Shown here: positions 1 to 41,487 of the stretch, in pieces | Numbering within the stretch: the first letter of the stretch is position 1 | How the letters are laid out: each line of letters opens with the position of its first letter | Assembly: GCA_905182125.1 (NCBI GenBank) | Contig: CAJJAV010000028.1 | Location: 1 to 41,487, forward strand | Direction: 5' to 3' | From: an uncultured Candidatus Poseidoniales archaeon | GTDB taxonomy: Archaea > Thermoplasmatota > Poseidoniia > Poseidoniales > Poseidoniaceae | Length of the DNA stretch: 41,487 nucleotides | Made by a program: the position numbers and the translations under genes | The notes under the pieces: generated by a model | What the model was told of the DNA's origin: nothing | Seen by the model: the letters and a program-made list of their open reading frames with translations, nothing else | The model's database searches: none

Positions 1-1904
1 GTTTCCGTAAGTGAAACACTTCCATCACCGTCAGCATCAATCAGGACCATCATTTGAGCAGGGGTCGGAATGTATTCTTCCTCACTTTCCATGTGTGCAT
101 AGAAACCGCCAAATTCGTTGTGGTCAAGCAATCCGTCTCCGTTGGCATCATGGAATTCAAAGATCCAACCGAGCATCATGAGTTCTTCCGCAGTTTCATC
201 TCCAGAGGTCATGCTAGCAAGGATTTCAGAAAGGCTGAGTTGGTCGTCTCCGTTCGTGTCCGACATAAGGAGGATTGCATCAGAATCAAGATCAGTCCAT
301 TCGCAGAACTCGCCGTCGGAAGGTGCGGTGTCGCCAGCCATCAAATCGGTCTCATACCCTTCTTCGTCTTCGAATGTTCCTTCGGCTAGGATTGGCTCCC
401 CTGCCATGACTTCATAGCAGTAGTCGCCCATGAGTTCGTCAACGACTTCGTAAAATCCGTAGAATTCATCATCGTCGAGCATTTCATTGCCATCGACATC
501 TGCGTTGTTGAAGATGTTCGTGTAGAACGTGGTCATTTGACTTGCATCAGATTGGTTTTCTTCAACCATAACGAGGATTTCAGAGAGCGTGATGCTTCCA
601 TCTTGGTCCGCATCGAGCATCATCATCATCAGTTCATAGCCTTCTTCATCAGAATCGTCGTCACCCATATTGTCCATTTCATACAAGAAAGAGAGGAATT
701 CATAAAGATCGAGTTCCATGTCATCGTTCATGTCTTCTGAGAGGAAAAGGTTCGTAATCATGTTCCTGGTTGAATTGTCCATTGGTTCTTCACCGACTTC
801 TTCGCTCATGTTGTCCATGGCGTCTAGGAATTCATCGACGGAGATGTTACCGCTCATGTCTGTGTCGTACATATCAAACATCATTTGATCGTAATCGTAA
901 TCGCTAACCCAGCCCTGAATGATCGAGATTACAGTTCCGTCTGCGAGAATGAGGGTGAAGGTTACCCAGTACTCGTTGTCTGTGAGGTTGTTTTCTTCCA
1001 TGTCGATTGACCAAGAACTATTTGTGCTGGTACCGTTGTAAACCGTGTTCCCATTGTTATCTTGAAGTTCAACAGTTGCATACGACCAATCGCCTTGTTC
1101 GTAGAACCAGATATACAAGTACCCATTCGAGAGGGAAAACTCTGCAGTGGTGGGGCCACCATCGTCGCTGTAATACCAGGCAAGGAATTCATTGAACTCA
1201 AGCATGCTGTCGTTCGCATCTTCGGTGTCGTTCTCTTCAGCCCAGCCAGTATCCCACATCGCCATCTCTTCAAGGAGTTCTGTTTCCTCAGTGCTGTTCA
1301 ATGCGGATTCATTGTTTTGAGATCGCATCAAGTTCTCGTGATTGATGAGTTCAGTCCCGTTGATTGCACCATCGCCATCAACATCGACTTCATTGAATGT
1401 GTCTTCTGCTTCAGTGTCCAAGGTGGGCATTTCACAAACGCTTCCGTTAGCCATGCAGATTTCGGTGAATGCATGTCCGACAGTGTAGCCGTCGTAGGAG
1501 TCGTTCACATATGCGTCGACACCGTACCAGGTGCCTTCGTCAGCCATTGGGGATGCGTCTACGCTTCCCTCAAAGAAGAGAGCAAGGCTGATGTCAGCCC
1601 AGTGGGTGTTCCACGAGGTGTTGTCAGATTCTTCCATCATGTCTTCAGGGCCAAACCAAGCGGAAAAGTTGTTGTTGTCATAGACGTGAATTTCTGCGGT
1701 TAAGCCGGTATAGGTGGTTCCATTTGCGTCAAAATCGACGATCATATCGAGTTCATCGTAATCCATATCTGCGATTGTGTCCGTTGAACTAGTGCCTGTT
1801 GCGGGGTCTGCGTAAGATACACCAGCAAAGGTTGTCGTGACTAAAGCTAGTGCCATTAAGAAGGCTAAGCCGGGCTTCATTTTGAGTGACACGGTATCAT
1901 TCAT
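1..1904 (-). CDS. Secreted EF-hand repeat protein, 3' end beyond the window
   Basis: The frame is open from the ATG at 1904 to the left edge without a stop, so at least 634 residues are seen and the C-terminus is missing. A second in-frame ATG at 1880 begins a typical signal peptide (Lys-Pro, then a hydrophobic run ending near VSYA). After a beta-rich N-terminal part come at least eight EF-hand-like loops. Their 12-residue forms include DVDGDGAINGTE near residue 176, DTDMSGNISVDE near 352, DADQDGSITLSE near 430, DTNGDDQLSLSE near 547, DANGDGLLDHNE near 583 and DADGDGSVSLTE near 620. The protein is very acidic and Met-rich. EF-hand loops bind Ca2+, so a calcium-stabilised surface or exported protein is inferred; no enzymatic domain is visible. 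A TATA-like element lies about 28 bp before the first ATG. Confidence 0.85.
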   Translation of the reverse strand, partial: MNDTVSLKMKPGLAFLMALALVTTTFAGVSYADPATGTSSTDTIADMDYDELDMIVDFDANGTTYTGLTAEIHVYDNNNFSAWFGPEDMMEESDNTSWNTHWADISLALFFEGSVDASPMADEGTWYGVDAYVNDSYDGYTVGHAFTEICMANGSVCEMPTLDTEAEDTFNEVDVDGDGAINGTELINHENLMRSQNNESALNSTEETELLEEMAMWDTGWAEENDTEDANDSMLEFNEFLAWYYSDDGGPTTAEFSLSNGYLYIWFYEQGDWSYATVELQDNNGNTVYNGTSTNSSWSIDMEENNLTDNEYWVTFTLILADGTVISIIQGWVSDYDYDQMMFDMYDTDMSGNISVDEFLDAMDNMSEEVGEEPMDNSTRNMITNLFLSEDMNDDMELDLYEFLSFLYEMDNMGDDDSDEEGYELMMMMLDADQDGSITLSEILVMVEENQSDASQMTTFYTNIFNNADVDGNEMLDDDEFYGFYEVVDELMGDYCYEVMAGEPILAEGTFEDEEGYETDLMAGDTAPSDGEFCEWTDLDSDAILLMSDTNGDDQLSLSEILASMTSGDETAEELMMLGWIFEFHDANGDGLLDHNEFGGFYAHMESEEEYIPTPAQMMVLIDADGDGSVSLTE

Positions 1905-1924
1905 TACTCTTCGGATAAATCAAT

Positions 1925-1938
1925 CCTTTATTAAATAC
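1925..1938 (-). promoter_or_regulatory. TATA-like promoter element of the EF-hand gene
   Basis: On the minus strand this reads GTATTTAATAAAGG, an A/T-rich archaeal TATA-box-like string centred about 28 bp before the ATG at 1904. With the usual archaeal spacing of TATA box to start site, the transcript would start at or very near the ATG, suggesting a leaderless mRNA. No Shine-Dalgarno sequence is seen between them. This rests on pattern and position only. Confidence 0.45.
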
Positions 1939-2041
1939 CCACCTGCGACTTCAATCGTGATCTCACTACCAATAAATTGCTTTTTTTCCATTTCGAATAA
2001 ACCGCTGAATTGAAGAAGGAACGGTTCTTGGACCAGATAAG

Positions 2042-2117
2042 AGTCCCTTAGTGTAGCGGTCCATCATGGAGGGTTCTGGGTCCTCCGACCTCGGTTCAAA
2101 TCCGAGAGGGACTACCA
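2042..2117 (+). tRNA. tRNA-Gln (anticodon CUG), CCA encoded
   Basis: A full cloverleaf can be drawn. The acceptor stem AGTCCCT (2042-2048) pairs with AGGGACT (2107-2113), followed by discriminator A and an encoded CCA (2115-2117). The D stem is GTG/CAT. The anticodon stem GAGGG (2069-2073) pairs with TCCTC (2081-2085) around the loop TTCTGGG, placing CTG at 2076-2078. The variable region is 4 nt, and the T stem CTCGG/CCGAG encloses TTCAAAT. No intron is present. The 3' end is not repeated elsewhere in the window, so there is no sign of an integrated element. Confidence 0.95.
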
Positions 2118-2166
2118 CCGCATCATCGCCCCGTGGGGTTGAAGTTCATTGTGCCCTAGCAGGCAC

Positions 2167-2487
2167 ATGGCAAAGGTCGAAGTGTACACGAACAAAGGCT
2201 GCAGTGCCTGCGTGAGTGCAAAACGCTTGTTTGACCGGAAAGGAATTGCTTTCGAGGAAAAAAAACTTGGTGCTTCATCTCGAATGGACCGAGAGTTCTC
2301 GGCTCGAACGAATGGCAGTCGTTCAGTTCCTCAAATCTTCATTGACGGCGAATGGGTTGGTGGTTTCGATGATGTGGTACGTTATGATCAAGCAGGAGAG
2401 TTGGACTGGAGGTTGGGTTTAGAGCCGCGACCGAGCCTTGGGCCCTTCACACGATTCTTACGCTTCATGCGCGGTCACAAGTTTTGA
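2167..2487 (+). CDS. Glutaredoxin-like thiol-disulfide oxidoreductase
   Basis: The protein has 106 residues. It starts with a beta strand (KVEVYT) followed by the redox motif CSAC near residues 12-15, in the position of the CPYC motif of glutaredoxins. The cis-proline TVP-type motif (SVPQIFIDGE) and the glycine pair (GGFDD) that bind glutathione-like thiols follow. The C-terminal extension after about residue 80 is basic and not part of the fold. It probably reduces disulfides in the cytosol, with TrxB (31701-32630) a possible electron donor. The ATG at 2167 is preferred over an in-frame TTG at 2149. The 3' end overlaps the convergent gene by 13 bp. Confidence 0.9.
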   Translation: MAKVEVYTNKGCSACVSAKRLFDRKGIAFEEKKLGASSRMDREFSARTNGSRSVPQIFIDGEWVGGFDDVVRYDQAGELDWRLGLEPRPSLGPFTRFLRFMRGHKF

Positions 2488-3383
2488 TCTGAATGTTCGT
2501 CTTCTTCTGAACTGGGTTCAGGTCCTTTGAGGGTGAAACTTGTGACCATCTGCATGGCATTTCCCGCAGTGATTGTACCGCTGTAGTCACGGCTTTTCCC
2601 GTGCACCAGAACCCGGAGACGGAAGGTGACAGTTCGCTTACTGCGTCGCTTCCTGTGGTGCTTATAGAAATGGACTCCGATTTTATATTTCCCAACCGGG
2701 GCGTTCCCGGTCCATACAACATTCTCTACCGCATTGTTGCTGACAGGTCTGACGTTCATGTCAACGTCCAATTCACCACCGCATTCGCTTATTTTGTTGT
2801 TGAAGTAAATTCGTTCGCCAGAGGGACAAAACACGTGCATGTCCAGGTCGTTGTAATCATCCCAGGCAAGAGAGACCTGTACCTGACCACCTTTGCCGCC
2901 TTCGCGCTCCAGTCGTTCTTCGATGTCATCATCTTCTGGTGCGATGATCTCCATGACACTGACTCCGCTTCCGATCTCTTCTTCTTCAACCAGAGCGGCG
3001 TGTTGATCCAACTGGTCTTCGTTTTCTTCAATCCAAGCCTGTCGTTCTTCCACTAAAGCGGCACGCTGTTGTTCCTCTTCTGTTTCATCGAGCTCTTCAT
3101 CCTCGAAGAGGTCAGAGACCAACAAGCGTAAAAATTGGACATTTTGGTTCCGAACAAGCCCTCGTTCATCATAGGCTACAACTTCGACATCGTTCAAGTC
3201 TTCAGTTTGACGTCCTTGAATGTGGGTGGAATCTGTTTCATCCATGGTAAAACTTGGACCGTATTTCGCTCTCCTAGCCTCGATGAGGGCGAGTCGACGA
3301 CGTTTATTGGATCGCTTTATCAAAAAGACCAGCACCAAAGCCCCAATTCCAAAGGAAGCGGCGATGGTTGCATACTGCATCAT
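2475..3383 (-). CDS. Membrane-anchored DUF2135-like (YfaP-type) protein
   Basis: The protein has 302 residues. One membrane helix lies near residues 5-25 and is followed by a basic cluster (KRSNKRRR). A long acidic, Glu-rich probable coiled coil covers about 60-155. The C-terminal domain (about 165-255) has the DUF2135 pattern: a strand with W-D-D-x-x-D-L-D-M-H-V, then CPSGE, CGGELDVD, and a Val-Gly-Lys-Tyr-Lys-Ile-Gly-Val strand. The function of this domain is unknown; it is a beta-sandwich often found with surface or von Willebrand-type proteins. The gene follows korB on the same strand, 49 bp downstream. The start is uncertain: the ATG at 3383 has GGAGGA 17 nt upstream, while an in-frame TTG at 3440 would overlap korB by 8 bp. 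Confidence 0.75.
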   Translation of the reverse strand: MMQYATIAASFGIGALVLVFLIKRSNKRRRLALIEARRAKYGPSFTMDETDSTHIQGRQTEDLNDVEVVAYDERGLVRNQNVQFLRLLVSDLFEDEELDETEEEQQRAALVEERQAWIEENEDQLDQHAALVEEEEIGSGVSVMEIIAPEDDDIEERLEREGGKGGQVQVSLAWDDYNDLDMHVFCPSGERIYFNNKISECGGELDVDMNVRPVSNNAVENVVWTGNAPVGKYKIGVHFYKHHRKRRSKRTVTFRLRVLVHGKSRDYSGTITAGNAMQMVTSFTLKGPEPSSEEDEHSDQNL

Positions 3384-3432
3384 AAGTTCACCGGTTTCGT
3401 TCCTCCTTAATTGGAGGTTCGCCTGCAAACGA

Positions 3433-4488
3433 TCAGCCAAGAAGGGCTGCGTTCAATTGATTGAGAAGTGATTCTGGTGGACGTAGCGTTGAATTGGGCA
3501 CATCGATGAGAGGTGTGTCAACGAGGCCAAGATCCTCTGCAAGAGATGGCTTGGTGTTATCGAAGTAGAGCAGGCCGGTAACGTGCTTCTGATTCGCTTC
3601 AGCCCCGTGAAGGGCGGTTAGTGCTGCCATGGCGTCGGCAGGGTCGTGCGACTCAGAAATTGTTTCAAGACGGATAGTTGACCCGTCATGCAATTCAATG
3701 TCTCTGTAATGCCCTTCAGGAACTTCCACTTCTTCAATTGGGTTGAAATGGGGGATGTAATCAGTCATGTGGAGGGTGACTTCGTTCTCCTTAACGTAGC
3801 CGTAAGATCGCATTGATTCGTCGTTGTTGTTGAATGTCACACACGGACTGATGACGTCGATGAGGGCGAATCCCTTGTGCGACATAGCAGCCTTGATCAG
3901 TGATTTCAATTGTTTCTTCGATCCTGAGAACGAACGTGCGACGAACGTGCATCCAAGATTGATGGCGAGAGCGCACAAGTCGATCGGTTGCGTTGTGTTT
4001 GTTTTTCCTTTCTTTTTCTTTGACCCTACATCAGCGGTTGCGGAATATTGACCCTTTGTCAATCCGTACACACCGTTGTTTTCAATGATGTAAACCATGT
4101 CCATGTTCCGTCGAATGGCGTGAATCAATTGGCCAATGCCGATTGATGCAGAGTCACCGTCTCCTGAAACGCCGAGGTAAAGCAAGTCCTTGTTCACTGC
4201 ATAAGCGCCGGTGGTTACCGAAGGCATTCGGCCGTGGACCGTGTTGAAACCATGGGATTGTCCAAGGTAGTAAGCAGGTGTCTTCGAAGAGCAACCAATG
4301 CCGGACATCTTAGCGATTCGGTGGGGTTCAATTCCGTTCTCCCATGCCGCTGCGATGATGACGCTTGAGACTTGGTCGTGGCCACATCCTGGGCACAACG
4401 ATGATTTTCCACCGCTGTAACTGTCTTTAGGTTCGTTGATCACGTTGAGTTTTACGGCTCGGGCGGGTCGTGCTGGTGCATCGCTCAT
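3433..4488 (-). CDS. korB: 2-oxoacid:ferredoxin oxidoreductase, beta subunit (2-oxoglutarate type likely)
   Basis: The protein has 351 residues. It is the thiamine diphosphate-binding subunit that, with KorA, oxidatively decarboxylates a 2-oxoacid to acyl-CoA and reduces ferredoxin. Visible motifs are CPGCGH (32-37), IGCSSK (64-69), GDGDS (109-113) and the second half of the TPP/Mg2+ site, NNGVYGLTKGQ (137-147). A lysine-rich insert (KKKKGK near 157) follows. The start ATG overlaps the korA stop by 4 bp (ATGA), so the two are translationally coupled. The 2-oxoglutarate preference is inferred from the fused KorA partner and the TCA context; sequence alone does not exclude a broader 2-oxoacid specificity. 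Confidence 0.93.
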   Translation of the reverse strand: MSDAPARPARAVKLNVINEPKDSYSGGKSSLCPGCGHDQVSSVIIAAAWENGIEPHRIAKMSGIGCSSKTPAYYLGQSHGFNTVHGRMPSVTTGAYAVNKDLLYLGVSGDGDSASIGIGQLIHAIRRNMDMVYIIENNGVYGLTKGQYSATADVGSKKKKGKTNTTQPIDLCALAINLGCTFVARSFSGSKKQLKSLIKAAMSHKGFALIDVISPCVTFNNNDESMRSYGYVKENEVTLHMTDYIPHFNPIEEVEVPEGHYRDIELHDGSTIRLETISESHDPADAMAALTALHGAEANQKHVTGLLYFDNTKPSLAEDLGLVDTPLIDVPNSTLRPPESLLNQLNAALLG

Positions 4489-6272
4489 TGGTTCACCTCC
4501 TTGAGGGTGGAAAGAATTTGATCGGCATAGATTCGAGCTCGAGGTGGTATTCCGTCGCTGTACGCAACCGAATACACCTTTGTGATCAAGTCGTTTGGCA
4601 GTTCCTTTCGAAGGATCCCGTAAAGTTGGCCGTCTCGATTGATTTCAAGGACGATTGTTGTCTCATGCCGGCGGATGAAGTCCTGAACTCCGCTGTGGAG
4701 AGGCAGGGCGCGAACTCGGCACTGGCTGACCTTGAGGCCTGTGGCTTCGAGCATGTCATCGATTTCTTGAATCGTGTTTTCCATGCTGCCGAGGTAGATG
4801 ATGCCCACTTCACATTCTTCCTCTTCTCGGAGAATTGGTGCTGGTAAGTGGTCACGTGCTCCGTCAATCTTCGACCTGAGTCGAGTCATGAGGTTGAAGT
4901 AATCGTCAGGCTTTTCAGAATAAACACCCTTGGTGTTGTGGCCTGTTCCGCGGTATAGGATGGGGTCCATGCCGGAGCCGGGGAGGGTTCGGTAAGGGAT
5001 TCCATCGCCGTCCACATCGAGGTATCGACCAAAGTCTTCGAAGGCTTCGAACACTTCTCTGTCGCGAACGACCTTGCCACGGTCCATCTCCTGATCAGGG
5101 TAAGTGAAACCCTCACAAGCCCAGCGGTTCATGCCTAAGTCAAGGTCGCTAAGTCCAAAAATTGGGGTTTGATAACGCTCTGCAATGTCAAAGGCCCGCC
5201 AACCGAATTCGAAGCATTCTTCGACGGTTCCTGGGATCAACACGATGTGTTGGGTGTCTCCATGGCTTCCTTCGTAGAGCATGGTGATGTCGGATTGCTG
5301 GGTGCGGGTTGGGAGTCCAGTCGAAGGGCCAACACGGTTGACGTCCCAGAACACCGAGGGTATCTCTGCGAAGTAGCCCAAGCCGATGAATTCCTGCATA
5401 AGCGAAATTCCAGGTCCAGAGGTCGCCGTCATTCCACGACCGCCTGCCCATCCTGCGCCGAGGACCATGCCAGCAGCGGCAAGTTCGTCTTCGGCTTGAA
5501 TCACGGCACAGTTAGCGTTTCCTTCATCGTCAACTCTGAGTTGTGGTATGTAATTGATGATCCCTTCTGCTAGGGATGAAGAAGGTGTGATTGGATACCA
5601 CGCAAGCATTTGAACGCCACCAAAGATGCAACCTAAGGCTGTGGCTTCGTTGCCGTCGATGAAAAACTTGGGTGTCGCGATTTCTCGTGCAATCACCACA
5701 TACGGATCTTCTTTGGTGAAGTTTTCTTTGAAGTAATCTCTGCCGAGGCCAAGTGCGGTGATGTTGAGTTCAATGGCGCTCGCTTTGCCTTTGAATTGCT
5801 TTGCAACGGCCCCTTCGAGCGCTTCTTGGTCGATGCCCAGCATCTCAGCAAGGACGCCAACATAGATGATGTTGGTCACAAGTTTGGCGAGTTTTGGATT
5901 GATTTTTCGGGCCAATGTTGACATGGGTACCGGATAGGATACTACGTCGTCTCGGGTCATTTCCATTTTGGCATTTTCATTCCAAATGACCACGCTTCCA
6001 GGTTCGAGCGCTGCAATGTCATCGTCCCATGTTGCCGGGTTGACAAGCACCTGGATGTGAGTGCGATCGCCTGGTGCTTGGTAGCCTTTATCGGACAAGC
6101 GAACAATGTACCACGTTGGAAGCCCAGAAATATTGGAAGGGAACATGTTTTTTCCGCTGACGGGGACGCCCATTTCGAAAAAAGACTGGAGCAGAATGAG
6201 GTTTGCAGATTGGGACCCCGTTCCGTTTGCGGTTGCTATGTTGATGGTGTAGTCGTTAGCAATGGTCTCCAT
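4485..6272 (-). CDS. korA: 2-oxoacid:ferredoxin oxidoreductase, fused gamma-alpha subunit
   Basis: The protein has 595 residues from the ATG at 6272. Residues about 5-185 form the gamma (catalytic-linker) domain, beginning with a Gly-rich nucleotide-binding turn (ATANGTGSQSAN). From about 205 comes the alpha domain with the conserved YPITPSSS (226-233) that contacts the pyrimidine ring of TPP, followed by QAEDELAAAGM and the TSGPGISLM loop. Gamma-alpha fusions of this length are standard for KorA of aerobic and archaeal organisms. An upstream in-frame GTG at 6341 would add 23 residues without fold value, and a GGGGA stretch precedes the ATG at 6272. It forms an operon with korB. Confidence 0.93.
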   Translation of the reverse strand: METIANDYTINIATANGTGSQSANLILLQSFFEMGVPVSGKNMFPSNISGLPTWYIVRLSDKGYQAPGDRTHIQVLVNPATWDDDIAALEPGSVVIWNENAKMEMTRDDVVSYPVPMSTLARKINPKLAKLVTNIIYVGVLAEMLGIDQEALEGAVAKQFKGKASAIELNITALGLGRDYFKENFTKEDPYVVIAREIATPKFFIDGNEATALGCIFGGVQMLAWYPITPSSSLAEGIINYIPQLRVDDEGNANCAVIQAEDELAAAGMVLGAGWAGGRGMTATSGPGISLMQEFIGLGYFAEIPSVFWDVNRVGPSTGLPTRTQQSDITMLYEGSHGDTQHIVLIPGTVEECFEFGWRAFDIAERYQTPIFGLSDLDLGMNRWACEGFTYPDQEMDRGKVVRDREVFEAFEDFGRYLDVDGDGIPYRTLPGSGMDPILYRGTGHNTKGVYSEKPDDYFNLMTRLRSKIDGARDHLPAPILREEEECEVGIIYLGSMENTIQEIDDMLEATGLKVSQCRVRALPLHSGVQDFIRRHETTIVLEINRDGQLYGILRKELPNDLITKVYSVAYSDGIPPRARIYADQILSTLKEVNQ

Positions 6273-6451
6273 TGGTTGTATCCCCGTTACGCCGAACTCA
6301 CCGAGATGAGAGGCTGTATGGGGTTGGGGTTTGGCATACACTCTTTGAACATGTTGATGCGAACCGCCCTAAGTTTTGTCGTTTTTAGCCGTTTATCCAA
6401 AACCGTTTGATGAGCCGCGACGCTCAAAACTGAAAGCGGCTTCGGAGGTGC

Positions 6452-7549
6452 ATGGCCGATACCGACTCACCCACGAAATCTTCAATCAAAAAAGGGTTGA
6501 AAAAGCCGGAACTCACCGAAGCAGAACGACGAAAGGCCGCATGGGACAAGGCAGAGAAAACCCTTCTCAAAGGGAAGTATGAAGGCACACTCGACACCCT
6601 TCGTTCCATCGATGGTGAAGGTCAACATCCAACCACCCTTCGAATTGCTGGAGAGGCGACTTGGGCCAAAGCCAAAGACACCCGTTCGAAATCCGATTTT
6701 CGAAAAGCAGCGAGCCTCTTCAGAGATTCGATGAAAGGCAATTCCAAAGACAAGCGCACAAGCACCCAATACAACAACCTCCTCAATGAGATGCAAGACG
6801 CTCGAATCAGCGAAACAGTGTTTCCTCGCCTTGTTCGAGACGGCACCCCGACGTTGAGTGGCGTGTTTGCATTTGGAGCCGGTTTGTTGTTGATTCTTGC
6901 GGCAGTATCGGTTCTCAGCGCTCCTAAAGCCGATGGTGAGAATGTCGTCTTTGAGATGTCGTGGACCAATGCAGACGGTACGTTTGAAACTGGTGAACTC
7001 ACCATTGAGCTGTACGCTGACGCTGCTCCAACGCACGTTGAAAATTTCAAAGAACTCGTTCGAGACGGATCGTATGATTCCACTATTTTCCACCGTATCA
7101 TTGCTGATTTCATGCTTCAGGGCGGCGATTTCACCAACGGTGATGGCACGGGCGGCCATGCTGCTGTTTGGGACGGGTACTGCAACGGGTCACCGAGCTC
7201 CAGTTCTTCTGATTGCTTGGAGACCTCTTGGACCATTGGTGATGAGGCAAACAACGGCCTTAAGCACGAACCATACATGCTTTCAATGGCCAAAACAAAC
7301 AATGCTCACACCGGTGGCTCGCAATTCTTCATCGTATCACCAGGTGGCCAACCGCCATCGCATCTTGATAATATCCATACCGTGTTCGGTAAGGTGGTTG
7401 GAGGCCAAGATGTGGTTGACAAGATCGATGCCATTGAGACCACTAAAGATGGAAACGGACAATCAACAAGCGATCCAGTCTACCCAGTGACGCTTATCGA
7501 TGCCTCATTCAGCGGTGAAACATCCTCTGATTGGTGGAAGTTCTGGTAA
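6452..7549 (+). CDS. Membrane-anchored cyclophilin-type peptidyl-prolyl isomerase
   Basis: The protein has 365 residues. Residues 1-130 are basic and helical with a TPR-like look. A single membrane helix spans about 136-156, and the cyclophilin domain covers about 165-355. Active-site features are present: FHRII with Arg215, QGGDF with Gln223, GSQFFI (289-294) and His310 before VFG. The catalytic domain carries an insert of about 20 residues with Cys244 and Cys255 flanking a Ser run, possibly a disulfide loop. With the N-terminus inside, the isomerase domain would face outside and help fold exported proteins. GGAGGTG directly before the ATG is a good ribosome site. The gene is divergent from korA. 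Confidence 0.92.
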   Translation: MADTDSPTKSSIKKGLKKPELTEAERRKAAWDKAEKTLLKGKYEGTLDTLRSIDGEGQHPTTLRIAGEATWAKAKDTRSKSDFRKAASLFRDSMKGNSKDKRTSTQYNNLLNEMQDARISETVFPRLVRDGTPTLSGVFAFGAGLLLILAAVSVLSAPKADGENVVFEMSWTNADGTFETGELTIELYADAAPTHVENFKELVRDGSYDSTIFHRIIADFMLQGGDFTNGDGTGGHAAVWDGYCNGSPSSSSSDCLETSWTIGDEANNGLKHEPYMLSMAKTNNAHTGGSQFFIVSPGGQPPSHLDNIHTVFGKVVGGQDVVDKIDAIETTKDGNGQSTSDPVYPVTLIDASFSGETSSDWWKFW

Positions 7550-7625
7550 GTGCCCTTTCTTTCAGCGAGATGAACCAACCTTGTGAAGGGTTTCGTTCAT
7601 AGATTAGTGCATTCTGGGTGGTCTC

Positions 7626-10295
7626 ATGGCGACCTTGGACCCCTTCAATGCACGCAGGACGCTTTCGGTTGGTGGGGAGTATTACGCCCTCGATGGCCTT
7701 GATGAAAACGGCATTGACACGACCGCCCTCCCCTATTCAATTCGAATCCTGCTTGAAGGGGCACTGCGCGGTAATGACGGCTTTCTGGTGAGTGAAAAAG
7801 ACATTCGTAACATCGCTGGATGGACACCGAACGGCGAGCGTGGAGAAATCCCTTTCCGCCCTTCACGTGTCATTCTCCAAGACTTCACCGGCGTACCAGC
7901 AGTGGTTGATTTAGCAGCCCTTCGCGATGCGATGGTTGAGATGGGTGGGGATCCTGAGAAGGTCAACCCACAAGTGCCTGTTGATCTTGTCATCGACCAT
8001 TCGGTCCAAGTTGACGTCGACGGCTCAAGCAGCCAAGCCTTAGAGATGAACCTCGACATTGAATACCACCGAAACATGGAACGCTACACCTTCCTCAAGT
8101 GGGGCCAGCAATCATTGGATGACTTCCAAGCAGTCCCGCCTTCGCGTGGCATTGTCCATCAAGTCAATCTCGAATACCTCGCCAGCGTTGCCCGTCAAGA
8201 AAACGGGGTTTGGCTTGCTGATACGCTTGTTGGGACCGACTCTCACACCACCATGATCAACGGCCTTGGCGTGCTTGGTTGGGGTGTTGGTGGAATTGAA
8301 GCCGAAGCGGTCATGCTTGGCCAACCGATCTACATGCTCGCACCCGATGTTGTCGGTGTTCGGCTCAATGGAAATCTGAATTCTGGAGTCACTGCTACAG
8401 ACATGACGCTCCGCATTGTTGAGATCCTTCGACAACACGGCGTGGTTGGAAAGTTCGTCGAATTCTTTGGACCAGGCATGGTTGCACTAACCCTCGCAGA
8501 CCGGGCCACAATCGCTAACATGGCCCCAGAATACGGAGCTACCTGTGGTTTCTTCCCTGTCGATGAACGAACCCTCGAATACATGCGTTTGAGCGGCCGT
8601 GAAGACGAAGCGATTGCAGGTGTTGAAGCCTACGCTCGCGCTCAAGGTCTTTGGTACAATGCTGATGCAAAAGAAAAATCCTACTCGGCGACCCTTGAAC
8701 TTGACCTTGCCACTGTGAAGCCTGCATTGGCCGGCCCAAAGCGCCCCCAAGACAGAGTGGATTTAGACAGCATGAAGCCCCATTTCCTCGAATCGCTCAC
8801 CCACGAATTGGGTCATCACGGGCACGGCCTGTCACCTGAAGATTTGTCCAAGGGTGCCATCGTCACACGCAACGGTGAGACCTATGATCTCAACCATGGT
8901 GACGTCGTGATCGCCGCCATTACAAGTTGCACAAACACCTCAAATCCAGGTGTGATGCTCGCCGCAGGTTTGGTCGCACGAAACGCTCGAAAGCATGGCT
9001 TAGAAGTCAAACCATGGGTCAAGACCTCCCTTGCTCCAGGCTCAAGAGTTGTGACTGAATACTACGAGGCTTCAGGTTTGCAAGAAGATCTCAATGCTCT
9101 CGGCTTCAACGTCGTTGGTTATGGATGCACCACATGCATCGGTAACTCCGGGCCACTCCCTGAAGAAATAGAAGCAGCGATTGACGAAGCGGGATTGATT
9201 GTTGGTTCTGTGATTTCTGGAAACCGCAACTTCGAAGGGCGGGTGCATGGTAAAGTCAAGGCATCCTACCTCGCAAGCCCACCTTTGGTGGTCGCTTACG
9301 CCCTTGCAGGTTCGCTTGAAGTCGACCTTGCCACACAGCCTGTCGGGTACACGCCTGAGGGCAAACCAGTGATGCTGAGTGAACTTTGGCCCTCCGATGA
9401 AGAATTGGCTGAAGTGCTTTCAGTGATCACACCTGAGATGTTCCGAGAGCGGTATGCTGATGCCATGAATGAGCCACGTTGGGACAGCATTCCATCCGAG
9501 CCAAGCCCACTTTATCCGTGGGAAAGCGAGTCGACCTACATTCGCCTTCCTACCTTCTTTTCCGGTCTCTCTGCAGAACCTACACCGATCACAAGCATCG
9601 ACAATGCTCGAGTCTTGCTGAAACTTGGAGATTCAATCACCACGGATCACATTTCTCCTGCGGGGGCTTTCCCTGCAGACGGACCAGCCGGAAAATGGCT
9701 TGTTGAACGTGGTGTTCAAAAGAGCGATTTCAACTCTTTTGGGAGCCGACGTGGAAATCATGAAATCATGATGCGCGGTACGTTTGCAAACGTGCGAATC
9801 CGCAATCAAATGGCTCCAGGTACCGAAGGCGGCTATGCTCTTGATTTCAACACAGGTGAAGTGGTTTCAGTGTACGATGCAGCGCAAAGCTTTGATGGCC
9901 CTAAGGTCGTTTTAGCAGGCAGCCAATATGGCACGGGGTCCTCTCGTGACTGGGCTGCCAAGGGCACGTATTTGCTCGGTGTTGGTGCAGTCATTGCCAC
10001 CTCTTTCGAACGCATTCACCGTTCCAACCTTGTTGGCATGGGCGTGCTCCCAATGACGTTCGTCGAAGGAGAGTCTCACGAAACCCTGGGTCTTGATGGG
10101 ACAGAATCATTCACCATCCCCGTCGGCGACGATGTACAACCTCTTCAGATGATGGAAGTCACTGCAACCCGCCAAGACGGCTCAGTGCTGACCTTCCAGG
10201 CCCAAGTTCGCCTCGACACTCCAGTCGAGGTTGAATACTACCGAAACGGCGGTATTCTTCATACGGTTTTGCGCCAACTTGCTTCGGCTGAATGA
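7626..10295 (+). CDS. acnA: Aconitate hydratase A
   Basis: The protein has 889 residues, the usual length for the AcnA/IRP1 family. It interconverts citrate and isocitrate in the TCA cycle through a [4Fe-4S] cluster. The three cluster ligands are Cys435 (in SCTNTSNP), Cys501 and Cys504 (in GYGCTTCIGNSG), the same positions as in Escherichia coli AcnA. The swivelling C-terminal domain begins after about residue 650 and contains GDSITTDHISPAG and the GSRRGN and GSSRDWAAKG substrate-binding loops. GGTGGT precedes the ATG. It is probably monocistronic or co-transcribed with the next gene, 73 bp downstream. Confidence 0.97.
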   Translation: MATLDPFNARRTLSVGGEYYALDGLDENGIDTTALPYSIRILLEGALRGNDGFLVSEKDIRNIAGWTPNGERGEIPFRPSRVILQDFTGVPAVVDLAALRDAMVEMGGDPEKVNPQVPVDLVIDHSVQVDVDGSSSQALEMNLDIEYHRNMERYTFLKWGQQSLDDFQAVPPSRGIVHQVNLEYLASVARQENGVWLADTLVGTDSHTTMINGLGVLGWGVGGIEAEAVMLGQPIYMLAPDVVGVRLNGNLNSGVTATDMTLRIVEILRQHGVVGKFVEFFGPGMVALTLADRATIANMAPEYGATCGFFPVDERTLEYMRLSGREDEAIAGVEAYARAQGLWYNADAKEKSYSATLELDLATVKPALAGPKRPQDRVDLDSMKPHFLESLTHELGHHGHGLSPEDLSKGAIVTRNGETYDLNHGDVVIAAITSCTNTSNPGVMLAAGLVARNARKHGLEVKPWVKTSLAPGSRVVTEYYEASGLQEDLNALGFNVVGYGCTTCIGNSGPLPEEIEAAIDEAGLIVGSVISGNRNFEGRVHGKVKASYLASPPLVVAYALAGSLEVDLATQPVGYTPEGKPVMLSELWPSDEELAEVLSVITPEMFRERYADAMNEPRWDSIPSEPSPLYPWESESTYIRLPTFFSGLSAEPTPITSIDNARVLLKLGDSITTDHISPAGAFPADGPAGKWLVERGVQKSDFNSFGSRRGNHEIMMRGTFANVRIRNQMAPGTEGGYALDFNTGEVVSVYDAAQSFDGPKVVLAGSQYGTGSSRDWAAKGTYLLGVGAVIATSFERIHRSNLVGMGVLPMTFVEGESHETLGLDGTESFTIPVGDDVQPLQMMEVTATRQDGSVLTFQAQVRLDTPVEVEYYRNGGILHTVLRQLASAE

Positions 10296-10368
10296 GCCAT
10301 TCATGGTCGCTAAAGGGTCACGAGATTCTTGAGTCATGTTCAATACCTTCTGCGCCGAGGACAGTTAC

Positions 10369-11040
10369 ATGGCGAAACTCCGAGGCAACATTCGCTATCG
10401 GTTCCGTTCCGATGAGCATGATGTCAATGTCTTGCTTGAAGGCGATGCCTCTTGGGTCGGTGACCGAATTAGAGAACTTGGGCTCGAAGGCGTCGGCTGG
10501 TCGATGCCGATTGGCTCTGAAGTACAAGCGACCAACACTTCAGGACTCACACCTTCAGCCACCGCTCCAAAAGGTGAACTCGACGATTCACCCATCGGCG
10601 CCAAGCCAACCGACATGGGCCCTACGCCGGATCCAAGTCGTATTCCGGTGGTTCGGCGACCGATTGGGCAACTTGATCTGCAGGCTGAACTCGATGCGCT
10701 AGGTATGCAAATTCCAGTCCGGCCGGACACCATTGAATTGATGGAAGCTCTCGATGACATGGATGAGCCGCTTCCTGTTCAAGGAACGATGAGTGTCGAT
10801 CCTATGGCAGAAGCTTGGCTGCGAGAACTGCTTCATCTTGTGGTGCGAGAATACGGTATCACCGCTCTCAAAACTGAAGTCATTGAAGAGGTTGCAAGTA
10901 AAAAACTTGGCAACAGAGAGGGTACAGCATTGAAGGTCTGGTTAGAGTCATTGTTCGGTGCTGGAAAATTAGTCAAGGTCCACGGTGGCGATGCTACAGG
11001 CTGGGGTCCTTCGCCCGGTTGGCTAAAGGGTAAATTTTGA
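10369..11040 (+). CDS. Hypothetical protein with possible C-terminal winged helix
   Basis: The protein has 223 residues and no family I recognise. The first about 50 residues look like a small alpha/beta module (KLRGNIRYRF, then VLLEGDASWVGDRIREL). A Pro/Gly/Thr-rich linker covers about 55-95. The C-terminal 80 residues (AWLRELLHLVVREYGITALKTEVIEEV onward in pattern, ending Lys-Gly-Lys-Phe) alternate helices with basic positions and could form a winged helix. There is no signal peptide or membrane segment, so it is probably cytosolic. The ATG at 10369 has GAGGAC upstream and is preferred over an in-frame ATG at 10336. Confidence 0.75.
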   Translation: MAKLRGNIRYRFRSDEHDVNVLLEGDASWVGDRIRELGLEGVGWSMPIGSEVQATNTSGLTPSATAPKGELDDSPIGAKPTDMGPTPDPSRIPVVRRPIGQLDLQAELDALGMQIPVRPDTIELMEALDDMDEPLPVQGTMSVDPMAEAWLRELLHLVVREYGITALKTEVIEEVASKKLGNREGTALKVWLESLFGAGKLVKVHGGDATGWGPSPGWLKGKF

Positions 11041-11174
11041 ATTTCACCGTCTTTTGTGCTCTGAAATGGCGCCGAAGGCACCAATAAAATCAACCGCAGT
11101 ATTGAATTTCCATTTTTGCCTGTAAACGGCGTACTGCGGGGCAGATAACTGGTTGCAATAATGAACTTGAGAGC

Positions 11175-11189
11175 AAAGGAATTAAAGTG
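11175..11189 (+). promoter_or_regulatory. Shine-Dalgarno site deciding a GTG start
   Basis: AAAGGA (11175-11180) lies 6 nt before GTG (11187), ideal ribosome-site spacing. In-frame ATG codons at 11214 and 11220 lack any such motif. This favours GTG as the start of the giant surface protein, but the shorter starts keep the signal peptide intact and cannot be excluded. Confidence 0.5.
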
Positions 11190-14100
11190 CAACGGGCAGT
11201 GGCGAGACCAGTGATGTTGATGTTCTCCAAAAACAACCACAAAAACAGCCGCGCCCTCAGCATGTTCCTCGTTATGCTGATGGTTTTGTCGACCACCGCC
11301 GCTCTCGCTACAACAGCTAGTGCTTCAATTGCCAGATCCTACACCACAAACCGTGATCCGTTGGACGTTGCTATCGGGGATTTCAATTGTGACGGATTCA
11401 ACGATATGGCAGTTGCCACCGAAGGAACCCACACCATCAGCGTCCTCTGGAACGATGGAACGGGTGACTTCAGCGAACGTCAAGACATTTGGGTTTCCCA
11501 GAACTTGAGTCGCAACGCCGATTGGGACGAGTTCTCAAACGTCCAGTTCATCGAAGTCGGTGAATTCACGGGCGATGGGGCAGACGACATCGTGATTTTC
11601 CAACGAAACAATCCATTCAAGACCGACGATAACGGCGCACCAGCTGGAGAGCCTGGTAACGTCACCATCATCGAAAACGGTGGCTGCAACGATGACACAT
11701 GGAGCATCGGGCAACGTTTCACTCACTTCTGGGCATGGGATCTTGCCGTTGGCGATTCTAATCAAGACGGAGAAGATGACATCTACGTCCTCGACCTTCT
11801 CAATGACGTATCCAACCAGCGCGTCGTCACCTACCGTGGCCCGATCACTTCGAACACACAAGGTATGGTCACTTCGCTTGGCCCTTCCAACCAAAACTCT
11901 TACAGAAGCCTCGAAGTTGGCGACTGGGGCGAAACCGAAACAAGCGTAACTGGAACCTGCACAGATGATGACATCTGGGTTCTTCGTTCCGAAGGTGTCG
12001 ATTATGCTACGGGTCAGACCACCAACCCAGGAAACGATGACAACGTCTCGATCATCGAATACTCCTGCTTGACCAACACCTATCCAGCCACCTACAATTA
12101 CAACCCAGCAACACCTCAAACCGCGACCAGCGTCATCAACATGGCTGTGCCCTTCACCAACGACTTTGACATTGCTGACATGGACAACAACGGTGAAATT
12201 GACGCATTGGTTGTCAACGATGGCAACGTCGAAAATGTGAGTTATGTGACCTCTTCTGCAGTAGGGACATGGTCTTCACCGAGCCTCGCTTACTTTGGAC
12301 CTTACATCTCTTATTCAGTTACAGTGACCGATCTGAACAACGACGGTGAACCTGATTTCGTCAACCCAACCGTCGCTTATCAACTGAACAGCAGCGATTC
12401 AGCGGGTGGCTCAAGTTCAAACTTCTATCTTAACTTCCCAACAACGGTGCAAGTGACCCTGTCTGATGGCAGTGGCGCCCACCTCACCCCGCTTTCATAC
12501 GAGGCTGGCCGCCGGCCAAGCATGGTCGAGGTCGGGCAACTTGCTGGACCTTCGAATTCCGCCCTCGACATCGTCGTTGGCCACACCAGTTACAGCTTTG
12601 GTAGCTGGGTTGACAACTTTGGATGGGAAGGTCAGTACGACACCATCACTGTTGTTGAAATGGACAGCAAAGATCTTGCTGTAACCTCTTTAGAAATCAG
12701 TCCAACAGACAAATTCTTTGGTATCGTCGGTGAAGGTACACGTGACATCAACGTCACCGTCACCAACACAGGAATGGATATCTTGAACGGTCAATCAGCA
12801 ACCCTCGACCTCGAATTGAAGATCGTCGATGAAGCAAGTTCGACCAACAACACCGTCTATCGGATGGATTGGGACTCAGCAGAAGATAAAACTGGCTGCG
12901 GTACCGGATGTTCATGGTCCTTTGATGAATACATCGACCAAGATACAAAGTGGCATGAAGAGACCAACAGCTCTCAAGGCGCAACCGATGCAAACAACGA
13001 TCCAAACGTCTCTGCCAACTACCTCAACCCAACCGACTTCATGTGGGCAGGACACTACAAGACCAACTCCACTGGCGACCTATGGTCTGGATACGACAAG
13101 AACTGGGACGATGCTATGGTCCTCGAAGACGTCGATTTGACCGGCTCCGACCGGGCGTTCATGAGCGTTGAACTCTTCCAGCACTTGGGCCATGGCGTCC
13201 TTGGCAGCCTCGATGCCACCGGAAATTACCTTGCAGGTGATGTCTGGGACGACGTTGCTATGATCGAAATAGGCAGTGCCGAATCTGGTTGGGATATTCT
13301 TTCATGCCCGCAAGAAGCCTACCTCTCTGGTGCTTGTGCATCAGGCGACTCCATTTGGGGTGGCTTTGACCTTGACCGGCAATACAAGCAATCGATCGGT
13401 GGTGTTGCAGAAGGTGTGTACTACTACGGTATCTATTCCTCTGGGACCTACTACGGGTGGAACAACTTCACTGAAGAAGGACTTGGTTCCTTCGACCTCA
13501 GCCCTTGGGCTGGTGAGACAGTTGACCTTCGATTCCGCTTCAGAACAGGTTTCACTGGTTCGATTTCAGACGACAACGAATCCCGTTGGTCTGGACGTGA
13601 CGGATACGCTGTGGACAACTTGAGCATCTGGAAGCAAAACACTGCATTCCTTGCCAACCCACAGGTCCAACAATCAACCATCAACCTCAACAACCTCGGT
13701 CCTGGACAAGAATACACCACCTCCATCACCGCAGATTTGCTGAATGATACCACCTACCGTATCTCTGCCAGCCTCTCTGGAAATTCGTGGGACGAACAGT
13801 CACAAAACGATGAACTGGTTGGTTACATCACTCCATTCAACCTCTATGACCCGATGGTCGAAGGCATTGAATACTTCAATCCCGGTGGTTTGTATGCAGA
13901 AGGTCTCTTCGACATTGAAGTCGCTACAAACAACTACGGAAACACCGAAGTGGATTTCGATATCCAAGCCACTGTCTTTTCAGCAACCCCATCCGATGTG
14001 TACTGCGGTACACCAAACGCTTTGTGCGCAGAAGACTTTGAAGGCGGTGCCAATGGTTACCGCTACGAGGAAAGTGCAAACCCAAAGGGTGTCATCTACA

Positions 14101-17100
14101 ATGAAAACACCTGTCAAGACAAGATCTTCAACAACAACGCTTACTGGTTCGGTCACCCCTGTGACACTGGAGCAAACGGCTATGGCGATGCATGGGCAAA
14201 CGAAACCCTGACCATCCCCAACATCGACTTGACTTCGATGAGCGGCGATTTCGTTTCCTTGAACTTTGAGTACTATGCAGACACCTTCTATGGTATCGAC
14301 TCGGATGGAACCTCCATCGTCGATGTCAATGATTACGCTGCCATGACCCTTGATATCCTACGTGACGGTGCCACCTACTCTGGTGTCCTTGTCGGGCAAT
14401 GGAACGACTACAACGAAGACGGAACCTGCCAAGTTGATGAAAACGGTGACAACATCGTCAACGCTTCAGAACCAATCGACAATGCAGAAATCGCTTACAT
14501 TGGCGATGACTCAAGCACCGATGGAACAACTGGAAACTACAATGTGTTCTTCAACACCAACGACCTTATCGCAACAACTTCAATCGATCTGACTCACCTG
14601 TACGTGCTCAACACTTCTGACGCCAGTTCAATTAACTGGGCCTATGAATGCATGTCCCTTTCAGGCTCAGTGGTTGACATCAACTTCGAATTCCAATCTG
14701 ATGATGATGGACGAAACGGTGTCAATGATGGATTCAAAGGTGTTGCTTTCAACAACATATCGCTCCAAGAGTTCACCTTCGTTGAAGACAATGCGTACAC
14801 CATCTCTCGCACCAACGTCGATGCAGACCAATCCTCCCTTGAGACCGTGGCAAGCCACGAGTTCTTCGCAGGTGTGTACATGATTGAAGTGGCGACCATC
14901 TTCGATAACACGACCGTCGGCAAGGCCTGGTACGGCAATGAAGAGATCTCCACCTCAAACAACATCGAGCGGGTTATTTTCAATGTCGAGTCCGTTGACA
15001 TCACCCTCGGTAAGCCAAACACCCTTTCGTGCTTGAACGATCAAATCCTCGAATGCACAATGCCTATCGACAGTTCATTCACACACGACTGGGCCTTCCA
15101 AGCCACGAACGGTGTTCTCGCTGGTGATTACTTGTTCAACATGAACATCTATGATGAGACCACACAAAGTGTTGCCCACACCACCACTGCAGGTCCTTCA
15201 CAATCCTTGGATTCGCAGCAGAAGGTCGATGTGACCTTCACGCCATGGAACGGCTGGCAGGACGGCCACACCTACAACATCAGCTTCGATGCTGAACTCT
15301 CAAACGGTAACCCATCAGGAAACGTTCGCTACTTCCATGCAACCTTTGCAGACCATGTTGACGTTGCTATCCTTTCGGATACTTCGATCCGTACCAACGC
15401 CATCAAGGAAGACCTCAGCCTCTTGAACATGAGTTACACCCAGTACACCATCAACGACTGGGACACATACCTCGACGCAGGATGGCTCACACACTATGAC
15501 AAGGTTGTCTTGCCATGGCAAGATGATATTCCAGCTAAGGACATCGAAAACGGTGGCCGTGGTTACTATCAGAAGTTGGGTTCAACCGCTCACCGAACCA
15601 CGCTTGAGGGCTTCATGTCCTCTGGTGGTACCGTTCAGGCTCACCTTGGTCCACAAGGCAGCCAAATTTACGGTGTGGATCAGAACCTCAACGGACGCTT
15701 GCCATTCGGCCTTGACGTCCAGAGCCGGAACACCCCAGAATCCCGCATCGACTTTGCCGGAACTGATTTCGCTGACCCGTACCATCCATTGATGAACAAT
15801 GTTGACATCAACGCTTTCCAAGCATTTGATGCAGACTCAACTGTGGCAGAAGCCGTCTTGAACACCAAGTCAGTCAGTGCCAATAACGTTCCAGTCACCT
15901 GCAACGGTTACATGGAAGACGGTGGTTACTTCCAGCGCTTGATCCGTGATGGAACAGACAACCAAGACACCATCCTCGGTGTTTGCAGTTACTACTCCGG
16001 TGGCCTCATCGTTTCCACCATGGACGTTTCATCCCACTCCGAGCGAGCTGACAGCACAACGCTGCCACTTCTTGGAAACATGCTCAGTTACCAAGTCACT
16101 CCATACCCAGAAGGCTTCGGTACATTGAGCAACGGATTGGACATGAAGATCAACGACCAAGTTCCTGGCATCAACCCAAGCACAGGCGGATACGTGTTGC
16201 GCTACATGAAGAGCGATGCAGACTTGACCTTCTCTTACAGCACCACAACCACTGAGATCCTCTCCACGGATTGGATTGTGTCCGGACCTACATCGTGGGA
16301 CGGCTCAACCATGGCAACAGGATTGACCGGTCACACCACCGATGCTATGCCAATCATGAACTTCTGTAAGGCTGACTTTTCCTCGGCAACAGGATGTGCT
16401 CAAGGCGAACAGTGGACCATCACCTTGATGCTCCACGACGCTGCAGGTCACTCCCGAGTGATCGAAGTCACCGTGGAAACCAACGATGTCTACGCTGATG
16501 AATACCGACCAACTGCAGAAGCAATGATCGATGTTCGTGAAGAGTACAGCGACCTTGTCGAATACGTCGGAACAAAGACCGTTTCCAACACCGAATGGGC
16601 CGTTAACCGAGTGATCCTCGACGAAGACGGTGAAGTCATCATCCACTTTGACGCAAGCAACTCAACTGACCTTGATGCCCTTGAAGGAAGTGGTATTGAG
16701 ACCTATGAATGGAAGGTCTTGTTTGACGCACCTTACGGTGATGATTCGTTCAGCCTTGATGGCCACACCTTTGAGACAACATCTGCCAGTGACGGTGCAT
16801 GGTCTTACCCCTTCCGCAACCAGACTGTTGACCCAAGTGGAACAACAGAGAACCAAATTCGAATTGAACTGATCGTCTACGACAAAGCAGGCAAGTTCTC
16901 AGAAAAGTACCGTATGTACTTCGTCGTCGTCCCTGATGGATTCGGCGATGAAGAACCAGTGGTCCAACTGGATGCTTCAATCAACGCTTCACGGATCGAT
17001 AGCGATACCATCACCATTTCTGGTACCGTTCTCTCAGGTGCTGAAAACGGCGATGTCTACGTCGAAGCAGCATTTTCGGAATCTGCCTTTGATGTAAGTG

Positions 17101-17867
17101 CGGTTGAAAAGTACAACCTCGGACTCATAGGCGCATGGGACAAGAGCAACAAGACAGGCGATGCTCAAACCTTCGACCTCACTCTCTCGCTCGAAGATCT
17201 CTACACCAACAAATCACAAAGCCAACGTATCTTCTTCAAGATTTACGAAGGCGATGACGAACGATGGATCACGATCAAGTGGATCGAAATCCAACTCCCA
17301 GCATGTCAAGGGTTTGAAGCACCCGCTGAAGCCATTGCTGCTGGTGGAGAATTCATCATGGAGGCAGATGGAGAATGCCAATGGAGCGGCGCCTGGACCC
17401 GATCGAATGGAGAATGGGTTGAACCTGCTCAAACCTCTGATACAGATGGTGCAAAGAGCAGCTTAGACTCAACGACCATTGGATTGGCCGTTGGGGCTTT
17501 GGTGATCATCATCCTCCTAACACTTGTCTTCCTCCGAAAGGGCAGCGCAGGTGGCGATGACACAATCAAGGACTTCGCAGCCAGTTCTGCTGGTTACGGT
17601 AACGCTCAACTCGATGCCACTGAACAATATGTTCAGCAACTCATCGCTCAAGGTTACCCAGAAGATACAGCTCGAACCTATGCCCAGCAGTATGCCGCCC
17701 AAGCAGCAGGAGCAGCAGCTCCCGCCGCAGCAGCAGCGGCCCCTGTCGTGGACGATGCGGTGTACCAACAGTACTACCAGCAGTTTGTAGGGCAAGGCTA
17801 CGATGAAGCGACAGCAGCGACGTATGCGCAACAATACGCCGTTCAGTACGCACAGTCGCAGCAATAA
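11187..17867 (+). CDS. Giant surface protein: FG-GAP-like repeats, amidotransferase-like domain, membrane anchor, cytosolic QGY tail
   Basis: The protein has 2226 residues. A signal peptide ends near residue 46 (ATTASA). Residues about 57-470 hold at least six FG-GAP/VCBS-like calcium loops such as GDFNCDGFND, GDSNQDGEDD, ADMDNNGEID and TDLNNDGEPD, suggesting a beta-propeller. Several CARDB/MAM-like beta-sandwich segments follow (about 515-1300). Residues about 1390-1640 resemble a class I glutamine-amidotransferase-like (ThuA/DUF4350-type) fold: VDVAILSD, YDKVVLPW, then FMSSGGTVQAHLG. A PKD-like segment lies near 1805-1915. One membrane helix (about 2097-2118) is followed by KG and a cytosolic tail with two related modules, 2148-2169 and 2196-2217, joined by an Ala/Pro linker. 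An adhesin or polymer-binding role is plausible but unproven. Confidence 0.9.
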   Translation: MQRAVARPVMLMFSKNNHKNSRALSMFLVMLMVLSTTAALATTASASIARSYTTNRDPLDVAIGDFNCDGFNDMAVATEGTHTISVLWNDGTGDFSERQDIWVSQNLSRNADWDEFSNVQFIEVGEFTGDGADDIVIFQRNNPFKTDDNGAPAGEPGNVTIIENGGCNDDTWSIGQRFTHFWAWDLAVGDSNQDGEDDIYVLDLLNDVSNQRVVTYRGPITSNTQGMVTSLGPSNQNSYRSLEVGDWGETETSVTGTCTDDDIWVLRSEGVDYATGQTTNPGNDDNVSIIEYSCLTNTYPATYNYNPATPQTATSVINMAVPFTNDFDIADMDNNGEIDALVVNDGNVENVSYVTSSAVGTWSSPSLAYFGPYISYSVTVTDLNNDGEPDFVNPTVAYQLNSSDSAGGSSSNFYLNFPTTVQVTLSDGSGAHLTPLSYEAGRRPSMVEVGQLAGPSNSALDIVVGHTSYSFGSWVDNFGWEGQYDTITVVEMDSKDLAVTSLEISPTDKFFGIVGEGTRDINVTVTNTGMDILNGQSATLDLELKIVDEASSTNNTVYRMDWDSAEDKTGCGTGCSWSFDEYIDQDTKWHEETNSSQGATDANNDPNVSANYLNPTDFMWAGHYKTNSTGDLWSGYDKNWDDAMVLEDVDLTGSDRAFMSVELFQHLGHGVLGSLDATGNYLAGDVWDDVAMIEIGSAESGWDILSCPQEAYLSGACASGDSIWGGFDLDRQYKQSIGGVAEGVYYYGIYSSGTYYGWNNFTEEGLGSFDLSPWAGETVDLRFRFRTGFTGSISDDNESRWSGRDGYAVDNLSIWKQNTAFLANPQVQQSTINLNNLGPGQEYTTSITADLLNDTTYRISASLSGNSWDEQSQNDELVGYITPFNLYDPMVEGIEYFNPGGLYAEGLFDIEVATNNYGNTEVDFDIQATVFSATPSDVYCGTPNALCAEDFEGGANGYRYEESANPKGVIYNENTCQDKIFNNNAYWFGHPCDTGANGYGDAWANETLTIPNIDLTSMSGDFVSLNFEYYADTFYGIDSDGTSIVDVNDYAAMTLDILRDGATYSGVLVGQWNDYNEDGTCQVDENGDNIVNASEPIDNAEIAYIGDDSSTDGTTGNYNVFFNTNDLIATTSIDLTHLYVLNTSDASSINWAYECMSLSGSVVDINFEFQSDDDGRNGVNDGFKGVAFNNISLQEFTFVEDNAYTISRTNVDADQSSLETVASHEFFAGVYMIEVATIFDNTTVGKAWYGNEEISTSNNIERVIFNVESVDITLGKPNTLSCLNDQILECTMPIDSSFTHDWAFQATNGVLAGDYLFNMNIYDETTQSVAHTTTAGPSQSLDSQQKVDVTFTPWNGWQDGHTYNISFDAELSNGNPSGNVRYFHATFADHVDVAILSDTSIRTNAIKEDLSLLNMSYTQYTINDWDTYLDAGWLTHYDKVVLPWQDDIPAKDIENGGRGYYQKLGSTAHRTTLEGFMSSGGTVQAHLGPQGSQIYGVDQNLNGRLPFGLDVQSRNTPESRIDFAGTDFADPYHPLMNNVDINAFQAFDADSTVAEAVLNTKSVSANNVPVTCNGYMEDGGYFQRLIRDGTDNQDTILGVCSYYSGGLIVSTMDVSSHSERADSTTLPLLGNMLSYQVTPYPEGFGTLSNGLDMKINDQVPGINPSTGGYVLRYMKSDADLTFSYSTTTTEILSTDWIVSGPTSWDGSTMATGLTGHTTDAMPIMNFCKADFSSATGCAQGEQWTITLMLHDAAGHSRVIEVTVETNDVYADEYRPTAEAMIDVREEYSDLVEYVGTKTVSNTEWAVNRVILDEDGEVIIHFDASNSTDLDALEGSGIETYEWKVLFDAPYGDDSFSLDGHTFETTSASDGAWSYPFRNQTVDPSGTTENQIRIELIVYDKAGKFSEKYRMYFVVVPDGFGDEEPVVQLDASINASRIDSDTITISGTVLSGAENGDVYVEAAFSESAFDVSAVEKYNLGLIGAWDKSNKTGDAQTFDLTLSLEDLYTNKSQSQRIFFKIYEGDDERWITIKWIEIQLPACQGFEAPAEAIAAGGEFIMEADGECQWSGAWTRSNGEWVEPAQTSDTDGAKSSLDSTTIGLAVGALVIIILLTLVFLRKGSAGGDDTIKDFAASSAGYGNAQLDATEQYVQQLIAQGYPEDTARTYAQQYAAQAAGAAAPAAAAAAPVVDDAVYQQYYQQFVGQGYDEATAATYAQQYAVQYAQSQQ

Positions 17868-18110
17868 GCACACCAAGCGCCTTCATGGCGGTCGATGGTT
17901 GAGCGTAAGCCAGACTGGTTGGTTGACCTTCAGGGGGACCTACCCAGTGAGAGTGAGGGGCTGAAACATCATGATCGAATGAGCAAAGCAAACAGCGGTG
18001 AGTTCCTCGAACCCTTGCGCAGACCACACGCCGTCCTGCTGTTGGCACTGATCTCTAGGGTGGTGCTTACCACGGATTGCTACAATGCAGCGAAGAAGAA
18101 GCGAAGTGAA
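17868..18110 (+). other. Longest gap: 243 bp with at most a doubtful small reading frame
   Basis: This is the longest stretch without a firm gene. A plus-strand frame runs from ATG 17895 to 18182 (95 residues, starting MVERKPDWLVDLQGDLP). The first 45 codons look protein-like, but the frame ends inside the 3' end of the opposite-strand TPR gene (72 bp overlap) and uses codons rare nearby (AGA, AGG, CTA). It could be a real small gene, a decayed gene or chance. I tested it by eye for SRP RNA, RNase P RNA and 5S rRNA motifs and found none. No clear terminator is seen. Confidence 0.3.
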
Positions 18111-19145
18111 TCACTCTTCTTCAAACGTATCGAATTGTGGCTCATCAGGGTCTTCGATGTGGCCCATTTCATCAATGTGTGAATCAAAATCAGGAAGGCT
18201 TTGCTTCCATCCACCAGGCAATTTGGTCTTATCATCAATGATCTTCAACATGCGTTCCTGCCAAGCTTTTGGTTTGCGCTGCATGATGTAAACATAGAGG
18301 ACCGAGGTTCGTATCTCTTCTGAGATGACCACATATCCTGAAGATGCCTCGAAATTCATGGCCCTCAAGAGGTTGAATGCTGGACGGTTGACCCGACGGA
18401 AAATCCGTCGACTAAAACGCATACCAAACAAAACTGTACCAAAAATAAGCAGCGTTGTCAAACAGAACGCTCCCCACCCTTGTTCGACAAAGCGGTTGGA
18501 AAGAAGGACCTCCAACAACAGAATTGGGACCGTTGTGGTCATGAATAAAAAGCTCTCAGAAACAGGTGGCTTCCTCATTTTTGTCTCAATAGCGCCCCAG
18601 CCATTGTGGTGCTTCTCCCAGGGTCTGAAGAATTCGGAAGTGTCTTGAACAGATGCAGCCATCACCATACCGTGCAATTGACTGATCTTGGCGTATTGTT
18701 GGCTACTGACATCCATGTTCTCCTCAGTAATGGCTTCCAAACGGTACTTTGCTTCGGTGTACAATCCCATATCGGCCAACAGTGTGGCTTGTTCGACAAG
18801 GGGGGTGACTTCCTCTGGCATGTGATGGCGGAGTTGCTGCCACCATTCCAAAGCGTCATCCAACAAACCCAGTTCATCGCTTAACAACCGGCCACCTAAG
18901 AACCACATAGCGGTCCGTTCAGGCTCGATTGCAATGATTTTCTTGACTGCTGAAAGGGACTTTGCTACTTGCTTGAGCGTGGGGTTTTCACCCTTGGGCG
19001 GCAATGCCGATTCTGCACATAGTTGCCAAGCATCAATGTGTGAAGGGTCTTCTTTGACAGCTAATCGTGCTGATGAATAGGCTCCTTCAAGATCACCTTC
19101 ATCGTATGCTTCAACTGCATCAAGGTAATGTTCTTCAGCGCCCAT
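18111..19145 (-). CDS. TPR protein with two membrane helices
   Basis: The protein has 344 residues. The first about 165 residues are helical TPR-type repeats: AEEHYLDAVEAYDEGDLEGAY is the first helix pair, followed by SHIDAWQLCAE and ERTAMWFLGGRL-type pairs. Two membrane segments follow near 205-225 and 230-250 (TTVPILLLEVLL and LTTLLIFGTVLF), then basic residues (SRRIFRRVNR) and a cytosolic C-terminal domain ending in an acidic tail. It may be a scaffold at the inner face of the membrane; no catalytic motif is visible. The ATG at 19145 has AGGTG upstream, better than the GTG at 19154. It starts 26 bp after the Gar1-fusion gene and is probably co-transcribed with it. Confidence 0.85.
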   Translation of the reverse strand: MGAEEHYLDAVEAYDEGDLEGAYSSARLAVKEDPSHIDAWQLCAESALPPKGENPTLKQVAKSLSAVKKIIAIEPERTAMWFLGGRLLSDELGLLDDALEWWQQLRHHMPEEVTPLVEQATLLADMGLYTEAKYRLEAITEENMDVSSQQYAKISQLHGMVMAASVQDTSEFFRPWEKHHNGWGAIETKMRKPPVSESFLFMTTTVPILLLEVLLSNRFVEQGWGAFCLTTLLIFGTVLFGMRFSRRIFRRVNRPAFNLLRAMNFEASSGYVVISEEIRTSVLYVYIMQRKPKAWQERMLKIIDDKTKLPGGWKQSLPDFDSHIDEMGHIEDPDEPQFDTFEEE

Positions 19146-19171
19146 TTGACACACCTATGGTTGATCAAGAA

Positions 19172-20770
19172 TCAGTCATCTCGACCCATAAGGTCGCGTG
19201 GCGGTCGGTTGTGAGCATGACCATCGGCTTTTTTACCGCTGGCTTTACGGAATTCTCGAGGTTCACGGCGAGGAGGGCGTGTATCGCCACCTCGTGAATC
19301 TCCTCCGCGTGAATCGCCACCTCGTCGGTCGCCGCCTCGTGAATCTCCTCCGCGTGAATCGCCACCTCGTCGGTCGCCGCCTCGTGAATCTCCTCCGCGT
19401 GAATCGCCACCTCGTCGGTCGCCGCCTCGTGAATCTCCTCCGCGTGAATCGCCACCTCGTCGGTCGCCACCTCGTGAATCTCCTCCGCGTGAATCGCCAC
19501 CTCGTCGGTCGCCACCTCGTGAATCGCCGCCTCGTGAATCGCCACCTCGTCGGTCGCCACCTCGTGAATCGCCACCTCGTCGGTCGCCACCTCCGAATCT
19601 GTCGCCGCCTCGTGAATCGCCACCTCGTCGGTCGTCGCGTCGTGGTGGACGGCTTTGTCCGCCACCTCGTGAATCTCCTCCACGTGAATCGCCACCTCGT
19701 CGGTCATCGCGTCGTGGTGGACGGCTTTGTCCGCCGCCTCCGCCACCGCTACGAGGATCACCGCATCGGTTGCATTCTTGTCGGAATGCGAAATTTGAGT
19801 TGTTGCATTTGGGGCACTCCCAATCATTATCGGTGTACACCTCGCCTCCACCACGGCCTCTTCGGTCGTCGTTGTTTCTTCGGTCGCCCCGATCCGGGGA
19901 GGATCTTCGCTCACCGCGATCATTTCCTCTCTGGCCTCCGCCAGCCTTTGGTGCTCCACACTTGTTGCACTCGGTTCGCCAAGCGAAGTTGTCATTGTGG
20001 CATTTCGGACAGTCCCAATCGCCATCTTTACGATTGTTGGAACGATCGTTTCGCTCAAAGCGTCCACCGCGGTCTTCACGGCCTTGGAATCCACGGTCGT
20101 TGGAGCGACCACGGTCGTTGGAGCGTCCGCCACCGCTGCCCTTTGCTTCACCGCATCGGTTGCATTCTTGTCGGAAAGCGAAGTTGTTGTTGTTGCACTT
20201 TGGACAATCCCAATCGCCACCGTTGCTGGAACGGTCGTTTCGATCGTTTCGTCCACCGCGGTCTTCACGGCCTTGGAACCCACGGTCATTGGAGCGACCA
20301 CGGTCGTTGGAGCGTCCGCCACCGCTGCCCTTTGCTTCACCGCATCGGTTGCATTCTTGTCGGAAAGCGAAGTTGTTGTTGTTGCACTTTGGACAATCCC
20401 AATCGCCACCGTTGCTGGAACGGTCGTTTCGATCGTTTCGCTCAAATCGGCCGCCTCGGTCGTTTCGGCCTTGGTCTCGACGGTCGTTGCCTCGAGCACC
20501 GTCTCGGCCTCCAGTGCTTCGCTCTTCGCGAGCCTTCTTTGGACGTATGTTGACTTCAACACCGACCAGGCTTGGAATGTCGAGTTTTCGATCGAGATGA
20601 GCGACGTGAGCAAGTGGTGCGTTGGTGTTCCCCAAGACTGCGTCAACTTTACCGATGTATACACCAGTATCGCCATACACAATGATTGATTCAAGGGCGG
20701 GTGATGATCCTGTAAAGGACACCAAAAGGCCACCTTCGTGGCTTAACGACTCAACTGTACCTGCAAACAT
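19172..20770 (-). CDS. Gar1-like H/ACA RNP core fused to four RanBP2 zinc fingers and an RGG/RGGD tail
   Basis: The protein has 532 residues. Residues 1-80 match the Gar1 fold: GTVESLSHEGGLLVSF, VYGDTGVYIGKVDAVLG, APLAHVAHL and GVEVNIRPKK align along the whole length of small archaeal Gar1 proteins, which bind Cbf5 in the H/ACA pseudouridylation complex. Four RanBP2-type fingers follow with Cys at 126/129/140/143, 189/192/203/206, 254/257/268/271 and 319/322/333/336. Each fits W-x-C-x2-C-x3-N-x6-C-x2-C, a fold known to bind single-stranded RNA. Arg/Asp/Gly-rich linkers separate them. Residues about 340-500 are a long RGGD repeat, and the end is basic. Usual archaeal Gar1 proteins have about 75-100 residues. 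RNA-binding is strongly implied; a Gar1 role in rRNA pseudouridylation is inferred from the fold. Confidence 0.88.
   Translation of the reverse strand: MFAGTVESLSHEGGLLVSFTGSSPALESIIVYGDTGVYIGKVDAVLGNTNAPLAHVAHLDRKLDIPSLVGVEVNIRPKKAREERSTGGRDGARGNDRRDQGRNDRGGRFERNDRNDRSSNGGDWDCPKCNNNNFAFRQECNRCGEAKGSGGGRSNDRGRSNDRGFQGREDRGGRNDRNDRSSNGGDWDCPKCNNNNFAFRQECNRCGEAKGSGGGRSNDRGRSNDRGFQGREDRGGRFERNDRSNNRKDGDWDCPKCHNDNFAWRTECNKCGAPKAGGGQRGNDRGERRSSPDRGDRRNNDDRRGRGGGEVYTDNDWECPKCNNSNFAFRQECNRCGDPRSGGGGGGQSRPPRRDDRRGGDSRGGDSRGGGQSRPPRRDDRRGGDSRGGDRFGGGDRRGGDSRGGDRRGGDSRGGDSRGGDRRGGDSRGGDSRGGDRRGGDSRGGDSRGGDRRGGDSRGGDSRGGDRRGGDSRGGDSRGGDRRGGDSRGGDSRGGDTRPPRREPREFRKASGKKADGHAHNRPPRDLMGRDD
19291..19620. 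repeat. 45-bp tandem repeat array coding the RGG/RGGD tail
   Basis: A 45-bp unit (15 codons, giving Asp-Arg-Arg-Gly-Gly-Asp-Ser-Arg-Gly-Gly-Asp-Ser-Arg-Gly-Gly) is repeated head to tail with starts at 19291, 19336, 19381, 19426 and 19471. The copies are almost identical at DNA level, including the Arg and Gly codons chosen. From about 19510 the array breaks down into 18- and 27-bp shortened units. The unit length keeps the reading frame, so copy number can change without a frameshift. The array also keeps other frames open, which creates several false long frames here. Confidence 0.9.
20062..20441. repeat. Tandem 189-bp duplication of one zinc finger plus linker
   Basis: 20062-20250 and 20251-20439 are near-identical head-to-tail copies, each coding 63 residues: one RanBP2 finger with its Arg/Asp/Gly linker. 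The differences I can see are two substitutions near the start of the second copy (AATCCACGGTCGTT against AACCCACGGTCATT). The other two fingers are clearly more diverged, so this is the most recent duplication in the gene. Confidence 0.85.
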
Positions 20771-20831
20771 AACTCAACACTCTCAAATTAAGGGGCCAAC
20801 CTTCCCTTCTTGAGGGTACCGGTAGCCGTCC

Positions 20832-22802
20832 TCATTCCTTTTTGGCTCTGTTTGCCACGATGACACCAAGCAAGGTGACGGTGAGCGTGGCGAGTGTTGA
20901 CAGAGCAGGCATGCTCTCTTCGGCGACCGGTAAACTGTCATCGACAATCGGGTCATTCGAGGAGGCATAAGGGTCTGGGACCTGCACTTGCATCGTTGTC
21001 ATGATGCCTGATTCATCGGTCGCAACCAATGTGATATCATAGATTGTAACGGGTGGGTTTTGCGACGAACATGAAACGATGTTTACGTCAATTTCCCAGA
21101 CGATCCCGGAACGAACGAAGTCGTTGGTGGAGTATCCACACAATGTCAGCGACATCTGGACGCTCTCGCCGTCTGCATCAAGCACCTTCCCTTGGAGGGT
21201 AAATTTGAGGTAACTTGCATCCCATGTGGCGTTTGTCCCATCGAGGTTAACTTCGAGTTCAATCACAGGTGGTGCACTGGCCTTTTTCAAGCCGAAGTCG
21301 AGCATGAACTCGTAGTCAAGCATGCCATTGGATTGTGCTTGACCCATCACCAGGACCATACCAGGGGCGAGACCTTCGAGTGGAAGCGAGATGGTAGATG
21401 CATCGGAGGCAACAGTCACGGTTCGCATTTGACCCATAGTGGCCATTTGGTGGGCGTGAGCGGACACAGATAACTCACTCACAACGCCGGTAGGTGTCAA
21501 GGTAAATTCGACAGCGTCCCCTGCTTCAGAAATGACCGCATCTGCTGTGAAGGGTTGAGCAAAGGTCCAGTTTCGTGTCTCAACAGAGGTGGCGCCAAAG
21601 GGATCGACAACTGTGCATTCAGATTCTGCCTGTGCGTTTGCTGCCACATCGGCAGGCCCGTCCAAGAAGAGTGTACCATCTTCATCGAGTCCAGTGATCC
21701 ACTGGCCAACATAGTCTGAGTCTGCAAAGGTGCAATCGAGGGCCCATCCACTGTCGTCGGTTGCCCACAATTCTGTAACCACACCGGCCACGAGGGATCG
21801 TGTTCCCATTGTGTAAGGGATCACTGTCCCATCAACAGGTGCTTCAGCAGTCCATTCTGGGACTTCATTGGTTTCTGGAGATTGAGTGGTGAAATCCAAG
21901 AAAAGATTTCGAATAATCGGGTATTCGCTCGAAGCGTAATTGACTTCTTGTGTGACTCGAAGGCGTCCATCAGGCAAATATTGCGTTTCTGGTAGCGGCA
22001 TTGCAGTGCTTTCCATGCCATCATCGCGGAGTGAAGAGTTGACCAACCTTAGGCCTTGTAATTGCGGGAATGTAAGCACCAGACCAGCTTGACTCATGTT
22101 GGTAACGTTCAATGCGAGGGTGAAATTGGAAGCACCGCTGTTTGGCAGTTGGTCGAATTGTACATTGTTGCTTTCGCCTTCTTTAGTGAACATGAGGATT
22201 TGCAGGTCATCTGTGATGGTGACTGGGACCTCTTTGCAATCTGAAGAAGCCAAGAGATTTTGACAATTTCGCTCTTCTGCATGGTTATCAGGCACGAGGT
22301 TTACCTCATCCAGAGATATGCCATCCTTGACGAATTCAAGATCATTCCAGTCCACGCCACCTCGGTGAGGCAAGCCTTCACGGATCCCAATGCGGGTGTC
22401 CATGTCAGCGATGCAGTCTGGACCAATGGCTCGAATAGCTTCACGTTCATCGGTGCTCATCCAAGAGTTGTTCCCACCAGGGGTTCCTTCAAACAATCCG
22501 TCAAGGTTTTCTCGAACGGTTGCCGAGTTGCTGCCATTCACGTAGGCTACAGCGCCCATCTGAGCTGTGGCCCAGTCTTCATTGAGGAGAATATCAAAAG
22601 CGGCAAAATTATAATCGAATAAATCTTCAAATTTGTAGCCACTGCAGTCCACTTCAAGCGATTCTTGTCGGGCGCTTGTTGGTGCTTCTGAAGGTTCAGA
22701 GATGGCGCTGTGCTCATTGACCATGCTTGATGCGGCCATCAATAAGAACAGGATGATGATGGTCACTGCGGTTGAAGTTTGGGCGAAACGAGGTCTTGCC
22801 AT
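20832..22802 (-). CDS. Secreted or surface protein anchored at both ends, unknown function
   Basis: The protein has 656 residues. The N-terminus is short and basic (MARPRFAQ) followed by a hydrophobic run (AVTIIILFLLMAA), a signal peptide or anchor. The C-terminus has a Ser/Pro spacer and a hydrophobic helix followed by Asn-Arg-Ala-Lys-Lys-Glu, the usual layout of an archaeal C-terminal surface anchor. The body is acidic and beta-rich with several N-glycosylation sequons (NGS, NNS, NFT, NMS, NAT) and scattered Cys pairs. No enzyme motif is seen. GAGGTAAGC directly before the ATG at 22802 fixes this start; a longer frame to 22976 runs into the permease gene. It lies just downstream of the ABC genes and may be their partner or cargo. 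Confidence 0.88.
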   Translation of the reverse strand: MARPRFAQTSTAVTIIILFLLMAASSMVNEHSAISEPSEAPTSARQESLEVDCSGYKFEDLFDYNFAAFDILLNEDWATAQMGAVAYVNGSNSATVRENLDGLFEGTPGGNNSWMSTDEREAIRAIGPDCIADMDTRIGIREGLPHRGGVDWNDLEFVKDGISLDEVNLVPDNHAEERNCQNLLASSDCKEVPVTITDDLQILMFTKEGESNNVQFDQLPNSGASNFTLALNVTNMSQAGLVLTFPQLQGLRLVNSSLRDDGMESTAMPLPETQYLPDGRLRVTQEVNYASSEYPIIRNLFLDFTTQSPETNEVPEWTAEAPVDGTVIPYTMGTRSLVAGVVTELWATDDSGWALDCTFADSDYVGQWITGLDEDGTLFLDGPADVAANAQAESECTVVDPFGATSVETRNWTFAQPFTADAVISEAGDAVEFTLTPTGVVSELSVSAHAHQMATMGQMRTVTVASDASTISLPLEGLAPGMVLVMGQAQSNGMLDYEFMLDFGLKKASAPPVIELEVNLDGTNATWDASYLKFTLQGKVLDADGESVQMSLTLCGYSTNDFVRSGIVWEIDVNIVSCSSQNPPVTIYDITLVATDESGIMTTMQVQVPDPYASSNDPIVDDSLPVAEESMPALSTLATLTVTLLGVIVANRAKKE

Positions 22803-22827
22803 GCTTACCTCGGTGCAGTCTTGTTTG

Positions 22828-22846
22828 AAAGAGACTTCGCCTCTTT
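22828..22846 (-). promoter_or_regulatory. Inverted repeat in the leader of the surface-protein gene
   Basis: AAAGAG (22828-22833) and CTCTTT (22841-22846) are perfect inverted arms around a 7-nt loop, between the permease stop (22892) and the surface-protein start (22802). It could be a weak transcription stop, an mRNA hairpin or an operator; there is no T-run to call it a terminator. Confidence 0.25.
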
Positions 22847-22891
22847 GTGGGGAGAATCTGTACTTTTGGAACACCTCGAAGGGGAGCATAG

Positions 22892-23722
22892 TCAAGGTTG
22901 CAAGGTTTCCATTCGACGGACAAACCACCATGTTGGTAAAACCGTCCATACAATGGCCATGCTCCATGTTTGCCATGCAGCAATGCCACGATCAATCTGA
23001 ACCAACCTTGTTTCCAACAGGTGATGATACACCCCATTTGGAGAAAGAAGATCCAATGCGCCTTCAAGTGCCAGCCATTGAACGTTGTTTTCTTCACCGA
23101 TGGTAACGCCCGATGCAAAGGCGACCATCGTTGTCACCAATGCCCAGAGGAAGGTGAACAAAAACCACATTCCGATACCAAAAGCGACCGCTGTTCCCTG
23201 GTCCTTTGTTCGAGATGAAGCCAATAAAGCAAACACCACATACCACAACAAAATCAACGATGTCGCCACAAGGTGCACGGTGATGTCAGCCATTGAAGCC
23301 CATTCACCAAGGCGCCATCGAATGATTGCTAGCGAGAGAAGGATGAGAACTGCAACTGGGATGAAAATAGCTTGCCACATACCAAGGACCAGAGCCAATG
23401 CTTGGTGCGTACGAGGCATTGGTTGTGCGAGTTTCAACTCAAACACGCCGCTCGCTCTGTCTCTGCTGACACCGTCAAAGGCCAGTAAAACGCCACACAT
23501 CGTAGCGCCAAAAACAACGCCGAGGCTGGCATAGAACAGCACTTCCATCGGTTCATCGGGTTGATGCCCACCTGGCAAAATGATGTTTGGATCTGAGAAT
23601 CCCCAAGCCATTCCAGGAAGAAAGAGAACCAAAATAGGCAACATAATCAACATACGAGTGGAACGTACACGGTCCCAAAAGACTCGGTTAGCAAGCGCCA
23701 GGAGTCGTTGAAGATCATTCAT
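22892..23722 (-). CDS. ABC-2 type transporter permease
   Basis: The protein has 276 residues with about six membrane helices and the ABC-2 layout. A helix near 25-43 (LIMLPILVLFLPGMAWGF) is followed by an outer loop, then a helix pair separated by the cytosolic motif SRDRASGVFELKLAQPMPR that contacts the ATPase, then helices near 105-130, 145-165, 180-205 and a last one near 255. Its start overlaps the ATPase stop by 4 bp (ATGA), so the pair works as one exporter. The substrate cannot be read from sequence; ABC-2 exporters move lipids, glycans, drugs or peptides, and a similar layout occurs in copper and gliding-type systems. Confidence 0.9.
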   Translation of the reverse strand: MNDLQRLLALANRVFWDRVRSTRMLIMLPILVLFLPGMAWGFSDPNIILPGGHQPDEPMEVLFYASLGVVFGATMCGVLLAFDGVSRDRASGVFELKLAQPMPRTHQALALVLGMWQAIFIPVAVLILLSLAIIRWRLGEWASMADITVHLVATSLILLWYVVFALLASSRTKDQGTAVAFGIGMWFLFTFLWALVTTMVAFASGVTIGEENNVQWLALEGALDLLSPNGVYHHLLETRLVQIDRGIAAWQTWSMAIVWTVLPTWWFVRRMETLQP

Positions 23723-24738
23723 TCTTCTTCCCCTCCAATTCGACGATGCGGCAGCAAGGCAGCAGATGCAATATCCAAACCAACTTCATCGATGTCCATG
23801 CCGGTTGCAGCGCAAAGCATCTCAACAATACCGGGTGGACGAGGATTCCAAGAGGTCACCTCAATGCCCCGATTGACAAAATCGGCGAGGAGATTTTCAT
23901 TTGACTCGGGAAGTGCCACACGCCATGTGTTTTGGTCGCTGATGGTTGCTTTTTCAGCATGCTCACACCATGATAGATTTGGTAATTCACCCGTGCCTGT
24001 AACTTCAATCGTGCTGGGTAAGTCGAGGCTTTCAGCAACCGAGTCAAGCGTTCCTACGGCCAAAATCTGGCCCCGGTGCATCAATGCAATCCGATCGGTA
24101 ATGGCGGCTAACCCCTCGACTTGGTGCGAGGAGATGACGATGGAAACCCCTTTTCCCGTCAATTCGTGGAGCAATCGGACAAAGGCTGTGGCTGCAACGG
24201 GGTCAAGGCCGTTCAGTGGTTCGTCCAGAAGCAGAACCTTTGGGGCGCCGAGCAATGCCACTGCGAGTGTCAACCGCTGTCGCATCCCTTGGCTTAATCC
24301 TGACAGGGGCGTGTCACATCGATCAGCCAAGCCGACAAGACGCAACAACCCCTCAACACGTTTCAGGGACGTGCCCCGCATTTCAGCGAGTTCTAACAGA
24401 GCATCTTGGACTGACTGTCGCCCCTGCCATCGAACCTGTTCTGGCATGTGGCCGACGATGGTTCGTAAATCTGCGGCGCTCATCAGGGCGGCGGCTTCGA
24501 CCTTGCCCAGATGGATGCTTCCATCTTGAACCGGGAGAACACCTGCAATGGTTCGAAGAAGTGTGGTTTTTCCTGCCCCATTCGGCCCAATCAACCCAAG
24601 GATTTCACCGGGTTTGAGGCTCAGCGACACATCCATGACGCCAGGTCCCCGTTTGGTTCGCCATGGTTTGAAGGTTGTAGGAGCGCTGACCTTGTGGCGG
24701 AATGTCACCCCATTGAGTTCGAGCAGGGGTTCCTCCAT
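23719..24738 (-). CDS. ABC transporter ATP-binding protein
   Basis: The protein has 339 residues. The nucleotide-binding domain has Walker A GPNGAGKTT (51-59), signature LSGLSQGMRQR (145-155), Walker B VLLLDEP (168-174) and the switch His205. The last about 100 residues form the C-terminal extension common to ABC-2 exporter ATPases. A 15-residue insert before the first core strand (KVSAPTTFKPWRTKR region, about 16-30) is unusual. It forms an operon with the overlapping permease. A TATA-like element 31 bp upstream suggests a leaderless transcript starting here. Confidence 0.93.
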   Translation of the reverse strand: MEEPLLELNGVTFRHKVSAPTTFKPWRTKRGPGVMDVSLSLKPGEILGLIGPNGAGKTTLLRTIAGVLPVQDGSIHLGKVEAAALMSAADLRTIVGHMPEQVRWQGRQSVQDALLELAEMRGTSLKRVEGLLRLVGLADRCDTPLSGLSQGMRQRLTLAVALLGAPKVLLLDEPLNGLDPVAATAFVRLLHELTGKGVSIVISSHQVEGLAAITDRIALMHRGQILAVGTLDSVAESLDLPSTIEVTGTGELPNLSWCEHAEKATISDQNTWRVALPESNENLLADFVNRGIEVTSWNPRPPGIVEMLCAATGMDIDEVGLDIASAALLPHRRIGGEEE

Positions 24739-24763
24739 GGTGTGGCGACGAGGTCATGACTTG

Positions 24764-24773
24764 ACAATATACC
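24764..24773 (-). promoter_or_regulatory. TATA-like element of the ABC operon
   Basis: The minus strand reads GGTATATTGT, centred about 31 bp before the ATPase ATG (24738), consistent with a leaderless archaeal promoter. The same A/T-rich patch lies about 60 bp before the divergent gene at 24830, so it may sit in a shared control region. Confidence 0.45.
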
Positions 24774-24829
24774 GTTCAATTTGTCGAAGAACCCCAATCC
24801 TCATCACCGCCAGCACTGCACGACGGCTC

Positions 24830-25729
24830 ATGAGCCAACTTTGGAACCTTGTTCCAACACTGTTGGTCATCTTGGGTCTGTTCATTGTCATTTGGTGGCT
24901 CCGTCGAGGTTTGGAGGCCGATGATCCAATGCGTCATCCTCGATCTTTGTTAGGCCCACTTGGCTTGGAAATGGCACTCTGCGGAACGGTTTTAATTTGG
25001 CTTGTGCCTTTGGGCATTCTTCTTGTGATGCCGGTGTTGCTGATGTTGTCTGCCTTGAGCCCAGCGGGTCGGGCGGATTGGACGGAGCATCGCAGAGCGA
25101 GGGTCACCCTTTGCCTATCGTTGGTAGCGATGGTCATCGTTGGAGGTTTTGTCCCAGTCGCTCAGCCAGTCGCTCCAGAAGCCTGGGGTGAACCGCTCAT
25201 GAAAGAGAATCCAAACGCCCCACTGTACCCTGCAAGTGAGCAATTTACTTGGTTGATGCTCCCTGAAGAGGCTGGTTTCGATGTCGAAATCGTTCAGTCA
25301 GTCAGCATGCGACTGCCTTACCAATACGGTCCATGGGGGGCAGCTTCAACCGCTTTAGATCTGGCCCAATTGCTGGGGATGGAAAGCGGCAGGATGCGTC
25401 AGGCAATCGAATTGCTCGACCAGCAAACTGCTGGCCCAACCCTTGACCCCGACCAGATGAATCTTGTCGCAATCAGCACAGAAGACGCGCACAGGTACCG
25501 TTCAACAACCGCCGATGTGGATGAACGAGTGGACGTTCGTGTGTTCGAACTACGCAGTTTGCTGAGCACCTCAACCGATGGAACTCGGGTCGGGGAAGTT
25601 CTTTGTGTCGCAAAAGCCCTCCCCGGTGGGGAATTGCAGTTGCTGATCGTTGTCCGCCCCATTCTTCATCCTGGTTTGTCTTCTGACCGCTTCGCAGAAT
25701 CCTTGGTCATCGAATGGCTCGCTGAATGA
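24830..25729 (+). CDS. Unknown membrane protein
   Basis: The protein has 299 residues. Membrane helices are seen near 8-24 (LLVILGLFIVIWWL), two in tandem near 42-75 (LCGTVLIWLVPLGILLVMPVLLML) and one near 91-108 (LSLVAMVIVGGFVP). The remaining about 190 residues are soluble, with a helical middle (TALDLAQLLGMESGRMRQAIELLD) and a beta-rich end. I do not recognise the family. It is divergent from the ABC operon by 91 bp, so a link to transport is possible but unproven. The upstream in-frame extension to 24548 is antisense to the ATPase gene and is discarded. Confidence 0.8.
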   Translation: MSQLWNLVPTLLVILGLFIVIWWLRRGLEADDPMRHPRSLLGPLGLEMALCGTVLIWLVPLGILLVMPVLLMLSALSPAGRADWTEHRRARVTLCLSLVAMVIVGGFVPVAQPVAPEAWGEPLMKENPNAPLYPASEQFTWLMLPEEAGFDVEIVQSVSMRLPYQYGPWGAASTALDLAQLLGMESGRMRQAIELLDQQTAGPTLDPDQMNLVAISTEDAHRYRSTTADVDERVDVRVFELRSLLSTSTDGTRVGEVLCVAKALPGGELQLLIVVRPILHPGLSSDRFAESLVIEWLAE

Positions 25730-25732
25730 TGG

Positions 25733-26598
25733 ATGAGGTTGGCAACTTCGCAGTATTTTTTTTTGAAAATGAAATATTTAGGGCGGCTTGAAGGCGGTCT
25801 TGCAAATCTTTCAATCTTCTTTAGCGAAAGCATGTGGCCTCCGAACTGGAGCGTTCTCGAAGCCCGCTCTTACCCTGTATGTGACGAAAAAATCGAATTT
25901 TTCTGCTCGGTTGGCTACTTGGGTATGATGGAGACGCTGAAGATTGCTTTTGTCTCAACCATCCTCGGGTTTGTAGGGGCCATTTGCCTTTCATCCCTAG
26001 CAGCACGCAACCTTACGCCGCTTTACATCTCCATCCCTATTCGGGTATTCCTTTCAGCCGTACGAAGTCTGCCGAGTTTGCTTTGGGCCATTCTGTTTGT
26101 GATCGTTCTCGGTTTTGGTCCGCTTTCTGGTGTCCTCGCCATGACGTTCTACACCGTTGGTTACTTGGGTAAACTTCAGTATGAGGTGTTTGAAGGTATG
26201 GAGAGCGCTCCGCTGGAAGCCGGTCGTGCCATGGGTTTGTGTCGTCCAGCATGTTTGCCTTCGTTGTCGTTCCTGAGACCAGCAATCATCTGCTGAGTCA
26301 GATGATGTTTATGTTTGAGTACAACGTTCGTCACGGGTCAGTGATCGGTATTGTAGGCGCCGGTGGTATTGGTTATTACATCAATAATTACCTTCAATTC
26401 CAAATGTATGACAAGGTGTTCTCCCTGCTCATTATCATCTTCCTAGTGGTTGTGATCATTGATTTCATTTCGATGGGGGTTCGCTCCTTCGTCAATGAAA
26501 AAGGGGACGTGCGCCGGCCATCATGGCTTACTGTGATGTTGCCAGGCAAAAAAGCAGCGCAAATCCATCACGGCATTGTCGCAGAAGACGAGGATTGA
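25733..26598 (+). pseudogene. PhnE-type phosphonate/phosphate ABC permease, 5'-truncated and frameshifted
   Basis: Two frames together give one PhnE-like permease. Frame one (25733 to a stop at 26296) has METLKIAFVSTILGF, the AARN segment and the EAA-type loop ending EAGRAMGL. Frame two carries on from about 26239 with VVVPE, FMFEYNVRHGSVIGIVGAGGIGYYI and the last helix. Removing two bases from a TGTG run at about 26238-26241 would restore GRAMGLSSSMF and join them. The first membrane helix expected in PhnE is also missing: the frame begins only 3 bp after the previous gene, next to a run of nine Ts. No phnC or phnD gene is nearby. Decay is likeliest; an assembly error at the TGTG site is possible. 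Confidence 0.75.
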
Positions 26599-26601
26599 TG
26601 T

Positions 26602-26817
26602 TCATTCTGCAGCGATGTGAAGTGCACCGTTTTTGTAGAACACCTGTATGCGATCTGGAACCTTGCGAGTGAGCGCTGCGACGGCTTCGTAGATCTCATC
26701 TTGCTTGACCTTGAACGAACGTGCAGCCTTTGCGGTTGACCAATCAACCGTTTCAAAATCAGACTGTCGAATCCATTCAAAGAGCCGAGCTTCCAATTCA
26801 GTCAATTCTTCCGCCAT
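26602..26817 (-). CDS. Small winged-helix-like protein
   Basis: The protein has 71 residues. The pattern is helix (LEARLFEWIRQS), a turn with VDWSTAKAARSF, a recognition-like helix (QDEIYEAVAALTRK) and a two-strand wing (IQVFYKNGALHI), a typical winged-helix DNA- or RNA-binding fold. It has no other domain. A regulator or nucleic-acid-binding accessory role is inferred from fold only. It ends 3 bp from the convergent permease pseudogene. Confidence 0.7.
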   Translation of the reverse strand: MAEELTELEARLFEWIRQSDFETVDWSTAKAARSFKVKQDEIYEAVAALTRKVPDRIQVFYKNGALHIAAE

Positions 26818-26871
26818 GGTTCTCGCATGGGGACTTAGGTGAAAACAACACCGATTGAGAAGTAAGGTTGT

Positions 26872-27870
26872 TCAATGGAGAGCGACCATTCGTCGGCAGC
26901 ACTCTTCGGGTTCAATGTAACCATCCAAGAGGGTGTTGAGTGCTTTGGTGAATGGTATCTGGATGTTGAGTGCTTCTGCCCGTTCACCAAACATTCGAGC
27001 AGCACGAACGCCTTCTGCAACCATGTGCATCTCCTCAAGCGCTTGGTCCAATGTAAGACCAGTCCCCAACTTTTCACCCATGGAACGGTTTCGACCGTGC
27101 GGTGAAGTTGCAGTCACATACAAGTCACCCAGTCCTGCTGGGCCGAACGCGACTTCTGCACGTGCACCAAGTTGAGGCAAAAGCAAGCATCCTTCTTTGA
27201 ATCCAGCCATGAAAATTGCAGCCTTGAGGTTGTCTCCACCAAGGGTTCCGACCTGCTTCAACCCGTCGACTAAGCCGCAAGCAAGGGCGACAACGTTCTT
27301 GAATGCCCCCCAAAGTTCTGCACCTGCTGGATCTGCTGCTGGATGAAGAATGAACGTTTGCGTCGTCAGCGTTGAAGCCAAATGTTGAGCCACTGAAACA
27401 TCTTCGCTTGCGACAAGAGCGGTTGTCATCACGCCGGCAGCAGCTTCTGGAGCAATGGTTGGTCCAGTCACAACAGCGAGCGGATTGTTCTTTTTCGCTG
27501 CTTTCAGTTTTTCATGGATGGCTTGTGAAATGAGTTGGTTGCCGGGTGCAAGGCCTTTCGCCAAGTCAAGAAGAACATGGCCTGGACGCAGGTGAGGTAT
27601 GATTTGGTCAACGACATCCAAAATCACAGAGGATGGCACGGCGAGCACGACGATTTCAACGCCTTCCAATACCTCTTCGATGTGCATGGTTGCTTCCATG
27701 CCCTCAACGGGGTACTCCGGGAGGTATTTGCGATTGACACCGTCCATGGTGATCGACTCGTAGACCTCTTGTTCAATCGTCCAACCTTTGACGCTATGGC
27801 CGTCAGCCAGCCACATACGAGCGATAGCCGTTCCCCAGTTTCCAAGTCCAAGAATTCCAATATGTGCCAT
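26872..27870 (-). CDS. gpsA: NAD(P)-dependent glycerol-3-phosphate dehydrogenase
   Basis: The protein has 332 residues, the usual GpsA length. It reduces dihydroxyacetone phosphate to sn-glycerol 3-phosphate. The Rossmann fingerprint GILGLGNWGTAIA (about 4-16) is followed by LAVPSSV, LAKGLAP, VTGPTIAPE and the catalytic region with AELWGAFKNVVALACG (Lys of FKN), GDNLKAAIF and GPAGLGDLYVTATSPHGRNR. This is the bacterial-type enzyme, making the glycerol phosphate isomer opposite to that used in classical archaeal lipids. The ATG at 27870 is preferred over an upstream TTG at 27879. It lies 101 bp downstream of the endonuclease IV-like gene on the same strand. Confidence 0.95.
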   Translation of the reverse strand: MAHIGILGLGNWGTAIARMWLADGHSVKGWTIEQEVYESITMDGVNRKYLPEYPVEGMEATMHIEEVLEGVEIVVLAVPSSVILDVVDQIIPHLRPGHVLLDLAKGLAPGNQLISQAIHEKLKAAKKNNPLAVVTGPTIAPEAAAGVMTTALVASEDVSVAQHLASTLTTQTFILHPAADPAGAELWGAFKNVVALACGLVDGLKQVGTLGGDNLKAAIFMAGFKEGCLLLPQLGARAEVAFGPAGLGDLYVTATSPHGRNRSMGEKLGTGLTLDQALEEMHMVAEGVRAARMFGERAEALNIQIPFTKALNTLLDGYIEPEECCRRMVALH

Positions 27871-27971
27871 AGCGAACAAGGTGAACGCTGTCCACTTCGT
27901 TTATCTTGATTCCCACGATTAACGTTGCCACGACGGGGATTTAACGAGCCAATTCAAGGCTCCGAAGCCCT

Positions 27972-29201
27972 TCAGAAGAGGTCGTCGTCTTCTTCTTCAA
28001 AATCAAAGACGTCGGTGTTCTTTTCTTCTGCTTTGCTTGCCTTCTTCTTTGGCGCCTTCTTTGCAGGCTTTTCTGTTTCAGCAACAGGTTCAGCCACTGC
28101 TTCAGCAGCAGGTTCGGCTCCTGGTTCAGCATCGGTTTCAGCCATTGCTTCAACAACAGGTTCGGCCACTGGCTCGGCATCTGTTTCAGCGGGTGCTTGA
28201 GCATCGTCTGGGAGGAGTGCTGCAAGTTGGGCTTCCTTTGCAGCAAGGACAGCGGGTGTGGTTCCTGTTTGTGCAGAGAGTGCACGGCGACGATCTTCTC
28301 GGGCCTTCCGCTCAAGTTGGCGGTGCTTTGACTTCTCAATGCTCTGGAGCATGTACATTGCATCGTGTTCCAAGAGTGGGGAATCAGAGATGAGGGTAAT
28401 GTCCAACCAGCCACCGTCTTCGACAATGAATTCAGCGAGGGGTTCGAAATTCAAATCTGATTTCTTGATTTGAGTGTAATGCATTGCGTTCCCAGTGCGG
28501 TGTTCAACGCCGGAGAAGTGGCAATAGAATTCCTTGGTCCCAATTGTTTCGCGAACCTGGTCGAACAATTCACCATAATCTTCCGAAGTTCGCATTTTTC
28601 CATGGCCCCGTGCGTGGATGTGTGCAATGTTCAACACTGGGATTGTGCCTTCAACGTGATTGACAACTTCGAGAACCTCTTCGAGGCTCCCCCACAGTTC
28701 TTGACGGCCTGAGGTTTCAATACCGATCTTTGAAGGGGTGCCGTTTTTGATCCAAGGGAACACTGGGAATTCATCTTCATCGTCATGCCAGATTTCTGCG
28801 ACCCTGTCAACAACACCTGCGAACACATTTGCCACTTGCTCATTTGCTGCCGAGCCGGGGCTCATGCCGCCGTAATGGCCAGCGTGGAGGGTGATGTGTC
28901 GAGCATTAATGGTGCGCGCAGCCTGAAGCGTTGATTCGATTTTGGCGAGAGAGCGTCCACGCTCAACTCTGTTGCCGAGCAATTCAGAGTAGTATGGGCC
29001 GTGAATGTTCATCTCGAACTCGGTTTTGTTTGCCAAGACACCGGCTTGCCAGTACTGTTCGAAGTGATTTGGCGCAACCATGCGCACAGTTTGAACTTCC
29101 ATGGTTTCAAGTCCAAGGGAGATGATGTCATCCATTCCTTCAACAATTGTTCGTCCTTTACATGACAAAGGAACGCCTGCGGGTCCGAGTTTTACTGGCA
29201 T
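27972..29201 (-). CDS. Endonuclease IV-like TIM-barrel protein with low-complexity tail
   Basis: The protein has 409 residues. Residues 1-285 form the xylose-isomerase-like/endonuclease IV barrel. Metal-site residues seen are His67 (NIHGPY), His106 (LHAGH), Glu162 (IETSG), His194 (AHIHARGHG), His228 (CHFSG) and His241. Three canonical ligands appear changed: Asn191 replaces Asp179 of the E. coli enzyme, Ala239 replaces Asp229 and Asp273 replaces Glu261. A basic helix follows (KHRQLERKAREDRRR), then an Ala/Glu/Pro/Val-rich stretch, a Lys-rich stretch and an acidic end. AP-site cleavage is the family role; the changed ligands make the exact chemistry uncertain. GGGGA lies 8 nt before the ATG. 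Confidence 0.85.
   Translation of the reverse strand: MPVKLGPAGVPLSCKGRTIVEGMDDIISLGLETMEVQTVRMVAPNHFEQYWQAGVLANKTEFEMNIHGPYYSELLGNRVERGRSLAKIESTLQAARTINARHITLHAGHYGGMSPGSAANEQVANVFAGVVDRVAEIWHDDEDEFPVFPWIKNGTPSKIGIETSGRQELWGSLEEVLEVVNHVEGTIPVLNIAHIHARGHGKMRTSEDYGELFDQVRETIGTKEFYCHFSGVEHRTGNAMHYTQIKKSDLNFEPLAEFIVEDGGWLDITLISDSPLLEHDAMYMLQSIEKSKHRQLERKAREDRRRALSAQTGTTPAVLAAKEAQLAALLPDDAQAPAETDAEPVAEPVVEAMAETDAEPGAEPAAEAVAEPVAETEKPAKKAPKKKASKAEEKNTDVFDFEEEDDDLF
28074..28200. repeat. Imperfect low-complexity repeat in the endonuclease IV-like gene
   Basis: Degenerate repeats of TTCAGC/TTCGGC-type hexamers code for Ala-Glu-Pro-Val runs in the protein tail. They look like replication-slippage products and are much less regular than the array at 19291. 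Confidence 0.6.
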
Positions 29202-29347
29202 AATTTGCTTCCCCGCAGGTCTAGGCCAAGGGACCTCCTATGATAATCCCTTTCCGTTGGCTGTCCGCAAATTCTTGCGGTTTCAGCGCCCCTATGAACG
29301 ACGATACCATACGACCCTTCATGAACTCCACCCGGTGAGCAGCAGGC

Positions 29348-30055
29348 ATGGACGAGCAGGTTCAAGCAGCAGTCAATGCCTTCAAAAACGGACAACCAGT
29401 CTGCCTTTTCGACTCTGAAAAGCGCGAAGGCGAAACCGATTTGTTGTTCCCCGGCCAGTCTGCAGAGGCCGCGACGATGCGTCAATTGCGTCTCGATTGT
29501 GGTGGTTTGTTGTTCTTAGCAATCGGTCACGATGTTGGCGAGCGATTTTCGCTTCCGTTTTTACAAGATCTCCACACTCATCCAAGCCTCATGGAAGAGT
29601 ATGAAGTCCTCACCCAATTGGTAACCAATGATCTTCGATATGATTCACGTTCGGCGTTCACCCTTTCGCTGAATCATCGAAACACCTACACGGGAATCAC
29701 CGACCACGATCGGGCCCTGACGACACGTCGCTTCGCAGAACTGACGGGAGAACTGGTCGAGGCTGGCATCGAAGGTAAAGCTGCACAAGTTGCGCTTGGT
29801 GAAGAATTCCGAACCCCAGGTCACATTCCAGTCTGCCGAGAAACCGAAGGCGGGCTCGCTCGCCGCCAAGGTCACACTGAACTTGCTGTTGGCTTGGCTC
29901 GGCTCGCCGGAATGACTCCAGTCGTGATTGGAGCAGAGATGCTTCAACCCGATGGCGACCATGCACTCTCTGTTGATGATGCACGAACTTGGGCTCAGGA
30001 GCGAAACATTCCTTTCCTCGAAGGTGCACAACTTATTGATGCACTTGAAGTTTGA
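29348..30055 (+). CDS. ribB: 3,4-dihydroxy-2-butanone-4-phosphate synthase
   Basis: The protein has 235 residues and makes the four-carbon precursor of riboflavin from ribulose 5-phosphate. Family motifs are KREGETDLLF (25-34, the acidic Mg2+ loop), YTGITDHDRALT, GHIPV and GGLARRQGHTELAVGLARLAG. A GGTGAG stretch lies 8 nt before the ATG. It is the first gene of a four-gene flavin operon and ends 50 bp before ribL. No FMN riboswitch pattern is seen in the 146-bp upstream gap; a 14-codon leader frame ends inside the Shine-Dalgarno site. Confidence 0.93.
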   Translation: MDEQVQAAVNAFKNGQPVCLFDSEKREGETDLLFPGQSAEAATMRQLRLDCGGLLFLAIGHDVGERFSLPFLQDLHTHPSLMEEYEVLTQLVTNDLRYDSRSAFTLSLNHRNTYTGITDHDRALTTRRFAELTGELVEAGIEGKAAQVALGEEFRTPGHIPVCRETEGGLARRQGHTELAVGLARLAGMTPVVIGAEMLQPDGDHALSVDDARTWAQERNIPFLEGAQLIDALEV

Positions 30056-30105
30056 AAACAGCCGGTAGAACCTTGTGCAGATGCATCTTGACGGGAAATG
30101 GTGAG

Positions 30106-30558
30106 ATGATGAAGCGCGTTATGGCGGTTGGTGTGTTTGACCTCTTGCATGCGGGTCATTTGCATTACATGGAACAGGCCAAAGCTCTTGGCGATCATTT
30201 GACCGTCGTTGTGGCGCATGACGATACTGTGCGAATGCGAAAGCATGAACCCGTGACTGGCCAAGACCTCCGACTTCGAATGGTTCAAGGTCTGAAACCC
30301 GTTGACTCAGCGGTGATTGGAAATTCCCCCGACGTCCCTATTTTTGATATTCTTCCTGTGATTAATCCTGATATTATTGCGCTTGGATACGATCAAGAAC
30401 ACGCTGAAGATCGAATCCGTGCCAAACTGATCGAATTAGGGTATGACAACATCGAGGTCACCCGTGTTGAAGGTCTCTCTGAAGATTTGGATGGGACACG
30501 GAAAATTATTGCTCGCATTCTCGCACGGGCACAATCGAAGAACGGAGATGAGGATTGA
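30106..30558 (+). CDS. ribL: Archaeal-type FAD synthetase (nucleotidyltransferase)
   Basis: The protein has 150 residues. It adenylates FMN to FAD. The cytidylyltransferase fold shows VGVFDLLHAGH (HxGH motif) near the N-terminus, then VVVAHDDTV, PVTGQDLRLRMV, LGYDQ and a basic end. This matches the archaeal RibL family (about 150 residues) more than the large bacterial RibF. Starts at 30106 and 30109 are adjacent and not distinguishable. Its stop overlaps the ribE ATG by one base (TGATG), and the gene is the second of the flavin operon. Confidence 0.88.
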   Translation: MMKRVMAVGVFDLLHAGHLHYMEQAKALGDHLTVVVAHDDTVRMRKHEPVTGQDLRLRMVQGLKPVDSAVIGNSPDVPIFDILPVINPDIIALGYDQEHAEDRIRAKLIELGYDNIEVTRVEGLSEDLDGTRKIIARILARAQSKNGDED

Positions 30559-31166
30559 TGTTCACAGGGATCGTTCAGGGGACTGGGAGGGTCATTTCCC
30601 TCATCGAAGGCGAGGCCATCCGAACGCTTGTCATCGAACTCCCAAACGTCGAGAACTTAGCCATTGGAGCCAGCGTCGCCATCAATGGCGTTTGCCTGAC
30701 TGCAACAGGGATGGACGGCACGAACGTTCATTTTGATGTGATTCCAGAAACACTTCAACGAACAAACATTGGTGAACTGGAAATCGACCATGCGGTCAAT
30801 GTAGAGCGATCGCTTTCTTTTGGTGATGAAATCGGCGGGCATCTCCTCTCGGGCCACATCATGGGGACCGGTTTGATCCAGTCTGCTGAAGCCTTGGGGG
30901 AGGGCATGAACTTCGAAATCCTAGTGCCCACCGACCTCCGTAAATACATTCTCGAAAAAGGCTACATCGGCGTTGACGGCATCTCACTCACCGTTGGAGC
31001 GGTAGAGGATGGATGCTTTGCTCTTCATATCATTCCAGAGACACTTCGACTCACCACGCTGGGCCATCACGGCATTGGCGATGCGGTGAATTTGGAAATC
31101 GATTCAACAACCCAAACCATCGTGGCAACGGTTGAACGGTACCTGTCACAGGAAAAAGGGGCTTGA
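30558..31166 (+). CDS. ribE: Riboflavin synthase, bacterial two-domain type
   Basis: The protein has 202 residues. It joins two lumazines to give riboflavin. The N-terminal MFTGIVQGTG and the internally repeated lumazine-binding domains (GHLLSGHIMGTG near residue 97; the second domain from about 100) are those of the bacterial/eukaryotic trimeric enzyme. Most archaea use an unrelated riboflavin synthase (RibC, homologous to lumazine synthase), so this copy was probably acquired by transfer. It is coupled to ribL by a one-base overlap. Confidence 0.95.
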   Translation: MFTGIVQGTGRVISLIEGEAIRTLVIELPNVENLAIGASVAINGVCLTATGMDGTNVHFDVIPETLQRTNIGELEIDHAVNVERSLSFGDEIGGHLLSGHIMGTGLIQSAEALGEGMNFEILVPTDLRKYILEKGYIGVDGISLTVGAVEDGCFALHIIPETLRLTTLGHHGIGDAVNLEIDSTTQTIVATVERYLSQEKGA

Positions 31167-31170
31167 AAAA

Positions 31171-31569
31171 ATGACACACTCGATTGCTATAGTCTGTGGT
31201 TCATTCCACAAAGATGAGATTGAACGCATGCTGGAATGGGCAAAGGAAGAAGCAAGCAAGCATGATTTGGTGGTCGATGAAGTGGTTTGGGTGCCTGGCG
31301 CAATGGAAGTCCCACTCGCCATCGACCGTCTGCTTGCCGATGATACAATCGATGGAGTTGCTTGTTTAGGCATCATTGAAAGGGGCCAAACCCAACACGG
31401 CCTGGCTATGGGTCAGGCGGTCATCAAATCGATTATCGAACTCCAACTGGTTCACGAAAAGCCAGTCGGTCTAGGAATCATTGGACCCGGTGCTGATCCC
31501 GAACACATTGAACCCCGCCTCGAACCACACGCTCGAGCTGCAGTCGCAGCGGTGGGCGCTATGCTGTGA
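31171..31569 (+). CDS. ribH: 6,7-dimethyl-8-ribityllumazine synthase
   Basis: The protein has 132 residues. It condenses the four-carbon unit from RibB with the aminopyrimidine to form lumazine. Motifs are GSFHKDEIERML, PGAMEVPLA, GIIERGQTQHGLAMG (His at the catalytic position) and GLGIIGPG. It starts 4 bp after the ribE stop and is the last gene of the operon. The length and the GQTQHG loop fit short archaeal lumazine synthases. Confidence 0.93.
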   Translation: MTHSIAIVCGSFHKDEIERMLEWAKEEASKHDLVVDEVVWVPGAMEVPLAIDRLLADDTIDGVACLGIIERGQTQHGLAMGQAVIKSIIELQLVHEKPVGLGIIGPGADPEHIEPRLEPHARAAVAAVGAML

Positions 31570-31700
31570 CTGCTCATTGCTTGAATCAGGGTATTTTTGA
31601 CGAATTCTTGACCAAGAGCACCATCGACAATTTGATGTAAACAAATGTGAATGTTCAAGTGATGACGCCCACCCATCGAAATTTGCTGGAGACCAACATC

Positions 31701-32630
31701 ATGTCTGAAATACAGAATCTCATCATCATCGGTTCGGGCCCTGCAGGCTACACAGCCGGTCTCTATTCCGCTCGTGCAATGCTTAAACCACTCATGTTTG
31801 CAGGCTACATGTCAGGTGGTCAGTTGATGCTTACTTCCGACGTTGAGAACTTTCCAGGCTACCCACAAGGCATCGGCGGTCCGGAGATGATGATCGAACT
31901 TCGAGAACAAGCCGAACGGTTTGGTTTGGAAGTCCGGGATCAAAATGTTGAATCAGTGGATCTTTCCGAACGCCCATACAAAGTGGTTGTCGAAGGCGAA
32001 ACATTCCTCACCCACTCCATCATTGTCTGCACGGGAGCAGAATCTATTTGGCTCAACGCTCCTGGTGAAGAGGAACAGAAAGGTCGTGGCATTTCCACCT
32101 GCGCTACATGCGATGGGGCGTTCTTCCGTGATGAAGAAGTCATGGTCATCGGCGGTGGCGATTCGGCGTGTGAAGAAGCAACGTTCCTCACCAGATTCGC
32201 ATCGAAAGTGACCCTTGTCCACCGTAGGGACGTGTTCAAGGCATCAACCATCATGTACGAAAGAGCAGCCAATCATAAAAAAATAGAAATCAAAACATTC
32301 AGGCAAGTCCAATCTTGGAATTCTGATGAAAAAGGCCTCACTGGGGCAGTTTTGGTCGATCCTCGGGACGGCAGCACAGAGACAATTAATGTAACTGGAG
32401 CTTTTATCGCCATTGGTCACAAACCAATCACAGGCTTCCTCGGCGGGCAAGTCGAAACAGATTCCGAAGGTTACATTCTTCACAAAGAGCACACCATGAC
32501 CTCAGTAGACGGTGTGTTTGCAGCAGGCGATGTTGTTGATACACGCTACAAACAAGCCATCACCGCTGCTGGAATGGGATGTCAAGCAGCAATTGACCTC
32601 GAAAAGTGGTTGGAAAGTAACGATCTGTGA
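31701..32630 (+). CDS. trxB: Thioredoxin reductase
   Basis: The protein has 309 residues. It transfers electrons from NADPH through FAD to a CxxC pair. The FAD site IIGSGPAGYTAGLYSAR is at about 8-24, the redox pair is Cys134/Cys137 in STCATCDGAFF, the NADPH fingerprint GGGDSACEEA is at about 152-161, and the C-terminal FAD motif GVFAAGDVVDTRYKQAITAAGMGC closes the fold. GGAGA lies 10 nt before the ATG at 31701, which excludes the longer frame. The target may be the glutaredoxin-like protein at 2167 or a thioredoxin outside the window. Confidence 0.95.
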   Translation: MSEIQNLIIIGSGPAGYTAGLYSARAMLKPLMFAGYMSGGQLMLTSDVENFPGYPQGIGGPEMMIELREQAERFGLEVRDQNVESVDLSERPYKVVVEGETFLTHSIIVCTGAESIWLNAPGEEEQKGRGISTCATCDGAFFRDEEVMVIGGGDSACEEATFLTRFASKVTLVHRRDVFKASTIMYERAANHKKIEIKTFRQVQSWNSDEKGLTGAVLVDPRDGSTETINVTGAFIAIGHKPITGFLGGQVETDSEGYILHKEHTMTSVDGVFAAGDVVDTRYKQAITAAGMGCQAAIDLEKWLESNDL

Positions 32631-32672
32631 AAACGCCGTTCCTTTTATTTCATCGAGCACTGTGCCAGATTT

Positions 32673-33095
32673 ATGCAGCCAGCTCAACAACCACCTCAAG
32701 GGTTCCAATGGGACCCAAGCACAGGTCAAAGTGGACCAGTGCAAAATCAAATGATTCAAGGTCAAGTTCCAACGGTTCCAACCGTTCCAAATTATGCCAC
32801 ACCAATGACGGGGGGCGGTCTTCACGGTCCTCCTCCGTCTACAAACGCCACTGTAGCGCTTGTCATCTCACTTGTTGGAATCGTCGGTGGATTATTTTTA
32901 GGGATTCCTGCCTTGTTTTCGATTGTATCATTGCTCATGGCGAACAGCGCTCTTAAGATCACCACACAGTACCCAAACCATCCTGATCACGGAGTGGCAA
33001 AGGCTGCTCAAATTCTTTCATGGATTGTGATTGGAATCATGCTGGCAGGTGTCTTTGTTATTGTCATGTTTATTCTCTTTTTGTCAACCCTTTGA
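32673..33095 (+). CDS. DUF4190-type small membrane protein
   Basis: The protein has 140 residues. The first about 55 are Gln/Pro/Gly-rich and disordered. Two membrane helices follow (about 60-90 with ALVISLVGIVGGLFLGIP, and 113-138 with ILSWIVIGIMLAGVFVIVMF), separated by a short loop with HGVAKAAQ. This is the DUF4190 layout; the function is unknown. It lies between trxB and the MoeB-like gene, 11 bp upstream of the latter. Confidence 0.8.
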   Translation: MQPAQQPPQGFQWDPSTGQSGPVQNQMIQGQVPTVPTVPNYATPMTGGGLHGPPPSTNATVALVISLVGIVGGLFLGIPALFSIVSLLMANSALKITTQYPNHPDHGVAKAAQILSWIVIGIMLAGVFVIVMFILFLSTL

Positions 33096-33106
33096 TGGTG
33101 TAATCA

Positions 33107-34270
33107 ATGGATTCAGAGGAGCGTTTCTCACGGCATTTCGTTTTGCCCGGCGTAGGGATTGAAGGGCAACAAAAGTTGTCAAATGCAAATGTTCTCGTTG
33201 TTGGCGCAGGTGGCCTTGGTAGTCCTGTGTTGCTGTACCTTGCTGCAGCAGGGGTTGGAAGAATCGGGGTGATCGATGATGATACAGTGGCCCTTTCGAA
33301 CCTCCAGCGCCAGATTATTCATTCAACCGAGCGAATCGGTCAGAAGAAAGTAACGTCAGCGGGGCAGCGACTCAATGAACTCAATGATGAGGTTGAAGTC
33401 GTTGCTTATGACACCCGGCTCACCCCAGACAATGCCTTGAGGATCATGAGTGAAGGCTGGGATCTTGTTGTTGATGGAACGGATAATATCCCAACTCGAT
33501 ACCTCGTCGACGATGTCTGTTCGTTACTTAATTTACCTTGGGTCTACGGTTCTATATATCGGTTCGAAGGGCAAGTCAGCGTTTTCAATTTCAAAGGAGG
33601 ACCAACGTATCGCGACTTGTTTACAACTGCGCCACCAGCAGGCGCAGTGCCATCGTGTTCAGAGGGTGGGGTACTTGGCGTCTTACCTGGCGTAATCGGC
33701 TCCTTACAAGCCAATGAGGTTCTGAAAATGATCCTCGGCCTCGGTGAGGTTCTCAACGGTCGTTTGCTTCTCTATGATGCTGAACAAATGCAGTTCAACA
33801 CCCTCACCTTTAGCCACGATACCACCCGTCCACCGGTGAGCGACCTCGAGGAAGTCTCGGCAATGTTTGAATCACCAGAGTGGTGTGCAGTAGCCGACCC
33901 TAAGCGTTCAATTCAAGTGGGGGGTGCCTCCGCTGATTCAACCATGTTCCAAAGCATTTCCATGGCAGACTTTATCGCTCAAAGAAATGAAGGATGGTCG
34001 CCATTCGTTCTGGACGTTCGTTCAGATCTGGAGTACAGGCAAGCCCGAGTTGCTTCCTGCGATCATCAAGTCAGCCACGAATCGGTGACTTCGAACCTCG
34101 AAGAGTTGCCAAAAGACAGGGACATCCTTCTCTACTGCAAAAGCGGTATGCGTTCTCAGACCGCAGCTATGCTTCTAATTCAAGCCGGACTCGATGGAAC
34201 CAAACTCTACAATTTAGAGGGCGGCATCCTTGGTTGGCATGCGGCTTTACCGAATGAAATCGTCAAGTGA
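33107..34270 (+). CDS. MoeB/ThiF-like adenylyltransferase with C-terminal rhodanese domain
   Basis: The protein has 387 residues. It is an E1-like enzyme that adenylates the C-terminus of a ubiquitin-like sulfur carrier (MoaD or ThiS class) and, through the rhodanese domain, can add sulfur. Nucleotide loop GAGGLGSP (33-40), DDDTVALSNLQRQ, and VPSCSEGGVLG with the conserved Cys are present. The rhodanese domain covers about 285-380 with active Cys344 in CKSGMRS. The zinc-binding Cys pairs of E. coli MoeB are not seen (YRDLF where YRCL is usual). It is close to Mocs3/Uba4 in layout. Role in molybdopterin, thiamine or tRNA thiolation cannot be fixed here. Confidence 0.9.
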   Translation: MDSEERFSRHFVLPGVGIEGQQKLSNANVLVVGAGGLGSPVLLYLAAAGVGRIGVIDDDTVALSNLQRQIIHSTERIGQKKVTSAGQRLNELNDEVEVVAYDTRLTPDNALRIMSEGWDLVVDGTDNIPTRYLVDDVCSLLNLPWVYGSIYRFEGQVSVFNFKGGPTYRDLFTTAPPAGAVPSCSEGGVLGVLPGVIGSLQANEVLKMILGLGEVLNGRLLLYDAEQMQFNTLTFSHDTTRPPVSDLEEVSAMFESPEWCAVADPKRSIQVGGASADSTMFQSISMADFIAQRNEGWSPFVLDVRSDLEYRQARVASCDHQVSHESVTSNLEELPKDRDILLYCKSGMRSQTAAMLLIQAGLDGTKLYNLEGGILGWHAALPNEIVK

Positions 34271-34381
34271 ATCTCGTTTTGGGACACGAACTCTTGTGTT
34301 TCAATCACCGTCACACCTTTCCAATGAGGGGTGAGGTTCAAGACTCCACAGCATCCCCTTGGAAAAGAAGGGAGGGAGAGC

Positions 34382-35461
34382 ATGGCCAAGGTAATCGTCG
34401 CTGATGAAAACGAAGGTCGCCGAAGTCTTCTCGCAAACACCCTCGAACGTGAAGGGTTCGAAATCACTCGGGCCGGTACACTGCGTCAGGCGGAAGGCAC
34501 GGCTTTGGCCATCATGCCAGAAGTTGTTTTGATTGACAGTGAGTGGAAGAATGGCGATGCTATCGATGCATCGCAACGGTTGATGAGCGATCCCGAATTC
34601 GCATTCAAGTGCAGAATTGTGATTCTTTCCCGCCAGACCTCTCAAGAGTATCTGAACAGCGCGGCACAGGCGGGTGTTGCTGAAGTGATGAGCAAACCGA
34701 TCGACATGTCTTCACTGATTGAACAACTTCATCGGCACACTCGTAAGCAATTTGTGGCTCCACCTGCAGAGGTCAACTCCGGAAAGGGAACAGGTGGAAC
34801 CTTCGATGTTGCCATGACCATGGGTGACAGCACCTGGGCCTTACCAATGCTCAAAGGACTTGTTGGGCCAGAAAAAATAGACAGCGGTTTCATCGATGAA
34901 ATCCTCGGCCAAATGGGCGAGGAGGGCTTGGAAGTCAATGAAGAACTCGATCCATCTGTCATGGCCTCTATGCTTCGTTTGGCGCTCAACAAACTTGTCG
35001 GAGAAGCGGATGGTTCACAATTGGGTATGCCTCAAGGTGAAGGGCAGGTTGGTGGGCCTGGGGGCCAAGCACCGTCATTTCAAGACCTCAAACGAGGTGG
35101 ATCTTTAGGTGGTGGAAGCGGTAACCTTTCTGAAATGAACCAGGGGTTCAAGTCCTCAATGGAAGACATTCTCGAGGCCCAGGCTGAAGGGCTTGCTCAG
35201 GAGGTCGAAGATGCGATGGATGAAATCCTGAGCGAAACACCTGACTTTGTAGCGATTCATGACATGGGAACGATGGTTCCAATCGATCCTGAAGTGCTTG
35301 AGATGACACGGCTTACCAACGAGTTTGTCGGAGACTTATTGTGGAACCTTGGACAACCAGGGGCCATTTCAGATCTCACCCTCATGACGCAGGTGGAAGA
35401 CGCTGCGCAGATGATCAAGGATGTACTCGATTCTTTGCCGGCTGCGGAGGAAGAGGAATGA
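34382..35461 (+). CDS. Receiver-domain protein with unknown C-terminal part
   Basis: The protein has 359 residues. Residues 1-118 are a response-regulator receiver: acidic pair Asp8/Glu9, phosphoacceptor Asp52 (VVLIDSEW), and Lys105 in SKP. A Gly-rich linker follows. The C-terminal part (about 145-359) is acidic, helical and Gly-rich in the middle, without a DNA-binding or enzymatic motif. No kinase gene is next to it. GGGAGG 8 nt before the ATG fixes the start. Its stop overlaps the next gene by 4 bp (ATGA), so the two are translationally coupled. Confidence 0.85.
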   Translation: MAKVIVADENEGRRSLLANTLEREGFEITRAGTLRQAEGTALAIMPEVVLIDSEWKNGDAIDASQRLMSDPEFAFKCRIVILSRQTSQEYLNSAAQAGVAEVMSKPIDMSSLIEQLHRHTRKQFVAPPAEVNSGKGTGGTFDVAMTMGDSTWALPMLKGLVGPEKIDSGFIDEILGQMGEEGLEVNEELDPSVMASMLRLALNKLVGEADGSQLGMPQGEGQVGGPGGQAPSFQDLKRGGSLGGGSGNLSEMNQGFKSSMEDILEAQAEGLAQEVEDAMDEILSETPDFVAIHDMGTMVPIDPEVLEMTRLTNEFVGDLLWNLGQPGAISDLTLMTQVEDAAQMIKDVLDSLPAAEEEE

Positions 35462-36243
35462 AACGTCTCGGAAGCATTCCAAAACCTGCTGAAATGCAAT
35501 TGATTGATGGTCGAATGAACCTTCAACAAATGCGAGAAAATCAACCGAAACTCTACCGCTGGCGCGCTCTTTTTGGAGCCTTAATGCTGTTTGCATGCGC
35601 AGCAGCAGGCTACTTTTTGTTTCGCGATGCTCAAGCCATCATCACTTGGTTTGAGGATGTTGGCCCGACCGGACCACTCCTCTATGCACTGGCCGTTGCT
35701 CTCGGCATCGTTTTGTTGATCCCTTCACCCCTCCTCAAGGTTGCAGCGGGGGCGATTTTTCCTTTTTGGATCGCTACACTGGTGAATTATGCTGCATCGA
35801 TGATTGGGGGGCTGCTCGCTTTCCTTTTGGGTCGATGGTTATTCAGGGACATGATTCAAGCCTCAATTTCAGGCGATGAGAAAATGAAACGCATTGAAAC
35901 AGCCCTTGCAGAAGATGCAATGCGAATTTCAATTCTGGTTCGCCTGTCACCTCTTATTCCAGATGAATGGCTCAACTACATCATGTCTGCAGGACCAGTT
36001 TCCCTTCGTGTGTTCGTACTTTCCAATGCTTCGAGCATCATCTATTCCCTGGCCTATGCCTACTATGGGCACGCTCTGGGCAGTTTGGCCCTCAATCGAA
36101 ACGCTTTGGAGGGCGTTCAAACCTCAACAACTGGCAGTGCCATGCTGCTTTTTGGTCTCCTCGCCTCCATCCTCGCCACCGTTTTTGTCACACGCGCATC
36201 AATGCGGGCCTTAGGCGGCGCTATGGGCGATTCAAGCGAGTGA
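35458..36243 (+). CDS. DedA/TVP38-like (SNARE-associated) membrane protein
   Basis: The protein has 261 residues with about six membrane helices. The family core is visible: GAIFPFWIATLVNYAAS, AFLLGRWLFRD and RLSPLIPDEWLNYIMS. Proteins of this class act in membrane homeostasis and as lipid scramblases or flippases, including undecaprenyl-phosphate transporters in bacteria; the substrate here is unknown. The ATG overlaps the preceding receiver gene's stop by 4 bp, so regulation by the receiver protein is suggested. Confidence 0.88.
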   Translation: MKRLGSIPKPAEMQLIDGRMNLQQMRENQPKLYRWRALFGALMLFACAAAGYFLFRDAQAIITWFEDVGPTGPLLYALAVALGIVLLIPSPLLKVAAGAIFPFWIATLVNYAASMIGGLLAFLLGRWLFRDMIQASISGDEKMKRIETALAEDAMRISILVRLSPLIPDEWLNYIMSAGPVSLRVFVLSNASSIIYSLAYAYYGHALGSLALNRNALEGVQTSTTGSAMLLFGLLASILATVFVTRASMRALGGAMGDSSE

Positions 36244-36307
36244 TGCATCTCAAATCACCAATTCAATCGCCCGCTGGTTTTGTATTTGGGTGACGTTTGG
36301 CCAAACC

Positions 36308-38911
36308 ATGGGCCAAGGCGACTTACCGGTAATTCACGGTTCAGACTGGAGGGCAAGCGCACCGCTGAAGTTCACTCAGCCTCTGCTCGCAGATGCTGCG
36401 CGTCGTGAAGTTCTCCGATTCATCGCTCAACGTCACGATGGTCACTTGTTTTTGGCAGCCAATGTCTGGGATGTGCTGGTCGAGAATGAACCTTCTCAGT
36501 TTGAAGGCGAAGCTTGGCACACGTTTACACAACGGTTTATCGAAGCAGTTCATCGAGGGTTGATGGCGCAAATCAAGGCCAAAATGGATCAAGATGAATC
36601 CGTGGAAGTGATCCCTCGTCGCAGCATGAATGAGTTCCTCGACCGACGCAATCAGCACTTCTTGATCGACTTGCGGCTCACCTTCCGACGGCTCGCTCAT
36701 TACATGGCAGTTCGCATTGGTCAACGCTTGGAATGGCAGCGCATGATGAGCCGCACTCGTATGCTTGACGCCCAATTAAAAATAATTCACACCGACGGAA
36801 TGCTGACACCAGATGGGTCTAAATTTGGCGGTAAAGGCTTCCGCTCGACTTGGCAAGAAGGCGTTGTTGCCGTGGCTACAGCCCTCAATCGCCAACCCGA
36901 TGCACCTCGAGACGCTCGACCTGGCAAAGGCTACGATGGTGATTTAATCGCCCCAATGATTCGAGATATTGGTCTTGGCCTTGCGATGGGCGACACGCCT
37001 CTTGACGTGATGGCAGCGAATTTAGGCAAAGCCGGTTCCAACCAAAACGGAGGCTTCGATCATGCTGGCGGGCGTGACCTTCACGTTGGTGCATGGCACG
37101 TTGGTGTGCTTCCTCCAACCGCCCCACTACCGATTGCAAGCGTCACCATGACAGGGCTTGCCTTCGCTGCTTGGAGGCAAAAAATTGACCGTTTCCATGT
37201 GGCTTGTATCGGCGAAGGTGCCTCTTCTTCGGGAGAGTTTTGGGAGGCAATGAACCTTGCAGGTGCACGAGGTCTTCCGATTTGCTACATCTTACAAAAC
37301 AATCAAATTGCTCTTGACACACCTCCAGCAAAGCAATCCGGCGTCGAAGTTTGGGCTGACAAAGCTGTGGCTATGGGCTTCCCTGCATGGACGATTGACG
37401 GGTCAGACCCTGCTGCTTGGCACGCCAGCGCTGCAGTGGCGCGTGAATTTGCCATGGAAGGCGGCGGACCGACCCTCATTCATGTTGAAACCATGCGCGG
37501 TTGCGGCCATGCTCACCATCACGACGATCTCTATCTTGGCAACGCATCAGGAACGCCCCCTGGATATGTTGACCGTGACCTTCTTGCGTACTGGGAGGCA
37601 AAAGATCCCTTGCCAACTCACCGCCAACTGCTGTTGGATTTGGGCGTCGATGAAGTTGCGCTCACCAACATGGAAGAAGAAGAGCAAACCCTCGTCGATC
37701 AGGCTATGATCGACGTCACACAGATGGCTTGGCCAGAACCTTCCACGGTCATCAAAGGGGTGACAACGCTCAATGATGCAGAAACACATCACGATCGTTT
37801 TGCTCGCCTCCAATCGCCTTCCCAAGGTTCGGATGAACCATCTCCTTTGGATGTGGGGGAAACAACGCTCGAATACGCAGAAAGCGGTGGTTGGACGTAT
37901 GCTCGCGCGATCCAACAAGCCATGGCAGATGTTGCTACTCGACACGGCGACCAGTGCGTCTTCATTGGTGAAGACATGGAAGTTGCAGGTGCTTTTGGGA
38001 TGAACATGGCGTTGAAGAACGCAGGACACAGCGATAAACTCGTTGACATGCCGCTTTGTGAAGCGGTGATTGTTCACACCGGAACCGGGGCTGCTCTTTC
38101 TGGCATGCGTCCGATGGTCGAAATCCAATTTGGTGGCTTTGCAGCCCTCGCCTACAACGCTCTGATCAACAATGCAGCAATGCTGCGATGGCGTTGGGGT
38201 GCTGATTGTCCAATGACCATCCGGGTCCCGCTTGGCGCTAAAACTCGCTCAGGGCCGTTCCATGCGAACATGATTGAATCCTGGTTTGCCAACGACCCTG
38301 GAATGATTGTGATCGCTCCTGGTACGCCTCAGGACGCTTACGACCTTCTGATGGAAGGAGCAGAACTCAACGATCCCGTCATCATGCTCGAACACATCGG
38401 TCTGTATGGCTTGGGTGGAGGGTTGACCGGTTGGGGCCAAAACATCAATCAAAAGGTCGACACTGCTCCAGTAAAGCAGGCAATCGAAGACAACCAACGG
38501 TACAAGTTGGGCAAAGCAGCAGTCATTCGCGGAGGACGTGACATCACCCTCGTAACATGGGGCGCTATGGTCCACGTGGCAAAGCAAGCAGCAGATGCGC
38601 TCGCCGAGGAAGGTGTCGAGGTTGAGATCATCGATTTGCGCACCTTACTTCCGTTTGATGCTCAGACATGCATTGATTCTGTGATCCGCACCGGTCGTCT
38701 TGTAATTTTGCAAGAAGGGCAATGGTGCGGCGGTTTAGGTCACACAGTTCAGAGCCGAATTTTGGAATCTTGCTTCTATGCACTCGAGGCTGCACCAGTT
38801 GTGATCGGCGCACTTGACACACCGGTTCCATTCTCACCTCCACTGGAAGACTTCACCGTGCCCTCGACGGATCACGTCATTGAAGTCGTCCGGTTTACGG
38901 CTCAGTCTTGA
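36308..38911 (+). CDS. Fused 2-oxoacid dehydrogenase E1, alpha and beta in one chain
   Basis: The protein has 867 residues. It is the TPP-dependent decarboxylase of a pyruvate or branched-chain 2-oxoacid dehydrogenase complex. The alpha part shows GEGASSSGEFWEAMNLAG (about 302 on) with the second half of the TPP site, QNNQIALDTP, near 332. The beta part starts near 525 and shows VFIGEDMEVAGAFG, GMRPMVEIQFGGFA, and EEGVEVEIIDLRTLLPFD. An extra about 150 residues precede the alpha core. Alpha and beta are usually separate chains in branched-chain-type complexes. E2 and E3 genes are not in this window. Substrate preference is not decided by sequence. Confidence 0.9.
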   Translation: MGQGDLPVIHGSDWRASAPLKFTQPLLADAARREVLRFIAQRHDGHLFLAANVWDVLVENEPSQFEGEAWHTFTQRFIEAVHRGLMAQIKAKMDQDESVEVIPRRSMNEFLDRRNQHFLIDLRLTFRRLAHYMAVRIGQRLEWQRMMSRTRMLDAQLKIIHTDGMLTPDGSKFGGKGFRSTWQEGVVAVATALNRQPDAPRDARPGKGYDGDLIAPMIRDIGLGLAMGDTPLDVMAANLGKAGSNQNGGFDHAGGRDLHVGAWHVGVLPPTAPLPIASVTMTGLAFAAWRQKIDRFHVACIGEGASSSGEFWEAMNLAGARGLPICYILQNNQIALDTPPAKQSGVEVWADKAVAMGFPAWTIDGSDPAAWHASAAVAREFAMEGGGPTLIHVETMRGCGHAHHHDDLYLGNASGTPPGYVDRDLLAYWEAKDPLPTHRQLLLDLGVDEVALTNMEEEEQTLVDQAMIDVTQMAWPEPSTVIKGVTTLNDAETHHDRFARLQSPSQGSDEPSPLDVGETTLEYAESGGWTYARAIQQAMADVATRHGDQCVFIGEDMEVAGAFGMNMALKNAGHSDKLVDMPLCEAVIVHTGTGAALSGMRPMVEIQFGGFAALAYNALINNAAMLRWRWGADCPMTIRVPLGAKTRSGPFHANMIESWFANDPGMIVIAPGTPQDAYDLLMEGAELNDPVIMLEHIGLYGLGGGLTGWGQNINQKVDTAPVKQAIEDNQRYKLGKAAVIRGGRDITLVTWGAMVHVAKQAADALAEEGVEVEIIDLRTLLPFDAQTCIDSVIRTGRLVILQEGQWCGGLGHTVQSRILESCFYALEAAPVVIGALDTPVPFSPPLEDFTVPSTDHVIEVVRFTAQS

Positions 38912-39525
38912 GGCTTTGTCGATGCTTGAAGTCGAACAAAAATTTCGGCTGCAATCAGGGCACCAATGATGGTTGTGACCCAATAGAAGGGGAGGCTGGA
39001 ATAGAGCCCCTGGACCATGTTTGGTCCAAAGGTTCGAGCAGGATTCATCGAGGCTCCGGTCAATGGTCCAAACAGGTAGGCCAACAAAGCAACGGTGGCA
39101 CCGACAAAAAAAGCAATCGAAACATGCGTTTCGGATTTCACCACAATCCAATAGATGGAAGCCATGAGTGCGAAGGTAATGAACACCTCAATGCCGGCCC
39201 CCATTGCACGACTTACGTCAGGTGCAAGTTCAGTTGGTCCGACTCCTTTGAGCATCCATGCTGCAGCGAAGGCTCCGGCAAGTTGAGCGGCGATGTAAGG
39301 CAGAAGAGCTTGCTTTTCGAGGTGCCCGCTTCGAGCAAAGGCAATGCTCACGGCTGGATTGATGTGGGCACCGCTGATCGGTTGAAACACTAAGATTGCA
39401 AGTGTGACAGCGGCCCCAAATGCACACGAGATTACCCATCCAGGTGCTCCAATGGCAATGCTTCCACAGCCCACGCCAACCATGAACCATGTGCCGATGA
39501 ACTCGGCAAGGAGACGGCGCAACAT
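38902..39525 (-). CDS. Aquaporin/MIP-family channel
   Basis: The protein has 207 residues and about six membrane helices. The two NPA loops are SGAHINPAVS (Asn56) and TGASMNPART (Asn161), with the selectivity Arg164. By alignment with E. coli AqpZ the other filter positions are Phe36, Ala149 (His in water-selective channels) and Ala158, a wider and more hydrophobic pore. It may therefore pass glycerol or another small neutral solute; this is an inference. The ATG at 39525 is preferred over a TTG at 39564. The 3' end overlaps the convergent E1 gene by 10 bp. Confidence 0.92.
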   Translation of the reverse strand: MLRRLLAEFIGTWFMVGVGCGSIAIGAPGWVISCAFGAAVTLAILVFQPISGAHINPAVSIAFARSGHLEKQALLPYIAAQLAGAFAAAWMLKGVGPTELAPDVSRAMGAGIEVFITFALMASIYWIVVKSETHVSIAFFVGATVALLAYLFGPLTGASMNPARTFGPNMVQGLYSSLPFYWVTTIIGALIAAEIFVRLQASTKPQD

Positions 39526-39625
39526 AATCGGGGGGCGGTGACCACAGATTATGTGTCTTTTCAATCGACCTTTTGCACCCCCCGTTCAACATAATGGTGA
39601 AGAAGGTGGTTGCGTACGCAGGCGC

Positions 39626-40756
39626 ATGGAGTCCAATGAGAAAGTGATGGGGATTCCACAACTTGTCCATTTCCAGACCGTCATCACCACAGGGGCGCTC
39701 TTTCTTGGACTCATGGCGGTCAAACTGATTTCAACTGAAGTAAGCGTGAACAACATCGCAGTCATGGTTGTCATTGTCCTTCTTGCCCTTTTCCTTCTGA
39801 TTTTCTCAGCTGACTTCTTTATTGAAGGGGCAAAAGGGCTTGCACGCAGGGTGGGTTTGCCCGAGGTTGTCATCGGACTCACGATCGTCTCGATTGGAAC
39901 TTCGTTACCTGAGATTCTCATCTCTGCCTCATCAGCAACAAAGATAGCAACGACACCGGGTTTTGCTGACACAGCCATCGGCAACATCCTCGGTTCTGTA
40001 TTGGTCCAGATCACGCTCATCATGGGCATTGTCGTGGTCAATAAGGGCTTGAAAATTAGGGAGTCTTGGTTGAAGCGGGACGGGCAGATCATGCTTCTTT
40101 CCGTTCTTATTCTCAGTCTCTTCCTGATCACGGAGGGAACACTCCAGCAATGGGAAGCCGGAATTTTAGTGTCCCTGTATGTGGTGTACATCACTTGGCT
40201 GCTAACCAACCGAAAGGAAATTCAAAAAGAAGAAATGCAAGGTATGGAACCAACTGAAGTTCACGGCACGTCATGGAGCACTGCGGCTTACTTCATCATG
40301 GTGGTTGCCGGTCTTACATTTGCAGTCTATGCAGCAGATCAGTTGATTCAAAACGTTGAATCAATTGCAACTGAACTTGAAGTGCCTGATGCCATCATCA
40401 GCACAATTTTACTCGGAATTGGTACCTCATTGCCCGAACTGACCATCGCTCTTATGGCTGCAAAACGAAGCCAAGGTGTTGCGATTGGGACCTTGATTGG
40501 TTCAAACATCACCGACCCCCTGCTCTCCATTGGAATCGCAGGATTGATTGCACCGCTTGCAATCACTCCAGCAGGTTACGATTTGATCGTTTACATCATC
40601 ATACCATTCACCATCATTGGCTGCTTCTCTGCCTTGCTGATGATGCGAACCTCCTATGAGTTCAAGAAATGGGAAGGATGGGTCATGATTGCCATCTATT
40701 GTTTGTTCCTCCTCACCCTCGAAGCGCATCGTCGAGCGTTGTTTACCATTGGTTGA
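39626..40756 (+). CDS. Ca2+/cation exchanger, CaCA family (YrbG-like)
   Basis: The protein has 376 residues and about ten membrane helices in two homologous halves. The alpha repeats that form the ion site are GTSLPEILISASSA in the first half and GIGTSLPELTIALMA in the second. Each half also has a TAIGNILGSV or GTLIGSNITDP segment. It would move Ca2+ or another cation against Na+ or H+. The start is uncertain: ATG 39626 or ATG 39647 (GAGAAAGTG upstream). The divergent aquaporin gene starts 100 bp away. Confidence 0.92.
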   Translation: MESNEKVMGIPQLVHFQTVITTGALFLGLMAVKLISTEVSVNNIAVMVVIVLLALFLLIFSADFFIEGAKGLARRVGLPEVVIGLTIVSIGTSLPEILISASSATKIATTPGFADTAIGNILGSVLVQITLIMGIVVVNKGLKIRESWLKRDGQIMLLSVLILSLFLITEGTLQQWEAGILVSLYVVYITWLLTNRKEIQKEEMQGMEPTEVHGTSWSTAAYFIMVVAGLTFAVYAADQLIQNVESIATELEVPDAIISTILLGIGTSLPELTIALMAAKRSQGVAIGTLIGSNITDPLLSIGIAGLIAPLAITPAGYDLIVYIIIPFTIIGCFSALLMMRTSYEFKKWEGWVMIAIYCLFLLTLEAHRRALFTIG

Positions 40757-40767
40757 ATCAATGGAGA

Positions 40768-40776
40768 CATAAAGGG
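40768..40776 (+). promoter_or_regulatory. TATA-like element of the acyl-CoA dehydrogenase gene
   Basis: ACATAAAGG lies about 23-26 bp before the ATG at 40795, which fits a leaderless archaeal transcript. The string is weak, but it is the only A/T-rich patch in this short gap. Confidence 0.35.
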
Positions 40777-40794
40777 CGGCCTCCTCCCGTTGGT

Positions 40795-41487
40795 ATGGTC
40801 AACTTCCAACTTGATGAAATGCAAGAGATGTTGAAAGAACTGGCCCATGAATTCGCCGTCGATGAAATCAGACCCAAAGCAGAACATTGGGATGCAACGT
40901 CGACCTACCCCAAGGAAACCATCCTTGCAGCCCACGAAATGGGTCTTTTGAACCTCCACATTCCAGAAACCTACGGAGGCCCAGGTCTTGGCTCGATGGA
41001 AGAGGTTCTTGTCAATGAAGAACTGGCTTGGGGCGACCCTGGTTTTGCTACGGCTGCCTATGCCACCGCTCTTGCATGCGCACCAATCATCACCGGAGCG
41101 ACAGATGACCAGAAAGAAATCTGGCTTCGAAAGGTCGCTGAAGATGGAGCCCTCGCTTCGTATGCCGTGACTGAACCGGGTGCAGGTTCTGATGTCGCAG
41201 CTTGCAAAACAAGCGCTGTATCTGACGGTGATGACTACATCATCAATGGTTCCAAAATGTGGATCACAGGAGCAGGGCACGCAGACTTTTTCTTCGTGCT
41301 TGCAAAGACCGACATGGATGCAGGGTATCGCGGTATGTCGGGATTCATTGTCGAGAAAGACGCTGTCGGCTTTAGCCTTGGCAAGAAGGAGATCAACATG
41401 GGTCAACGATGCTCGGACACCCGTTCCATCACCTTCGATGATGTTCGAGTCCCAGCATCGCATTTGATCGGCGGTTCTGAATCAGGT
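40795..41487 (+). CDS. Acyl-CoA dehydrogenase, C-terminal part beyond the window
   Basis: 231 codons are open to the right edge. The family usually has about 380 residues, so the C-terminal helical domain with the base Glu is cut off. The N-terminal helical domain (FQLDEMQEMLKELAHEFAVDE), IPETYGGPG, the FAD-binding YAVTEPGAGSD motif and the WITGAGHADFFFVLAKT beta domain are seen. It oxidises acyl-CoA to enoyl-CoA with electron transfer to ETF; the chain length cannot be read here. Flavin supply by the rib operon at 29348-31569 fits. Confidence 0.95.
   Translation, partial: MVNFQLDEMQEMLKELAHEFAVDEIRPKAEHWDATSTYPKETILAAHEMGLLNLHIPETYGGPGLGSMEEVLVNEELAWGDPGFATAAYATALACAPIITGATDDQKEIWLRKVAEDGALASYAVTEPGAGSDVAACKTSAVSDGDDYIINGSKMWITGAGHADFFFVLAKTDMDAGYRGMSGFIVEKDAVGFSLGKKEINMGQRCSDTRSITFDDVRVPASHLIGGSESG

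Follow-up and report, generated by a model that had tools for sequence, protein, structure and literature searches.

A Gar1 protein with RanBP2-type zinc fingers and an RGG tail in the archaeal order Poseidoniales

Introduction

Among the parts of the guide-RNA particle, archaeal Gar1 is described as bound only to Cbf5, and as influencing catalysis and product release by way of the thumb loop (passages of PMC4551948, PMC7991803, PMC8096250). The Gar1 of Pyrococcus (PDB entries 2ey4, 2hvy, and 3mqk) has no arm of the kind found on the Gar1 of Poseidoniales described here. In excerpts from the literature, a review presents archaeal Gar1 as being without the Gly/Arg (GAR) regions of eukaryotes (PMC7991803), and RGG domains are regarded as a eukaryote-specific feature of Gar1 (PMC8096250). 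According to the latter excerpt, yeast Gar1 deprived of its RGG domains has an altered turnover in vitro, which its authors read as reflecting contact with substrate RNA (PMC8096250). Among the matches listed from the open-licence PMC literature, no description was found of an archaeal Gar1 with zinc fingers or RGG repeats.

Two further descriptions concern RanBP2-type zinc fingers. A GG dinucleotide is read in ZRANB2 by N76, N86, R81, and R82 together with a stacking tryptophan (extract of PMC10349855), and GGU is the target given for the ZRANB2 fingers that were tested (extract of PMC6384913). The present analysis concerns an archaeal gene in which a Gar1 core, four RNA-type RanBP2 fingers, and an RGG tail are joined. 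This architecture had been proposed in a preliminary description, and the open reading frame, Pfam, and profile comparisons confirm it.

Results

The gene and its reading frame

The window, that is, the whole stretch of 41,487 nucleotides that was analysed, is contig C28 of a host genome of 1.85 Mb that is 82 % complete. The gene and its parts are as follows.

19172..20770, minus strand: whole gene, Gar1 domain followed by 4 RanBP2-type zinc fingers and an RGG tail (532 aa, ATG start)
20531..20770, minus strand: Gar1 beta-barrel domain (residues 1-80)
20342..20401, minus strand: zinc finger 1 (residues 124-143)
20153..20212, minus strand: zinc finger 2 (residues 187-206)
19958..20017, minus strand: zinc finger 3 (residues 252-271)
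19763..19822, minus strand: zinc finger 4 (residues 317-336)
19280..19699, minus strand: RGGD-rich repeat block (residues 358-497, 24 RGGD[SRT] units)
19190..19222, minus strand: C-terminal GHAHNRPPRDL motif (residues 517-527)

C-termini of the GHAHN type are also present in relatives belonging to the family of the host. Two other open reading frames, of 522 and 451 aa, overlap the gar1 stretch in other frames. They are taken as shadows of the repeats, because relatives preserve the gar1 frame and the DNAs of the fingers vary mostly at the third codon position, with 26/18/56 % of the differences at positions 1/2/3 in a comparison whose filter demanded N78, an aromatic residue at 79, and R82 beforehand. 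The same two observations rule out a repeat artefact or a wrong frame. An Rfam scan of the window gave only a tRNA, and a phage search gave no match.

Residues 1-80 are a Gar1 domain

The preliminary description had assigned residues 1-80 to Gar1 and proposed profile and structural checks. With Pfam, the fingers were recovered clearly as the zf-RanBP type, but Gar1 only weakly, at E 0.0064 and 16.7 bits, below the cut-off of 29.3. None of the 59 genomes of the host and its relatives exceeds this cut-off, which reflects the score threshold of the model and is not a biological trait. A single-sequence PDB search with the domain likewise returned zero matches up to E 10. Single-sequence searches and Pfam are thus insufficient for this domain, and profiles and structure are needed. 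Profile-profile comparison (hhalign) of the family with canonical Gar1 gave E 6.8e-12 over 76 columns, and when the family profile was compared with 177,635 PDB sequences, the top four were Pyrococcus Gar1 (E ~0.007). The AlphaFold model of the domain is confident and adopts the Gar1 beta-barrel fold; its 14 best Foldseek matches all come from H/ACA particles, and conservation of the barrel is seen throughout the family. With the relatives included, the identity of residues 1-80 is firm: it is settled by the hhalign comparison, by the AlphaFold and Foldseek results, and by this being the sole Gar1-like gene found in a genome that has Cbf5 and Nop10. The domain thus matches Gar1 in profile and in predicted structure, as the assignment first proposed requires.

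Part of the Gar1 core signature has nevertheless drifted, since a GPV..P motif shared by all 19 canonical Gar1s compared reads GNT..P in the window protein; GPI or GPV is retained in the relatives L036, L038, L085, and L089. The assembly factor Naf1 itself has a Gar1 domain, and the protein could be its archaeal counterpart. In the structural ranking Pyrococcus Gar1 stands above Naf1, and no more than 1 Z separates Naf1 from eukaryotic Gar1; a Naf1 identity seems to us barely credible.

Copy number and partner genes

A separate standalone Gar1, which would have weakened the original proposal, was not found in the host genome (82 % complete) by the Pfam model at E <= 10 or by the family profile at E <= 0.1. 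With the family profile, the gene was detected in 53 of the 59 genomes of the host and its relatives. A second match occurs in five of these 53; it is weak (E 0.01 to 0.09) in G027, G031, G038, and G049, and in G029, where the gene is split, it is the remaining half. G073, a genome in a single contig, has one match. Cbf5 and Nop10 are both present in the host; Cbf5 is above cut-off in 56/59 genomes and Nop10 is found in 55/59. Two genomes, G050 and G054, yielded neither Nop10 nor a Cbf5 above cut-off; Gar1 was likewise not found in G050 but was found in G054. Each case is either an incomplete assembly or a real loss.

These counts bear on the idea that the protein is no longer part of the H/ACA particle and, while keeping a Gar1 fold, serves as an RNA chaperone or a general RNA-binding protein, Cbf5 then working without Gar1. 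The divergent core scoring below the Pfam cut-off, conserved neighbours that are not RNP genes, and the gene content of G054 speak for such a departure, whereas the gene is the sole Gar1-like one found where Cbf5 and Nop10 are kept, the barrel is conserved family-wide, and G054 may merely be incomplete. On balance we consider it improbable.

Zinc fingers of the RNA-binding type

The four fingers fit W-x-C-x2-C-x3-N-x6-C-x2-C, a consensus used as in an extract of PMC7154859, at residues 124-143, 187-206, 252-271, and 317-336, and Pfam Zn_ribbon_RanBP matches four stretches of the window protein at E 6.2e-33, which bears out the RNA-type consensus claimed for them at the outset. Finger 2, identical to finger 1 across the 36 residues compared, lies in a 189-base tandem repeat (19981-20440). 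ZRANB2 and FUS were the best matches of a PDB sequence search with the fingers. The model of finger 3 (29 sequences) has a pLDDT of 82; Foldseek places the FUS finger in complex with UGGUG first among its matches, and ZRANB2 next. In a VIA comparison of the same model, Ran-binding fingers come out slightly higher, all Z being low.

Conservation of individual residues was assessed solely from a survey of 92 distinct fingers from 80 distinct proteins, selected by W/F and four Cys alone, because the filter of the finger DNAs itself required N78, the aromatic at 79, and R82. In ZRANB2 numbering, D68, N78, and R82 are invariant (92/92), position 79 is F or Y in all 92, and N76 and N86 are retained in 86/92 and 85/92, respectively. 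Position 81 is F in 65, W in 11, R in 8, K in 6, and S in 2, so that R81 of ZRANB2 is replaced by F or W in 76/92; FUS likewise has W there. Five different Arg codons encode R82 in the finger DNAs, where the filter demanded Arg. The pattern of contact residues, among relatives that are not independent of each other, points to selection for RNA contact. Binding to proteins instead of RNA, in the manner of Nup153/RanBP2 with Ran or of NZF fingers with ubiquitin, appears very unlikely. Some fingers elsewhere in the family depart from the consensus: L098 has a variant with C-x4-C as its second pair, and those of L099 and L101 are shortened and degenerate.

The RGG tail

The long RGGD repeat region that had been reported is present, but it covers 140 residues (358-497) and not about 160. 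Beyond residue 80 the protein contains 29 RGG triplets. In 2000 shuffles that preserved composition the count averaged 5.5 and never exceeded 13, so that the RGG repeats of the protein are clustered. The host genome contains 22 instances of an RGG-x2-RGG codon pattern, all inside this gene; the pattern detects CGN arginine codons only and one spacing. Codons one 5-residue unit apart in the array show 51 synonymous vs 19 non-synonymous differences, in a test unfiltered by residue for which 31 % synonymous would be expected under random single-base changes. Between more recent 45-base copies the ratio is only 8 to 9, which looks neutral. Because the strong signal at a lag of one unit is not repeated between these younger copies, selection on the array as protein is suggested but not proven. 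Synonymous variety is also seen in a codon table of the RGGD units, which were picked by their residues, so that the table cannot speak to residue conservation.

The arm across the Poseidoniales

In a sample of 243 genomes of the phylum Thermoplasmatota (E <= 0.001), the gene is found in 61 of 64 Poseidoniales genomes, a count of 64 that rests on the kinship order of the genome list; the misses are G112, G023, and G050. Each genome with the gene has one match, G164 excepted, whose two Gar1-finger genes (C37 and C38) represent a duplication or mixed strains. The 43 homologous loci are labelled Poseidoniales, Poseidoniaceae, Euryarchaeota archaeon, or uncultured euryarchaeote, with the exception of L064, labelled Rhodobiaceae bacterium and probably a mis-binned contig. 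A Gar1 with an arm of fingers and basic residues, variable in finger number, is thus an architecture of the whole order, which the preliminary description had not noted.

The basic tail is common to most relatives, and the number of fingers varies from 0 to 4. Among 80 distinct proteins, 15 have no finger by the pattern of W/F and four Cys, 17 have one, 19 two, 19 three, and 10 four, the 15 including four canonical proteins, two at a contig edge, L014 (interrupted by an N run), and the second row of L023. The 15 also include L098, L099, and L101, with their variant or degenerate fingers. Fingers are truly absent in L036, L038, L085, and L089, and the genera g4 and g8 lack them while keeping basic tails with RG dipeptides. 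RG dipeptides exceed shuffles in only part of 66 complete rows, which include four canonical Gar1s from other orders (L127, L132, L136, and L141) and the misplaced second row of L023; rows in which the shuffled mean is not exceeded include L017, L050, L167, and L169. Also among the 66 are rows judged by eye to be cut by N runs or frameshifts (L014, L023, L063, L083, and L096). The RGG tail, as far as these sequences indicate, is strong in the window protein and uneven among its relatives.

A tree of two neighbour proteins (26 taxa, 1005 columns) nests the finger-less genera among finger-bearing ones, with support of 0.92 to 0.98 at the nodes that place them and an uncertain root, which favours loss as the explanation for the absence of fingers in some genera. 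Where fingers are absent or degenerate, they are dispensable to Gar1. In nine loci (L002, L004, L005, L012, L015, L039, L044, L045, and L048) the contig stops inside the finger or RGG region; gar1 is often truncated in assemblies, and some of these nine contig ends are the same place twice.

These data also bear on whether the arm chiefly drives phase separation, the multivalent fingers and RGG repeats bringing pre-rRNA and H/ACA particles together in a nucleolus-like condensate. The 29 RGG triplets, the four fingers, and the 24 RGGD units would suit such a role, the basic tail persists where fingers are lost, and an excerpt of PMC9957100 links nucleolar phase separation to eukaryotic GAR arms. 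However, residues 346-532 contain 2 aromatics, 35 acidic, and 52 basic residues, unlike the GAR domain of fibrillarin, which is mostly interrupted by Phe (abstract of PMC9957100), and charged disordered regions are given as insufficient for sub-nucleolar localisation (excerpt of PMC10662738). RG content in relatives, moreover, is often no higher than in shuffles. A class-I PRMT domain is above cut-off in 0/59 genomes, with two weak matches (E 0.03 and 0.06), although the sensitivity of the model is unproven, as 0/14 control genomes exceed the cut-off too. The few aromatics, the many aspartates, and the lack of a class-I PRMT match make a FUS-like condensate the weaker, though possible, reading, and we hold it unlikely as the chief role of the arm.

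Genomic neighbourhood

Two neighbours on the same strand as gar1 recur across the loci examined.

20832..22976, minus strand, as gar1: conserved upstream neighbour, no Pfam match at E <= 0.01 (31/31 loci examined)
18111..19154, minus strand, as gar1: conserved downstream neighbour, weak TPR match below cut-off (29/31 loci examined)

The downstream gene begins 17 bases past gar1 (about 3 kb away in L085), and in the two loci without it the contigs stop inside gar1. The one-strand block of upstream gene, gar1, and downstream gene is found in both families of Poseidoniales. Farther upstream, Pfam identifies an ABC-2 transporter pair, and no known RNP gene was found among the nine neighbours scanned. 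On the plus strand, 11187-17867 encodes a 2226-residue protein with FG-GAP repeats.

Gar1 in the rest of the phylum

RanBP2 fingers are above the Pfam cut-off in 46 of the 243 phylum genomes, 45 of which are Poseidoniales; there they lie mostly within the Gar1 gene, and the few on other contigs are probably pieces of split genes. The remaining case, L194 (G062:C2), comes from another Thermoplasmatota family and has its finger at the C-terminal end of what looks like a membrane protein. Twenty genomes outside Poseidoniales match the family profile more weakly (E 6e-8 to 9e-4). Lengths of Gar1 in the phylum rest on 38 sequences read, many more canonical ones being in existence: 28 canonical Thermoplasmatota Gar1s of 71-104 aa, and 10 others, 8 of them picked for long open frames, of 70-146 residues from core start to stop. 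Seven of these 10 are short or short-tailed. The other three (L198, L199, and L204, from G078, G129, and G125), all from one genus of another family, have a basic tail of about 60-70 residues with no fingers and no RGG clusters. The expectation that archaeal Gar1 is a bare domain therefore holds for most of those read outside Poseidoniales but not for this genus, and having a tail does not by itself set Poseidoniales apart.

Discussion

We favour, with a probability of roughly 0.72, the reading that this protein is the H/ACA Gar1 subunit of Poseidoniales, with an arm that adds direct RNA binding to the particle. Cbf5 binding, RNA binding, and an effect on turnover are what we infer, the docking on Cbf5 from the fold, the single copy, and the presence of Cbf5 and Nop10. 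In the archaeal particles known so far, Gar1 makes no contact with the guide RNA. In Poseidoniales the N-terminal barrel would dock on Cbf5 and control the thumb loop as in other archaea, while the FUS/ZRANB2-class fingers, separated by flexible linkers, would grip single-stranded RNA containing GG or GGU, and the RGG tail would supply non-specific RNA contacts. The arm could thus hold the H/ACA particle on pre-rRNA or other substrates, raise the local substrate concentration, and alter loading and release, much as has been put forward for yeast Gar1 and its RGG arms in vitro (PMC8096250). It is the likeness to those yeast domains that suggests a tethering role, to which the fingers may add a preference for GG/GGU.

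Several observations count against this RNA-arm reading: the drift of the core motif, the replacement of R81, the missing fingers in some genera, the non-RNP neighbours, and the finger-less basic Gar1 tails in another family. In vivo, the central domain of yeast Gar1 is enough on its own (passage of PMC7991803), which also counts against a needed arm. A bolder proposal is that a FUS-like, RNA-grabbing arm on Gar1 concentrates the modification machinery on nascent rRNA as a nucleolus-like organiser without a nucleus; we regard it as a long shot.

A marine archaeal order thus bears an RG arm and FUS-class fingers on what is apparently its only Gar1, against the published picture of a bare domain, and RNA-type RanBP2 fingers do occur in archaea. 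Sister genera with and without fingers offer a natural comparison for the role of the arm in pseudouridylation.

Eukaryotic GAR1 and the window protein are alike in joining a Gar1 core to a Gly/Arg-rich, low-complexity arm (passages of PMC8096250, PMC7991803). In eukaryotic GAR1 the arms lie on both sides of the core, whereas in the window protein the arm is C-terminal only, rich in Asp, and interleaved with zinc fingers. To our knowledge, no eukaryotic GAR1 has RanBP2 fingers.

FET proteins (FUS, EWS, and TAF15) carry an RRM together with a finger and RGG repeats. The analogy drawn with them in the preliminary description stands for the finger, whose best Foldseek match is FUS, but not for the rest, as the tail is rich in RGGD with two aromatics in 346-532, Pfam lists no RRM in the window protein at E <= 10 (its filters drop many matches above 0.1), and class-I PRMT has no match above cut-off. 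The window protein may act as one portion of a FET protein does, without being a member of that group: its fingers are RanBP2-type like those of FUS and ZRANB2, with most RNA-contact positions in common, but it has a Gar1 domain in place of the RRM and a tail nearly without aromatics.
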